From NCBI RefSeq assembly GCF_020509005.1, contig NC_063020.1:744001-808000 (forward strand): a DNA stretch of 64,000 nucleotides, in the 5' to 3' direction. The stretch comes from Fulvia fulva (Eukaryota > Ascomycota > Dothideomycetes > Mycosphaerellales > Mycosphaerellaceae). The position numbers and the translations under genes were made by a program. Position 1 is the stretch's first letter. Each line of letters starts with the position of its first letter. Under the pieces are notes generated by a model, which worked only from the letters and a program-made list of their open reading frames with translations, did no database searches and was not told the DNA's origin. Below, piece after piece: positions 1 through 64,000 of this stretch.

Positions 1-2697
1 GAGAAAAGAAACAGTCACTGTACCAGAAGCCATTCTGGACAAAGGAATGCTCAGAGAAGGTCAAGGCAGCCAGGCAGGCCAGGAGAGCCCTTACCCAGAG
101 CCACTCCCAGGAAGCATGGGACAGATACAACCAGGCAACCAGAGACAAGAAGGCCCAGATCAAGAGGGACAAGATGCTGGAGTGGAGGTCAACAGTTGGA
201 TCCATTACCCAGAATCCTGAGAAGATGTGGAAACTAGCAAAGTGGGCAAGACAACCCACACAGGACAGAAACATGCTGCCCCAGTTTCCAAACATTGAAG
301 ACCAGGAAGGAGTAATCCAACACACTCTCCCAGGAAAGGCACAGGCATTGGGGAAACATTTCTTTGGCACACAGGTAGAAGCTGACCTGCAGGATCTGGA
401 GGGCAGTGTGTATCCAACACCACTAGAGCAATCCTGCACAGTGGGAGAGGGAGAGATCAAGAGCATCATTAAGACACTCTCAGGAAACAAGGCCCCAGGA
501 CCAGATGGGATTCCAAACTTGTTCATTAAGACATGCAAGGACCAGATCTCCCCTGCACTGTCAAACATCTTTTCACAGTGCATGGCCCAAGGACACTGCC
601 CTAAACACTTCAAGGAGTCACTGACTGTGGTCTTGAGAAAACCACAGAAAGAGGACTACACAAAGCTAAAGGCATACAGACCTATTGCCTTGCTCAACAC
701 ACTAGGCAAACTCCTGGAAAAGATCATAGCAGAAAGGCTGACAAACCTAGCTGAAGAACATGGAATCCTTCCTGAAGAACAGATGGGAGGCAGGAAACAA
801 AGATCAACACTAACAGCTGTGGAACTTATCACAGAGCAGATCAAGACCCTATGGCACTTTGGGAACAACAAAGCAGCCACACTCCTCTCACTAGACATAT
901 CAGGAGCCTTTGACAATGTCTCACACCAGAGGCTGATCCACATCCTGAAACAGAAGGCTATCCCTAACTGGACAGTCCAGTTTATCCAGTCCTTCCTCAG
1001 AGGCAGAACCACAAGACTAAGACTGGGCAGATACAAATCTGACAGCATGCCTACAGAGACAGGAATCCCACAGGGATCAACAATGTCTCCAATCCTGTTT
1101 CTCCTCTTTATGGCAGACCTGCCAGCAAAGCTAAACTCCAGAAACACATCAGCCTCAGGGTTTGTAGATGACACAAACATCCTAGCCTGGTCAGACAGCA
1201 CAGAAGAGAACTGCAGAATCTTGCAGAAGAAACACAAGGAATGTGAGGAATGGGCCAGGAAACATGGAGCCAGATTTGCCCCAGAGAAGTATCAACTCAT
1301 CCACTTCAGTAGAGCCAGAAACAGACACAATATGCAAGCCCCAATCACTATTCAGGGACACACAACAGAACCCTCAAGTGAATTAAGGGTGCTAGGAATA
1401 TGGATGGATCCAAAGCTCAGCTGGGGACCACAGGTCAAGAAAGCACAGGCAAGAGCAGACAACAACAGGCAATCAATTGACAGGCTTACAGCCTCCACAT
1501 GGGGAGCCACATTTGCGAAAGCAAAGGTTATGTACAAGGCCATTGTGAAGCCAGCCATGCTATATGGAGCCCAGATCTGGTCAGCCCAAGACAAGATCCC
1601 AAAGAGAATTGCAGATCCCATCAGCAGAGCCCAAGCCTCCTGTCTGAAAAAGGTGCTTGGAGCATACAAGTCAACTCCAACAAGGGTGGTCGAAATGGAG
1701 TCTGGCTCCCCACCAGCCAAGCTCTACCTTCAAGGGTTGAGATACCAGTATGCAGGAAAGACGTCTGCATACCCAGCCCAGCTAGTAATCCAGAAGGCAG
1801 TCAACAAAATCAGGAGCCAGTGCACAAGAAGGCACAGACAAGCAAGACCCAATCCAGCCCCACAGAAGCAGCAGGACCTGCAGAAGTTCAAAGAACTAAC
1901 AGAACAGCTGCACCTAGCCCAGCAGGAACAGGACAGAAGGGCTCAAGGGAGAGGATCAGCAGCCAGCCAAGGGAAGAAGCAACAGTCTCTAGCTGAAAGG
2001 ATGGCAGGACTCCTCTGGAAGACTGAATGGACAAGAACCCCACAGAGGCCAGGAACCCCAAAGGCACTCCAACAGTTTGGTAGCCACAACTACCTACTGT
2101 ACTCAGACCTGACCAGGTCAGAAGCAAGCATAGCAATACAAATCCGCTCTGAACACATCGGAGTCAGGGCATACCTGCATCAGAGAAAAGTCCCAGGTAT
2201 CGAAGACAAGAGTTGCCCATGCGGCTACCTGTCCCAGAATGTCGAACATAGACTTCTGGTTTGCAAAGAATGGAGTACAGGGAGAGGTGAATGGAGGGCA
2301 AGGGCAAGGAACAGAAACTTCCAAGCCATGATCAGCAATAAGGGAGACCTCCAGAGAATTACAAGGTGGATCATCCACTAAGGATTTTTGGAGCAGTTCT
2401 CTCTTACTAGGGAAACAGAGAGATGGATTGAGGAGAGAAAGAAGGAGGAGGAGAGCAGGAAGAGGGGGACAACTCTAGGGTTGCAGACAAGGTAGTCAGA
2501 GGCTAACCACCATGACACTAGTGCACCCTAATGGAAGGAAAACTGAAAACTCATGGCAAGGAAGCTATTAGAGAAGGAGAGGAGGGTTTTACCTAGGAAT
2601 AGGTTTCCTACCTTATGCAGTAACATATATAGACATAAACCCGTATAGGCCGGAGGGCACCACAACGGGTAAATGAATCATCTATCTATCTATATAA
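1..2697 (+). mobile_element. LINE-type (non-LTR) retrotransposon, 5' end outside window
   Basis: The element runs in from the left edge and ends in a short 3' tail of ATCT/ATAT repeats at about 2673-2697, a typical non-LTR terminus. It contains one long open reverse-transcriptase frame (3-2381) followed by a purine-rich 3' UTR (2382-2660). No RIP-type stop codons are seen. By eye there is no CpG at all in 1-1515 and only eight in 1-2381, although the GC content is ordinary and CpA/TpG are abundant. It abuts CpA-depleted relic DNA at 2697, so it probably inserted there after that DNA was mutated. The target-site duplication cannot be checked because the 5' end is missing. Confidence 0.9.
3..2381 (+). 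CDS. LINE ORF2 C-terminal part: reverse transcriptase (partial)
   Basis: The frame is open from the first codon of the window; the first ATG at 174 is internal, so this is a 5'-partial ORF2. Upstream residues (PFWTKECSEKVKAARQARRA) are the usual linker between the endonuclease and RT domains. RT motifs appear in order: KAPGPDGIP (about 500), RPIALLNTLGKLLEKI (about 680), LDISGAFDNVSHQRL (about 890), GIPQGSTMSPILF (about 1062) and the catalytic FVDDTN (1161). A C-terminal Cys/His cluster, CPCG...H....C, lies near 2215-2275. No RNase H domain is recognisable between the RT and this cluster. The frame is uninterrupted, so the protein could be active. The family resembles Tad/I-type fungal LINEs; the exact clade is inference. 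Confidence 0.9.
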   Translation, partial: EKKQSLYQKPFWTKECSEKVKAARQARRALTQSHSQEAWDRYNQATRDKKAQIKRDKMLEWRSTVGSITQNPEKMWKLAKWARQPTQDRNMLPQFPNIEDQEGVIQHTLPGKAQALGKHFFGTQVEADLQDLEGSVYPTPLEQSCTVGEGEIKSIIKTLSGNKAPGPDGIPNLFIKTCKDQISPALSNIFSQCMAQGHCPKHFKESLTVVLRKPQKEDYTKLKAYRPIALLNTLGKLLEKIIAERLTNLAEEHGILPEEQMGGRKQRSTLTAVELITEQIKTLWHFGNNKAATLLSLDISGAFDNVSHQRLIHILKQKAIPNWTVQFIQSFLRGRTTRLRLGRYKSDSMPTETGIPQGSTMSPILFLLFMADLPAKLNSRNTSASGFVDDTNILAWSDSTEENCRILQKKHKECEEWARKHGARFAPEKYQLIHFSRARNRHNMQAPITIQGHTTEPSSELRVLGIWMDPKLSWGPQVKKAQARADNNRQSIDRLTASTWGATFAKAKVMYKAIVKPAMLYGAQIWSAQDKIPKRIADPISRAQASCLKKVLGAYKSTPTRVVEMESGSPPAKLYLQGLRYQYAGKTSAYPAQLVIQKAVNKIRSQCTRRHRQARPNPAPQKQQDLQKFKELTEQLHLAQQEQDRRAQGRGSAASQGKKQQSLAERMAGLLWKTEWTRTPQRPGTPKALQQFGSHNYLLYSDLTRSEASIAIQIRSEHIGVRAYLHQRKVPGIEDKSCPCGYLSQNVEHRLLVCKEWSTGRGEWRARARNRNFQAMISNKGDLQRITRWIIH

Positions 2698-5286
2698 GGG
2701 TATATAGCTAGCTGTTACTTATCTAGTACGTATACCGATATCTTAAGCTCCTTACTATAGTCTATTACCGTCTCTTACATTCCGTGTCTCTTAATCTTAT
2801 ACTCTTTCTGTCCTAGGAAGTTCGGGTGACCGCTATCTACTACGCTTAGGTAGCGGTCGTACTATTTCTCTACTACGGATCGGCGGCTAGAGAACTAAGG
2901 TTTACGTTCGGATTCGGCGTAGTATTACGTAGACGCGATAGGCGATAGTCGCTATCGTACCTATATATTAGGCATTTAGGGTTAGTTAATACGTAAGAAT
3001 CTATACGGTAGCGGTAGTACTTACCCTACTTCTTAAGGCCTTTGCGCTACTTACGGTTAAGCGTAGGTAGGTTCTATAGATATGTCGGTAGATCCTCCTT
3101 CTTCTTAGTACTAGCGTACTATAGTAGGCGCTATACTAAGGCACCTACTATACCGGTAGCGGTACTAGTAACTACGTTACCGTTATTCTAGTTATTCTAG
3201 CCGCTATTACCGTTCGAGTTACTATTACTACGGGGGCGCTCCTTCTACGGGTATAGTCGATCTGTCTCGTAGAAGCTCTCGTCTAGTACGGTGTACTCCT
3301 TAATAACGTCTTATATACTATCTAGGCGGCGGTCGACTTTGCGGTCGCCGAAGGTCTTAATAAAGTACTTACGGTTTAGTCGGTTACGGAACAGTATAAG
3401 CTCGGTCTTATCGGTCTCTAATATCTAGGCGCGTAACTTCGAGTAGCGGGTATAGAAGGCTATAAAGGTTTCGCCTTGTTCTTACTTATAGGTAGTAATA
3501 TTAACTATAGCCTGAGTTCCTTTATTACGTATACTAGATTAGCGTGTTATCTAATCTAATAACTCTTATCTAGTCTTAAACTCGTTAAAGGACTACTGTC
3601 TAGGTATAGGGATCCTCGGCTTAATACTTCACTAAGGATTACCTTACGTCTACCTATACACGAAGCGTAGACTATCTACCTTAGTACGGAAGGTTACTAT
3701 AGTTAGCTTTAGGAGAACACTACTATACTAGCTATCGAAATTAGGGTTATTATCGTTCTTAAAGTACTTAGGGTTAGGTACACCCTTACCGATCTCTATA
3801 CCGCGAGTAAGGGTACGGTTAATAGTAAAGAGACGTTCTAGGAGGTCAACTAGTAGTATCTAGGTACGGGTATTACGTGTTCTCGAGTCACGACTATTGT
3901 TAGGTCCTAGTCGCGGACGGTCGTTATTACGTCCTCGGCTATTATTACTACGGTTATCGTCGTCTCTATCGTTATTACTACTACCGCTACCGCCACCTCT
4001 ACTAGTAGCTTCGCGATACCTACGTAATAGCTACTCGAGTAAGGTCTCGCGTAGGCGGGAACGAGAGGGTCGGCGGCCTAAGCGGCTCCTACCTCCGTTC
4101 TATATAGTGTCTCCTACCTTAAGCCGAGCCTTTAGGTCATCGACTTCTTATTATAGGGCCTAGTTCTTCGCCTTAGCATCTTGTGCCTTCTTCTTCTCCT
4201 TCTCGTAGATCTCGCTAAACTGCTTATATAGGTTATTAGCTTCCTTATATTTCTTCTCTAGCTCTTATAACTTAGCTAGGTCGTAATCCTTCTTACTCTT
4301 AAGATCTACTACCATTTTCTGTATAACAAGCTCTTTACTTCGTAGCATCTTATAGATACGGTCGTATTCGGTATATAGCGTAGTATACTAGGTGTTCTAG
4401 AGGTCGTTAGCTCGCTCTATTATATCGAGTTGTCTGCCCTTAGTAATCGCCGTGTTAACTACTTATAGCACGAAGTCGTAGGTAGTCTTCGGGTGTTAGG
4501 ATGTAAGGGTCGTAAGGTTGTCTAGGGTGACATTCTGGTATTCGGATACGAGAATGTGTTCTGCCTCGTCGAGTAATAGATACACCTCGTCTAGGTCGCC
4601 GCCTAGGTTCTCTTCGAGCTTGAACTTAAACAGTTCTATAAAGTCAATCTTACTACCTTCTTCTCGCTCGAAGGCCTTCTAGTAAGCTTAATCAATCTCT
4701 TATTATAGCGCGACACCGGTGTCTACTATAACCCGCCGGTTATCGTCCTATGTCTAACTCTAAGGAAAAGAGGAGAGGTCGGGGAAAAGAGATGTACGCT
4801 ACTTGCTTTTGCCCTTAGGCTTAGGTAGCGGTAGTATGCCGCCGTTTACTATTTATAAAGTCATGTTATCTAGGTTTAGGGGAGGCGCAACGGTGCCTAT
4901 ATCCTAACTGTCTACGAGCGCGTAACTACCTACTAATAATGTCGCCGCGTTACGTTCTCTAGGCATCTACGCGCTATACGCCTTACCGTATTCTATGTTC
5001 TAACACGACTCTACGCGTTCTCGAGTTCTACGGTTCTGTCTATTCCTATTATTACGCGTCCCTTATCTAGATCCGCGATCTAGGTAGGGTAGTAGAATAA
5101 ACTATAAGGGCGCGCGTACTATAGGGTCCGAACGAGATAGTTATTGTTCTACGAAGCTACGAAAGAGGAGCGCGAGGCGCGGCGAAGTTATAAAGTAAAG
5201 CTAAGCCGCGCTAACCCGATACGGAAGGTCCGCGGTTCAGCCGGGCCAACGTAGCTATAGTAGGGGGTCGCGGGCTACCCGTAACA
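2697..5286 (-). mobile_element. RIP-degraded LTR retrotransposon relic with gag-like region
   Basis: Read on the minus strand, the segment begins at 5286 with TGTTACGGGTAGCCCGCG, like the start of many fungal Ty3/Gypsy LTRs. About 1.6 kb further in, a conceptual frame resembles gag (GETFIAFYTRYSKL..., then LFRNRLNRKYF, about 3465-3330). The frame is interrupted by TAG/TAA where Gln or Trp is expected. CpA and TpG are strongly depleted and TpA is abundant, while CpG remains common. The pol region is not present; the element is cut off by the LINE at 2697. Assignment to Ty3/Gypsy rather than another LTR class rests on the terminus and a weak gag match. Confidence 0.5.
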
Positions 5287-8200
5287 TTGTCTTAGAAAAT
5301 GTCCTGTTTGTTCCTAGCCTTAGAGTTAGTCTTGTTCCGTAGAATTAGTTTAGCTAATAGTTTGCTATCTAACTACCTAGTTTCACCCTAAAATCCTTAT
5401 CTAGTAAACCCGTTATCTAGACTAAACTTCGAGGAGGAGTACCGTTTATCTACTCGATCTCGGAGATTCTTAAGCTATAGTATACTAGTATACTCTCTTA
5501 AGAACGTAACGGCACCGCTATAGCTAATACTAAGTCCGAAGATTAGTAGGAGCTATAGTATAGAAGATATGTACACCTTAGTAAGGGACTACTAAGAAAC
5601 CTATATAGAGTTACTAATAAGAAAGATCCTATTCCTATTCCTTCTAAACACTAGAATTGTAAGGTCTGCTCCCTTATAAATATAAGGAAGTTCAAAGGAC
5701 CTACTATAGAGAGGAAAGGGGAGAGGCTAGCCCTTATCTCTATTAACATCTATAGGCCTTTTTAGGGCGTAGTCTCTAGGCTAGAATACAAATATTAGCT
5801 TAAGATTGTAGACAACTTCTCTAGGAAGAAGTAGGTAATCCCTTTAAAGGCTAGGAGCGACGCTCCTGTAGCCCTACGGGATTAGAAGGTCTAGGTAGAA
5901 CGGTAGTCAAGGTGCTTTCTATCTACGATCTGTAGTAATAGTGTAAAGGAAATTCTCGCCTTACTAAAAGAGTAAGAGAAGGAGTTTAGTACTTAGATAG
6001 ACACAACTAATGCCTATAACTCTCTTCAAAATAGACCTATAGAAAGGTCAATTCAAGCCTCTAAGAACATAGTCCGGGCTATACTTAAAGACTCTAGTAT
6101 ACTAGTTAAGTTCTAGCTAGAAGCTTTATAAGTTTAGACTATAATTAGAAACAGACTGCCTAATAGTCCGATTATTAATAGTATTGCTCTTTCACTAGAA
6201 GAAGCCTTTACTAGCTAAGTACCGTTAGTCGACTATTTCCGCGTCTAGGGATACAAAGCTATAGTCTATATAGACCTAAGAGCCTAACCTTAAGGCTAAA
6301 GGAGAGACAAGTTGATAAACCGAGGAAAAGAAGCCGTGTTTATAGGCTACTTAGAAAACACTACAAAACAATAGCTGTTCTAGGATCCCGACATAAAAGC
6401 TATAAAAGCGTATAGTCACGTCGACTAGTTTAAGAATAAGAAGGGGGGAGATATAGATCTTGGTATCACCTTTACTAACTAGCCGAGTCGAGCGCTATAG
6501 CGTAATCCTATTAGGAGGAAGCCCTTTAGGGCGAAATTTTCCGATAGAGGATTATTAGAGATACCGTTACGAAGGCTAAGAGAAAATATTAAGGCGGTTT
6601 TGACACTATCGAAGGCCGATAACGGTAGATCTATATAGAACCTACCTAAGTCATTAACACTATAGTAACCGCTGTTTATATAACTTCCCCCTCCCCTAAA
6701 GGACATTAGGGAATACTAGAAGTTTAGAGATTAGGGTACTCTAATAAAAGAAAAAGAAGATATTGTTCAGTTCGACCTATCCAAATACCTAGCGCCACCT
6801 TAGGTTGTAGGTAATAAGAGGTCAAGGGGGGACGGAGATAATAACTCTAAAGAGTATAAGGCTAAACACTATAAGGCTCTTATCGTCTAGATGTTCTATT
6901 TAGACCCTATAATAAGCTAGGTAGAGGAGATTCTAAACGACGTAGAAGAATATATATTTGCTACTATTAGGTAGGCTATAGCCTATTAGTAGGAAGTACT
7001 AATTCTAAAGTCCTATAAGGTAGCCGTAGGAGACCCCGAATAGGGACATATATAGAGAGAGGTAATCGAGAACGAACTTATTGCCTTAGTAAGCAATAAC
7101 ACCTAGGAAGCAGTTGTACTGCTAAAGGGTACGAATCTAATTACTTCTAGGTAGGTCTTTAATGTGAAAAGAATAATTAGTAGAGCTATTAAGAAGTTTA
7201 AGGCAAGACTAGTTATAAGAGGGTTTTTATAGAAATATAGGGTTGACTTCGAAGAGACCTTTACACCTACTGTTAGACATAATACTCTCCGAGTATTTAT
7301 AGTAGTAGTGTGTAAGAGAGATCTCGAGATGCACCTAGTAGATATAAATAATGCTTTTACCTAAAGTAGCCTTCTTAAAGACATCTATATAATCCCACCC
7401 CTAGGAGTTGAAGTACCTCTAAACATAGTGTTTAAGGTCCTACGAAGCCTTTATAGGCTTAAGCAAGCAGCTAGAGACTAGAACAAGCTCTATATTACGA
7501 AGCTAGAGACGATTAGATTTACCTAGTCCTAGGTAGATCTATACCTACTTATCTATACGGATAGAAACCTTATAGTCCTTATCTATATAGATGACATACC
7601 TATTATAGCTCCGAAGCTATTAGATGTTCAGTAGTTTAAGGCTAAGCTTAGAAAAGTGTTTAAGATTAAAGATCTTAGTAAACCTACAAAGATCCTTAGA
7701 ATAAGGATTATAAGAGATAGGTTCTAAGGCACTTTGAAGCTTGATCAAGGACACTATGTCTACGCTAACTTAGCTAAGATAAACATAGCTAGAGAGAAGG
7801 CTACGCTAACCTACTTACCTATAGAGAGCTACGAGCATTTAGTGCCTACGGTACCTATAGATAAGAGGTGTAATAAACAGGATTACTAGAGCTATAATAG
7901 TACCTAGATATAGCTAATAACAATAACAAGGCTAGACTTAGCATTCCCCCTTAGAAGAATTAGCTTATATATTACTGATCCCTCGTAGTAGTATATAAAG
8001 GCTTTAAAGAAGCTCTCCCGATACTTACGGTCGTACCTAGACCTAGGTCTTATATATAGAAAGGGAGGGGGCAATCTCTAGGGATACTCGGACTCTAACT
8101 ACGCTATAGACAAAGTGGATAGAGTCTCAATTCTAGGATACGTGTGGTTCCTCTATAGATCACCTATGTCCTAGATAAGTAGGAAGTAGAAGTCTGTTAT

Positions 8201-8866
8201 AACATTAATAATAGAAGCTAAGTTTATAGCTATAAACGTAGCCGTAAAGTAGTTATAATTTCTTACTACTATCCTTAGGGAAATAGGGTGCCTAGAACTA
8301 GTAGGAAAGAGCTCTTTCTAGCCGAGTATAAGGGTAAGCAAGGGCACTATTAACGAGCTAAGGCTAGTTAAGCTTATAGGTAACAACTAAGCCGCTTTAA
8401 CACTTATTAAAGATACCTATATATATAAAAGGTCAAAGCATATTGATATTATATATAACTATGTTAGACATCTCTAGTAGTAGAAGAAGATTATAGTAGA
8501 CTACTACTATATAAAGGATATAGCTACTAATAGGTTAATAAAGCCCCTTAATAGCTAGTAGTTCTAAAACTTTGTGAGGTAGCTCTAGCTTACGTAAAGG
8601 GATTATAGGAGACTATATAGCCTAAGTAGGAGTGTTAAGAACATATAGGCCGTAGGACAATTATATAGGTGTAGGTGTATTATATAACTAGATCACGTGA
8701 CTAGGATTTGCTAGCCTATAGGCTAGTAAACATCCGGACACCTAGTATCTACCTATACTGACACTAGCGATACTATATATAGATACACGCTATCTTATTA
8801 GGTCCTTCTTTGTCTTTCGTATAATCCGCCGTCTTCTACTACTACGTAACTCGTAGCTATTTAATA
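5287..8866 (+). mobile_element. RIP-degraded Ty1/Copia retrotransposon
   Basis: Conceptual translation with stops ignored gives a Copia pol order. There is a GAG-pre-integrase zinc motif (HRRYVHLSK...CKVC, about 5560-5670). The integrase core follows (DNFSRKK near 5812, GYKAIVY near 6250). RT comes next (VDINNAFT near 7340, LYRLKQAARD near 7450, YIDDIPIIAP near 7583). RNase H is last (IIEAKFIAIN, about 8208 onward; NRLIKPL near 8530). Nearly every interruption is TAG or TAA at a Gln/Trp position, the expected outcome of CpA to TpA change on either strand. A 3' LTR is visible; no matching 5' LTR was found, so the left end is truncated or beyond recognition. Not coding. Confidence 0.85.
8633..8866 (+). 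repeat. Copia 3' LTR
   Basis: It starts TGTTAAGAACATATAG directly after a purine stretch (polypurine-tract position) and the end of the Copia RNase H frame. It ends at ...CTATTTAATA, where the interrupted minus-strand LINE sequence resumes. The right boundary is inferred from that resumption rather than from a second LTR copy. Confidence 0.6.
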
Positions 8867-9400
8867 GGATAGTAAGGACGCCGCTCGGTTCCTACCGTAG
8901 TGCTAGAGAGTCTGAATTTGCTCCGTAATTAGCTCTATTACTATTAGTGTTGATCGCTAGCTTCTTCCTCCTATCTATATTGCTAGGAGTACGTAGTTGT
9001 CCTCGGCTAGCTACGTAAGTCTCTAGGCTACTATCTTCTCTAGGACCTTCCCTATCGTGTTTAGAAGTGCGATTAGCCTATACGATTTGAGCTGAGTATA
9101 GTCCTCCTTCTATAGCTTACGTAGCACTACTATTATAGACTCTCTATACGGCTTCGGGTAATACCCTAGCCGTAGGTACGCGGTAAATAGGTTTGTAAGG
9201 CTCGGCGCGATCTCTTCTCTATACTCTTTTAGTAGTATATTTAGTATCCTGTCTAGGCGGTAGCTATATATAGATTTTGGAGTTCTTCGCCGAGAAGGGG
9301 TCTAAATCTACTAGCGGGTATATACGTAGCTAATTATAAATTTCTAGATTCTTTTTAACTAATAAGAGCGTACGCTTTAAATTATCTCTCGACCCTATAT
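8867..9400 (-). mobile_element. RIP-degraded LINE reverse-transcriptase fragment
   Basis: Minus-strand conceptual translation from about 9270 down to 8867 reads as LINE RT: RLDRILNILLKEY, then YRLIALLNTIGKVLEKIVA, then IVIELITEQIQTL and a GRNRAASLLS end. This lines up with the RT in 3-2381 (RPIALLNTLGKLLEKIIAERL ... ELITEQIKTLWHFGNNKAATLLS). The fragment breaks off exactly at the Copia 3' LTR, so Copia inserted into it. Stops are TAG/TAA at Gln/Trp positions. The homology fades above about 9300. Confidence 0.75.
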
Positions 9401-9401
9401 A

Positions 9402-9531
9402 TAGCGTCTGTCCGCATAAGAGTCATAAGCGTTGCCGAATATCCTAGCTAAATCTAGGATCGTAGCGAATTGGTTTGTGCTCCGAGCGCGGTAACTAAAG
9501 GCACTTATAACTCTTATACGGACAGACGCTA
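9402..9531. mobile_element. Putative 130-bp MITE with TA target duplication
   Basis: Two 30-nt arms (9402-9431 and 9502-9531) are inverted repeats matching at 27 of 30 positions. The three differences are all G/A transitions. The arm begins TAGCGTCTGTCCG and the element is flanked on both sides by TA (9400-9401 and 9532-9533), as expected for a Tc1/mariner/pogo-mobilised non-autonomous element. The 70-nt interior has no coding potential. Confidence 0.65.
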
Positions 9532-10089
9532 TAGGCGAGTAGCTACAGTATAGTACCGCTATATTTCAATCTCGTTATAATTGTAGTTTTCGCTACGGCA
9601 TAGAAGATATCGAGAGGACAGTCTTGGTCACTAAAGATATCTCCTAAGTGTTAGTATGTCTTTGCGATCGCTGATGTCGTCGTCGCTATAAAGTTCACGC
9701 TATAGGTCGTATAGATCACATTTGGCCAAAAGGATGTACACTACTCCGCAAACTTAATGTGCAACAATGAAGTAGAAGGCCATAGCAGAGGTTTGGCAGC
9801 TTTTGAGGCCTCTGTTGTGCCGTACTGCCCCGTCCTTTAAGCAAAATGCCAAGACTTGGGTATACCTACGCATATCATCCACAAGTCAAACAAAACACGA
9901 AGAGGCAATGCAGAAGCATCAGAGCATGATCTCCCCTATGGACCCGAACGTATGTGCAACGCTTGCCAAAGAAAGGGTCAGTGACGCCCAAAGTGCAAAA
10001 AGAATGCAGAAGCATCACGTTATGATCTCCCAACGCTGGCGACTTGTTAGTAACTGTTCTAGGGCTTCTACAACTTCTGGAACGGGAAA
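9532..10089. other. Intergenic, end of RIP-affected zone; short direct repeat
   Basis: CpA depletion fades by about 9720 and ordinary-composition DNA begins. A roughly 28-nt direct repeat (ATGCAGAAGCATCA-4 nt-ATGATCTCCC) occurs at 9908 and 10004, 96 bp apart. The open frames here look like chance and no gene is supported. Confidence 0.5.
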
Positions 10090-10235
10090 ATCTCACCGGG
10101 ATCGAACCGCGGGCCTCAAGATAACATAGAATGGTAGTCTGTTACAGTCTTGCGCTCTGTGAAACGTCAGTAACAGGTCCTGGATATTTAATACCTCGTG
10201 GAGCGAAACTGACCTTCCAGCTGAGCTATTGAGAG
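10090..10235 (-). tRNA. tRNA-Tyr(GTA)-like gene with GT-AG insertion in the D loop
   Basis: On the minus strand the order is acceptor CTCTCAA, TA, D stem GCTC, D-loop start AGCTGGAA, a 57-nt insertion (10157-10213), D stem GAGC, then anticodon stem CAAGA with loop CTGTAA. The anticodon is GTA at 10143-10145. A 19-nt canonical-position intron (10123-10141) contains a TAC able to pair with the anticodon, followed by stem TCTTG and a T loop TTCGATC. TTTT follows at the 3' end, a Pol III terminator. The insertion starts GTCAGT, has CTGAC nine nt before its end and ends CAG; removing it gives a perfect D arm. Weak points are five of seven acceptor pairs and two mismatches in the T stem (CGCGG/CCGGT), so it may be a decaying copy. 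Confidence 0.6.
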
Positions 10236-11915
10236 TTATACGACGTCTGAGACATCGAATAGCGTGCAGTGTTACCGGCTGGTGTCAGCTAGAAAACTCA
10301 TTACATATATATAGCTTTGATCAATTGAGCAGGCAGAGCGCTGGGGCTATGGTAAGACTTCGTATGGCCCCCTACACCCAGAGCGGGGCAACAGAGCATG
10401 CAGAACTAGTCAGCGAGTGAGCTGTCCGTTCATCTGCAGACTAGTCATGCAAAATTCGAAAATAGTGCAGGCCGCTCTCGGAAGCAGAGAGATCACTGCG
10501 TCGAATTACTCCGACTCTACCCCAGTGACACTTCGCAGCACAGTCCACAATGTATCTTCAGAGACGTCTACTGCCGTTTGCATTGTTGAAGTCATGTTCT
10601 ACATGATGGCACGGAACGTGGTCGTGTGCTAACAAATTTGCAAGCACGTGCAGAGCCGCGCTAAGGGCACTAGCCGAAGCTTGTACAGCTCCAGCTCTGG
10701 ACCCTGAAATGTCGTTCATTCACAAACATCATGCTTCGTTGCAGGCCCAAATTGTACGGCATCGTTCAAGCATGCATCCGAACTATCTGAATGAAGCGCA
10801 ATAGCATCAATCGCTGTCGAGTGTGTGGGTGGTTCTTTCCGAATGCGGCTCCTTTTCCCGCCTAGCGTGCCATCGCATGACGAAGAGCTCTACGTGGTGA
10901 AGGCATAGCGTTTTGCATGAACTGGATTGCCGTAAGCTTTCACACAGAGGCCGAAGTGACTGCTTCGAAATCCCAGATCTACTCAGTCAGGAAGCCACTA
11001 CTTGCGAACGACGCCCGGTAGCATCACGCAAGGAAGTCACTCGAGGCAGTGCAAGCGAAACGACGATGCGTACCACTTTCCATGTCCATGATAACGTATG
11101 ATCAGGATGTCACGTACACGCCGACCTCTCCTTCTGATTCATCGACCCGCACTTTTGCGACACCGCCGCACGATCCTCTTGCCGCACCGATACCGAATGA
11201 ATCAACGTCATGATTTCGCCATATCGGAGTACCACTTTCGTGCTCCGTAACCCGTGAAGAGATGGGACCAAATGCTTAAGCGGCCCAAATGCGGACATGG
11301 CACATTGAATGAGTCGTCTCGTGTTTGTATGGCTGTATCGTCCGGGCGCTTCAGCTTCGCAGCCGACATGTATATATTGCTTCAAAGAGCAGGTGGCCAA
11401 GGACAACCCCATCATACCTCGATACCCCGCGACGCTACCAACGATGCACTCGCGCTGGCATATGCCCACTCAAGCCCAGTGGCCGACAGAAGCCATTGGC
11501 TAGTGATGCGTATACCGTTTCTGCTTCGCACAGCGGTGACCTTCACGAACAGCGACTCCCGTGTCCCAAGCGCCAGTACTTGGAAGTGATCGGACGAGGA
11601 CTGGTGGCATGAGCCAGGCAGAACGGGCGGACACCGGAGCTAGCCGCATACTGCCTTTGGTCGCCGAGATGGTAATGATGGTGAAGAAGCGGATCGATGA
11701 AAGGAACCTTGCGATGAAGACGACTCGGAACTTACTGACAAGGTATAGCGTATGCCAGCACCGAGGTCGCCGCTACCTTCGCCAACCCCTTCCACTCTGC
11801 CGTAGCCGCCTCATAAACGTGACCGCAACCAGACTTCGCAGAGCTGAGACCGCAAAACCAATCACATTCCGTTCATCTCGATTCTGGAGTACCATCTACC
11901 TCTCACCACTGTCGT
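10236..11915. other. Intergenic, no supported gene
   Basis: About 1.7 kb of ordinary composition with only short overlapping open frames on both strands. None shows a recognisable domain, signal peptide or consistent codon pattern. No repeat or RNA gene was recognised. Confidence 0.5.
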
Positions 11916-14519
11916 TTACAAAGCCCTGGTCTGCAGGCTAAACTTGCTCGTCAAACAATTATCCAACACACTCTTCCCCACATACACCTTATACTCACCT
12001 TCCTGCATCATCCACATCTGCCTCTCCGTATCCCACACACTTAGATCCCGTCTCCTCAGCGGAAAGCTATAACTCGCAGACCCACCGGGCTGAATCCAAT
12101 GCTTCTCGAACCCTCTCAGTGCTTTCGCGACACCGCTGTTCGGGATCCCTAGATACAGCTGTGCCACCTCTGCCGCGGCCACATCACCAGTGTTGGTCAC
12201 AGTAATGCTCGCAGCCGCAACATAATCATATAAGCTCGCGAGGCCACCCTCAGACGTCTTGGACCCAGCGTCCGGAGGGGCCAGAGAGCAGTTGACAGCA
12301 TCGTTAAGCGCGACGCTGAGGTTCGAGTATGTGAACGTGGTATACGTCAAGCCGTACCCAAAAGCAAAGCGTGGGACGATATCACGCTTGATAAAATCTC
12401 GGTAGTCGATGTGAACACCTTCCGTAAAGTTCGACTGCGAGTACTGAGGGTTCTGCGCATCGGGAAGGGTCGCATTCAGTAGAGTGCCATAGTCAGCTTC
12501 CTGCTTAGCTACGGTGTACGGGAGACGGCCGGAGGGAGATTGGCGGCCATATAGAATCTCGACAAGTGCGTCGCCGGAAGCTTGACCTGGGAGATGTGCA
12601 TAGATGGCTGCTGTAATGTTTGAGTGGTCGATCCAACGGTCTACCAGACGAATGCCGGCATTGTGGATGACGACAATCGTGTTGCTGCATTTCGACGCAA
12701 CGTTGGTGACCAGAGTGTCGGAGTATTCATCAGCCAATCTACTGCGATCAGCTGTCTCGGCAGACTGCGCGTTAATGAGCACCAAGCATGCGTCGCTGTC
12801 CTGTACCACGGGATCCTGCGTTACGAAGTCGGTATACAGGATCGTGCCATCGATATCTGTCTGTCGCTTGATCGCATCGAAGGGCGAGACCATCGACGCA
12901 GGAGCAATTCCTCCAGATCCACCTCCACTAATGATTGTGCCATTGAACGCAATCTCAGGTATAGAGCTTCCAGCTGGCATAAAAGACGCAGCAGACATGA
13001 GGTACTGCAGACCTCCGAACGGATCGCCGTTGATGTACTGTTGTGTATTGGCCAGGCTCACAGGGTACAGATCCGGCTGTGATGCTGAGGTATTCGACCC
13101 GCTGATTGCATCCCATCCAAAGAGCGACAAAGCAGCAGGCTGCTTCAGCGGTAGCGCACTGTTCTCGTTCTTCACCAATACATGACCCTCGACGGCAGAC
13201 TGGAGGAGGATCTGGTTAGCTGCAGCCTCTCGGGCGTCCGTCGCATTGTTGGCTTTGATCCCGGGAGCAGTGAATGGCGCAAATCTATACCATGCGGCCA
13301 GGATACGTGTAGCCATATCATCCAGGCGAGTTGCATTCATGGATCCGTTGTTGACTGCCGTGGCAAGCTGGTTGTTGCCCCAGTATAGGCCAGATGGCAT
13401 GACCATATCCATTCCTGCATCGGCGCTCGCAATGCCGGTGTGTTGAGCGTACCAGTCCGAGACTACGAAGCCTCCGAACCCAAGCTCTGTCTTGAGCAAT
13501 CCATTGAGAGTTGCACTGTTCTGGCATCCATAGCTGTTATTGATCCGCTGGTACGAGCACATTACCGACCCAACGCCAGCTTTGACAGCATCGTAAAAGG
13601 GCCACAGGTAGAGTTCATGCATCGTGCGATCATCGATATTCGACGATACTGAGTTGTTGAGGTTGATGCCGGAAGGTAGAAGAAACCCCTGCAGGAAAGG
13701 GTTGCGATTCGTCTCCTGCTCATTCCCGATGTAATGCTTGACACAGGATACCACAGACAGTTGCAGCCCTTGCACAGTAGGCTCCACCAAAGCGCCTGCG
13801 AGGTAAGGATCATTGGAGAATCCCTCCCAATTTCTTCCGCCCTTCGCAACACGTCCCAGCGGACCTACAACAGGACCCAGAGCAACATTGACACCCTTCG
13901 CCTTGAACTCCTTGCCGATATAATTCGCTCGCCACCAAGCTAAGCCTTTGTCCCAGCTAGCACCAACAGACAGGCCAGCAGGATATCCATTCACCTTTGC
14001 AGTATCGCTCAGACGGACGCCACTCGATGCATCATTCAGACAGATACCGGGAAAGTTAAGCCTCGAGACATTTCCCGTGAATCCAGAACAGCCTTGAGTA
14101 TCGTTCGCTGGGGTCACAATGGCGTTCTTCTCCTCGTCCGTCATCTGCGATACCAGAGCTCTGGCTTGAGCATATGCATTCGCCCATAAGCCATCTCCAC
14201 TTCCCTCGGGTGATGGGTATACTGGAGGTGAATGGCCGTAGTCGTAGTAGCCGGATGGGTTGCAACTCTTTCGGGGATCGATGCCGGTCTGATTGAGAGC
14301 GCCGATAATTTCTTGTTGGTTGGTGTTTGCAATACCGGCTAGTACTACCGCTGCAGCATCGACAAGGTTCTCTGGAACAAATCCTATCGGCCGGAGGATG
14401 CTGGCGATTGGAGATGCTTCGATGGATGCTGCGGCTGCTGAGCAATTGGTGGTTGATGTTTGTGCATAGGCTGTCTGTATGGCGAATGCAACAGCGCAGG
14501 CGATCCAACCGCGCGTCAT
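11916..14519 (-). CDS. Secreted GH3 beta-glucosidase
   Basis: An 867-residue single-exon protein with an N-terminal signal peptide (MTRGWIACAVAFAIQTAYAQ) and many N-glycosylation sites, so it is probably secreted. It has the GH3 N-terminal barrel (NWEGFSNDPYLAG; VSCVKHYIGNEQE) with the catalytic nucleophile Asp355 in GFVVSDWYAQH. Next come the alpha/beta sandwich domain (residues about 430-650) and a C-terminal fibronectin III-like domain (TITVTNTGDVAAAEVAQLYL...). Family members release glucose from cello-oligosaccharides and other beta-glucosides. The length matches fungal GH3 beta-glucosidases (about 750-870 aa). The ATG at 14519 directly precedes the signal peptide. No damage seen. Confidence 0.95.
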   Translation of the reverse strand: MTRGWIACAVAFAIQTAYAQTSTTNCSAAAASIEASPIASILRPIGFVPENLVDAAAVVLAGIANTNQQEIIGALNQTGIDPRKSCNPSGYYDYGHSPPVYPSPEGSGDGLWANAYAQARALVSQMTDEEKNAIVTPANDTQGCSGFTGNVSRLNFPGICLNDASSGVRLSDTAKVNGYPAGLSVGASWDKGLAWWRANYIGKEFKAKGVNVALGPVVGPLGRVAKGGRNWEGFSNDPYLAGALVEPTVQGLQLSVVSCVKHYIGNEQETNRNPFLQGFLLPSGINLNNSVSSNIDDRTMHELYLWPFYDAVKAGVGSVMCSYQRINNSYGCQNSATLNGLLKTELGFGGFVVSDWYAQHTGIASADAGMDMVMPSGLYWGNNQLATAVNNGSMNATRLDDMATRILAAWYRFAPFTAPGIKANNATDAREAAANQILLQSAVEGHVLVKNENSALPLKQPAALSLFGWDAISGSNTSASQPDLYPVSLANTQQYINGDPFGGLQYLMSAASFMPAGSSIPEIAFNGTIISGGGSGGIAPASMVSPFDAIKRQTDIDGTILYTDFVTQDPVVQDSDACLVLINAQSAETADRSRLADEYSDTLVTNVASKCSNTIVVIHNAGIRLVDRWIDHSNITAAIYAHLPGQASGDALVEILYGRQSPSGRLPYTVAKQEADYGTLLNATLPDAQNPQYSQSNFTEGVHIDYRDFIKRDIVPRFAFGYGLTYTTFTYSNLSVALNDAVNCSLAPPDAGSKTSEGGLASLYDYVAAASITVTNTGDVAAAEVAQLYLGIPNSGVAKALRGFEKHWIQPGGSASYSFPLRRRDLSVWDTERQMWMMQEGEYKVYVGKSVLDNCLTSKFSLQTRAL

Positions 14520-15234
14520 GTTGAGCTGTATCTACTCCAGAGAAATTGGCCTATGTATGCAAAGGTGGTAGTGGTCAGTTCAAGGACATAGCTCTTTATG
14601 TGTGCGATTCGATCGATTTTCGAGAGATCGGTTGTTTGGGCAGACTTGTATTTACGAAAGACAATCATAACGCAACCCTCAGGAACGAAGTGGCAGGTGG
14701 TCATTCGTGCAGGTGGCTTCCACGCTAGTGAACGCCATGGCGTAGATCCTATACATTGAGTTTCTCGTCAACATGCGAGGTACGCAATGTGCGAGATACT
14801 CCCTTTGGATGCGTAGCACATCATCGTGACCGCAGAGATGCGGGAGCTTATCATAATTCTTGTCTACAGGTTAGAACTTTTCACAGCGACAACACAACAT
14901 CTTCGTTGAGGTGCCAGCAAGTACGCTCGAGAGGGGAGCGGGAGCAAGTGACCTCGGCTATCTCGAAATAACACACTGCTTCTTCTTTGTGGCCAAGAGG
15001 ATGCTGATGTGTGAATGCAGCAACAGGACGGAAGTGATTTGGTGTCTCAACATGTGTGATACGTCGATGGAGGTGCAGAGATGAGAAATCGGCTTCAGCA
15101 TGAAGTCAAGCGACATGGGTTGTGGTCTTGGCAGATCATGCCATCTTCCTTTGGCCGCGAGCAGATCACTGCATGGAAGAGCCCTCGAGCCCTAATGACG
15201 CCATATCAACATGATCGAGAGACATTCTCGTCTA
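14520..15234. other. Intergenic between the GH3 and hydrolase genes
   Basis: About 0.7 kb holding the presumed promoter of the GH3 gene and the 3' region of the hydrolase, both on the minus strand. No additional gene or repeat was recognised. Confidence 0.5.
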
Positions 15235-16110
15235 CTATACGACGTATCCTCTCTTCCGAAGCCAGCCGGCCAGGATTTTGTTCACCTCTTCGTGAGCAGT
15301 GATATGCGCGAACGTGCCCTGCTCAATGATATGGACTTCATCGACCTCATCTCTCAACCCTAGCTCTTTCTCCCACTCCAGCGCTGCAGGAGAAGTACAA
15401 ATTGCCAACCGAGGTGCACTTCTCTTTCGCATCAACGCCTTGGTTTGCTCAGTCCTCCCAATGACCTTATCATCCAGCTCGAGCATGCCCTTCATGCACC
15501 CAAGCAGGGTTACAGGAGACGTCTCGAGAACTCTTCGATGATTCCAGGTTCGGATCCAGTCCGGTGTATCCTGTGTATACATTACCTGCTCGAACCACGA
15601 TGCGACGATCTCCGATGCTCGGTCTCTTCTGTCTTTCATGGTCTCGACCAACTGTATCAGAGCGGGTGGCAGACGCTCTCCAAGGCCATAGATTGGATGG
15701 ACCAACACATGCGCTTTGACTATACCACCATGCTCTGCCGCGATCATCGATGTGATACATGTACTCATCGAATGTCCAACGAGGATGACGGGCCCGACTT
15801 CGAGGCTTCTGACCAATGCAATGGCATCCTCTGCTAATGCGTCCCAGTTGTATGATGCATGCTCCGTGGCATTCGACCTGCCGTGCCCTCGGTGGTCCAT
15901 GGCAATGACTCGAAGTCCATGCTCCAGAAGCACCGGAATCTGGAAGCTCCAATCGTGCGAGTCGCAAGCGTAGCCGTGAAGGAGTAAAACCGGCTGTCCA
16001 TCTCCCTGGTCGGTGTAGAAGATGTTTGCATCTTCGCGATTAAGGTACGGCATAGTACCGTTTTTCGGGTCCCGATCGTGCAACGGTATGTCGGGACAGC
16101 TACTACTCAA
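15235..16110 (-). CDS. Alpha/beta hydrolase
   Basis: A 291-residue soluble alpha/beta-hydrolase-fold protein. The oxyanion loop HG lies at residues 45-46 (LLLHGYACDSHDW), a DHRGHGRS strand-turn at 72-79, and the nucleophile elbow GHSMS has Ser114. A candidate catalytic His lies in the C-terminal TFAHITAHEE segment. The catalytic acid is not obvious: the usual strand-7 aspartate region reads LAICTSPAALE. The substrate cannot be told; the family includes esterases, epoxide hydrolases and haloperoxidases. An alternative start is Met20 (16053), which would remove a poorly conserved leader. Single exon. Confidence 0.85.
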   Translation of the reverse strand: MSSSCPDIPLHDRDPKNGTMPYLNREDANIFYTDQGDGQPVLLLHGYACDSHDWSFQIPVLLEHGLRVIAMDHRGHGRSNATEHASYNWDALAEDAIALVRSLEVGPVILVGHSMSTCITSMIAAEHGGIVKAHVLVHPIYGLGERLPPALIQLVETMKDRRDRASEIVASWFEQVMYTQDTPDWIRTWNHRRVLETSPVTLLGCMKGMLELDDKVIGRTEQTKALMRKRSAPRLAICTSPAALEWEKELGLRDEVDEVHIIEQGTFAHITAHEEVNKILAGWLRKRGYVV

Positions 16111-17032
16111 TTATCAGCAGTCGGGCAGACGCAGCCTGGCTCGATCTGGCAGAGCAAGCTCTCTGTAAGAGACAGCGGTGTTTCGTCATCCTACCGCTGA
16201 GTAAGGTAGAGACGTACAGACTGGTGGCCTGGGACAATGATCCTTGTGCCCCAGGAGGTCCGGACTGATCTAATCTCAAGTAGGGCTATGATTTCCCGAA
16301 CATGGCAAGCCACAACAACAGTGTCGTACCGATCGCATCTCCATGAGGTGGAGCTGAACTGGATCAGTCTCGCCCACGGCAGTATCTCCAGATCTGGATC
16401 CATCGCCATTGTACTGCGGAGGCCCGAGGAACTACCATGCCGAAGGCTGTCTTGGCGGCTTGGTCGGCATGTGTTCGCGTCCGCACTCTTCCTTTCTCCA
16501 GTCGACCACAGAAGCAGAAAAGAATTCTGTCGCCTAGCAGTCGGTCTCTAGAAGAAGGAAACTATTTCGGATGCGTTACCAGGGCCGGATCACTCTTAAG
16601 TAACACGACATGCCAAGAAGAAGGGCGAGCTGTGAGTGGCTGCGATTGACCCCTCGCAGCCTTGGCGTGGTCTCGGACGGCTCGATCCGCTTTTACGACG
16701 AACACGACCAAGGCGACAACAGAAAGAACATCGGATTGAGATACGAGCTAGTGGTGGCTGAGGCAGAGCAAACTTCACCTACGCGTGTCTACCGTCATTT
16801 GTGTTGAGACCGTGCTCAGTAACCACGAACAGAACTTCCTTCTTAAGCAAGAACGCATCGCTCAACAGTGGATGCTACATTACACCAACCAACTCCTTCA
16901 CAAGAACTGACCCGACCAACCACAACAGTCGTACGAGCAACTTAACTACGACAGAACATCCAATCCGATAACAACCACAACACTCACTCGAACATTGGAC
17001 GCACGCTCGACGACTTCCTCAACACCACCACC
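16111..17032. other. Intergenic; includes RTA1 5' leader
   Basis: No convincing gene. The last ~150 nt are C/A-rich (16870-17030), typical of a fungal 5' UTR ahead of the plus-strand gene at 17033. Confidence 0.5.
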
Positions 17033-18033
17033 ATGTTGGTCACTCGCCAAGATGACACAGTCCTGGCCGACTTCGAGTACTACAAGTACACCCCATCAAT
17101 GGCCGGCGCTGTTGTCTTCGTCATCCTCTTCGTCATCACATCCGTCCTCCACCTCTGGCAGATGTTCCGGACAAGAACCTGGTTCATGATTCCATTCTGC
17201 ATCGGTGGTGTCATGGAAGTGATCGGCTACATCGGTCGTGCTGCATCTTCACAGGAGACTCCCGACTGGACCCTCGGCCCATACATTATCCAGAGTATCT
17301 TCCTCCTCGTTGCACCGGCACTCTTCGCGGCGTCGATTTACATGGAACTGGCGCGGATTGTCTTGATGGTTGAGGCGGATCATGCGCTGTTCATTCGGAG
17401 AAAGTGGTTGACCACCATCTTTGTTTGTGGAGATGTGTTGTCTTTCTTGATGCAGTCTTCTGGTGAGCATCTATCTGTCGAGCCAGTCATGCTGAAGTTA
17501 CTAACGACATCCCAGGTGGTGGCCTCATGGCAAGCGGCAACAGCGATTCTGTCAACAAGGGCGAGAGCATCATCATGGGCGGTCTAGCCGTCCAGCTGAT
17601 CTTCTTCTTCCTCTTCATCGTCGCCGGAGCAGTCTTCCACGCCCGTGTGCGCAAGTCGCCCACCGCGAAGTGTGCTCGTTACCCCTGGCAGAAGCACATG
17701 GTCAGCCTCTACCTGGTCAGCGTACTGATCTTTGTGCGATGCTTGGTTCGTCTGATCGAGTACGGCCAAGGCTTCGATGGTTACATCATCAGCCACGAAA
17801 TCTACCTCTTCATCTTCGACGCTCTACTCATGTGGCTGGCCATGGTCGTCATGAACTGGGTCCACCCTTCGGAGGTTGCAGCGTTGATTCGTGGGTACGG
17901 CAAGATGAGTGACAAGGTCATTGGTACCAAAGATGTGTAAGTGCACCTCTGATCAGGTCAGATTGTCGTAACGAGAGGCTAACTTGACAGCGGTTCGCAG
18001 TACCACAACGTACAACTTGGACCATGGGCTTGA
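17033..18033 (+). CDS. RTA1-like seven-helix membrane protein
   Basis: Exon 1 is 17033-17462; the intron 17463-17515 (GTGAGC...CTAAC...CAG) joins SSG to GGLMASGNSDSVNKGE in frame. The protein has the RTA1/RTM1 pattern: MIPFCIGGVMEVIGYIGRA, IIQSIFLLVAPALFAASIYM and SLYLVSVLIFVRCLVRLIEY, with about seven hydrophobic segments. The family comprises fungal plasma-membrane proteins linked to resistance to lipid-active drugs and sphingoid-base export. Read straight through, the frame stops at 17940. A second canonical intron (17937-17990, GTAAGT...GCTAAC...CAG) would replace that stop with a 14-residue tail ending at 18033, and I prefer this model. cDNA would decide between them. Confidence 0.85.
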
Positions 18034-18318
18034 ACTCCCAAACGAGGAAGTTCAAGTTCAGCCGAAGAGGGAATGCGTTTGAGCGTTCAGCAAGAAGCAA
18101 ATCGGCAGCAGTCTATCGGCAGTGTCGACAGCATGATTTCACTTTATGAGCTGGGTTGGCCAACATCCGGCCTCCAGTATGAGTATTGAATGGGCATGGT
18201 GAGAGGAGAAGCATAAACATCGGACCGACATGATTCGGCGTATGCATGGAGCATTGGCGTAATGAGCGTTCTGATAGAGCATAGAAGTTCTTTTGTAAGA
18301 TACCCAGCATCAAGCGAA

Positions 18319-19102
18319 TCAAGGAAGATGTACTTCCACAACACTTCCGCGCCATTTCCCCATATTCCCCGCACAGGCAACGTACAGTTTCGTGTCATCT
18401 TTGCTGACCGCGAGTGAAGTCGGTCCTTGCAGAGGCGACCCATCACCACCAATGAATAGTGTCTGTCGCCCTCCAGGATCAATGCGATATATCGACTCGG
18501 AATGGACAGTGATCCAAGCATTGCCTTCGGAGTCGAAGTCGAAGTCATCGTAGGGCATGTTGTGCTTTGCTTCTTCATTGTGGGTCACGATCTCGATATC
18601 ACCCGTCGTGTCCCCCTGGCTGTCAACCTTGACCTTGCAAAAGAGCTCCTGCGCCGAGTTGGTGAAGTAAAAGTACCCATCTCTGACTTTTGCACCGTTG
18701 GCACCCAAGGGTCCCTTGCTAGCTAATTCGCTCAAACCCAAGAGTCTATGCTGTAACACAACATCTACTTCGCCGGTTTTAGTATCGATCCGAAAGATCT
18801 GCCCACCGATCAAAGACTTTCATGGTGCTCTTTTCGAACTTCATCGAACCAGCTTTGATACCGCCTGTGACTGCGTAGGTGTCATACTCGATCTGGACGA
18901 TGCCAGTAAGAGCAGTGGTTCCAGGCAGTTTAGCGACTAGTTCTGGTTCTGGCGAGGCGGCATTGGGGTCGAGATTGTAGACCGAGCCTTCCCGGAAGGT
19001 TGTGAGGAGGAGATGTCCATTAGGTCTGATGACGATATTCTCGATGAAGGTTGGCTCTAGGAAGTGGTAGATTGTTCTTGTCTTGACTGTGGCTGTGGAC
19101 AT
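18319..19102 (-). pseudogene. Broken SMP-30/gluconolactonase-like gene
   Basis: Two overlapping minus-strand frames form one beta-propeller protein. The N-terminal part (19102 to about 18815; IYHFLEPTFIENIVIRPNGHLLLTTF, ...LPGTTALTGIVQIEYDTYAV) ends in KFEKSTMKVFDR. The C-terminal part (18813-18319; IGGQIFRIDTKTGEVDVVL ... PTSLAVSKDDTKLYVA) follows in another frame. In full-length fungal relatives, as I remember them, roughly 40-50 residues separate these two blocks. They are missing here, so the junction looks like an internal deletion that also broke the frame. No splice sites explain it. A functional product is unlikely unless the sequence is wrong at 18815. Confidence 0.7.
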
Positions 19103-19347
19103 CTTTGCCGAGAGCAGAACAGCGTCTCTTGAATATGCAGAGTCGAAGTGACTGGATACTGTTGATGTGCTGCACGTCAGCTTCTTACGGCTGGGCTTAT
19201 GGTCGCACAGAGGCCGGCATCCTTCAGGATCCAGGACGTAGCTGCTTGTAGAATAGCCGCATCCTGAAGCAGGCTGAAATGAGGGTCACTTTGCAAGAGT
19301 ATGAACCTTTTCAACGTGCTACGTTCATGCGTACAATTGTTCGTCGC

Positions 19348-21384
19348 TCATACGTTATCGACGCTGTGTCTTCCCGCTTTCGTAACATCATCGACGGGCA
19401 CTGCTTTCTCGCCGTACTGCTCAAGTTCATTCATCGCATCCTCAGTGTAGTTCAGTTTCCTGTAGAACATCCAGAAGAGGCAGCCGGCCACGAAGCAAGA
19501 AGCTGCGAGCCCAGTGTACATCCAGAGAAGCTTGGGGTCCACTGCAGTTGGCGACAAAGCGGCTCCTAAAGCGGCGCCGAAAGCATTCGTAAGTAAGAAA
19601 ATGCTCATGATGAAAGACTTCATGCTAGGCGGTGCCTTCGTAAATGCATATTCCAATCCTGTGATGCTAGCAAAGATCTCAGACAAGCCGATCAGGAGAT
19701 AAGCAGGGGTCTGAACGGCGACATGCACGTTGTTGGGTCCGAACGTTCCATCTGGTCGCTTCGCAGCGTCGCAAGCGCCAGGAGCATCGTAACAGGGTCC
19801 AGACTCATAGATCAGCTTCTGCACGCCCGCAGCGTACGCCATTGAGGCTGCACCGAGGAAGAAGCCCCAGGTAATCCTTGTAATTGGCTTGAACGAGATG
19901 CCGACCTTGCGGAGAGCAGGGTAGAAGATGCGGTCGCAGATCAGAATGAAGATGATGATTGTGATCGGATCTACGTTTTGCATTATATCGTCTGTTAGTG
20001 TCAGCTTGTAATTCTTAGGTCATACATGTCTTCTGGGTCATACTTGGAATTCCATGAAGTTGCATCTGCCCCGCCTGAGAGATGAAGTTGTTGATCATCT
20101 GTCCATAGACGACCCAGTAGATTGGATAAAACAGGAACACTTTGCACGCAACGAGAGCGCGGCGTACTTCCTCAACGAACAAGCCATCCCACGGCATACT
20201 TCTACCCTGTCGGCCGGTGGTTTCCTCGAGGTACTCTGGCTTGGCGGCGTCGAGGCTCTTGTTCTTTAGGCCGATCCAGCAGACCTTCAATGCATGCGGG
20301 ATGACCGATCCCTTTGGAGGTCGCATGACATACTTCTTCTTGCCAGCGACGAGCACAGCTAGTCCAACGAAGAACATGCACAGACAGAGTAGATATGCTG
20401 TCCAGAACCCTGTGTGCAATTCCATTTCGGTAGTGGCGATGGAGGAAAGCGATCCCACGTTGATGCCTGTAAACACAAACAATCAGTATTTGTTCTGTGT
20501 GAAGATCTTTTGGAAATGATGTTGGGACAGAGTCAGCGTGTTGTTCTCTGGGCGGGCTTACAAAGATAGAAAATCATGTAGATTCTCTGGATCGTTACGG
20601 CAGGGTCCACGATGACTCGTTCGCCCGACTTCAACGTTCGTATGAAAGGCTTCGTCGACCGATATTGCTCTGCGATCATTGGGCTAACATTACTCTTGAT
20701 GCCGCCAGTGCCAGTACCAATGATGACCATGGCAACGACCAAGCCACCTAGTGCTGCACCATTTTCGATGGAAACCGGCAAGGAAGTGAGGAAGAGGATG
20801 AGAATGCCGATTGTGTAGATGATGGCCGACCAGAAAATCGTCCAGTACTTCCCAAGATATTGATCTGCAACAATGGCACCCGCTACAGGTGTAACATAGC
20901 ACCAGAACTGGAAGAAGTTGGTCAATCCCGTGGCTCCACTTTGATTGAGGCCAATCGCGCCGGGCAGTCCATTGGGATCGTGATAGCTGTTACTGATGTA
21001 GTTCTGGAGGGGACCTGAGAGCCCGTTGTACGTGAAACGTTCGCACAATTCTACCACTGCAACCAGGAAGGTCGACCAAGGCAAGTTGTCGGCAACTCTT
21101 CGCAAGGTCCTCTTCTCCTCCTCCGTAGGCTCACTGGCACCGACTGAACTCATACTGTTGGCATCGTAGGCAGCTTCGCTCTTGGTCATGATATCCCGGG
21201 GCTCCTCGCCACCAGCTATGTCTCGCACGGAATATCCGGCGATAGATGCCCGTGGCTCGACCTCAGTGGCGTGGAACTGCGCAACGACGCTCTCACGTTC
21301 GGCCATGTTGTCGACAAGTTCGTACTGACCGCGATCGGATGCTGAGCCTTGACCAGAGGCGAACAGATTGCGGAAGACTCCCAT
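19348..21384 (-). CDS. PTR2: PTR2-type proton-coupled peptide transporter
   Basis: Three exons (21384-20562, 20466-20044, 19991-19348) with canonical introns (GTAAGC...ACAG and GTATGA...CTAACAG). They join as FYLC-INVGSLSS and LHGIP-NDIMQNVDP. The protein is about 629 aa. It has an acidic N-terminal cytosolic region, the POT-family signature ELCERFTYNG, FYLCINVGSLSS (the FYxxINxGSL motif spans the first intron), and about 12 membrane segments. It imports di/tripeptides with protons at the plasma membrane. It is divergent from the small gene starting at 21684, sharing a 299-bp upstream region. Confidence 0.93.
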
Positions 21385-21683
21385 CGCGATGACCAGCCGC
21401 GAAGGCGGCGGCTATATACCTCTGGCGCGATCACCTTTGCATGTTCCCTCATTCGCAGCGCCTCCAGGATGGAGTTCGAGACTATTGTGGACCTGAGCCA
21501 GCTTTCCCTTTGTTGGCAATCGCGTGGAGATCGGTGCCACGTCGCCGGGAAGTCAATGGTGTCACCCGTCACGTGCGCACCAAGCGCTCCTACAGAAATG
21601 CTTGAGGAAACACCTCATCGTAACATCAACAGTTTCTTCGCCATTTCTGGCAACAGATCAGACATTGCAGTCATCAGAACGAC
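21385..21683. promoter_or_regulatory. Shared divergent upstream region
   Basis: A 299-bp gap between the ATG of the peptide transporter (minus) and the ATG of the small hypothetical gene (plus). Both promoters must lie here. No specific motif is claimed. Confidence 0.5.
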
Positions 21684-22212
21684 ATGCCTTCCTTGACCAA
21701 AGTAGACGAGCTCCTCCAAGAAGTCAACAACAAGCTCATTGCGGAAGGTACGACACACGACTGGCCTTTTTATCCCCTGTCACCCGATCTTAACGATATT
21801 CGCCAATCGCGGTGAACAAAGAGGAGGCATAAGTCTTGGGCCTGAAAGTCATCAAGGAGGATCTTATAGTCTGCAAATCCTACCGCGACTGGGATGGTGT
21901 CGAGCAAGACGAGCCGTTCGAGCCGCAGGCAATCCTTCTGCGAGACAAAGTTACATCGTATGCTGCGAACATGGTGCAGACCATCCTTGGGTCCATATCA
22001 ATTCAGAGTCAAGACCAGAATCCTCTGGATGGGTATGATCCAGACAGTCTTGCCAAGATTCGAGTGGCTTCCAACCTTCAAGGTGAGTCCGCGATTGAAT
22101 GAGCCACTTCAAGATGTTCAGATGGCTCACAGCATCATATGTCGACATCCACGCCGTGGCTAAAGATGGGCTGCCATCGAATGCAAGAGACCCAACTGCT
22201 CCCACGGCGTAA
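21684..22212 (+). CDS. Small hypothetical protein (three exons)
   Basis: Predicted exons are 21684-21747, 21834-22082 and 22133-22212, giving 130 aa. It starts MPSLTKVDELLQEVNNKLIAE, then VLGLKVIKEDLIVCKSYRDW. A middle region follows (LLRDKVTSYAANMVQTILGS) and the C-terminus is ASYVDIHAVAKDGLPSNARD...PTA. Intron 1 has CTTAAC and ends AAG (a weaker acceptor); intron 2 is GTGAGT...ACAG. All three exons join in frame, which supports a real gene. No signal peptide, membrane segment or known domain is recognised. It is probably cytosolic; function unknown. Confidence 0.6.
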
Positions 22213-22512
22213 GAATCATCATAGCTGTGATTGTGCATATCAGCCTGAGAGTGCAGTATGCATCATATTAACGTATACATCTTGTTTGACTAGCCCGATC
22301 ACAATGTGGGTAATTGTTGTTCCTTGTTCCCTTGGTTCATGTTCGGAAGAAGGTTCCGCAGCTGCGGAGAATTGAACCCAGCCAAGAACCCAGATTCGCG
22401 AAGTCTCGGGCAAGTCACATTCCACGGCACTACTCGGCTCTGTTGTCGCCCTTTCTCGGCCTTTTGTCACAAGCCTATATGTACAATAACGACTGCTGTT
22501 CCTCCCATTCAT

Positions 22513-22613
22513 GGGCGCATGGTTTAGTGGTATAATACCTCTTTAGCATCGCACTAGTGGTGAGAGGGTTTCACAGATAGAGGTGGTCCTGGGTTCGATT
22601 CCCAGTGCGTCCA
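22513..22613 (+). tRNA. tRNA-Ala (AGC) with anticodon-loop intron
   Basis: Acceptor GGGCGCA pairs with TGCGTCC (one G-T wobble), discriminator A at 22613. The D arm is TGGTTTAGTGGTATAATA. Anticodon stem CCTCT/AGAGG flanks loop TTAGCA...T with anticodon AGC (22545-22547). A 29-nt intron (22549-22577) sits at the canonical position 3' of the anticodon. The T arm is CTGGG-TTCGATT-CCCAG. A run of seven T begins about 36 nt downstream (22649) and can terminate Pol III. All stems are intact, so it is probably functional. Confidence 0.9.
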
Positions 22614-23495
22614 GCCAGTTTGGCCGTCTCATAAGTTGACGAGCAACTCTTTTTTTGCTTCCAAGCAAGCCAGCGTCAGCACTACTTTGGGAGACCGTTT
22701 CCGGGCCAACCTTTTCGCTTACTACTATGCTCCGCTCTCCGCCATGCATTTGCGATGGGAGTCGCGTCATGCTCCTTTGCGGGATTATTACTGCAGTATA
22801 GAGCGCGGCGATTTCCTCATGTGCAAAGCATAGAACCGGCAGGCTCTCTGGTCGGGTTTCTACGACACAGCACCTTCGAATCTGGCAGCTTCCAGGAGCT
22901 TAGGTGATCCGCGGATACCCACGACGTCCACCGAACCAAGTTGCGATCAGTCTACATCAGGCATGAGTGGAATCCGGACAGTATCTGCCCTATCATATTC
23001 CTCGTACTGTATAATCTGGAGCAGGTCCGTCACCCAATTGGGACTCCGAGCATAGCTAAAACTCCGAACTATTTGCCATCGCTCACAGATGTTGGATTGC
23101 AACTGATCTCCAGGACATGCCTTCTTGAACATCACTTCATTTGAACCTTGTCTTGATGTTTACTTCTTCAACTGGCACACACGCGCGTCGAAACCAACCA
23201 TCATATATGTCCTCGTCGCATCGAGCACGATAACAGACATGACACCCGCCCCAACAATTGCCATCTGGGCCGACCCGAGTGTGATAACACATCTAAGCAT
23301 TTCGAGCGTCGATGGAACACGCCATTTCGACCGCTTCGAACAGCGCGACTCAACTACCAAAATTCTAGTACCCAACTTCGCTTCACAAGCAGCTTCGCAG
23401 CTCAGTGACTCTGATATTCTGTATCGTGTTAGGACTGGATATGGAGAGATCCCTCAGCCTTACCGTTAGACTCGCGCCAGTAGAAGGGCAAACGA
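22614..23495. other. Intergenic, no supported gene
   Basis: Contains the T7 terminator run of the tRNA-Ala. Nothing else is recognised; open frames are short and overlap on both strands. Confidence 0.45.
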
Positions 23496-23684
23496 TTAAT
23501 AGCAGCACCCATCTCCACCGTCGATAAGCTTCCAGCAAGCACCCTTTTGGACCTGCCCGTTATAGTCGAGGCCACATCTAGAGTCGTCGTTGCTGCACTC
23601 GGCAGAAGAGTAACATTCTCCAGCTGTCGGTTTAAGGAGGGTAACAAGTGCTAGGCCGAGGGAGAGAAGTCTTGCGTGCCACAT
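23496..23684 (-). CDS. Small secreted cysteine-rich protein (effector-like)
   Basis: A 62-residue protein starting at MWHARLLSLGLALVTLLK, a clear signal peptide cleaved around residue 22 (TAG|E). The mature part is about 40 residues with six cysteines (ECYSSAEC, SRCGL, GACW, GCCY), enough for three disulphides. A longer in-frame start at 23810 would bury the signal peptide, so the internal Met is chosen. It sits next to low-quality, repeat-bearing DNA, a common setting for effector genes. Function is unknown; the effector label is inference from size, secretion signal and cysteine content. There may be a further exon. Confidence 0.65.
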   Translation of the reverse strand: MWHARLLSLGLALVTLLKPTAGECYSSAECSNDDSRCGLDYNGQVQKGACWKLIDGGDGCCY

Positions 23685-25944
23685 GTTGTTATTGAAGGTT
23701 GAAAGTGTAAATGTTTGCAGCGGTAAGAGAGTGTTACGTATAGTAGATCTTAGAATCGGGTCATCTCTGCAAGGTCGTAAGGGGATTACTAGTATATAAG
23801 TTATACACACGTTTGTTTACTTGTAATTAGCCCCTGTTCCAAAGACGTAAATAGAAATATTGAACTCTATTACAGAGTAACTTCCCGTGTTGTCTTACGC
23901 CTATTCCAAAGACGTAAATAGCATACTTATACAGTTGAGCTCACAAACACCCAAGGGTAGCGGGAGCCAAGAATTTCGTTTAAAGGTCGAATAATAATCC
24001 TATCAATCGAAAAGGCTCTAGGCTTATAATCTCCGCCCTAACAATGCTGCCCAAAGCTTCCGTACCTCTTCGTCGACTCCTGTCGCGATGTATATAACTA
24101 CTTGTGTATCAAAGTCGAGGATCTATCGCTAGTCCGATAGAAGTTCGGATATGTTATAGAAAGTCAGATTTCAGGTACCCGGAAAGCGGAGCATAACTTT
24201 GTCACGAGGGGTTAGTGTTAGTTGGCTTAGCAAGCTCTCTTAGCAGGCGAAGAGTCAAACTTGCGTTCCGGAGCGTGTTCCTGGGTTCGACAACAATGCA
24301 AACGAGGATGTCTAATCATGCTATGTCGAAATTTGCGGCCCCTGTTATTTTGTTAGGTAGGTCATGTACCTGTTGTGTCACTGCATTTTGTTCCTCGTGC
24401 GTGCTTGACAACTACCTATAGCCGTTGTCGTGCACTGACGGCTTGGCAGCTACAGTACATGTGTGCGACTGTGCCATCGATGAGGCCCGGGGCTGAACGA
24501 GCCGTGGTGACTAGACCGCCGCCACAGAGATTCACTCACTTGTCAAGGTCATCTTTCGTTTTGAGTCATAACATTTTACGACTCTTAAATCGTCTGCTCT
24601 ATAAAACGAGCGTAGTATCCCTCTATCCCCGTAGCCATAGCATGGCTCCAACGTCCACATCTAATTTGTAGGTCGTAACTTGGCTTAGACACAGCATACG
24701 TTGACTTGGCCAGCTCCTTGGCCAACCAGGCACCATTTCTACGTAAATTGTTAGGCCTCTATACTACTAGAGGTATTCAAGATTGCGAAGAACATACAGC
24801 ATTTGGATAACAGTTGGGGGAAGTGCCGCATGAGTATGCATATCATATCGTTAGCCGAGCTCTGGACCTATACTCTACACACGAGAGCTTACTTCAATCT
24901 GCGAACAGCCGGGATAGTACTGTCGTTTGTCGAGAGTAGGTCCACCAAGGACCACATTGACCTAGAAGGCTAAAGCTTAGTATATGTTCTTCCGCGTAAC
25001 GAGGGTAGAGGACGTACAAGAGCAAGGGCCGTGATAAGGCTAGACCAGGTAAACATGGTGGTTGTAGTCGACACGATATAACTTCGAGGTAGTAGATGTA
25101 TAGTTCGCAGTACACTCTGTCTGTAGTACACCGTCGGAAGATGAAGCTAGACTACTACGTCGTTGACGATTATATATACTCTAGCTAGACTTAATGACAG
25201 GCTTGGTGCTGACTAGAAATTGCACAGTCCCTCGACTCCCGAGTATCTTTGAGTACGTATATTCCGGAGTACACGTCAGGCTTGAGTATTTATCGTCTCT
25301 ACGGAGTGTTTGCAAGACTCTAGCTAGGATTGTCTAGGAAAGTCGCATGGCGAGGCTTCTGTAGTAGCGTTTTAGACCAGTTGATGTTGACGCATCTAGG
25401 TTCCTGGTAGCTTTGTTCCTCATCTTTACTATCTCCAAAAGGAGCTATGGGTTCGTCGAGGGTCGCTTGGGGAGATTACGCAGATCGCAGTCCTTGGGTG
25501 CTGCCGATGTTCGTGGACGACATAAGCCGCAGTCCTCGCGATCTAGGAATGTCCAAGAGATGCCAGGAATGCTAGGGCAGTCGGCTGAACGAGATGTTAT
25601 ACCGTGTGGTGACTAGACCATTGGATTCGGCCTCTGTCGCTTCTTTGTGTTCGGAGAACACAATACGAGAGGAAGGTACTGAGCTGGACGATGAGGAAGC
25701 AATACTGGAAGGTTCCGTACACGTGATGTACTCAATGTTCACAGGCGCCTTGAACGCAGGCGGCACAGTATGCTCCGCACTATCAAGGATATAATCGATG
25801 GAGTCCTTTGAAACCCCGTGAACAACACACTTAGAAATAAGCGACATGCTATGCTAGTTTCAAGACGCAGCAAATCCTTACCAGACAGGCCATGGGTGGC
25901 CTTGAACCTGAGCTCATGAGACCCGCGTTGATCCGTACGAAGGG
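23685..25944. other. Gene-poor decayed intergenic DNA
   Basis: Over 2 kb with mild TpA enrichment and many in-frame stops. An 18-nt exact direct repeat (TTCCAAAGACGTAAATAG) occurs at 23837 and 23904. A related block (GGCTGAACGAG ... GTGGTGACTAGACC) appears near 24490 and 25582, suggesting old duplicated DNA. A 91-codon frame on the minus strand (25572-25847) has no recognisable feature and is not called. Confidence 0.5.
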
Positions 25945-26421
25945 CCACAAGTTTCGCCGCACCCCAGCAATCGCCGCACCCCAGCTCGGATTCTCGCGTT
26001 CCGACACATGGTGTTGCTGGCTTGTATCAATTGCCACACACGCTCAAAATACACGATATGTAGCTCAAATTGCTCAGAATAGCATCGCGAATACAGAATT
26101 TGAGAGCCTGTGGGCACTATAGTGGGCTCCATGGTGTGTTGTTGTATGTGGTGAGGTGGTGAGAAAGCAAGAAACGCGTGAATCTCGACACGGGCGCATG
26201 GAGCTTTGGTGGGGCTCTCACCAAAATCCCATGCCGAAGCGTCAACACCAACCTCTCGGCAACACAACGTGTTTTTACGCGATATGAGTATGCAGAATAT
26301 GGAAACAGATAGCTGCAAACACATTGGGAAAAGAATTAAGTTGATATGAGCAGTATTGGTGGTGTTGATGATAAAAAGTCACTGGGGTGCGGCGGTTGCT
26401 GGGGTGCGGCGAAGCTTGTGG
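25945..26421. mobile_element. Fold-back (TIR) element, non-autonomous
   Basis: Two 40-nt arms, 25945-25984 and 26382-26421, are inverted repeats identical at 38 of 40 positions; both differences are C/T. Each arm holds two direct copies of CGCCGCACCCCAG, so the ends carry a sub-repeat as in some DNA transposons. The ~397-nt interior has no coding frame. No target-site duplication is clear, so the outer boundary is uncertain and the superfamily is not assigned. Confidence 0.6.
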
Positions 26422-26522
26422 CGTAATTATCGCTCGGCAGCCCCTACACTTAGCCGCCTGTCGTGGCCCTACGCAAGCTCCGGGACGACGGCGACTTCGT
26501 TTCGGGTGCCTTCGCTCAATCA

Positions 26523-26658
26523 TACCTCTTTAGCATGTCTTGTCTTCGACAACATGGCTATCCAAACTAGAGGTGGTCCGGCGTTCGAGTAAGATATCGT
26601 GAACACGTAGAGCATCTGTCCAACATCTAATTGAATTTCTCAGTTCGCCGTGCGTCCA
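26523..26658 (+). pseudogene. 5'-truncated tRNA-Ala(AGC)-like gene with GT-AG insertion in the T loop
   Basis: Anticodon stem CCTCT/AGAGG, loop TTAGCA...T with anticodon AGC, and a canonical-position intron containing GGCT that can pair with it. Then comes TGGTC, T stem CGGCG and TTCGA, after which a 55-nt insertion (26589-26643) begins GTAAGA, has CTAAT about 14 nt before its end and ends CTCAG. Sequence resumes TT-CGCCG-TGCGTCC-A. Removing the insertion recreates a perfect T arm, CGGCG-TTCGATT-CGCCG, with the same T loop as the intact tRNA-Ala at 22513. The acceptor 5' strand and D arm are not recognisable upstream, so the copy is truncated and probably inactive. Confidence 0.6.
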
Positions 26659-26661
26659 TCG

Positions 26662-28026
26662 AGGTGGTCCGTGTGCTTCTCTATGTTCAAAGATGGAGGG
26701 CGTTCGGGTCTGGCTTTCTTTTTGCTCCTTGAGCGAAACTTTCAGGGAGTTTGATGAATTATTTTACATGCTTCAGAGCGCTGAGCAGTTGCTAAATGTC
26801 AGGGAATCTAGAATGTATTTAACCTCAGTTGCCGAGTGTCGAACCAGCCAAGAGGCTGATGATCACAGCTGTGAAAGAGCTTTTGAAGGCCATTGTATGT
26901 GTCGTGAATGCAAGGATATCCTGAGTGGTAAGAAGAAGGCGTTGGTAACACAGAAGAGATGGGCAAGACGCAAGATCTTATACTGAGACCAGCTGATCGA
27001 CGACTGCCCTTGTCGTCATTGTGTAGCCTCCGCTGGCTCACGAAGGCCCAGTACAATCTCGTCCTTGACGCAGCCTCCGTGTCTCCACTGTTGGTACGGG
27101 GGCCAGGCAAAGATCATTGGACAAGGAAAAGACCAACACAATCAATAGGCTACGGAATGAGAGACTTAGCACGACGAGCTATTTCCCTCGGATCTGCTTC
27201 AGCCACCGGCAGAAGTCCATTCTCTCATTCATGTCTTATGGTAGCAGGCTGAGTCGACATCTGCTCGAGCACCCCCTAGCATGTTCTACGACGGAGGCGT
27301 GTAGTCTGATGGCCATAGCCTGGCAGAGTACACAGTAGCCATCATTGTGCGCGTTTGGACAGACGACATGCACTCGGTCGTGGCCAGCGTAAGCTCCGCG
27401 ACTCGAAGTCGTGACAGTCTGCTGGTCACTCCAGATAGAGTCACGATCTAGCGTCGCTGCTATACCTCAGCCTTCGTGCCGCGTGTGCCGACTTTGCTAT
27501 TCCGAGAAGTGTAGGATAGATCCGATCGTAGGATCAAAATTCGAGACATTCCTCCAGAACGCTCTTGACGGTACATTGTCTGGTTCTTTCTGCGTCATAA
27601 CGGAGCAACGTGTAATGCACATTCGAAGAGCCGACGGGATTGATGGGACCGACGCTGCAAGACTTGACATGAACATGATATGGTGTGCCAAGTCGTGCAT
27701 TATAGAACGCACTAAGTTAGTGTGAGTGTCTTGTTGATCCATCGCGGACCCGCCAAGGGAGCTTATCCAGAGCTCACATCGGGACGATCAGCTGCGTTCT
27801 TATTCATCCTTCGCGCATTTTCGTAGCGTTCAACGCGGCAATTGTGTTCCTCCACTCTGCGAAACGCAACATCAATACAATCCTCACAGCGCTCGGCACA
27901 GCATCAGACGCAGTAGGCAGGATCCAAGGCTGACACACCTTGCTACCCCTTTCGTTGTAACTGGTGCTCGATCATCACACGGCTTGCCTCATCGACGATC
28001 AGATTGCGAGATATAACAAGGTCACA
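26662..28026. other. Intergenic, no supported gene
   Basis: About 1.4 kb. A 97-codon frame at 26693-26986 lacks recognisable features. GTCGTGGCC...GCAAGCTCCG-like sequence occurs near 26461 and 27378, a weak dispersed repeat. Confidence 0.4.
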
Positions 28027-29635
28027 ATGGCACAACGAAAGTCTCGAGGATGTCGTACATGTAGGCGACGGAAGTCTGGCGTAGGTCGGCTCTGCGGTGG
28101 CTGCAAGAGCGCCAGCTAACCCAGCGCTCTCAGTGCGACTCACGTCGCCCTTACAGCTTGCGGTGCGAGGAGCGAGGCTTGACTTGTGAAGGATACTTAC
28201 ATTCTGCCTCGGAGCATTCACAAGCTCCCCGTTCACATGGCAAAGATTACCACGGCACGCGTGGGGGAGTCATGGGTGATGACAGTGTTCAGCTGTTGCC
28301 TCATTCTTTGCAAGCTTCTGCACTCAAAAGCTCCTGTTTCGATGCAGCTTGGTTGACAATTGCAGCCAGCAAATGGAAAGCCTCACGCGTACCAGTGGCT
28401 ATCGAGTGTCGCAGGCTTACATGTTAATGATCATGCTATACATACGGCCTTTGCCGCCGTTGCATTTACTCGTCTGGGACAGGCCAATACCGATTTGGTC
28501 ATGATGAAAGAAGGTCAGGCTGCGTACGCCAGTGCTCTATCTCGGACGCAGGCCCTACTCTCCTCCGCGAGCACAGTCGACGATGAAGCGCTGGGTAGCG
28601 TCATGCTGCTGGCACTCTACGAGGTAGAATCAACGATCGTTTCACTTCCGTCCTTCTGCTGACGTAGCTCTCCAGATATTACGCAGCTCCTCCCGGGATC
28701 GTATACCCGCAATGCTGACTCACATCAAAGGATCCTGTGAATTGTTACGGCTGCGAGGGCCAAAGGCGTACACAAGCCCGACCAGTCGCGCGATGCTCCA
28801 GGACGTGCGTTGGAACATGATGAGTATGGATGAACCCGCAGATACGGAAGCAAAAGTCATTACAACCACTAACCATTGTCCAGCCCTTTGCATGGCTCAG
28901 CGCCGTCGCGATGTTCTCTCGATCCGGGGATGGCTTGCAGTCCCATGGGAAAGTGCTACCAAGTCTACTAGGGACGTATTGTATGACAAAATGTCAGCCA
29001 TCCCAGCGCTTCTCGGGCGTGTAGATAGGCTCATGCTAGTGGAGCCGTCGCAGCGTGCTGATGCGGGCTTTCGAAAGCTCTTGGTTATGCTGGAGTCAGC
29101 ACTTGGAGACTTGGCTGTTTGGCGGCAATCAGCGAACTTGAATGGCACTTCGACAGTGCACATGCTTTCTCGCATAGAATCTAGCAAGCGAAAGAGAACA
29201 CTGGCAGAGTGTGAAGCTGCAGAGCTTGCAGCGCTGTCTTCCGCGTTGCAGCTCATACTTCACCGCGAGCTCCATCACGTCCACCTCAGACTTCGGGAGC
29301 GATCCGACGACTATCATGCGCCTGCCGAAGGGTCGCAACTCGATTCAACAACACCTACAGAAGTTTCGCGATACCTTGCTATGGCAGCATCAGACTCGGA
29401 CGAGATAACTCGTTGCCTAGGCTTTTGTCTCGACTCCAAAGTGGGATATTTAGGTGCTATGCGAGCAATCTTTCCGATCATGGTCGCCAGCTCCTTCCTC
29501 CATTGGCGCGGAGACCCAAAACTCGATCACCTTCGGAAGCTTACGGAGGAGTACCAACAGCGATCTAGATGGCCGATTGTCGGATTAATGGAAGATATAT
29601 CTAGTAGTGGTTACCATGGGGACGTACGATATTGA
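28027..29635 (+). pseudogene. Zn2Cys6 transcription factor, degenerate
   Basis: Exon 1 (28027-28080, MAQRKSRGCRTCRRRKSG) joins through a canonical 53-nt intron (28081-28133, GTAGGT...GCTAAC...CAG) to CDSRRPYSLRCEERGLTCEGY, the Zn2Cys6 binuclear cluster. The fourth cysteine is replaced by Ser (AGC, 28155-28157). The fungal regulator middle region follows in another frame (WLSSVAGLHVNDHAIHTAFA...VMLLALYE). A good intron (28625-28674) then leads to SSRDRIPAMLTHIKGSCELL and on to 29635. No canonical splice donor reconciles the frame change between about 28290 and 28380. Lost ligand plus broken frame suggest decay, though a missed intron is possible. Confidence 0.6.
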
Positions 29636-29638
29636 GTG

Positions 29639-30003
29639 CCTAGCTGGTCAGACCGGTGGACGCTGTAAGACTTTCACGTGAGCCAAGACCTTGGTATGCT
29701 AGCCGCATTGGAGCTAGCGCTGTTCAGTGGCTGGGGAGGGGAAGTGCTTTCGATATTCCTTCCGCCTTCATATCACGACCTCGTCTACATTCAACAGGGA
29801 ACAGCTCGACTAGAATAAAACATGGATCCATGAACGCATACGTGTCTTTCGCGGCTCAGACTGATGGTTGTTACGATGAGTAGCCGCCGTTTGAAAAATA
29901 TTTCCGCACCATTGAGCAGCTCAAGCACTTCCGATTCTGCAACACATCACTCGGTTAACGACGGACTGCTGTCCCGTGTCTTTCTGTCATCACAAGATGT
30001 AAC
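29639..30003. other. Intergenic; promoter side of the next regulator
   Basis: A 365-bp gap between two same-strand regulator genes. No motif is called. Confidence 0.4.
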
Positions 30004-31665
30004 ATGAGGAACGCCACTGCTTGCCTCCAGTGCAGAACCAACAAGAGAAAGTGCGTTGCACCGACCGATCGCACCAAATGCAATCACTGTTTCAAGCGAA
30101 ACACGCAATGCTCTTTCGAGCCTCAACCATCAGTCCGGCACAACGTAGCACACTCTACTCAAGATGGAGCGATACGAGTACCTCATAGCGATCCGGATCC
30201 CTTCGCACGCTATGGAGAGCATGCTGTCATGAGCATGATTCACACATACATCTATTTGATCCACGACAGGCCTCATTCCGTCTTCCACATCCCATCACTA
30301 TGGAGAACGATCACCTCAAGACGTATCCAGCTGCCGCTATTGCTGAGTCTGTGTGCTTTCGGTTCGAGGTTGTCCGCCGAGAGTGCAGTACGGGATCTTG
30401 CGCCGGAGCTCACTCGCTGCGCCAAGCAAGCAGTGCAATCTCAGCTTGAAACTGTGGATCTGGAGACGATACAGGCATGCATACTCATTGCAAACATATG
30501 TGCAGTGGAGCTCGAGCCGTCGCTGGAAACCCTTTACTTTGGCATTGCTACTCGTATGGCGCAGATTCTGGGGCTCCACCGGACATACTCACAGCAAGGC
30601 ACGATACTTCAGGAGACCCAATGCAGAGTCTGGTGGACATTGGTGTTGGCAGATAATTGGTGCTCTGCTGGTCTTGGAGTGCCCCGTCAGCTTGACGGAC
30701 AAGGAGGCGATGTTCCAATGCCAGTGGATGAGTACGTCTTCCAGCTAGCTTCGTCAGATTTGCTGCATCATCCACCACAAGCAGATACCAGGCAACGCTT
30801 GTTGGCTCATATGATACATTTGGTCAGAATTCTTGGACCAGTTCATGAGCTCAATTACAAGCTCGCGCAAGGGGACTTGGCAGAGATTGCCGCAGCTGAG
30901 CCCGTGTATGCTTTGTCAGATCGCTTAGACGAGTGGCATACAAGTTTGCCCTCTTATATGCGACTGGAAGATGCGAATCTCGATCGCTACCGTGCAGAGG
31001 GCCTTGGAGGGCCTTTTGTGGCTTTGCATCTGGGCCATCACCACTACTGCACTCTGTTATACTTTCGATATCTGGATGCGACGAATGGGCCAACGTCGGC
31101 GTCAGAAGCTTATGCCCGACGTTGCAAACTCCATGCAGCTGCTTTCAGCGAGCTTCTTCGCAAGTCCGGGTCCAAAGCGGGCTGCGAAGCTGTCTATGCA
31201 ACTGTCGGGCATATGACGGTTGTCTCCTCCGCAGTGCATCTGCATACCCTTCTCTTGGGCGAAGCTAGCGGAGTGGCCCAAGCACGAGCGGATCTCACGT
31301 CCAACTTCGCAGCCCTTATTGAGCTGAAGAAGTATTGGCCCTGCTTGGAGCATCTGGTGAGTTCGTACTTTATGCAAAACAAATTCCCCCTTCATATTCC
31401 GCAATGTCAGCTGACTTGGTCACAGGTGGGACGTCTTCTCATCTTTCAAAAGTCCTGTCTAGCGACTGGTGGCACCAATACCCATAAAGTGGATAAGTGG
31501 ATGACTCGTTTCTTGATCGAGCATTCACGGCCCGTGGAAGAGCGAGTGGACTTCCCACAGCCTCAGCTTCGGGATCCAGAAGACGTCTCCCCCAAGCCAA
31601 TCGATACGCTATATGCTCGGGAGCATTTCGCCAACCAGGCCTTGGCTTCGCTCTGGCAGGCATAA
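30004..31665 (+). CDS. Zn2Cys6 fungal-specific transcription factor
   Basis: A single-exon 553-residue nuclear regulator. The N-terminal Zn2Cys6 cluster is CLQCRTNKRKC...KCNHCFKRNTQC (residues about 7-37) with all six cysteines. The middle homology region (fungal_trans) spans about residues 80-330 and includes LYFGIATRMAQILGLHR and CRVWWTLVLADNWCSAGLGVPR. It binds CGG-type sites as a dimer in characterised relatives; the target is unknown. It lies beside GH93, GH35-like and sugar-transporter genes, so it could be their local regulator (inference). Convergent with the GH93 gene, 149 bp apart. Confidence 0.9.
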   Translation: MRNATACLQCRTNKRKCVAPTDRTKCNHCFKRNTQCSFEPQPSVRHNVAHSTQDGAIRVPHSDPDPFARYGEHAVMSMIHTYIYLIHDRPHSVFHIPSLWRTITSRRIQLPLLLSLCAFGSRLSAESAVRDLAPELTRCAKQAVQSQLETVDLETIQACILIANICAVELEPSLETLYFGIATRMAQILGLHRTYSQQGTILQETQCRVWWTLVLADNWCSAGLGVPRQLDGQGGDVPMPVDEYVFQLASSDLLHHPPQADTRQRLLAHMIHLVRILGPVHELNYKLAQGDLAEIAAAEPVYALSDRLDEWHTSLPSYMRLEDANLDRYRAEGLGGPFVALHLGHHHYCTLLYFRYLDATNGPTSASEAYARRCKLHAAAFSELLRKSGSKAGCEAVYATVGHMTVVSSAVHLHTLLLGEASGVAQARADLTSNFAALIELKKYWPCLEHLVSSYFMQNKFPLHIPQCQLTWSQVGRLLIFQKSCLATGGTNTHKVDKWMTRFLIEHSRPVEERVDFPQPQLRDPEDVSPKPIDTLYAREHFANQALASLWQA

Positions 31666-31814
31666 ATGCATGCACTCGCTCTGACGACTCGACGACTGAG
31701 AAAAGATACTAAGTCGTGCTGTCGATTTGGCAAAAATACTAGATGTGACTATACTAGTGACTACTTCGACCAGACTGCTTGCTTTTCCTGAGCACCCCGT
31801 TACTAGCACCATGC

Positions 31815-33040
31815 TCAACTCGGATATGACGGGATGTCAACTAAGCCAGTTGCCACAAAATTGTAGCAAGATCCCGAGCAGCCAATGTTCCCTCCATTTG
31901 CAATAAGCAGCTTCTTCTTACCACCGGCAGCACTGTTCTGTGGTGTATCGATGATGCGCAAAGATCTGGAGTACGCAGACCATTGGCCAACGTTGACCGG
32001 CTTCCATCCATTTGGATCTGCGGCATCCGTGTTGACGAAGACCTCCTCCCTAGAATTGCCATTGGCAATGAATACACCGTCGCCGGCTGTACTGGAAGGG
32101 TTTGCTGTCCAGACGACGTACGGGCTGCCGTTGGGATTGAGATTGCCATTGCTAGGAATTATGGGCGCTGGCTGCTCGCTTCCGAAGGTCAGAGGACTAT
32201 CAGAGACCTGATGCTTGTCAGTCACTGTGCAACATGCCTCTTTTGGCAACAACTTACTTTATGATAGACTGGACAACCTCCAGCAATTGGTCCACCACAA
32301 TACTCGAAGGTCATGACATACTTCTTGGATTTCGGACTATACGCAACAGTCGTCATACCGGGTCGATCGCCATAGTTGGGCTGCGCACTCCAGGTCCGCA
32401 GGTCGCTTGTGGTCTTGTGAGATAGCTTCTGGGCATGTTTGGGATCAGTCTGCGTCGAATAGTAGCAGACTAGTTGATTGTTGTAGACCATAAGGAATGG
32501 TTCCCACACTGCTTTATTGTCATTGGTAATCGTCTCAGGACCATCGCCATACACAACATGACTAACGAAGCTCCATGTCGACCCGCTGTCAGTACTGGCA
32601 TATACATCGATGTATGCGTGGCTCAAGTTTCGAGGAGTTGAGGCGCCAGCGATCAAGATTGTGCCCTTGGGATACGCTCCTATTGCTTGCGGGAGCGTAT
32701 AAAAGTTTGGTTGATACCACACACCCCAGCCGTTGACCTGATCCTGAACTCTCGACAATGGTTTGAAGCTGGCACTGCCATCGGTAGACTTGTACACAGG
32801 CCAGTACGCGATGTCGACGTTTGGGTCGTAGTCTTCCCAGGAGAGCAATATCGACTGGTCTGGAAGTTGAAGCGTGCGAGCATACAGAGTCCTCCAGCTT
32901 GTGTAGTTCTCGGCTGGGTAGAAGACCCCATTGTCGTTAAAGTTGCTCCAGGCTGCCGGCGCTCGAGGACGAAGGTCTACTGCCGTTGCTGAGGCAGTGG
33001 ATAGGAGTGCACATGCAAAGACTGCGATGGATTTGATCAT
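31815..33040 (-). CDS. Secreted GH93-like exo-arabinanase (beta-propeller)
   Basis: Two exons (33040-32258 and 32207-31815) with a GTAAGT...CTGAC...CAG intron, giving 391 aa. Signal peptide MIKSIAVFACALLSTASATA. The body is a sialidase-fold beta-propeller with LYARTLQLPDQSILLSWEDY, Asp-box-like STDSGSTWSFVSH, VWEPFLMVYNNQLVCYYS and RPGMTTVAYSPKSKKYVMTFEY. This pattern recalls fungal GH93 exo-alpha-1,5-L-arabinanases; assignment is from memory of the family and should be checked by a profile search. It would act outside the cell on pectin side-chain arabinan. Confidence 0.75.
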
Positions 33041-33656
33041 GGTGAAGATGGCACTGTTGCCTTGATCCAGTCAGTCAGTCATTCAATCACTTCAAGACGC
33101 ACTTATATGCTCAGACTTCCTGATGGCATAGCATACCTCTTCCCATGGGGTCCCCGCACGCCAGCCAGAAAAATCTAAGCAATGCATGCCATAGCGGCTT
33201 TGATGGCTTCTGGTTGGTGGAGTATCTTATGTTGTTCAGCAGAGTCTTTGCAAGGCGATCTGGTCTACTGATGATTACGACACATCTACGCTACCTCGGA
33301 TGGAAGGTCAAACCATGATGACACTGCACCTCAGTTCAAATCCGCTAGCGTGCGGGTTTGAGTGGTTGCGATAGGTCAACCTGAGCCAGGAGCAGACACA
33401 CACCAGTCAGAGCCAAGTTCCACAGCCTGCAGCAACAAGGTCTGCTGGTCCACAAATTTAGCGATGAAGAGTACAATGGGCTTCGACACTACCTTGGCGT
33501 CGCGTCTGAAAGGGCGCGTCACGCGATACACGTTCTATCACTTGTCGTGAGTCGCTCCTCCGGCGATACGACGCTGGAAAGCTATCGGACAGCCCTTACA
33601 CGACGGACAGTGAAAGCACATAGCGCTCATACGGAAGGAAGCTCGTTACGACCATC
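33041..33656. other. Intergenic between GH93 and GH35-like genes
   Basis: About 0.6 kb upstream of the GH93 start and downstream of the GH35-like stop. No gene or repeat recognised. Confidence 0.45.
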
Positions 33657-35406
33657 TCATTCAGCCGTAAGAGCATATGGTTCAACGACAGCAATGCCAG
33701 TATTGGCAGGTATCGTGATGGATATGGGGAATCCGCCATAGTCCGGATCCTCGCTAGGCATGATTGCGAACTGCCCACTTCTCGTCTCGTCACCGTTGAG
33801 CAATCGCAACGTTCTTAATGCACCAGAAGCTACATCAACCTCCTTCTCCTCAAACCTGAGCAAGCCGTTGAAGCAGGTCTGCGGGTCAGTCGATGTGAAA
33901 CTGACTTGAAAGCCCCAGCCGATGAGCAGGAACTCGTTCTTGCCCTTGTGAATCACTATTCCCGACCCAGCAGCAGGTCGACCAAACACGAAGGACCGCT
34001 CAATGACGAGATCCCAACTACCAAAACGAGCCGAGACGGGGAGAGACGGATCACTGCCATCCTCTCGGATCTCGTCGAAGAAGAAGCCAATACATCCGTC
34101 CGTGCGCGCCTGAGCTTCCAGAACATAGGTCTTCACGCTCTTCAAGAGAGCGTAATGTCTCCGAAACGGGTTATCGGGAAGGGAAAGAGTGTCGATGCCG
34201 AAAGGCGCTGTACCAATGCATTGGTATGACCCAGGAGCAGTCCAGATCCTACGAGCTCCATACTCGTCTCGACGCTGTTCAGGGATGAGAAGAGCTTGAC
34301 CACGATGACGATATGCCGCACAAGAAGCGGCATAGTCGTTCAGATATATATCCGGAGCAATGAGATCCAAAGATGGTGCGAACGTCTTCCAGATATCCAG
34401 CACGTTGGTCACTCCGCCGCCGCAAGGATAGTCACCGGGCTTGTCTCCTCCGGCTGCCACGGGCGCGTTCTCATCGTGCGTGTCACCGGCATAGTTCTGC
34501 CAGACGTTGGTGTATAATGGTAATGGGTAGGACTCCTTGCCAGCAGCTGCAATGCCTTCCACATATAGGCTGTAGTGATATGCCATGAACAGCTCTTCGA
34601 CGAAGACTCTCTTTCCAGGCATGTCATCCCAGGTCTTGATCCTGCTCAGCTCTGTTGTCTCCAGCTCACCAAAGTTGCGTCGGAAAGCCTCATTGTGCGA
34701 GTTCCACTCGTTGTGGATTTTCGAGAGCAACTTTGACGGCAACGGCTGGTTCCAACATGCTTCAGCCAAAGGCGATCGGTCTCGCGGATCTCCTAGCAGA
34801 CTGACTTCGTTCTCTACCTGGACCATGATCACGGTGGCATGCTCTTCATCGATGGCCCTGATGTGGCGCATGAAGGCAGAAAATGCTTTGCCATCTGCGC
34901 GCTGTGCCTCGGCGCCAAAGATCGAGACTACGTCTCCCATCTTCTTCTTGCCGTCCTTCGTCCCGATCTCTGCCCTTGGGCAACGCTTTGGGTTCTGCTT
35001 GACCCATGCCGGTGTATATGTCGATAGACCTAGGGAGAATCGGTCAGTATTGGCGATACGAAGGGTAAATGGCGTCTGTACCATTTTTGAAGCTGCCAAA
35101 CCATAGCAGAACCAAACGCAAACCATGTTCTCGGGCACCACGAATGGTCTGATCAAGCTCGCCGAACTGGAAGTCGCCCTCTGTCGGCTCGATCTGCTCC
35201 CAAGTGACGCTGCCGAAGACGGTGTTCAGATTTGCAGCCTTCAACCTTGGCCATACACTCTTCATGTAGCTCGCAGAAGTGAACTGCGAGTTCTGAACCT
35301 CTCCATCTAGCATAAGGTATGGCGCGCCATCGACATTGAGTTGCTGAGATGTCTGTGTTCTGTGCAGATAAGGTATGTTGCTCTCCATTGCTACGATTTC
35401 GCCCAT
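33657..35406 (-). CDS. GH35-type beta-galactosidase-like protein
   Basis: Two exons (35406-35082 and 35029-33657) joined by a 52-nt intron (GTACAG...CTGAC...CTAG) that splices NG to LSTYTPAWVK, giving 565 aa. An (alpha/beta)8 glycosidase N-terminus (LMLDGEVQNSQFTS, NTVFGSVTWEQIEPTEGDF) carries the clan-A acid/base motif VQVENE (Glu near residue 183). A C-terminal beta domain begins near residue 400. This is the GH35-like/DUF5597 architecture. There is no signal peptide, suggesting an intracellular enzyme acting on imported galactosides. It is divergent from the LAC12-like transporter at 35834. Start could be Met1 (35406) or Met7 (35388). Confidence 0.8.
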
Positions 35407-35833
35407 GTTTGCAGGAGTTTTTGTCTAGGCGTTGCATTTGGCAGAAAAACGACATTCGCAGGAGAGATGGGCGACGATGTGCCAAACTCGCGTGCTACAA
35501 CGTGTAGAGCTGTAGGAACCACGGGTCATGCATTAGCGTTCAAGCTGAGCTACCACGTGGATCCGAGACCCATGTGAAGCGGGATTCCACCAGTCACGAC
35601 ACAGTATGTCCGCTAGCGCGGTTGCGGTTCTCGAGGAATTCCATTCGCTGCCATGATTACTTCCATTGAAGAAGAGCAGACCAGTCTCACGTGGCCAGAA
35701 CGTGGCTGCAGTGGAGACGACAGTATATCATGCTCCAAATATGTCCATTCACGTCGACATCGTTCGGTCATTGGCACAGTCAGTTCAACGCTTGCGATTG
35801 CCCTTCACCTCGATCGTATCTCCTACTACCAAG
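35407..35833. promoter_or_regulatory. Divergent promoter: GH35-like gene / sugar transporter
   Basis: A 427-bp region separates the two start codons. Divergent glycosidase-permease pairs often share regulation, as for LAC4-LAC12 of Kluyveromyces. No binding site is asserted. Confidence 0.5.
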
Positions 35834-37417
35834 ATGGACCACAAGGACCCTGACTTCCAACACAGCGAGGTCGTTCTGGAGAAGCTCGAAGTCCCCAACG
35901 TGACATGGTACAAGCATGCCGGACTCAGGCGTCTGTATATCATGATGCCGATCCTCTTTCTTGGAGCAACGACGAACGGCTACGACGGAAGTCTGCTCAA
36001 TGGACTTCAGACGCTGGACCCATGGCAAGATGGTATGCTTCCGCGGTCCTTCTTCAGTCCACGATCTCCTGACACGTCCTACAGAGTTCGGGCACCCTAA
36101 CGGGTCTACGCTTGGTCTGTTCAGTGCGATTCTTCAGATTGGAGCCTTCTCAGCCATCTTCTTCTGTAAGGCCCCACGAATCAGTGCATTGAGTGCTCGC
36201 TGACGGGTTGTAGCGGCGTACCTAGCCGATACGTTTGGGAGGAAGAAAGGCGTTGTCATCGGGATCATCGTGCTATGCATTGGAATGATACTCCAGGGTA
36301 AGGGCCCAAGCCAGCCACACGAATCAGCGTTCTGCTGACATTGTGCTTAGTTGTACCTGGAAAGACCAACGGCATGTTCATCGGCGGTCGTTTCCTGGTT
36401 GGTCTTGGATCGAATCTCTCGCAAGGCTCGGCTCCACTCCTCATAATGGAGCTCGCACATCCACAGCATCGAGGAAAGCTCACTGTCATGTACAACACCC
36501 TCTGGTACGTCGGCTCGATCGTGGCAGCGTGGACCGTATACGGGACGCAGAAGTACACTGGATCTGCCGTTTGGAGAATACCCGTCGGCCTACAAGCTCT
36601 GATGCCGGTAATTCAGCTGGTGGGCATATGGCTTCTTCCAGAGAGCCCTCGATGGCAGGTCATGAAAGATAAGCCTGAGCAGGCGTTGGCTACCTTGGTC
36701 AAGTATCATGCCAATGGCGATAGTAACGATCACTTCGTGCAGGCTGAGTTTCAAGAGATCCGAGATGCACTTCGCCTGGACAAGCAATACGCCAAGCAAG
36801 GCTGGTCGATACTGGTCAAGACCCCGGGTAACCGCAAGCGTCTACTACCCATCGCACTTGTCGCCTTCTTCTCTCAGTGCTCTGGCAATGGCCTCGTTAG
36901 CTATTATCTCCACAGCATCTTGGAGTCTGTCGGCATCACCAACGCCAATGAGCAGGCTCTCTTCAACGGCGGTCTGCAGATCTGGAGTTTCCTTGGTTGC
37001 GATTGGATTCTCGGCATTCCTGGTGGACAGCTTTGGCAGGAAGAAGCTCTTCTTGATCGCTGGTATTGGCATGCTCGTCACTTTCACCATCTGGACAGCT
37101 TGCTCGGCCGGGTATGCACAGACTGGAAATCATGGTGCTGGCAAGTCTGTCTTGGCCATGATCTTCTTGTTCTATGGAGCTGCTGGTTTCGCATGGCCAG
37201 GATTGACTGTGGCATACTGTGCCGAGATCTTGCCATACAACATTCGTGCCAAGGGGCTAGCATTGAACATGGCTTTCGTCTCAATTGCTTCGGTAAGTCG
37301 CCTTCGCCTGTGCTCCGCCAACGATTGGCCGAGCTGACGACTTTGTAGGTGCTGAATCAGTACGTAAATCCGATCGGCCTTGAGAGTATTGCATGGAAGT
37401 TCTACTTCGTGTACATC

Positions 37418-40400
37418 AGAGAAAGAGATATCATAATATAAAGGAGACTGATACTTAACTAGAGAATGATGAACGACGGGGCGACAGCGTCGCAAAAGCA
37501 AAGAGCGCCCTCAACTCGATGGGACAGGGCCCCATCACACACACCGACAACACCATCGAATAGCGGAGGACGAAGAGCGACGCGCGGAGCGACGACGCGC
37601 CCGGGAGAAGCGGAGGACAGCGACCAACCATCACAACGACCACAGCAACCACAAGCCGCTAACCAAAAGAACCAGCATACGAAACATAGTGCAGAAACGG
37701 CAGAATACACCGCTATCGCACACGAACTCACAGCCACCCTCGCGAACGCCAATCTGCCCCACGAACGCGCGATCCGTAGCCTCCTCGAGAGCTCAGCCAA
37801 AGCAATCTAGGAGCTGCTACGGGCCACGAAGACGCCAGCGCCAGTGAAAGACGTGACGAACGCCGACCTTCTACGGGAGATCCAAGCGCTTGGAAGAGCT
37901 AGGCCGGCGACATATGCCCAAGCGGCCATAGCAGCCATAGAGCAACCGACGCACCGCGCCAGGCCAGTCCAACGCGAGGTTACGATACACATCGATAACC
38001 CCGAAGAAAGAGAGCGGGTAGCGGTGCTCTCGCACTAGCGCCTCGTGGAGCAGGCACGCCAGGCTAGCAAATAGGACATCATCGCAGCCCAGAAGCTAAG
38101 GAGCGGAGACGTACGGTACACGCTCGCAACCACAGCAGGGAGACCGACGCTCCTACAGAACGCAGCCTAGGCGGTCGAGGCACGAAATGCGAAGAGCGCA
38201 ATGCCGGGCGCGCTAGTGTACCAGGCCCTTATGCACGGTGTCCGAGTCGACACCTTCCTAGCGGATACCAGCCCGGTAGCGATGGGAGCGGTGATCGCGA
38301 AGGACAACTAGGCCACTATCCTAGGCCTCGTTATTACCCGGGCGCACTGGATAAAGAAGCCGGAACGAATAGAGCGGAAACATTCATCGCTCGTAATCGC
38401 GTTTGAGTATGACGGCCAGAGGGCCCAAGCCGTAGAGAAGGGACTGGTTCTCGCCTACTCGCACCACTGCGTACAGAAGCATGACCACACCTATACAGTA
38501 ACCCAGTGCTTCCGGTACCAGGGATTCGGGCACACTACAAAACACTGCCGACGGGAGACCTAGTGTGGCCACTGCGCGACAGCGCACAACACCCGCGACT
38601 GCCCCCAACCCGAGATAAGTAAGTGCGCCAACTGCGGTGGAGGCCACAAGGCGTGGATGGGCAGGTGTGGAGTAAAGAGGCAGGCGGCGGAGCAGGCGGC
38701 AGGAGCGCGCCTAGGCGCACGATAGGCAGGAGAAACAGCGACCGTATCACACCGACCGAAGGTCGACACCGACGGTTTCCAGCTAGTTGTAGGAGGGGGC
38801 AAGAAGAGGCGACTAAACGGCGATGGACGCCCAGCATACGGAGTAGGTCGACTAGCGCTTACCGAACCCCGGGCTCAGGCCCCTAGACAGACGCGCCTCG
38901 ATGCGACGATGTTCCGCCCTCACGGAGGCAACGCACCCCTACTAGTAGCCCCGGTAGCGGTAGCGGCCCCGCGATAGGACAGCGAGGGCGGGGACGGCGA
39001 TGCCTAACCGCGGAGGCAGAACGGAGAACTATAGCTAACACAACAGTCTAACTATGAATAATACGCTTACCTAGCTAACTATCGTGTAGTATAACGCTAA
39101 CAAGAGCAAGGACAAGGCCCAGAAGCCGCTACTTAGCCTCCTACACCCTAGCCGATACTACGTGTTCGCTATCTAGGAACAGTAGACGAACGGGAAGACG
39201 ACACTCGGAGACCCGAGATACCACCTCGTAGTCCCCGAAGGTGACTAGCCGGCAGCGCGGGTCTGCTTCTACGTAAGCAAAGAAATCGCGACAACAACGT
39301 GGACGACCTGTACCTACTCTAGCGACGTGGCTTCGCTACGGATACGCCTTACCGACGGCAAAACAGTAGCTATCTATAACGCCTATAACCAGTGCTCTAT
39401 ACCGGGCTCGATAGAAGACGATAGCTAGTCGGCCACTCTCTACTAGCTCTAAGGAGCCCTCTGAGAGGACGCCGATACACACATCCTAGTCGGTGACCTT
39501 AACCTCTACTGCCCGAGATAGGGAGGGGATAGCGTACTCTCGGCCCATAACGCCGCTAATATACTTATCGGCCTAATAGAAGCATCCGGCCTTAACCTAG
39601 TGCTCCTAGTAGGCATAGTCACGTACTAATAGCATAACACGACCTAGACGCTTAACCTAACCTTCGCCACCTAATAGTTAGCCTAGCGGATAGTCTTCTA
39701 CGACACGGACCTAGAACTCGACACCGGCCACCTAGACTACCTAGCTATCCGTACGACGTTCGACATAGCGTACCTATAAGCGCTACTAGCCCTCGAGCCG
39801 CGGCCCTAGTAGAAGCGTATAGACTAGAAGGAGGTTAATAAGGCCCTAAAGGAACGAATAACGGCCCTCCTACCGCCGGTACCTCTCTACTTAGAGGCGG
39901 AACTCGACGCGGTAGTAGAGAACCTATAGTAGTATATCGCGGGAGTAATCCGGGATAGGATCCCCTAAGCCCGACCCTCTAAGTACGCGTCGCTAGCCTA
40001 GTTATAGGAATACGTAGACGTAGTCCGCTCTACGGTAGCGGCGAGGCGCTAGTAGAAAGAGATGAAATAGGACGCTATATACGCCCGATACCGCCGATTA
40101 GATAACGAGAAGGGTAGGATTATCCGGCGCTAGGGCAATATCGCGTAGCGCGACGCCGTTAGGGAAGCTATAGGAGACTAGAGTAAGGTCTAGAAGCTCG
40201 CTAAGTAGGCGCGTACGAGAAAGCCGGGGACGCCGCCGCTACTACTATAATTCCCGCCTATCTATAATAGATAAGGGATCTTCTAGGAAACCTAGTAAGG
40301 TAGAGCCGACGTATTAGTAGAAGCGTTGTTCCCTCCTCCGGTTACGGCTCGGCTCGACGATATCGAGGGCTTCGTATACCTAGTAGAGCTCGAGACTAGC

Positions 40401-42942
40401 TAAGAGGTAATAGAGGCGGAGGTACTAATAGTACTAAAAGTAGCGCTACTAGATAAGGCCTCTAGACCGGATAAGATCCCGAACCGATTCCTTAAATACT
40501 ACCGCTAGACGCTCGCCCCGTACCTCGCGGGGCTATTTACGACATACCTCCGGTAGTCCTACGTACCGACCCCTTTCTAGTACTCGAATATAGTTATCCT
40601 CCGTAAGGAGGGTAAGGCTAGATACGACGTCGGGAAGGCCTACCGCCCGATAGCCCTACTAAGTACGATCGGGAAGGCGCTAGAGCGTATCGCGGCCGAC
40701 CGTATCTCTAAGCTAGCCGAGGAGTACTAGCTCCTCCCGGCCGAGTAGATAGGAGCCCGGCTAGGGCGGTCTACTTCGACGGCCCTAGAACTCGTTACGG
40801 AGTAGGTCTATATAATATAGGTAATACGCCGATAATAGGTCGCTACCCTACTATTACTCGATATCTTAGGGGCTTTCGATAAGGTCTCCTATACTAGACT
40901 ACTTTATAACCTCCGGGCGAAAGGTATACCTAGTTAGCTCGTCGCGTTCGTCTAGTCCTTCCTTACTAACCGATCTATGAGGCTTATCCTTAGAGAGTAG
41001 CGTAAACCCTATATACGGCCTACGGAGACGGGAATCCCGTAGGGCTCTTCGCTCTCCCCGATCCCCTTCCTCTTCTTCGCCTCTATACTCCTACCGCTAC
41101 TTAGGGGTAGCGCCGGCGGTACTAACTCCTATATAGGCTTTGTCGACGACACGAATATCCTAACGTATAGCGACTTAACCGAAACTAACTATCGCTAACT
41201 CGAAGCGGCGCTCGAGGTATATAACGACTAGGCGGAGCGGTACGGGGTAGTCTTCGTACCCGAAAAGTACTAGATAATCTACCTTACGACGACCCCGAAG
41301 AAGTATAACCTCTAGGCTACTATTAAGGCCGGGACCGGCGGAAGCCGGATCACTCCGTAGCTATCTATCCGGGTCCTAGGATTCTAAGTAGATACGTAGC
41401 TCCGGTAGTACGCCTACCTAAAGTAACTCCGGTAGCGTAGGGACTAGAACAAGGCCTTAGTTATACGTCTCGCGGCCTCTACGTAGGGCGTAGCCTTTAT
41501 AAAGGCACGCTAGCTATATAGCTCTATCGTCCGGCTAGTAATTACCTTTAAGGCGCTAGTTTAGTATCTATCCTACGCGACTAGCTAGCTAAAACAGATC
41601 TAAAACGTATAGACCGAATGCCTCCGTAAAGTAATAGGGGTATACCGTACTATACCGATATAGGTCCTAGAGGCGGACACGTAGATCGCGCTACTAGACC
41701 TCTACCTCCGACAGCTCGCTATAAGCTATACGCTATAGACGGCGAATAGTAAGGTAGAGAGCGATATCCGCGCGGCGTACTAGGCGATCACGACACGCCT
41801 TCGACCGGTAGCGCGTAGAGGGAGGGCACGACTATAGCTATAGCTGTAGCGGCGGCCCGAAGCGTAACAGACCCCTAGAATAAAGTTCTAGGCATAGGCC
41901 CTAGCTAGTGGTATACCCGTAATAGGAGCGGGATAGGGACGTAAGTATCGGAAAGCTACGGTAGACGCGGTCCGCGGACATATATAGGGGATCTAGAACG
42001 AGCGCTAGGAAGAAGGCGAAAGGCACCTAAACGGGTAACTACTACGGCGACGAACGCATCGAAGGGAGGACGAGGTAGTAGCGAAGATAGGACCTATTGG
42101 CCGAAATCGAGCAATACTCTTTCGAGCCCTTACCCGCCCGTAGGCTATAGTCGCGATGCTGCTCCGCTTAGAACATATCGGGTTTAAGGACTACCTATAC
42201 CGCCGTAAGGTACTAGGTATCGACAGCAATTTATATGAGTACGGACGCGTCTAAACGCCAAAACATGTCGTACTGTTCTGCCCGCGTCTCGTAGAAGCCC
42301 GGTAGGTAATACGCCTCGAAACCGGGGTAACGAACTTCTAGTATATAATGAATATAGCGAACGGGATACGAGCGGCGGCGAGGATAGTGATGCGGACTGG
42401 CCTACTCTAACAGTTCCAAATGGCGAATGAGATGGCAAGGGCGGGAGAGGCAGCCTAGGGGGAAGAGCTCTAGGAAGCCTACGAGGGCGTCCGGCCTACT
42501 AATTCGGTAGGGCGCCGACGACAGTACTAACGACCCCGCGAGAGAGTAGACTATGGCCCGCGGCGACCCCGACCGCGACAGTAGCTACAAAGGGAGGGCC
42601 AACCCAGAGCGACTAACGAGTTAGCGGTTCAGCGACTAGAGCTCCGCCTGACGGGCGACCGGCTGACGGTAGGCGAGTCGGTTGGCTACTAACACTTTCT
42701 CTTAGCACTGGGCAGATTGGCACTCCGGGGCGGCTGACCGCTTAAGAGCTCACCGCTTCTAGCACAACGGATCGACCGATAAGTGACAGAGAGAACTTGC
42801 TGACCCCCGAAGAGGGTTTTACTCTGTACGACGGTTTTCCCCTCTCCCTTCCTTAATGGCCCCTGGCCTCGTAGACCATTTAGGAGCTAGATAGGCATTA
42901 TGAATTTATTATTATTATTATTATTACTACTATTATTATTAT
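37418..42942 (+). mobile_element. Full-length LINE inserted in the sugar transporter, partly RIP-mutated
   Basis: The 5,525-bp element is flanked by TACTTCGTGTACATC (37403-37417 and 42943-42957) and ends in an ATT microsatellite (42905-42942). ORF1 starts near 37466 and encodes a gag-like protein with three zinc knuckles (CFRYQGFGHTTKHC, CGHCATAHNTRDC, CANCGGGHKAWMGRC; about 38505-38680). ORF2 follows with an endonuclease (about 39040-40250) and RT (RPIALLSTIGKALERI near 40650, LLDILGAFDKVSYTRL near 40855, GFVDDTNILTY near 41140). Stops in both are TAG/TAA at Gln/Trp positions. CpA depletion is slight in the first 1.3 kb and severe after about 39000. Confidence 0.92.
42905..42942 (+). repeat. 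ATT/ACT microsatellite, LINE 3' tail
   Basis: About a dozen trinucleotide units, mainly ATT, immediately before the downstream target-site copy. This is the 3' end expected from target-primed reverse transcription. Confidence 0.85.
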
Positions 42943-43418
42943 TACTTCGTGTACATCGTCATCCTCGTCATTGAGGTCATCTGCATTTGGTTCGTCTTCG
43001 TTGAGACGAGAGGGTAAGTCAGAACGGGCACCAGTTATCGAGCAGTTTCTCAGAGCATAGTGACGCGTGCGAGACATGCACTGCACGAGACTTTACCACG
43101 ACTTGCACTACAGTCTGAGACACTGTCACGTGGTTCTCGAGTATGGCTAACACCCTTCTGTTTGTAGGCTTACCCTTGAAGAAGTTGGACAATTGCTGGA
43201 TGGACCTGTCCTCGTTGAGCGAGCAGCCGACATGTCGGACAAGGCATCGATCGAGGAAGAGCGAGTGGAGGTAGCGAAGGGATAATGTTTCAAGTGGATT
43301 CGAAGGTCAAGGTTTGAGGACTCCGATGGGAGGTAAGCTTTGAGGACAGCGCGGAATATGTCTAATAAATATGGTCGCGCTCCGTTCCATTTTGATCCTG
43401 CTTTATCCAACGCACATC

Positions 43419-43991
43419 ATGGCACAACCTCACGGCACCAGGCCATGCTTCTTGCTGGATCTAGCCCCAGAACTACGCAACATGATCTACGAACTCATCC
43501 TCTGCGACTCCAGCACAGCTCTCAGCCCAGATTCCAAGCCCCGAGTATTGATCGACAAAGATACCATCACCCAACCCCCTCTCCTCCAAACCTGTCTCCA
43601 GATCCGCGCTGAAGCTTCTGGAATTTACTACTTCGGAAACAGATTCGATGTAGTCTGCTTAGGCTTCGACCCAACGGACATGATACTGCTCACACGCCAA
43701 GCCAAAGACATCACTATTTCGGTCAAGGTCCACGACACCCAAACTGCGCCAAAGTGGGCGAACGTATTCAAATGGTTGCAGGCGTACTACAACAATGAAG
43801 TTGGAAGACTGGAAGAAGTTTGGGACGCACATTGTGAGGCACAGCAGTGGAACAGTGTTGCGAAGATGTTCGATATGGTTGATATGTTGAAGAACAGACA
43901 GATGCCATGGAGAGAGATGGAGAAGGTACTTGAGGTGACGAAGGATATTGCGCAGCTGTCTGTAGATTGGGAGTGGGAGGAGGAGGACTAG
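43419..43991 (+). CDS. F-box-like (2EXR-type) protein
   Basis: A 190-residue protein counted from MAQPHGTRPCF; an upstream in-frame Met at 43371 adds 16 hydrophobic residues and is less likely. Near the N-terminus it has FLLDLAPELRNMIYELIL, the F-box-like motif of the large fungal 2EXR families. Then come PPLLQTCLQIRAEASGIYY and an acidic C-terminus (WEWEEED). Such proteins are thought to act as ubiquitin-ligase adaptors, but most are uncharacterised. Single exon. Confidence 0.75.
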   Translation: MAQPHGTRPCFLLDLAPELRNMIYELILCDSSTALSPDSKPRVLIDKDTITQPPLLQTCLQIRAEASGIYYFGNRFDVVCLGFDPTDMILLTRQAKDITISVKVHDTQTAPKWANVFKWLQAYYNNEVGRLEEVWDAHCEAQQWNSVAKMFDMVDMLKNRQMPWREMEKVLEVTKDIAQLSVDWEWEEED

Positions 43992-44019
43992 AGTTTGATG
44001 GAGGTGTTGTATTGGAGAT

Positions 44020-44185
44020 GCTGTTTGGAGCTTGAGTCAGGTAGAATGCCGTCGAAACACACGACGACGGGCAGCTAGAGAATAGAAATATGACTAAGGT
44101 GTCTTGATAGTGAAATTGTTTGAAGCTTGACTAAGGCCAAAATCTTGTCGAAACATGCGACGTCTGGCAGTAAGAGAATTAGGAA
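44020..44185 (+). repeat. Imperfect tandem duplication, period about 96 bp
   Basis: Two ~65-nt units share TTTGRAGCTTGA, GTCGAAACAYRCGACG and GGCAGNNAGAGAAT in the same order, at 44023-44085 and 44118-44180. They lie 3' of the F-box-like gene. Confidence 0.6.
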
Positions 44186-44402
44186 GCTACAGAAAGTATG
44201 TCCGAATCAGGACTAGGCTTTTCCTTCACAAGCAGATTATTGAGGACAGTGAATGGATTTTACAACACACTTGTCGCAAAAAGTCTTTCCTTCATCATCT
44301 ACTTCAGACACAAGATACAGCCAGTGTCGCGACTCGCCTCTCAGCATCTAACATTCAGCATAGAATTTGTGCGCCACCCACCCCAACCCAAGACGAGAAA
44401 AG

Positions 44403-45119
44403 ATGTGCCACAAGAACTGCCTCCACTTCTCCTGTGGACACGCGCACACCATCCCCGTATCTCCCTGCCGCGGGACCGTAACACGCCCCTATCGCGACCT
44501 CTCCACCCCGGCACCAGCCTGCAGCAGCTGCGTCGACGACATCAGACTCCGCATGACCTGTCTCTGCCCCTGGTGTGCCCGAACAGAAGCCTACCGCAAG
44601 CTCCGCGGCCCGGTCGAGTACATCCGAACCATCAACTACAACAGTCGGACTGCCGCGACCAAGAAGGCGGTGGAGGTGGCGGAGGCGAAGTATGATCGGG
44701 AGATGGCGGTGTTGGGGAAGATGAGGCTGAGGCAGCCGGAGAGGTGGGAGAGGGTCGATGGTGTGGTGGGGAGGGAGAAGGTGAAAGGGGGTAGTCCGTT
44801 GAGAAGGGAGTTGAAGGCGGAGGATCTTGAGGATGATGTTGGTGTTGATGGAGACTGCGAGAGTGAGGATGAGGGGCCGAGTCCGTCTTTGATGGGACAT
44901 GAGCCCGATGATGAGGATGAAATCTCGGACGTTGAAGATGAAGATCCTATGGACAGCTTAGCGGGGAAGTTGGATGAGCTCACGTTCGACGAGAAGGAAG
45001 ACAGCCCTGTCTCGTCCGCGGCTCCTAAGGAAGTCGACGAGCCGAGCCAAGATAGTCTCGAGTCGGGGGCTCAACCACTCTGTTCCTGCCGATCAGGATA
45101 CCTATGCGAGTATTGCTGA
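44403..45119 (+). CDS. Hypothetical Cys-rich, acidic-tailed protein
   Basis: A 238-residue frame from MCHKNCLHFSCGHAHTIP (an upstream Met at 44367 is possible). The first ~75 residues contain a Cys/His pattern (CHKNC, CGHAH, CSSCVDD, CLCPWC) that could bind zinc. The middle is basic and helix-prone. Residues about 150-225 are very acidic (EDLEDDVGVDGDCESEDEG, DDEDEISDVEDEDP). The extreme C-terminus CSCRSGYLCEYC is cysteine-rich. No family is recognised. The composition suggests a nuclear or chromatin-associated small protein, but this is a guess. Confidence 0.6.
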   Translation: MCHKNCLHFSCGHAHTIPVSPCRGTVTRPYRDLSTPAPACSSCVDDIRLRMTCLCPWCARTEAYRKLRGPVEYIRTINYNSRTAATKKAVEVAEAKYDREMAVLGKMRLRQPERWERVDGVVGREKVKGGSPLRRELKAEDLEDDVGVDGDCESEDEGPSPSLMGHEPDDEDEISDVEDEDPMDSLAGKLDELTFDEKEDSPVSSAAPKEVDEPSQDSLESGAQPLCSCRSGYLCEYC

Positions 45120-45948
45120 GCACGAGAGAAAAAGCCGCGGCCTGTGCTCCACACGACGAAGACGTGCATACACATCGCATCGAAGCTAGAAAATATTTGA
45201 ATCAGCTACCAACCAACCAAAGCCATCACAACAACCCGCCACATCGCAAAGCTCTTACCCAAAGGTTATATCAAGATCAACATGATCCATCGATACAACG
45301 AGGTGTTCAGACACAACCATTCCCAACGAAGGCATACTAGTGCGAAACTGATTGGGAAGGAGCCGCCTTCCGATACAGCCTCGTGCTAGAAGACTAGACC
45401 GCATTGCCAGCGGGAACCAGTGAGACGTACAGTGATACCGAGCGATGTTCGCCAGATGAACGTGTAGCGCCCACTGGAAGAATGCTGGGATGCGCGAGCT
45501 TGAAAGTTGTTGCAAGCCGAGAGACTGGCTCCATTGGCGCAAGACCAGTAGTTCAAGGAAACAACTTGTCGAGCGGCAGAGGGACGGAACGAGTACGCTG
45601 CGTATGTAGAGAGTCTCAGTGAGCAATTATAGAAGATCATGTTTACACACTATCGAGTGCTTGCCACTTTCTTTTCTACCTTCAAGTCCTAGCTTGTCTC
45701 GATTTCCAGTGCTCGTGGGCGCGGTCTGTCCAGAGCGGCATTCGCGATGGGTATCTTCGCGTTCCGAAGCCGCCTATCACGATCATCGTAAGGAAATGCT
45801 GGATGCCAGCAGCGCCAGCATGACGCGCAGCAGTTTCAGCACAGCGAAGCATACCGTCATCGCATGACACCAATCCGCGTAGCCTCGCCGCTGTAGAGCA
45901 TTTAATTCTTCCCGTTTCAATCTACCCTAACCCCTCCCCGTTCCTTCG
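45120..45948. other. Intergenic between convergent genes
   Basis: 0.8 kb with no supported gene. It holds the 3' regions of the plus-strand gene ending at 45119 and of the minus-strand transporter ending at 45949. Confidence 0.5.
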
Positions 45949-48900
45949 CTAATGCAACCTCAAATTCTCCTCATTAAGCGTCCCATACAAAACCTCAATC
46001 TCCTTCCCCACCGCCTGTATATCCTGCGCCAGCTGGCCCGTAACCAAGACATAAGCATAAAGCATCTCATAATCCTGCTCCGTCGCGAGATCCCTCCCCT
46101 CTCCCGTCCTCCTGACCTCCGAAATCTTCGCAAGCAACTTGTCTCGCCTATCTGTGATGTCCGGTAAGGCGTCGCTTAGGGGGTACTCCAGATTGATGCT
46201 GGACGCCAGGACGGTGAAGAGGTGGCTGATTCGGGCGGAGAGGGCGAAGCGTTCGGGGCGGGTGTAGCGGAGGACGGCGGCTTCGCCGGGGGTGCATTGG
46301 GGGTTCTTGGAGATGACGACGTTCATAGCGTGGAAGGCGTCCATCATGCGACTGGCGCAATCGAGCATGCGGCCTACAGGTTTGTCTGGGAATGGGCCTT
46401 GGAACTCAAACTCTAGGGACGCGGCTTTTCGGAGGCTCTTGAGGCTACCGAGGAAGGCTTGGAGATCGGCTTCTTCTCGAATGTCCATATATGCCGATGT
46501 CGGCTCGCCGAGAAGGAACAGTGCTAGGGGGTCACGTTTCCAGATGAGACCCATGCGGAGCCATAGCAGACTCAAACCCTCGCGGAGCTTGTGGCGTGCT
46601 GATATGGGGGCGATCCAGCGGCATACGATGATGCCCCAGATTGAACCGACTGCTACGGCTGTGACACGATGGAGTGCGATTTCCCAGATGGCAGGATCGA
46701 TGCCGCCTTCATCGTCGTTGTCGTCGTCGTGGATGGAGAGACTGTAGGAGTAGAGCGCGGTCAAATTGTATGACAGGAAGATGAAGCGGCCCATGGGTCC
46801 ATTGTCCTTTGCGACGATGATGTAGAAGCCCACGAGTGACATAGCCCAGCCGAAGAAGCCGAGTAGCCACGGATTGGCAATGCCGTGGGAATTGGAGATT
46901 AGCCAAGCTACCACTGCGCAGAGAGCTCCTGCGATGGTGCCTATAATGCGGTTGAAGCCGGTCGTGTTGACGGCGCCAACGGTCATGCTGCAGACGACCA
47001 TGAATGATACGAGACCCCACTCCATGCGCCAATGAAGAAAGGTGGCTCTAGTGTCTCTTAGGAAGGCAGGAAGTGCGAACAGGGCGGCGCCCAATCCAAC
47101 TTTGATACCAAACTTGACATCGTCTCGTCGGAGAAATCGAAGACTTCGATAGAAGTTGGTGTACCAAGGCTGCTTCCGAGCAGCATTTGTGAGATCCCCA
47201 GCGAAGGCATCAGCTTTCCTGATGGGCGAAGGGATACCAACGTCTGGGTCCTCGCTGCTTTCGGGGAGAGTGTTCGTGCGCATAGCGGGTGTTTTCTGCC
47301 GTCCGTAGCCTCTCCAGAATAGTAGCCAATTCCATGATCTTTTTGGAGACTCCATTTCAGCCTTCAGATCGTCCAGCATATCTAGGTAGTGGAGGACATC
47401 TTCAGCAAAATCCAGTAGTGAAAAAGAGAAATGCCCACAGCACGCAGTAACTTCTTCAACGTCAGCCAGTACTTCTTCAGGCCTTCGATCGAACAATGAC
47501 TTGGACTTGGTGGGCGACTGTGGCTTGCGGCGTGTTTCGACTGGAGAGCCGGGTGCAGATGCAGTCGGTGTCCTCGTGGCGAAAGTGCTCTTACTCCCAA
47601 CCTGCGCATTGATGGCAGCATTAATAGCCCGGTTCTCATACAACGTGCCCAGCGCTTCCTTGCGATTCTCTCGATACAAATCAACAGCCTGTCTCAGACT
47701 TTGGTGGAACTGCTCGTTGACTGCAACTTCAAGCTCTCTTGATGTCCATGGATTCCGACTTGGCGCTGCTTCCTTGAAGGGCATTTCGTCGAGGATTTGC
47801 TTGACGGTGAAGACAAGTGACTTTGTGGGCGGGCCGAGTTCGCTGATAAACGCAATGAACATGTCGCCAGGACTCTTTGCGATGTTTGCGCTGACAAGGC
47901 TCTCACGCGTTCGTGGTGTCGGTAGCTCGATGGCTGATTGTATTGACATGGGCGTTGCGGTACCAGTGGAGGTGGCAAAGTCCATGCTGTAGTTGCGAGA
48001 GATGGACGCCGATGCGCTTTTAGTGCGCTTTTGCTTAGCTGTACCATTTATTGGATCGCTCCGCTCTTCTGGAGACTCCCTGATGACATCCAGATTGCCA
48101 AAATACTGTGACGGCTCGTGCTCGTGGGCCGCTGGCGTCTCTGGTGGCGATGCTATCCACTGCGAAAGCGTTGGTAGCGGTGAAGTGCCTCCTCCGGTAG
48201 GCACCTCTTGGTTCAAGAAAGCGAACTGTGCCATTGCAGCACTTCGCAAACCACCAAGATCCGCCGCAAGCCCATGCAGGCTTTCAACTACCCTCGCTTC
48301 CGCAGCGTAGACCTTCTCAGCGCCCAGGACGTAATGTTCCTTCTTCGCCTCGTTGAGACTTTTCTTCATGGCATTGAGCGAGGCTTGATGTTCCTTGGCC
48401 AAGATCTTGTAGTACTCATCTTCAAGATCACCTTCTCGTCCGTGTAAAAATGCTCTAGTGATGCTGATGAGCATTTCGCCAAGCAGATCGGTGTTCTTCT
48501 CCATCTCCACGGATAGCTTCTTCCTGGCCAGAGTGGGGAGGACTAGAAAGTTGACCGCAGCAGCGATAGCAATGCCCATGATTGTCATGCCCAGCTGCTG
48601 TGTCACTTTGTACATGCTGAAGGCGCCGGCTTGCACAGCTCCTTCTCTTATGAGCACATTGATAGATGACAGCGAGGCCAACGAAGCGCCGACGTTGACC
48701 AAAGGATTGCCGAGCTTCTGCTTCACATATGCCATAAAGCCAAAACCGCCACCGATGAAGAAGATGAGGACTATAGCATGACCGACGGCCATCATGTCGT
48801 TCTTGGCGAAGAAGATTGAAAGTCCCATGCTGCAGAGCGACAGGAAGGCAGCGTACAGAAAGGCGACGAAGGCGATGATGGTCGCCTCGTGCATGCTTCC

Positions 48901-49513
48901 CAGAGTTCGTGCCGGATGGAAGTACACGACAGTCGTTGCGACCTGGTGTTTACTGTCCTGTCTGCCACCGAACAGGCCTGCGACGGTGTAATTGAGAGTG
49001 GCCAGACTTCCAAGAACATAGCCTATAGAGCATTTGAAGATACCCTGGCCGGTTGGCGACAGGGCAAAGTCCCATGCCTGAAGCGCTCGTCTCCGTGATG
49101 CGTCCCATATCCGGGTGGCGAATGGTCTGTCGCGATCATGCCAGCCGAAATGGCCATGAGCAAACAGTGGTTCCTGTCCATCGTCGGAGGCGCTTGCCCG
49201 TCTGGACCTTGCTGTGAGGCGTTGCGAGGCATCCCGAAGTGTGAACTGTCGTCTCGATCGCTCTCCCGTCTTGGGAAGTATAAAGGTCGCTCGTCGAAGC
49301 TGCATCTCATCAGTGACGGCCTCATCGCGGACGAGGAGTGATAGCTGGAATGTGTTCTTGTCGTTATGTTGATGGCGGACAGGGCACCTGGTCATTACCT
49401 CGGCCACTGTGCATAGAACTTACTTTCCGACCGAAGCGGTTTGGGGAGTTGGTCGCGCCACCAGCTCCGCCATTCAGAGACGCGTTCGCCATCTCGTCTT
49501 CACGCTCTTTCAT
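45949..49513 (-). CDS. Bre4-like multi-pass transporter (ArAE/FUSC family)
   Basis: Preferred model: exon 1 49513-49424 (MKEREDEMANASLNGGAG...NRFGRK), intron 49423-49345 (GTAAGT...CCAG), exon 2 49344-45949; 1,161 aa. Reading straight from an in-frame ATG at 49407 would give 1,152 aa with intron-derived residues at the start, so the spliced start is favoured. An N-terminal hydrophobic domain has about six helices (about residues 125-320). A long hydrophilic loop with Ser/Pro-rich stretches follows. A second six-helix block begins near residue 760 (VKFGIKVGLGAALFALPAFL, WRMEWGLVSFMVVCSMT). This matches the brefeldin A-sensitivity protein 4 / aromatic acid exporter family. The substrate is unknown. 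Confidence 0.85.
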
Positions 49514-50529
49514 CGACTTTCATCCATTGTTCGATTCGTTCGGAGTAGGCACAAGGAAAATGTGTGACATTGCTCCGCACGGGGTGCAGGTAATGATGCA
49601 CGTGTGTTGTTCGAGACCAAGAAAGACGAAGACGTGTGGCTGTGAGATGCGCTGAAGATCCTCCTTGGCATTTTCCATCACACAACAACACCAGCCATCA
49701 CCAGCAGAGACATCACAGTTCAGCATATGAAAGGCGAAGAAACCACAGAAGACTTATCGCAGCCAGCAACGCACAATTGAAGAATCCGACGAATCAATAT
49801 TTGATGATCACTCACTGAATTTTGACCAAGACATCCAAGAGCGATCGAGGAACCGTAGTGCTGTTGAGGATGCCCACCTGAACCGCCTCGTTGAGTCCTC
49901 AATATGATATGACTCTTCATTATGTTGCATGCTCAGAATGGCACGGTCCTCGGGCTCTACTGAACACTGATGAGCATTCGAGAACAGCCTGACGGGACTA
50001 CATGGGAGTTCCGCTCGGGCAAGCTCGCATTCGAACATCTTGGCTACGAATACGGCCATGCAGACAGCTGTGAATTTTGGCAGCGCAGCTGCTGAATGAC
50101 AACAAGGGGGCTCAACCTACCGCTTTGTCAGCACGTGACCGAAATGAGTAGCTGAATAGCTTGGGCCAAGACAATTAGCCTCGGCTCGTGTCGAAGGCCG
50201 AAAGGCTACAGTAATAATTACTCCTACACTACGCAATAGAGGCTCGGAAACAAAGAAACAGATCATAGCCGTAGATAACGTCGGCTAGAGCCTCTTTTTA
50301 CTATATAAGCAGCATCGCAATACTGCTTTCTTGCTCCTTAGTAAGCTGCACCAAACCAAAAGCTTTGTCAGCGCTGCGAGCTGAGTCTCACAACAGGAAG
50401 CAGCCATTAGTATGACTGACTCACGGCCTTCGGAAAGCCATAGCCGGCGCATGTAACATATCTTGCAGTAACACGCTACCTCAGATCCCAAATGCACTTG
50501 AGCGGAACTACTCAAGCTCGATTCACGTC
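49514..50529. other. Intergenic, divergent upstream region
   Basis: 1.0 kb between the starts of the Bre4-like gene (minus) and the permease (plus). Slight TpA enrichment occurs at 50200-50310. No gene recognised. Confidence 0.45.
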
Positions 50530-52170
50530 ATGTCTAACGACACCTCATCCTCACAGCCCATCGCCGTACCCGACAGCAGCGACCAGAAAGGTCATGCAGC
50601 TGGCACAATCGACGACGCTCTCATCTTTCTGCGCAAACATGGCAATGAACAATCTTCTCAAGCCCAGGACACAACCCACACCCGAAGCCTCCGACGCAAG
50701 ATAGATCTCCACGTAATCAGCTTCCTGACAATATGCTACATGCTCAATTTCCTCGACAAAGTCCTGCTAAACTACAGCCAAGTCATGGGCCTCTCGCTCG
50801 ACCTGAACCTCACCGGCAACAACTTCTCCAACGCAGCATCCGCCTTCTTCATCGCAGACCTCGTCGCTGTGCTCCCAAACAGTACCCAACCCCTGCCCCC
50901 TTCATCCATGAGGCCGCACCCACGTGCTAACCTCCCCCAGTCTACCTCCTCCAACGCCTCCCCACCGCCCACTACCTCGGCTTCAGCCTCATAGCCTGGG
51001 GAATCTGCACAGCCTGCCACGCCTCCCTCCAAAACTACGGCGGCCTCCTCACAGTCCGGATCCTCTCCGGCGCCTTCGAATCCGCAGTCCCTCCCGCCTT
51101 GATCCTCCTCAGCAGCCAGTACTACACCCGCAGCGAGCAAGCCGCGCGCTTCGCATACTGGTACTCCGGCATGGGACTTGGTCAAATCCTCGGCGGTCTC
51201 ATCTCTTTCGCCTTCCAGCACGTTGGCTCCCACGCCGCGCTGGCGGGGTGGAGGATAATGTTTCTGGTCCTTGGGATCGTGACGATTGGGGTGGGTGGGG
51301 CTGTGTGCTGGTTCGTTCCTAACACGCCGATGAGGGCGTGGTTTTTGGACGAGGGGGAGAAAGTTGTGCTACCGAGACATGTCCAGGAGAATCAGACGGG
51401 GATTGAGAATGTGCATTTCCATGCGAAGCAGGTATGGGAGGCGGTGCTGGATTTTCAGGTTTGGGTTATGTTTGCGATCATTGTGTTGCAGAGTGTGGGA
51501 GGAGGTGTGATTACGACGTACTCGGCGATGTTGATAAGAGGGTTTGAGTTTACGGCGAAGGAGGCGGCGTTGTTGAATATGCCTGCTGGGCTTGTCAATA
51601 TTGTCTCGGCGCTGGTTTGTGTGGGATTGGATCGCGCTTTTTGGGGAATCGATGGGCTTTTACGTCTGGGGTGACGCTGATCGCGGTTGTTGGGGCGTGT
51701 CTGATGGCTTTTCTCGGCCAGAGCGATCGAGCTGGCTTGTTGGTTGGCATTTATGTGAGTATTCCTTGCGCCAGCCCTGGCTCACGAGTATGCCTGACGT
51801 GCTTTAGATGGTCAACGCAATCACTGGCGTTCAACCAGTCGACTTCCAGTGGATCATGTGCAATACCGCTGGGCACACGAAACGAGCCTTCCTCAGCGCA
51901 GCGTTGAATGCAGCGTTTGCGGTTGGCAATATCATCGGCCCACAAACGTTCAAGGCTCGGGATGCACCTCAGTATGAGCCCGCAAAGGTCGCTCTGGTCT
52001 GCTGTTGGGCTGTATCTGTCGCTTTGGCTATTGTCCTTGTGGTTTACTATGTCCTTGTGAATAGCTCGAGGGAGAAGAAGGAAGGTGCTGTTGATACTGA
52101 GGTCTCGGAGAGCAAAGCGTTCGCTGGTCTGACTGATAAGCAGAATGTGGCGTTCAGGTATCAGTACTAG
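50530..52170 (+). pseudogene. Dal5-type MFS permease with a single frameshift
   Basis: Exons 50530-50881, 50941-51754 and 51808-52170; introns GTACCC...CTAAC...CAG and GTGAGT...CTGAC...TAG. The protein is an anion:cation symporter-family permease: HVISFLTICYMLNFLDKVLLNYSQVMGL, FESAVPPALILLSSQYYTRSEQ, GHTKRAFLSAALNAAFAVGNIIGPQTF. Relatives import allantoate, nicotinate or other carboxylates. Within exon 2, near 51617, the frame must shift by one base to pass from NIVSALV to CGIGSRFLGNRW. The site is a T/TG run (GGTTTGTGTGG). Everything else is intact, so this is either a very young lesion or a sequence error. Confidence 0.8.
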
Positions 52171-53583
52171 TATGAGAATGAATGCGCGTACCGTGTATAT
52201 TCGTATGGAGCATCACAGTGGTACCACTGCTCAAGCACGCCGAAATATCTACTGGTCCACCTATCGCGATATGTCACTGTCCAGTATCAAGTTGAGTGGG
52301 TAAATTGGCCAAGACCAGCCCTCGTTCAGGTACTTTTTGACGTGTTGTACACAGGCTGTCCCGGACAATGATGAGTCGAAGGGGCGTCATAGCAATAGTT
52401 GTCTGGCCCATAGATTGCATGTACCTGACTTGAATGCGTGCGAGCAAGGTTTTCTGACAACCTCTGTCGGGGCGGCCACTGAGTGCAATAGGCCGGTCGT
52501 GAGACTGCGTTGTGACAAAGGCACAAGGTAGCAGAGTCCCAGCCACAGCATCCAAAAGGCAGTGTGAGTATCTCTGCGAAGGTGAGCTTCATGATCACGA
52601 CCAGTGGAAAGCGACTGCAGCAGGTGAAGTGCCAGTAGCAGTTCCTCGGTTCAGCAAAAGGCTTGCAGAAAGGTTCTTGACCACTTCAGACGCGACTTCA
52701 GATGCCTCGATGCGGTGGTTTGATAGCCGGTTCCATCTCGAGAATCGAATAGTTGAGGCAACGACAGCAGTTTTCTCGACCAGGCTGAGGACGCCATGGC
52801 TTCAGGTTTGAGCATCATCGAGCCTCTATGCAGCCCGTCTGGGAGGCTACGAAGTACTTTGCAGCGAAGTGATCTTTGTTGTGTCTGCAATCGTGCCCAA
52901 CAAGTGCGTTGCTCACTGAATGTGGTATTTGCCTTGTCAGAGGCCGCCCTTTCAAGGTATATGTGCACAGCCAGGTCTGTAAGGCGAACATACCAGATCG
53001 TCATTCTCAAGCGTTGATGTCTTGAGTGCGGCTCAACTAGAGCTGAGAAACAGCTCCCAGCCATCATGCAGGTTAATGTGCACCCCACTGGGAGCTTTCG
53101 TTCCTCCCTTTCTAGAGCATCGTAAAGTCAACAAAACGGGCGCAGTACGAGCGGTGGCTCGCTGGATACACATTGCCCAGGTCGAGGGCCTTGCTGCTAC
53201 CGCTGGCTGGAGGCTGCAGAATTTGGGCAAATTGTTGTCATGCCGCAGTCTTGCAGAGCCTATCACTGCAGCACCCTTGATACTTCAGGAGTGGTTATGG
53301 TGGCCACGGGGCGACTTGATGCGTTGGCTAGCTCTATTACAGAAGCAGATGCCGAGGGTGCTAAGATTGCCCTGTCTACGTGTAAGCACGTGGAAGTGGT
53401 ACGAAGTCGCCTTGCAGGATGCTTACAAGCAGGAAGATCTGTTTCTACACTCTGCCGTGGGTATCAACCCGTGCTGGCAATTGCTTGGCAAACCACAGAT
53501 GAGAGAAACGACACTTTGACGGCGAAGCAATTGCAGTAGAGGGCATTTTGACGCCTGAAGATGAGCCAGATGAGTTGCATATT
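52171..53583. other. Intergenic, no supported gene
   Basis: 1.4 kb. Several 60-165-codon frames overlap on both strands without recognisable domains. None is called. Confidence 0.45.
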
Positions 53584-54769
53584 CTACACCGAGACATTGC
53601 CAATGAACATAACAAGCACTGCACAGTACCTATATTGTTGTCAGTCTGGATGTGATTCATACGGCTCAAGCTTAGAACTGTAGTTCTAACTTACGCTGCC
53701 GATGCCGCCAGGATTTCATGTCGCCGTGCACTAGTGGCAAGCGAGAGAACAGTTGCGAACAGGAAAGTGAATAGCAGCAGCACGCTCAAAAGCATGATGT
53801 TGGCCTTTAGCTCCTTGCGCGGAATTATCACGTACGCATAGAACAGGTAGATGGGTGAGCCCAGCAACGCGAACACCATCAGTGTAATCCATGCTTGAAC
53901 AATTCGCTCCGTGGCACGATGACCTCGGAAGTGAGAGGAGAGCACTTCGCTTGGTGACCCGTTCTGCATTCGCCAATTTTTGACGAATGAAAGAGGATTG
54001 CTGCTAAAAGTTGCTAGAGCTTTCATCCGAGGGAGCATCCCGAGCGAAGCGATTTAAACTTGGGCAACCAGGACGACCAGCAAGCTAGCATAATGGTAAC
54101 TCGATTCGACCAGTCCACCTGCTGTCCATGATATTGATTATGGCGGGTGAGGGCTTGGGAATATTGATCTTCTATCCACGGGACCAGATGTGCTGGGAGT
54201 TTCACTTTGGGATTGATGGAATCCATTGAGGATTGGCCAGATACAAGAGCCCCAGAGTCCAAGGCATTCCGGAAATATCTCAAGATCATCTCCTTGTGCG
54301 TGATCGCCATGAGCGATGTGATGCCGAGCTGCTCAAGGCCTTGTATGATTTCTTGCCATTCGGCGACAGCCGTAGTATCGTCATGTTGGCTCACTGTCGA
54401 GATAGAGGGAGTCTTCCGCAGTCCTGCTTTCATCTCGTCTCTTAGAGCGTCAAGCGCCTGCAAGACCGTTCGCTGTGCGCCTTGCTGTATGTACGCGTTG
54501 TAGATAGGCTGCATCATGACAACGAATGCAACCATGCGTGCCCGAATGTCTTCGACTTTGTCGTGACTCCACGATAGCCTACTGGCGGACCACTTGGGCT
54601 CCGCAGTCAGCGAAGCGTGATGTTGGAGGACATCTCGTAGCTCTTGCAGTAAAGCATTCCCAAAGACTAGTTGCACAGCAATCTGCTGTCGCTGTGTATC
54701 GGTCATGAAACAATGGTGCTGATCGTCGCGTAAAACATCAATAAATTTGGAGAAGTGTATCTCCTGCAA
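53584..54769 (-). CDS. Membrane protein with DUF6594-like C-terminus
   Basis: The C-terminal part reads LSFVKNWRMQNG...ATERIVQAWITLMVFALLGSPIY, then KANIMLLSVLLLFTFLFATV and ARRHEILAASAA. A canonical intron (53694-53630, GTAAGT...CTGAC...ATAG) adds YCAVLVMFIGNVSV and a stop at 53584. This tail, with two or three helices and EILAASAAY, fits DUF6594. An upstream frame (54769-54023; MQEIHFSKFIDVLRDDQHHC) overlaps it in another phase. An intron with acceptor TTTTAG near 53998 could join them, but the donor is non-consensus. The N-terminal part does not look like typical DUF6594, so the gene could be two genes or broken. Confidence 0.5.
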
Positions 54770-55382
54770 AGTTGCATTCGTATGGTCTTCAGGTGAATCC
54801 CGAACTAGTATCGTTAGAGAATGCCATCAACTCAAACGTTTCTCTTGGACAGCTACCACGTACCCCTAGCGACAAGATTGATAATCAACTTGCCCACATC
54901 AAAAATGTCTCCGACGCCAAAGCCAAATGGCACGACGGTTTGAGCCATGGCAGTATAGTCTGTCCTTGGTAGCAGATCGAGGTCCAAAGCTCAATGAGTC
55001 CATGATGATGGCCTTCGGGGAGGGAGGACGCGCATGTGGCAGTGCAAGAGGCCGCCATGTCGGAAGCGAGGTGACTGTTGCACGACAGATCCAGCTGCTG
55101 CGGCTGCGCGTAGCGATCGTGCGGTGTCCAGCTTGCAGGCATTCTTCGACCACTTCCATCCAGAGCCGATCCGCGTGCAGCTTTCACATTTCGCTGCACA
55201 GCACACAATGAGTGTATGTATCGCGCCGGATCCAAGCGTAGAGAAGATAATAGCACCAGTAGGCTCACTCTGGCGCCATGTGAGGAGCGTTTCATGCGAA
55301 GCAAACAGCAGTTCCGGCAATGTCGACTCCAGACAAGGCTTCTCAACGAGGCTTGCCATTGCTCCTCAATGGCACGACCACA
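54770..55382. other. Intergenic, no supported gene
   Basis: 0.6 kb with overlapping short frames on both strands. No domain or repeat recognised. Confidence 0.4.
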
Positions 55383-55850
55383 TCACGGGAAGAAATCCCC
55401 CCCACCTCTAATCCCACTATGCCGATAACAAACCCACCCGCCATCCTCCCTCCGTCTCCTCCAATGCAACACACTAACACTCTCCCGATTAAACATCGAA
55501 TCATCCGGATTATCACACCCCCTACACGTCATCCACACCTCTGCCGTGTTCGCCCCCTTGACCATACTGCAATTCACATTACAAATGAAAACTCTCCAAC
55601 CCGGATTTTGCTTCTTGAAGATCGCCGTGTTCCGCAGGTGGTCTTCTAAATTTGACGAGGGAGGGACAGGACAGTTATGGATCGTCTCATCGACCATTTC
55701 AAAGTCTGGCGCGAGGTAGTCGCGGAGGATGGACATGTCGGTTAAGGCGTGGGATTCCATTACTGTGGTGGAGAGGTATTCTAGGTAGGCGGCTGTGGAG
55801 GAGAAGGATTTGTCCGTTACTTTTGGCTTCTGCGTGAGTTCGCTAGGCAT
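55383..55850 (-). CDS. NTF2/SnoaL-like hypothetical protein
   Basis: 155 residues from MPSELTQKPKVTDKSF; a Met 20 codons upstream (55910) adds an unlikely leader. The pattern AAYLEYLSTTV...SILRDYLAPDFEMVDETIH...NTAEVWMTCRG...ESVSVLHWRRR...GGWVCYRHSGIRG resembles fungal SnoaL-like/NTF2-fold proteins. These are small cone-shaped domains that act as enzymes or ligand binders; the function here is unknown. Single exon, no signal peptide. Confidence 0.65.
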   Translation of the reverse strand: MPSELTQKPKVTDKSFSSTAAYLEYLSTTVMESHALTDMSILRDYLAPDFEMVDETIHNCPVPPSSNLEDHLRNTAIFKKQNPGWRVFICNVNCSMVKGANTAEVWMTCRGCDNPDDSMFNRESVSVLHWRRRREDGGWVCYRHSGIRGGGDFFP

Positions 55851-56127
55851 TCTTGATCGCTGAAGGTCATGATCATGGAGTCGGATTGGGAAAGAGATGA
55901 GTAGTAACATGCGCAGGACAGTGCATCCACTCTGTCAGCAATTAGCGATATCAAGTGCCCTCGCACGCCTCGGCAGTCGTCTCCGGACGTCGCCGATGAC
56001 GTTGTGCAGATTCAGCTGAACTTGGGCTTGGCGATCACACAGCATAGAATTGTAGGACATACAGGAAGCCGTGCCAAAGGTCCCATGCGGATACATGAAT
56101 TCGTCTGTGTTGTGCACAATGTCTGAG

Positions 56128-58374
56128 TTATGTAAACGTCCGAAGTCGAGCAATCTCCTTCCTCGCTTCCTCAACATCCTTGGACTTAGCTTTACTGTGC
56201 GAAGCACGAGAAGCGCTCAAACCAAAAGACTTCATGCCTTCGACCTCCTCTCTCGTGATACTCATGTCGCGCTTTGGTGGTCGCACTCCACGAGCAATGG
56301 CTTTATCGACAGCTTCATCATAGTCTCGGTCATGCTTCTCCGCGAGCCAAAGCAAGTAGTTCATGGTTTTCCAATTCTCATACCGCAGCTCGCCGAACGA
56401 GATGCCAGTATCACTTGTGGCTACCGCAGCCTCATCCGCAGGGGGTCCGGCATCGAGAGGGGTGCTGGTAGGGGCTGAACCCTGCTCGGTGGTCATATTG
56501 TCGTAGATCTCGCGCATGTCGCGATCAGGGATCCTCAGCTCTTCGGGCTGGAGAAGCGTCATGGGCAGGTCCTGGCTGCTGAAGTCTTGCACTACTGGAC
56601 GATCCTTCGTCTTCTCCTCGATAAAAGCGACATCTGCGAGCACGCTTTGCACGCTGTCTTGTACCTCCTCTGCAGTGATAAATCCACCAGGCGCCTCGTC
56701 CAGAGGTTTGTCAAAAGCTGCCTCGATGCCTTTGTGATGTTTGAAGTGTACCTGTTCTTGAAGTCTCGCATACTCGCCTTTGGCGAAATCGTCCTGTTCA
56801 GTGAAACGAGCGGCTTTGATCAAGACATGGAAGTCAAGCCCGTCAGGAGAGATGTTCTCCTTCCCTCTAGCATCGAGAATCTCCTTCCATGTCTTCAGAA
56901 CAAGGTCTTTGTCACCAAGCAGACCAGCCGCGGCCATGATGGATCGTCTCGTAATCTCGTTTGGCTCCAGACTTAGCGCATCCATATCCGCCAGCGCGAT
57001 GCCGATCGTCTCTCTTGCTCGCCCATATCCTGCGACATTCGTGATGATAGAGTTGAAGACGCTGACAGCAGGTAGTGCGCCGTACTGGGCGAACACTTCG
57101 AGCATCTTGCGCACGGCTTCAAGCACAGCGTCGACAACACGTCTTCGCTGCTTGGATTCAAGAGTAGAGACACCTGGTAAGCGCAAAAGCTGGGTCGCAG
57201 CGATGATGACTTCGTTGGCAGAATTGTCTGGTACCTTTCCGTTGGCACCAAGGTGGAAGTAAGTCACCGCAAGCATGGTTCGAAGTGTGGCCATATGTCC
57301 TGAGAGGGAAGTCATGTCTGAGCTCGTTCGTAGTTTGGCCAGAAGTCCCTTATAATGCGAAGTGGGAAGTTGTATGCCTGCGCGACATGCCATTGCGAAG
57401 ACGGTATACGACTCCGAAACCGGTCGCTCATCGTTGAAGGCAGCGAGGAAACGTGGCGGTACTGAGGTCGGGAAGAGCCTAAATGCAGAATCGAGCGCCA
57501 GGTATGCCTTGTTAGCTTTCCCTTGCAGTAGTCGTGCCTGCGCGATAGACCGAAGCAGCGAGAGTGGTAGCTGACCAAGCACGACTGGCTGCTCACGATC
57601 TGGCAGGATAGCTTCCGGCGACAAGTGGTAGGCATGAAAGTTGCCAGGAAAGCGAGCCAATGCAGTCTGGTATAGTTCTTCAAGCTCGTCCAGAGATGTC
57701 CCATTGACGGCGAGGAGATCGATGGCTGCGGCGTAGGTGTTTGTACTGACATACTCTTCGTCCTGCTCCTGTAGCCACCGCCAAAACCTTACGCCTGCAT
57801 CACCTGTTCCCGACTCCTTGAAGATAGCCAACAAATGGACATGCGCCTGGTTGTTGGGCAGCAGGTTGCCATGCCGCAGGTCTTCCACGAGCCGCACGGA
57901 GAAGGTGACCAATTCTTCCTTGTCCTCACGCTTCCTGGCCTTGAACGGTTTCTGATTCTCCACACGGACACATTGGTGGACCAATTGAGCGATGGCGCGG
58001 AAGTCGTCTGGTTTCAGAGGCTTCTTCCCTGACAGACTATGGTACAGTGCAATGGCAGTCCTGATGTCGCCGATCAGTATAGCTGTCATCAGATCCACGC
58101 GTGTAGACAAAGCTGGGAGATTGATCGTCTGTTTGCTGTCTGCTTTCTGCCTCTCCCGTTTCTGCCACGCTGTTCGAGGGTTCTTGCCAACGATCTGGCG
58201 TACTTGCGCATGTTTCGAGTTCTGCTCGCCATAGCGGCGACTCGTCGAGAATGGTCGCGTGGGTGGGACATCGAAGGACCAGGTGTTGTGGTAACTGCCA
58301 TTAACAAAAGTCTTGAGCCATAGCCGATGCGACTGCAACTCGACACGCGCTCGTTGCAATCGAAGTGATAGCAT
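56128..58374 (-). CDS. Mitochondrial pentatricopeptide-repeat protein
   Basis: 748 residues, single exon. The basic, Ser/Arg-rich N-terminus (MLSLRLQRARVELQSHRLWL...RPFSTSRRYGEQN) contains the FSTSRR motif common in fungal mitochondrial presequences. Helical-repeat segments run from about residue 95 to 540 (TAILIGDIRTAIALYHSL; NTYAAAIDLLAV; VSVFNSIITNVAGYGRARETIGIAL; LDFHVLIKAARF), matching divergent PPR units. The C-terminus is charged. Such proteins usually stabilise or translate mitochondrial mRNAs; the target is unknown. Divergent from the coatomer zeta gene. Confidence 0.8.
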   Translation of the reverse strand: MLSLRLQRARVELQSHRLWLKTFVNGSYHNTWSFDVPPTRPFSTSRRYGEQNSKHAQVRQIVGKNPRTAWQKRERQKADSKQTINLPALSTRVDLMTAILIGDIRTAIALYHSLSGKKPLKPDDFRAIAQLVHQCVRVENQKPFKARKREDKEELVTFSVRLVEDLRHGNLLPNNQAHVHLLAIFKESGTGDAGVRFWRWLQEQDEEYVSTNTYAAAIDLLAVNGTSLDELEELYQTALARFPGNFHAYHLSPEAILPDREQPVVLGQLPLSLLRSIAQARLLQGKANKAYLALDSAFRLFPTSVPPRFLAAFNDERPVSESYTVFAMACRAGIQLPTSHYKGLLAKLRTSSDMTSLSGHMATLRTMLAVTYFHLGANGKVPDNSANEVIIAATQLLRLPGVSTLESKQRRRVVDAVLEAVRKMLEVFAQYGALPAVSVFNSIITNVAGYGRARETIGIALADMDALSLEPNEITRRSIMAAAGLLGDKDLVLKTWKEILDARGKENISPDGLDFHVLIKAARFTEQDDFAKGEYARLQEQVHFKHHKGIEAAFDKPLDEAPGGFITAEEVQDSVQSVLADVAFIEEKTKDRPVVQDFSSQDLPMTLLQPEELRIPDRDMREIYDNMTTEQGSAPTSTPLDAGPPADEAAVATSDTGISFGELRYENWKTMNYLLWLAEKHDRDYDEAVDKAIARGVRPPKRDMSITREEVEGMKSFGLSASRASHSKAKSKDVEEARKEIARLRTFT

Positions 58375-58577
58375 CGCAAGTCACGAACATTCCCAGACAT
58401 GTGGAAGGAGAAAAGGGTTAGCTTCACATGCAACACATGCTCGAAGCAAGCACGGAACTGCCTCCGCCCCGAACTTCCACCACCAGCTGTCCATTGAACG
58501 ACCACATCCACCACTCCCACCACACCCAGTACCCTCACACAACACGCCCCGATACCGCACCCCCACAAACCGCAACC
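58375..58577. promoter_or_regulatory. Compact divergent promoter (PPR gene / RET3)
   Basis: Only 203 bp separate the two start codons, with a C/A-rich leader on the plus side. Two housekeeping genes share it. Confidence 0.55.
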
Positions 58578-59247
58578 ATGGCTCCCAATATGTCCCTCTT
58601 CTCCGTCAACGCGATCCTCATCCTCTCCACCGACGACTCCTCCCGCATCCTCGCCAAATACTACTCCCCACCACACATCCCGTCCACAGCAGTAGGCAAC
58701 GACTACCCCGGCGCAAACCCCTACCCCAATCTCAAGGACCAAAAAGCCTTCGAAAAGGGTCTCCTCGAGAAAACGGCGAAAACTACCAGCGATGTGATCC
58801 TATACGACAACAGAGTCGTGGTCTTCAAGACAGAGGCAGACACAATGCTCTACGTCGTCGGCGGCGCGGACGAGAATGAGATTATGCTCTACAACGTAAT
58901 CCTCGCCCTACGAGACTCACTGAACATACTCCTCAAGTAAGCCCATTCCCCTACCCCAAAATACACACAACCTCTGCACACATGTCCTAACACATCCCCC
59001 CAGAAACTCCGTCGACAAGCGCACCCTAATCGAAAACTACGACCTCGCCTCCCTCTGCATCGACGAAATCGTCGACGACGGCATCATCCTCGAGACGGAT
59101 CCCGTCATTGTCGCGAGTCGGGTGAGCAGACCGCCGCAGCAGGATATTCCGAACATGCAGGGGATTGATCTGAGTGAGGAGGGGTTGCTGAAGTTGTATT
59201 CGTTTGGAAAGCAGAAGTTGGGGGAGAGGTTACGGCAGGGTTTGTAG
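58578..59247 (+). CDS. RET3: Coatomer subunit zeta
   Basis: Exons 58578-58936 and 59004-59247 with a GTAAGC...CCTAAC...CAG intron, 200 aa. The longin-type fold is recognisable: [95 protein letters not shown] and [17 protein letters not shown]. It is the small adaptor-like subunit of the COPI coat, acting in retrograde Golgi-to-ER traffic. The length fits the family (about 180-200 aa). No damage seen. Confidence 0.95.
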
Positions 59248-59404
59248 TGGGTGCAGGATACTATGGATATGGAAGGTGTGGACATAGCGATGGAGTTTTG
59301 GCGTTGTGGTCAGCTGGCCAGGAAGGTAGGTTTGAAGGTCTTGTGGCATAGGGCAGACGCTATGGGATGGGCAGCTGTATGCTTCTGGCTATAGCGAAGC
59401 AAAA

Positions 59405-59592
59405 GTACGAACAAGCATCATCATCACACTTACCGCAAACCCGGACAAAAAGAAACCCCCTAGATATCCTAGAGGTGAAGATAATCCGATCATGACCGGT
59501 GGTGATCTGTACGAACAAGCATCAATCACCCTTACGGCAAGCCCGGACACAATGAAACCCTCTAGATATCCTAGAGGTGAAGAAAATCCAAC
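59405..59592 (+). repeat. Tandem duplication, period 104 bp, with palindromic core
   Basis: Units start at 59405 and 59509 with GTACGAACAAGCATC. Each contains a hairpin core, CCTCTAGATATCCTAGAGG in the second copy (59559-59577, perfect 7-bp arms), with one mismatch in the first. The units are diverged at about a dozen positions, so the duplication is not recent. Confidence 0.7.
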
Positions 59593-60224
59593 AATCTTTA
59601 CGGATCAAACTCATTTTAACATGACAAGTTTGGTTTTACAGATTTTGCTTTCTTGTCAACGCGACCTCAACACAGCGGCGTAATCTGATGATCACGACTT
59701 ATAGTTGCGTTGATGGAGGGGCAGGAGTGTGGGTGACATGTGTAGCTTTTTGTTGGCAGGAGGGGCAAATATGAGTGGATCAGCCATGGTCCAGCGATCA
59801 CGGCCTTTCATCGACATCACGCACCCATGGAGCGCGTTTTCATGTGGGATGTGCAAGTGACTGAGAAGATACAGTCGGACAAACTGTTGTTGAGACTGCT
59901 AGGTTGGGGCTGAGCGTCGTGGGTGAGCGGGTTTCAAATGGGTATGTACCTTGCGCAGCATCCGAGTCTCGATGATGTACGGTGATGTCCTTTGCCTTCC
60001 AGTCGAAGGTCTCGTTATTGTATGCGGCAACGATGGTGTTGCGAATGCGCGTACCTGAGGTAATGAGATAAGGGCTCCATAGTTCAGCTCCCGCTTGTTT
60101 GCGTCGTATGTACAATGTTTCGATATTGTAGCACTCAACATAGAAGACTGCCGCTGCAAAAACGCCTCAGCTCTCTACACATCCTCGTCTCGTCTCCCTC
60201 TCTAGTCCTCCCCTTGCACTTCGC
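59593..60224. other. Intergenic, 3' of complex I gene
   Basis: No supported gene. Short frames on the minus strand (59840-60159) show no recognisable feature. Confidence 0.45.
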
Positions 60225-60967
60225 TCATCTATACGGCGCATCCGCCCTCGCCACCGCCGCCAACTCCGGCTCCCACTTATCACCATTCGAAAGTAACTTC
60301 TCCTTATTGTATAACAGCTCCTCCCTCGTCTCCATCGCATACTCAGCATTCGGCGACTCCACAATCGCATCCACGGGACACGACTCCTGGCAGAACCCGC
60401 AGTAGATGCACTTGGTCATATCGATGTCGTACCGTGTTGTTCTCCTGCTTCCGTCTTCGCGCTCTTCCGCTTCGATTGTGATGGCTTGGGCGGGGCAGAT
60501 GGCTTCGCAGAGCTTGCAGGCGATGCAGCGCTCTTCGCCCGTTGGGTATCGTCTTAGGGCGTGTTCGCCACGGAAGCGGGGCGAGATGGGGCCTTTTTCG
60601 AAGGGGTAGTAGATTGTGTATCTATACCGATATCGTCAGGTTCTATGTTCCGTGCCAATGGCTGTGTGTGGTCCACTTACGGTGGTCGGAAGAACTGCTC
60701 TAGTAGCACGTACATTCCTCTCGCCATTTCCGTGAGGAGGAAGTATTTGCCCGCCTGATCCCACACGCTCTCCTTCTGCTCATTGTATCTCGGTGGCGGT
60801 GTTATCCTGAAGTTGGCGGGTGGTGGGCCTTCGACTGCTGGCTTTTGCCTCCGCGCGACGGTCGAGAAAGCCAGAGAGAAGGAGGAGGTGCGACCGGTGG
60901 CGGCGATGAGGAGGGAGTAGGTAGGCCGCGAGCGCGCCAGCGCCGTTAGTGCTCGCGGCGACGACAT
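60225..60967 (-). CDS. NADH:ubiquinone oxidoreductase 23-kDa (TYKY/NDUFS8) subunit
   Basis: Exons 60967-60681 and 60621-60225 (intron GTAAGT...CTGAC...ATAG), 227 aa. The start [20 protein letters not shown] begins a mitochondrial presequence (FSTVARRQ). The mature part carries two 4Fe-4S motifs, [12 protein letters not shown] and [12 protein letters not shown], which hold clusters N6a and N6b in the peripheral arm of complex I. Flanking signatures [17 protein letters not shown] and the C-terminal [11 protein letters not shown] agree. Longer upstream Met codons lie in frame but before the presequence. Intact. Confidence 0.97.
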
Positions 60968-61991
60968 TGTGTGTGTGGTGGTGAGGGTTGGTGGTGGATC
61001 GTGGTGTTTGGGAGTGTTGCTGTCGAAGTTCAAGGTGAGCTGCTTGGGTGCAGTGGCCAATGAGAGGGGAGACATATTACCATCATAGCGTTCAGGCGCT
61101 AGCAAGGCCACCCCGGTTCTGCTTCCGCCATCCGTGCATGACTTCACCATCATCATCTTCACTGTACTTCTCTACTTCCACTGCCAATCATCGTTATTTG
61201 CTTAATGTAAAGCTGCTGTATCTTTCACTTCGAGATGCTGTCCGCCAGCACTGTCTAACGATTTCAGCAGCACCTATGGATGATTTGCATCACCGTCTCC
61301 TTGGTCGGAAACATGCACCGTGAACCTGGCCGAACGAAGCAGGCAAGCAAAAATCTGCCACCAGTTGGCCGATGTTCCGCACGGCTCTTTGATCTTCCAG
61401 GGCTGGTGACAAAGTTGATCGCCGCCGAGCGCGTTGACTCCCTATCGAAGCGGAGGCCGTTGCTTCAACACGCTGGCACGTGGCCGAGTAGCGAGGTCCG
61501 ACTAACAAACTCGAGGGTATAGCGCGTCAACGTGTGCTAGATTGATAGATGTACGGTCCTTTGAGCGGCTCTCCAAAAGGAAAAGCAAAGTCGACAGATA
61601 CAGCGGCAACATACTTACTTTGTCACCATGCCTTGGAATCGAGCTCCCGGGCCTCTCGATCTCATCTGATAATGACTCTCGGTAAGGCCTGCCCGTCATG
61701 TCCTTTACGCGGGTCAAGCACGATGTTCCGAGCTGTAGGTACAGGACCGTACCCTCACTTCCATATCAGCACATGCTTTCATTATCTTGGGGCACGCGCC
61801 AGGTTGAAGGTGGTGAACGTGAACAATCACATGGACTCATGCTCGAGCTCGGGCTGCCCTCACCCTATTTAAGACCAGAACTGTCACCTCCAGCGTCTTC
61901 ATCTTGAGACTCCGTACCAGCCATCAACCACCACCACTCTCGCACCAACACATCTACACACCAACACACCGACCACCTCAAGCGCCTGACA
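60968..61991. other. Intergenic; promoters of complex I subunit and F-box-like gene
   Basis: 1.0 kb between divergent genes. A TATA-like TATTTAAG lies at 61865, about 120 bp before the plus-strand start, followed by a C/A-rich leader. No gene recognised. Confidence 0.5.
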
Positions 61992-63256
61992 ATGGCGAAG
62001 ACCAAGATCATCTCCACTGCCCCCGGAGGTCTCGACTACTCGAAATGCAAACGCACCGAGTTGGACACGTTCTACAAACAGCGCTTGCACAAGGATGTTC
62101 CAAAAGGCGTCAACAAGCCAGAGCTCATCCAGATGCTGCGCCGCCAGGACCAGGACCCCGGCACGTTCAGGTTTCTGGATCTCCCAGCAGAGATGAGGAA
62201 CGCTGTGTACAAAGAGCTGCTGATCCTCCCTCGACCAGGCTCTCGCCGCCGAGGCAGTACTTACCAGCCTGCAGTCCTTGGACTGTGTCGCCAAGTATGA
62301 GAGCACGACTTGACACCGATCTTGGTAACATCATGACTGACTCGTATTAGGTCCACTCCGAGTCTCCCGGCATCCTATATGGAGAGAACGAGCCAGAGAT
62401 CATCATTGAGGTAGCCCATCACACCGCGCATTCTTATCCCCGCGAACTACAACGTCATTGCACCATACCACTCTTCTCCAAGATCACACACAAGGATTGC
62501 CACCAGTTTTACCCATGGAGCGATGCATCCAGGTCTCTGCGGCTTGAGCAACTTACTCGATTCCATTCTTCCAGTGTCCAGATCAACATTGGCAACCAAC
62601 AAGTTGGTTCAGGCCTCAGCTCTTCTTGCGCGTCGGAGCTCCTGATCGCGGTGAACCAATTGCTCTACTCTCTTTGCGACTTCCTTGCTTCAAGCCCGCA
62701 AAAGCGCACAATAACTTCCAAGGTAAGTCAGCCCGTGCAGCCCGGAACATATCCGCCTCTAATCATGAAGCAGTTGAACGCCCAGACCGATCTTGTCACT
62801 ACTCAAGAACTTCACCAGACACTTTGGCCAGTCACACGACTTGGCTCAGCTACCACCATCAATTTCGTCAATGTACCGCAGAAGGTCCAACAGCTCTTAC
62901 TCGCTGGCTGCGTGACTGCTGGCGCCTCTCCCAGTCTCCTCGAGAAGTTGTCGCAAGCAGAGCCAAGGGCCAAAGCTATCTCGAAAGAGATTCGAAAGTT
63001 GGGATCCGAGAAGCAGGCCCAGATTCAGTCCGAGATTCGGGCTTGGTACAACACGACATACGACATCAACGTCGCCCTGAAGAGGACTCAGATGATGGAC
63101 AAGACCACGGAGAAAACCTTGAGGCAGCGCATAAGAACATTCGAGAAGACACCTGCTGGCAAACTGGCTGATCTACTTGCCGCGAACATCGGCGAAAGAA
63201 TCAAGGACATGGAGAATATCAGAGCGGATGTCGAGAGCAAGCGAGGCCATGCATGA
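61992..63256 (+). CDS. F-box-like (2EXR-type) protein with N-terminal SAP-like segment
   Basis: Exons 61992-62294 and 62351-63256 with an intron GTATGA...CTGAC...TAG, 402 aa. Residues about 15-50 (SKCKRTELDTFYKQRL...VNKPELIQMLRRQD) resemble a SAP-like helix-turn-helix. The F-box-like motif FRFLDLPAEMRNAVYKELLIL follows, with PAVLGLCRQVHSESPGILYGENE across the splice junction. The C-terminal half is lysine-rich and helical (SKEIRKLGSEKQAQIQSE...). It probably acts as an adaptor or DNA-associated factor; no experimental function is known for close relatives that I can name. Confidence 0.8.
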
Positions 63257-63707
63257 TGGGTTATAGTATTCGAGATTCCGGCGCGGTCATAAAACTCATT
63301 CATATTGCAGCGGTAGATATTGTAAGGTTGATTGCAATAAGACACTTGACTTTTGCTGACCACACCCAAGGGTCGGTCAATTTGGACGTTGCCGCCCTGG
63401 CTTTCGCACCTGCAACTTCGATGATGGCTTGTAATGGGCACAACGATCGTAAGACCTGCAGACCGGCACTGTTCGTAAGCGCGTACGCTGTCCTACTAGC
63501 CTAGCAAGTGTCGTTATTATCGAGAGCCCGAGCCGACCGCGTAAGGTGTTCAAAGGTGACGACCTTTCTCGAGGGCGGCAACGACTGACTTTACCCACCA
63601 TTGATCTGGTTACACAATCCGAATTCGGAGCGGTCACTTCACCCAGGCATTCGATTTGACGACTTTCTCATCGACCACGACGCGCTTGTCACACACTTAG
63701 GTACGAT
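63257..63707. other. Intergenic between two F-box-like genes
   Basis: 0.45 kb with no supported feature. Confidence 0.45.
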
Positions 63708-64000
63708 ATGGCTCATACTACTAAGGATCTACCTCGCGCACCCCATCGTCGCACAATATGGCCCAAGCTAAGAAGCACTTCTCGCGCATGGCACCCTCAA
63801 ACCCAGTCCCGCCTCGTCCAACTCCCCGGCGAGCTACGCAACATGATATACAACCTCGTCCTCTTCTCAGAGCCCCTCGACAGAAACCCTGTGCTCCGAG
63901 CACACAACCGATCCAGCAAGGCTATCGAAATTCGAACAATGACAAGGCCACCACTCGCAGCCACCTGCCTTCAACTCCAACATGAGTGCCTCTCCTCCTT
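63708..64000 (+). CDS. F-box-like (2EXR-type) protein, 3'-partial
   Basis: Frame from ATG 63708 (MAHTTKDLPRAPHRRTIW) runs off the right edge without a stop. It contains RLVQLPGELRNMIYNLVLF, the fungal F-box-like motif, then PPLAATCLQLQHECLSSF, matching the IRAEA-type region in the other two family members of this window. An overlapping frame from 63758 lacks any such motif and is rejected. Confidence 0.75.
   Translation, partial: MAHTTKDLPRAPHRRTIWPKLRSTSRAWHPQTQSRLVQLPGELRNMIYNLVLFSEPLDRNPVLRAHNRSSKAIEIRTMTRPPLAATCLQLQHECLSS

Follow-up and report, generated by a model that had tools for sequence, protein, structure and literature searches.

The question raised by this locus is what a segment with the signals of an mRNA intron is doing inside the remains of a tRNA gene. 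In the window, by which we mean the whole 64,000-nt stretch of the Fulvia fulva genome analysed here (contig NC_063020.1), an insertion splits the T loop of a tRNA-Ala copy between TTCGA and TT (Table 1). The first-pass annotation had described it as a GT-AG intron whose removal restores a T arm, and each element of that description was recovered: the coordinates, the donor, the CTAAT, the terminal CTCAG and, after removal of positions 26589-26643, the arm CGGCG-TTCGATT-CGCCG. Remnants of tRNA-Ala(AGC) surround the insertion as ATACCTCTTTAGCA (26522-26535), AGAGGTGGTCCGGCGTTCGA (26569-26588) and TTCGCCGTGCGTCCA (26644-26658), and in our reading the copy would also have an anticodon-loop intron of about 32 nt. 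Its T stem differs from that of the intact gene at 22513-22613 at two pairs, each changed on both strands, which bears out the two compensatory changes claimed at the outset.

The copy had been called a relic and is one, because its 5' side is gone at base 26520, where a dispersed repeat ends, and the window holds no other 5' half; a search of the window for an intact one, allowing up to three mismatches in 15, matched only the gene at 22513-22613. Among the other genomic matches of that repeat, 12 of 13 stop at the base equivalent to 26520 and one stops a base earlier. As part of the explanation developed below, the segment is probably a spliceosomal-type intron in a decayed tRNA-Ala copy.

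Table 1. Features of the window discussed in the text (positions within the window).
Feature	Position	Strand	Remarks
tRNA-Ala(AGC) relic, from anticodon arm to 3' strand of acceptor stem	26522..26658	+	3' two thirds of the gene; 5' side absent
GT-AG intron-like insertion in T loop of the relic	26589..26643	+	55 nt; GTAAGA ... CTAAT ... CTCAG
End of dispersed repeat, truncating the relic	26470..26520	+	13 other genomic matches
Intact tRNA-Ala(AGC) gene	22513..22613	+	29-nt anticodon-loop intron, no GT-AG intron, T-loop site empty; Rfam RF00005, 52.4 bits; found by strict matcher
Complete tRNA-Tyr(GTA) gene, two GT-AG introns and an anticodon-loop intron	10026..10235	-	210 nt; mature form with 21/21 stem pairs
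Tyr GT-AG intron 1, D arm	10157..10213	-	57 nt; GTCAGT ... CTGAC ... CACAG
Tyr anticodon-loop intron, usual place	10123..10141	-	19 nt
Tyr GT-AG intron 2, 3' strand of T stem	10036..10096	-	61 nt; GTGAGA ... CTAAC ... GCCAG
T run 3' of the Tyr gene	9997..10001	-	likely Pol III terminator

Rfam matches at the relic locus were at chance level only (E of 2.2 or more). An intron of a protein gene at 26589 was also considered and rejected: the nearby open reading frames were listed, and the three flanking frames gave no Pfam family at E ≤ 1. The GAGGTGGTCC of the Ala anticodon-variable region recurs a third time just 3' of the relic (26661-26670). Upstream (25944-26422) is an inverted repeat with arms of 41 nt, 95% complementary and 397 nt apart, which is possibly a small mobile element.

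The T-loop insertion of the relic is not unique, because a second locus, L037 (C6:3078211), has one too. Its T stem is identical to that of the relic, and a 58-nt insertion (GTGAGT...CTAAC...TAG) lies two bases further on; its removal gives the same T arm. By our count only five of the seven positions of the L037 acceptor stem pair. Both copies are thus damaged elsewhere, so the presence of an intron can accompany decay. That the two known cases in which the B box is interrupted are both damaged would fit a need for the B box. A common origin of the two T-loop introns was considered and rejected, their alignment scoring no better than shuffled sequences (-0.5 against -3.1 +/- 3.1).

The other interrupted locus of the window is of a different kind. 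The first-pass annotation had counted it, too, as a tRNA-like locus; it is not a relic but a complete tRNA-Tyr(GTA) gene, in which every stem pair forms once the introns are removed. In transcript order it consists of 22 nt, the 57-nt intron, 15 nt, the 19-nt anticodon-loop intron, 26 nt, the 61-nt intron and 10 nt. Searching the genome with this gene returned the gene itself and one second Tyr gene on contig C11 (L163, also L187), with nearly identical exons; its introns interrupt the corresponding arms, the second of them shifted by one base in our reading.

We then ask how general such genes are. The genome searched comprised 67,169,167 bases in 14 contigs, and loci were gathered around two B-box patterns. 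GGTTCRANTCC occurs at 128 places, of which 89 were fetched, 11 were already in the set and 28 fell outside the sample; for GGTTCRANCCC, 53 of 54 places were fetched, the remaining one being the Tyr gene of the window. These counts were rejected as a gauge of intact tRNAs, since neither pattern is in excess over its reversal (128 against 125, and 54 against 104), and they are not a measure of gene number. A strict matcher sought a cloverleaf after excising one to three GT..CTRAY..AG segments of 42-75 nt. Required were GT, AG and, no more than about 30 nt before the intron end, a CTRAY; the one- and two-intron scans set no donor condition beyond GT. Ties between equal solutions were broken by donor fit and, in the core set, partly by branch distance, and three-intron solutions needed a partial donor fit. 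In all, 144 loci were scanned (L021, L022, L037, L041-L180 and the window), amounting to 160,974 bases.

With the real signals, a strict cloverleaf appeared at 26 of the 144 loci after removal of one to three introns. Could such segments, being common, rebuild stems by luck? Permuting the bases of the signals does yield 19 matches over 23 sets, several of them on the loci of real tRNA genes, but this amounts to 0-3 loci per set against 26, and the three-intron solutions at L044, L048 and L061 have no counterpart in two decoy sets. With the branch site relaxed to YTNAY, the count rises to 32 of 149 loci, and eight permuted sets yield 0-2 each. ARAGORN, which is independent of the matcher, agrees throughout: it calls a tRNA in all 27 genes of the core set (the 26 plus L182, which came from a weak Rfam match and was one of four loci added to the fetched ones at that stage) when they are spliced and in only 6 of 27 when they are not. 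Chance as a general account is therefore a negligible prospect, while it may hold at single loci such as L067. A match with a permuted set makes this locus, one of five added by the relaxed scan, doubtful. A genome-wide tRNA search after in-silico removal of GT...AG segments had been put forward as the check on the first-pass proposal, and on the fetched loci it returned a strong excess.

The scan has known blind spots. Loss of or damage to the 5' side makes the Ala relic and L037 fail it, and the CTRAY scan missed the C11 Tyr gene, whose first intron carries CTCAC where the branch site would be. There is doubt about how L113, L129 and L148 should be parsed, and ARAGORN gives odd anticodons for L148 and L096 after splicing. 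L019 can be parsed as split as well; the donor of the 42-nt segment to be removed fits poorly, and the locus was left out of the counts.

The core set holds 49 introns: eight genes have one, 16 have two and three have three. By our parse or by ARAGORN, the isotypes are Tyr, Gly-GCC, Thr-AGT, Thr-CGT, Lys-CTT, Val-AAC, Val-CAC, Ser-CGA, Ser-AGA, Leu-CAA, Ala-CGC, Gln-CTG, Gln-TTG, Asp-GTC and Glu-CTC. The placement of spliceosomal-type introns in tRNA genes, as suggested from two loci of the window, thus appears to extend to these 27 genes. On the signals and restored folds in the genome, we estimate at roughly 85% the probability that a substantial fraction of F. fulva nuclear tRNA genes carry one to three short spliceosomal-type introns, mostly alongside an anticodon-loop intron.

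These introns are uniform, with a length of 54.0 +/- 2.6 nt in the core set (n = 49) and 53.7 +/- 2.8 nt in a set of 41. In 39 of the 41, 10-12 nt separate the branch A from the intron end, a spacing tighter than the scan required. The donor is best judged from the least biased set, 12 introns from eight single-solution loci of the one- and two-intron scans, where GTRAG occurs in nine and G at position 5 in 11. Position 5 is G in 39 of the set of 41; among the 49 core introns, for which ties had been broken by donor fit, the corresponding counts are 29 for GTRAG and 46 for G at position 5. The 3' end is CAG or TAG in 43 of 49. With a GTRAG donor consensus, GT-AG ends and a branch site near the 3' end, the introns have the sequence characters of the U2 type. 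Their sites are the D arm, position 26, the anticodon stem, the variable loop and the T stem, and none of the 49 interrupts the acceptor stem. Because most loci came via intact B boxes, the positions are biased, and any intron within the B box itself would escape the scan.

A different remover has to be weighed here. The insertions might be tRNA-type introns at unusual positions, cut by the tRNA endonuclease through bulge-helix-bulge structures as in red algae, nucleomorphs and archaea. Non-canonical tRNA introns are documented in Cyanidioschyzon merolae and nucleomorphs (PMC4090602), and 24 of the 27 core genes, in our parse, also have an anticodon-loop insert at the ordinary place. Endonuclease cutting, however, predicts neither GT-AG ends nor a branch-like site 10-12 nt from the end nor a fixed length of about 54 nt. 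A central helix of at least three pairs was found for 8 of 48 introns against about 7 expected (our arithmetic, for a simplified motif in one register), and all three helices of the motif for one of 48. With the motif at chance, the tRNA endonuclease is an unlikely remover of the GT-AG introns, and we regard this alternative as quite improbable.

The remaining question is whether the split genes function. After splicing, the core genes form 19-21 of 21 stem pairs (n = 27), and, like functional nuclear tRNA genes, they combine a cloverleaf with conserved residues and, in most cases, a likely Pol III terminator. A run of five T lies within 60 nt downstream in 24 of the 27, against a background of 6.9%, and TATAW within 60 nt upstream in 13, against 11.6%. 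In twelve pairs of paralogues, the mature tRNAs are identical, while the 18 pairs of introns at the same position average 63% identity, the flanks 59% and random intron pairs 56%.

These observations bear on the idea that most split copies are dead pseudogenes in which introns landed, with uninterrupted genes supplying the working tRNAs. Decay of this kind is real at the truncated Ala relic and at L037 with its damaged acceptor stem, and uninterrupted genes do exist. Scored genome-wide, RF00005 gave at least 28 matches at E ≤ 10 and at least 22 above the cut-off, a lower bound from 63 of 1234 first-look candidates; of the 22, six are one repeated element and one is the split Thr gene L021. Without splicing, the strict matcher finds 12 loci among those fetched: Cys, Val-AAC, Ser-AGA, Arg-CCG, three Ala-AGC, two Ala-CGC, Gly-GCC, Leu-TAA and one read as Thr-CGT. 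Four further loci (L002, L013, L020 and L022) have Rfam matches above the cut-off and neither a strict parse, spliced or unspliced, nor a firm isotype. ARAGORN reads one of them, the uninterrupted L002 (C4:5939402-5939505; 59.5 bits), as Tyr(GTA) but puts the anticodon in an odd place; L002 does not resemble in sequence the Tyr genes of the window and of C11, but it may be an uninterrupted Tyr gene.

Against wholesale death of the split copies, paralogues keep identical mature sequences while their introns and flanks diverge, and the T run is kept in 24 of 27. Tyr, Asp, Glu, Gln and Lys are all absent from the 12 strict uninterrupted loci. Searching the genome with mature Glu-CTC, Tyr and Asp sequences in contiguous form gave no match, a weak negative since the same search is also blind to split genes; an Ala query in a search of the same kind finds its two uninterrupted sisters. 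We therefore judge the pseudogene explanation improbable. A search for the initiator tRNA with a Neurospora sequence gave no match, an uninformative negative.

Three further observations concern the tRNA complement. A 115-nt tRNA-like sequence occurs at six places (L013-L018, on C1, C2, C4, C5, C9 and C12) with shared near flanks, L014-L018 being near-copies of L013, as if carried by a mobile element; ARAGORN reads it as Trp-CCA with a 41-nt insert. Beside the intact tRNA-Cys at L001 / L180 (C2:1555656-1558200), ARAGORN adds two Pro-like tRNAs with odd loops, one of them under one setting only, which are perhaps more split genes. Finally, sister genes differ in intron content: Gly L010 is without the T-stem intron present in L041, L063 and L178, Val L070 is without the D-loop intron of L117, and Thr L110 is without the first intron of L021.

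Where the spliceosomal-type introns came from is a separate matter, for which the first-pass annotation had tentatively named introner-like elements as a possible source. Among the set of 41, above-chance likeness is rare and mostly involves sister genes interrupted at one and the same position, with L094 and some weak pairs as exceptions. In L094 (C5:1956895-1957505), a Glu-CTC gene, the two GT-AG introns lie in different arms and are alike (33 of 46 aligned core columns), which hints at copying within a gene and would not make the tRNA introns introners. Introner-like elements, young spliceosomal introns, are known from F. fulva protein genes (PMC4457414). The tRNA introns share with them the species and the spliceosomal type, and L094 has two similar introns; the introner-like elements, however, are described there in protein genes, whereas the tRNA introns are mostly unlike one another.

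Among known systems, one close precedent is the Pol III-transcribed U6 snRNA gene, which contains mRNA-type introns in fission yeast and other fungi; the spliceosome removes the fission yeast one. As here, a spliceosomal-type intron interrupts the gene of a small Pol III RNA, but the present hosts are tRNA genes of many isotypes, with up to three introns per gene and ordinary tRNA introns beside them, and U6 itself is uninterrupted, its single match (L181, C4:1169208-1169308) having no intron. A second precedent, the spliceosomal introns of fungal nuclear rDNA, concerns hosts that are not Pol III genes. It resembles our case in that mRNA-type introns interrupt structural RNA genes, there of rRNA and not of tRNA (PMC11782384). 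The tRNA genes of C. merolae and nucleomorphs likewise carry several non-canonical introns each, in the D and T arms too, and the tRNA endonuclease is held responsible (PMC4090602); unlike those, the introns here have GT-AG ends, a branch-like site, a length of about 54 nt and no excess of bulge-helix-bulge structures.

Among the open-licence PMC papers listed, judged by title and the opening of the abstract, none describes tRNA genes with spliceosomal introns. In three F. fulva papers (PMC9453070, PMC3510045 and PMC4457414), the word tRNA is absent, and in a fourth (PMC11694984) it occurs once, naming a methyltransferase gene. For Peltaster fructicola, of the same class, 44 tRNA genes were reported by tRNAscan-SE (PMC7181583); it is speculation that this count reflects the same effect of missed split genes.

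Interrupted genes, splice signals, restored cloverleaves, T runs and conserved exons are all present in the F. fulva genome. Taking the GT-AG segments as spliceosomal-type introns of working tRNA genes, we hypothesize that Pol III would transcribe the entire split gene and that the spliceosome would excise the GT-AG introns, as with the U6 intron of fission yeast. The tRNA endonuclease and a ligase would take out the anticodon-loop intron, in this presumed order, and cloverleaf folding and maturation would come last. In textbook accounts, a dedicated endonuclease cuts tRNA introns, and spliceosomal introns belong to mRNA. It seems somewhat probable, on the same genomic evidence, that translation in this fungus, and perhaps across a Dothideomycetes order, depends on the spliceosome for its tRNAs: Asp, Glu, Gln, Lys and Tyr would exist only as split genes, two unrelated splicing machines would act on a single precursor, and much of the set would escape standard tRNA finders.

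If this is true, tRNA counts in such fungi can go badly wrong when made with standard software, and pairs of sister genes, one interrupted at a given base and the other not, would offer a clean system for the study of intron gain and loss. More generally, with spliceosomal introns in almost all arms of its tRNA genes, such a genome would show the spliceosome acting on Pol III precursors at scale, which raises the question of how splicing copes with transcripts so short and so highly folded.
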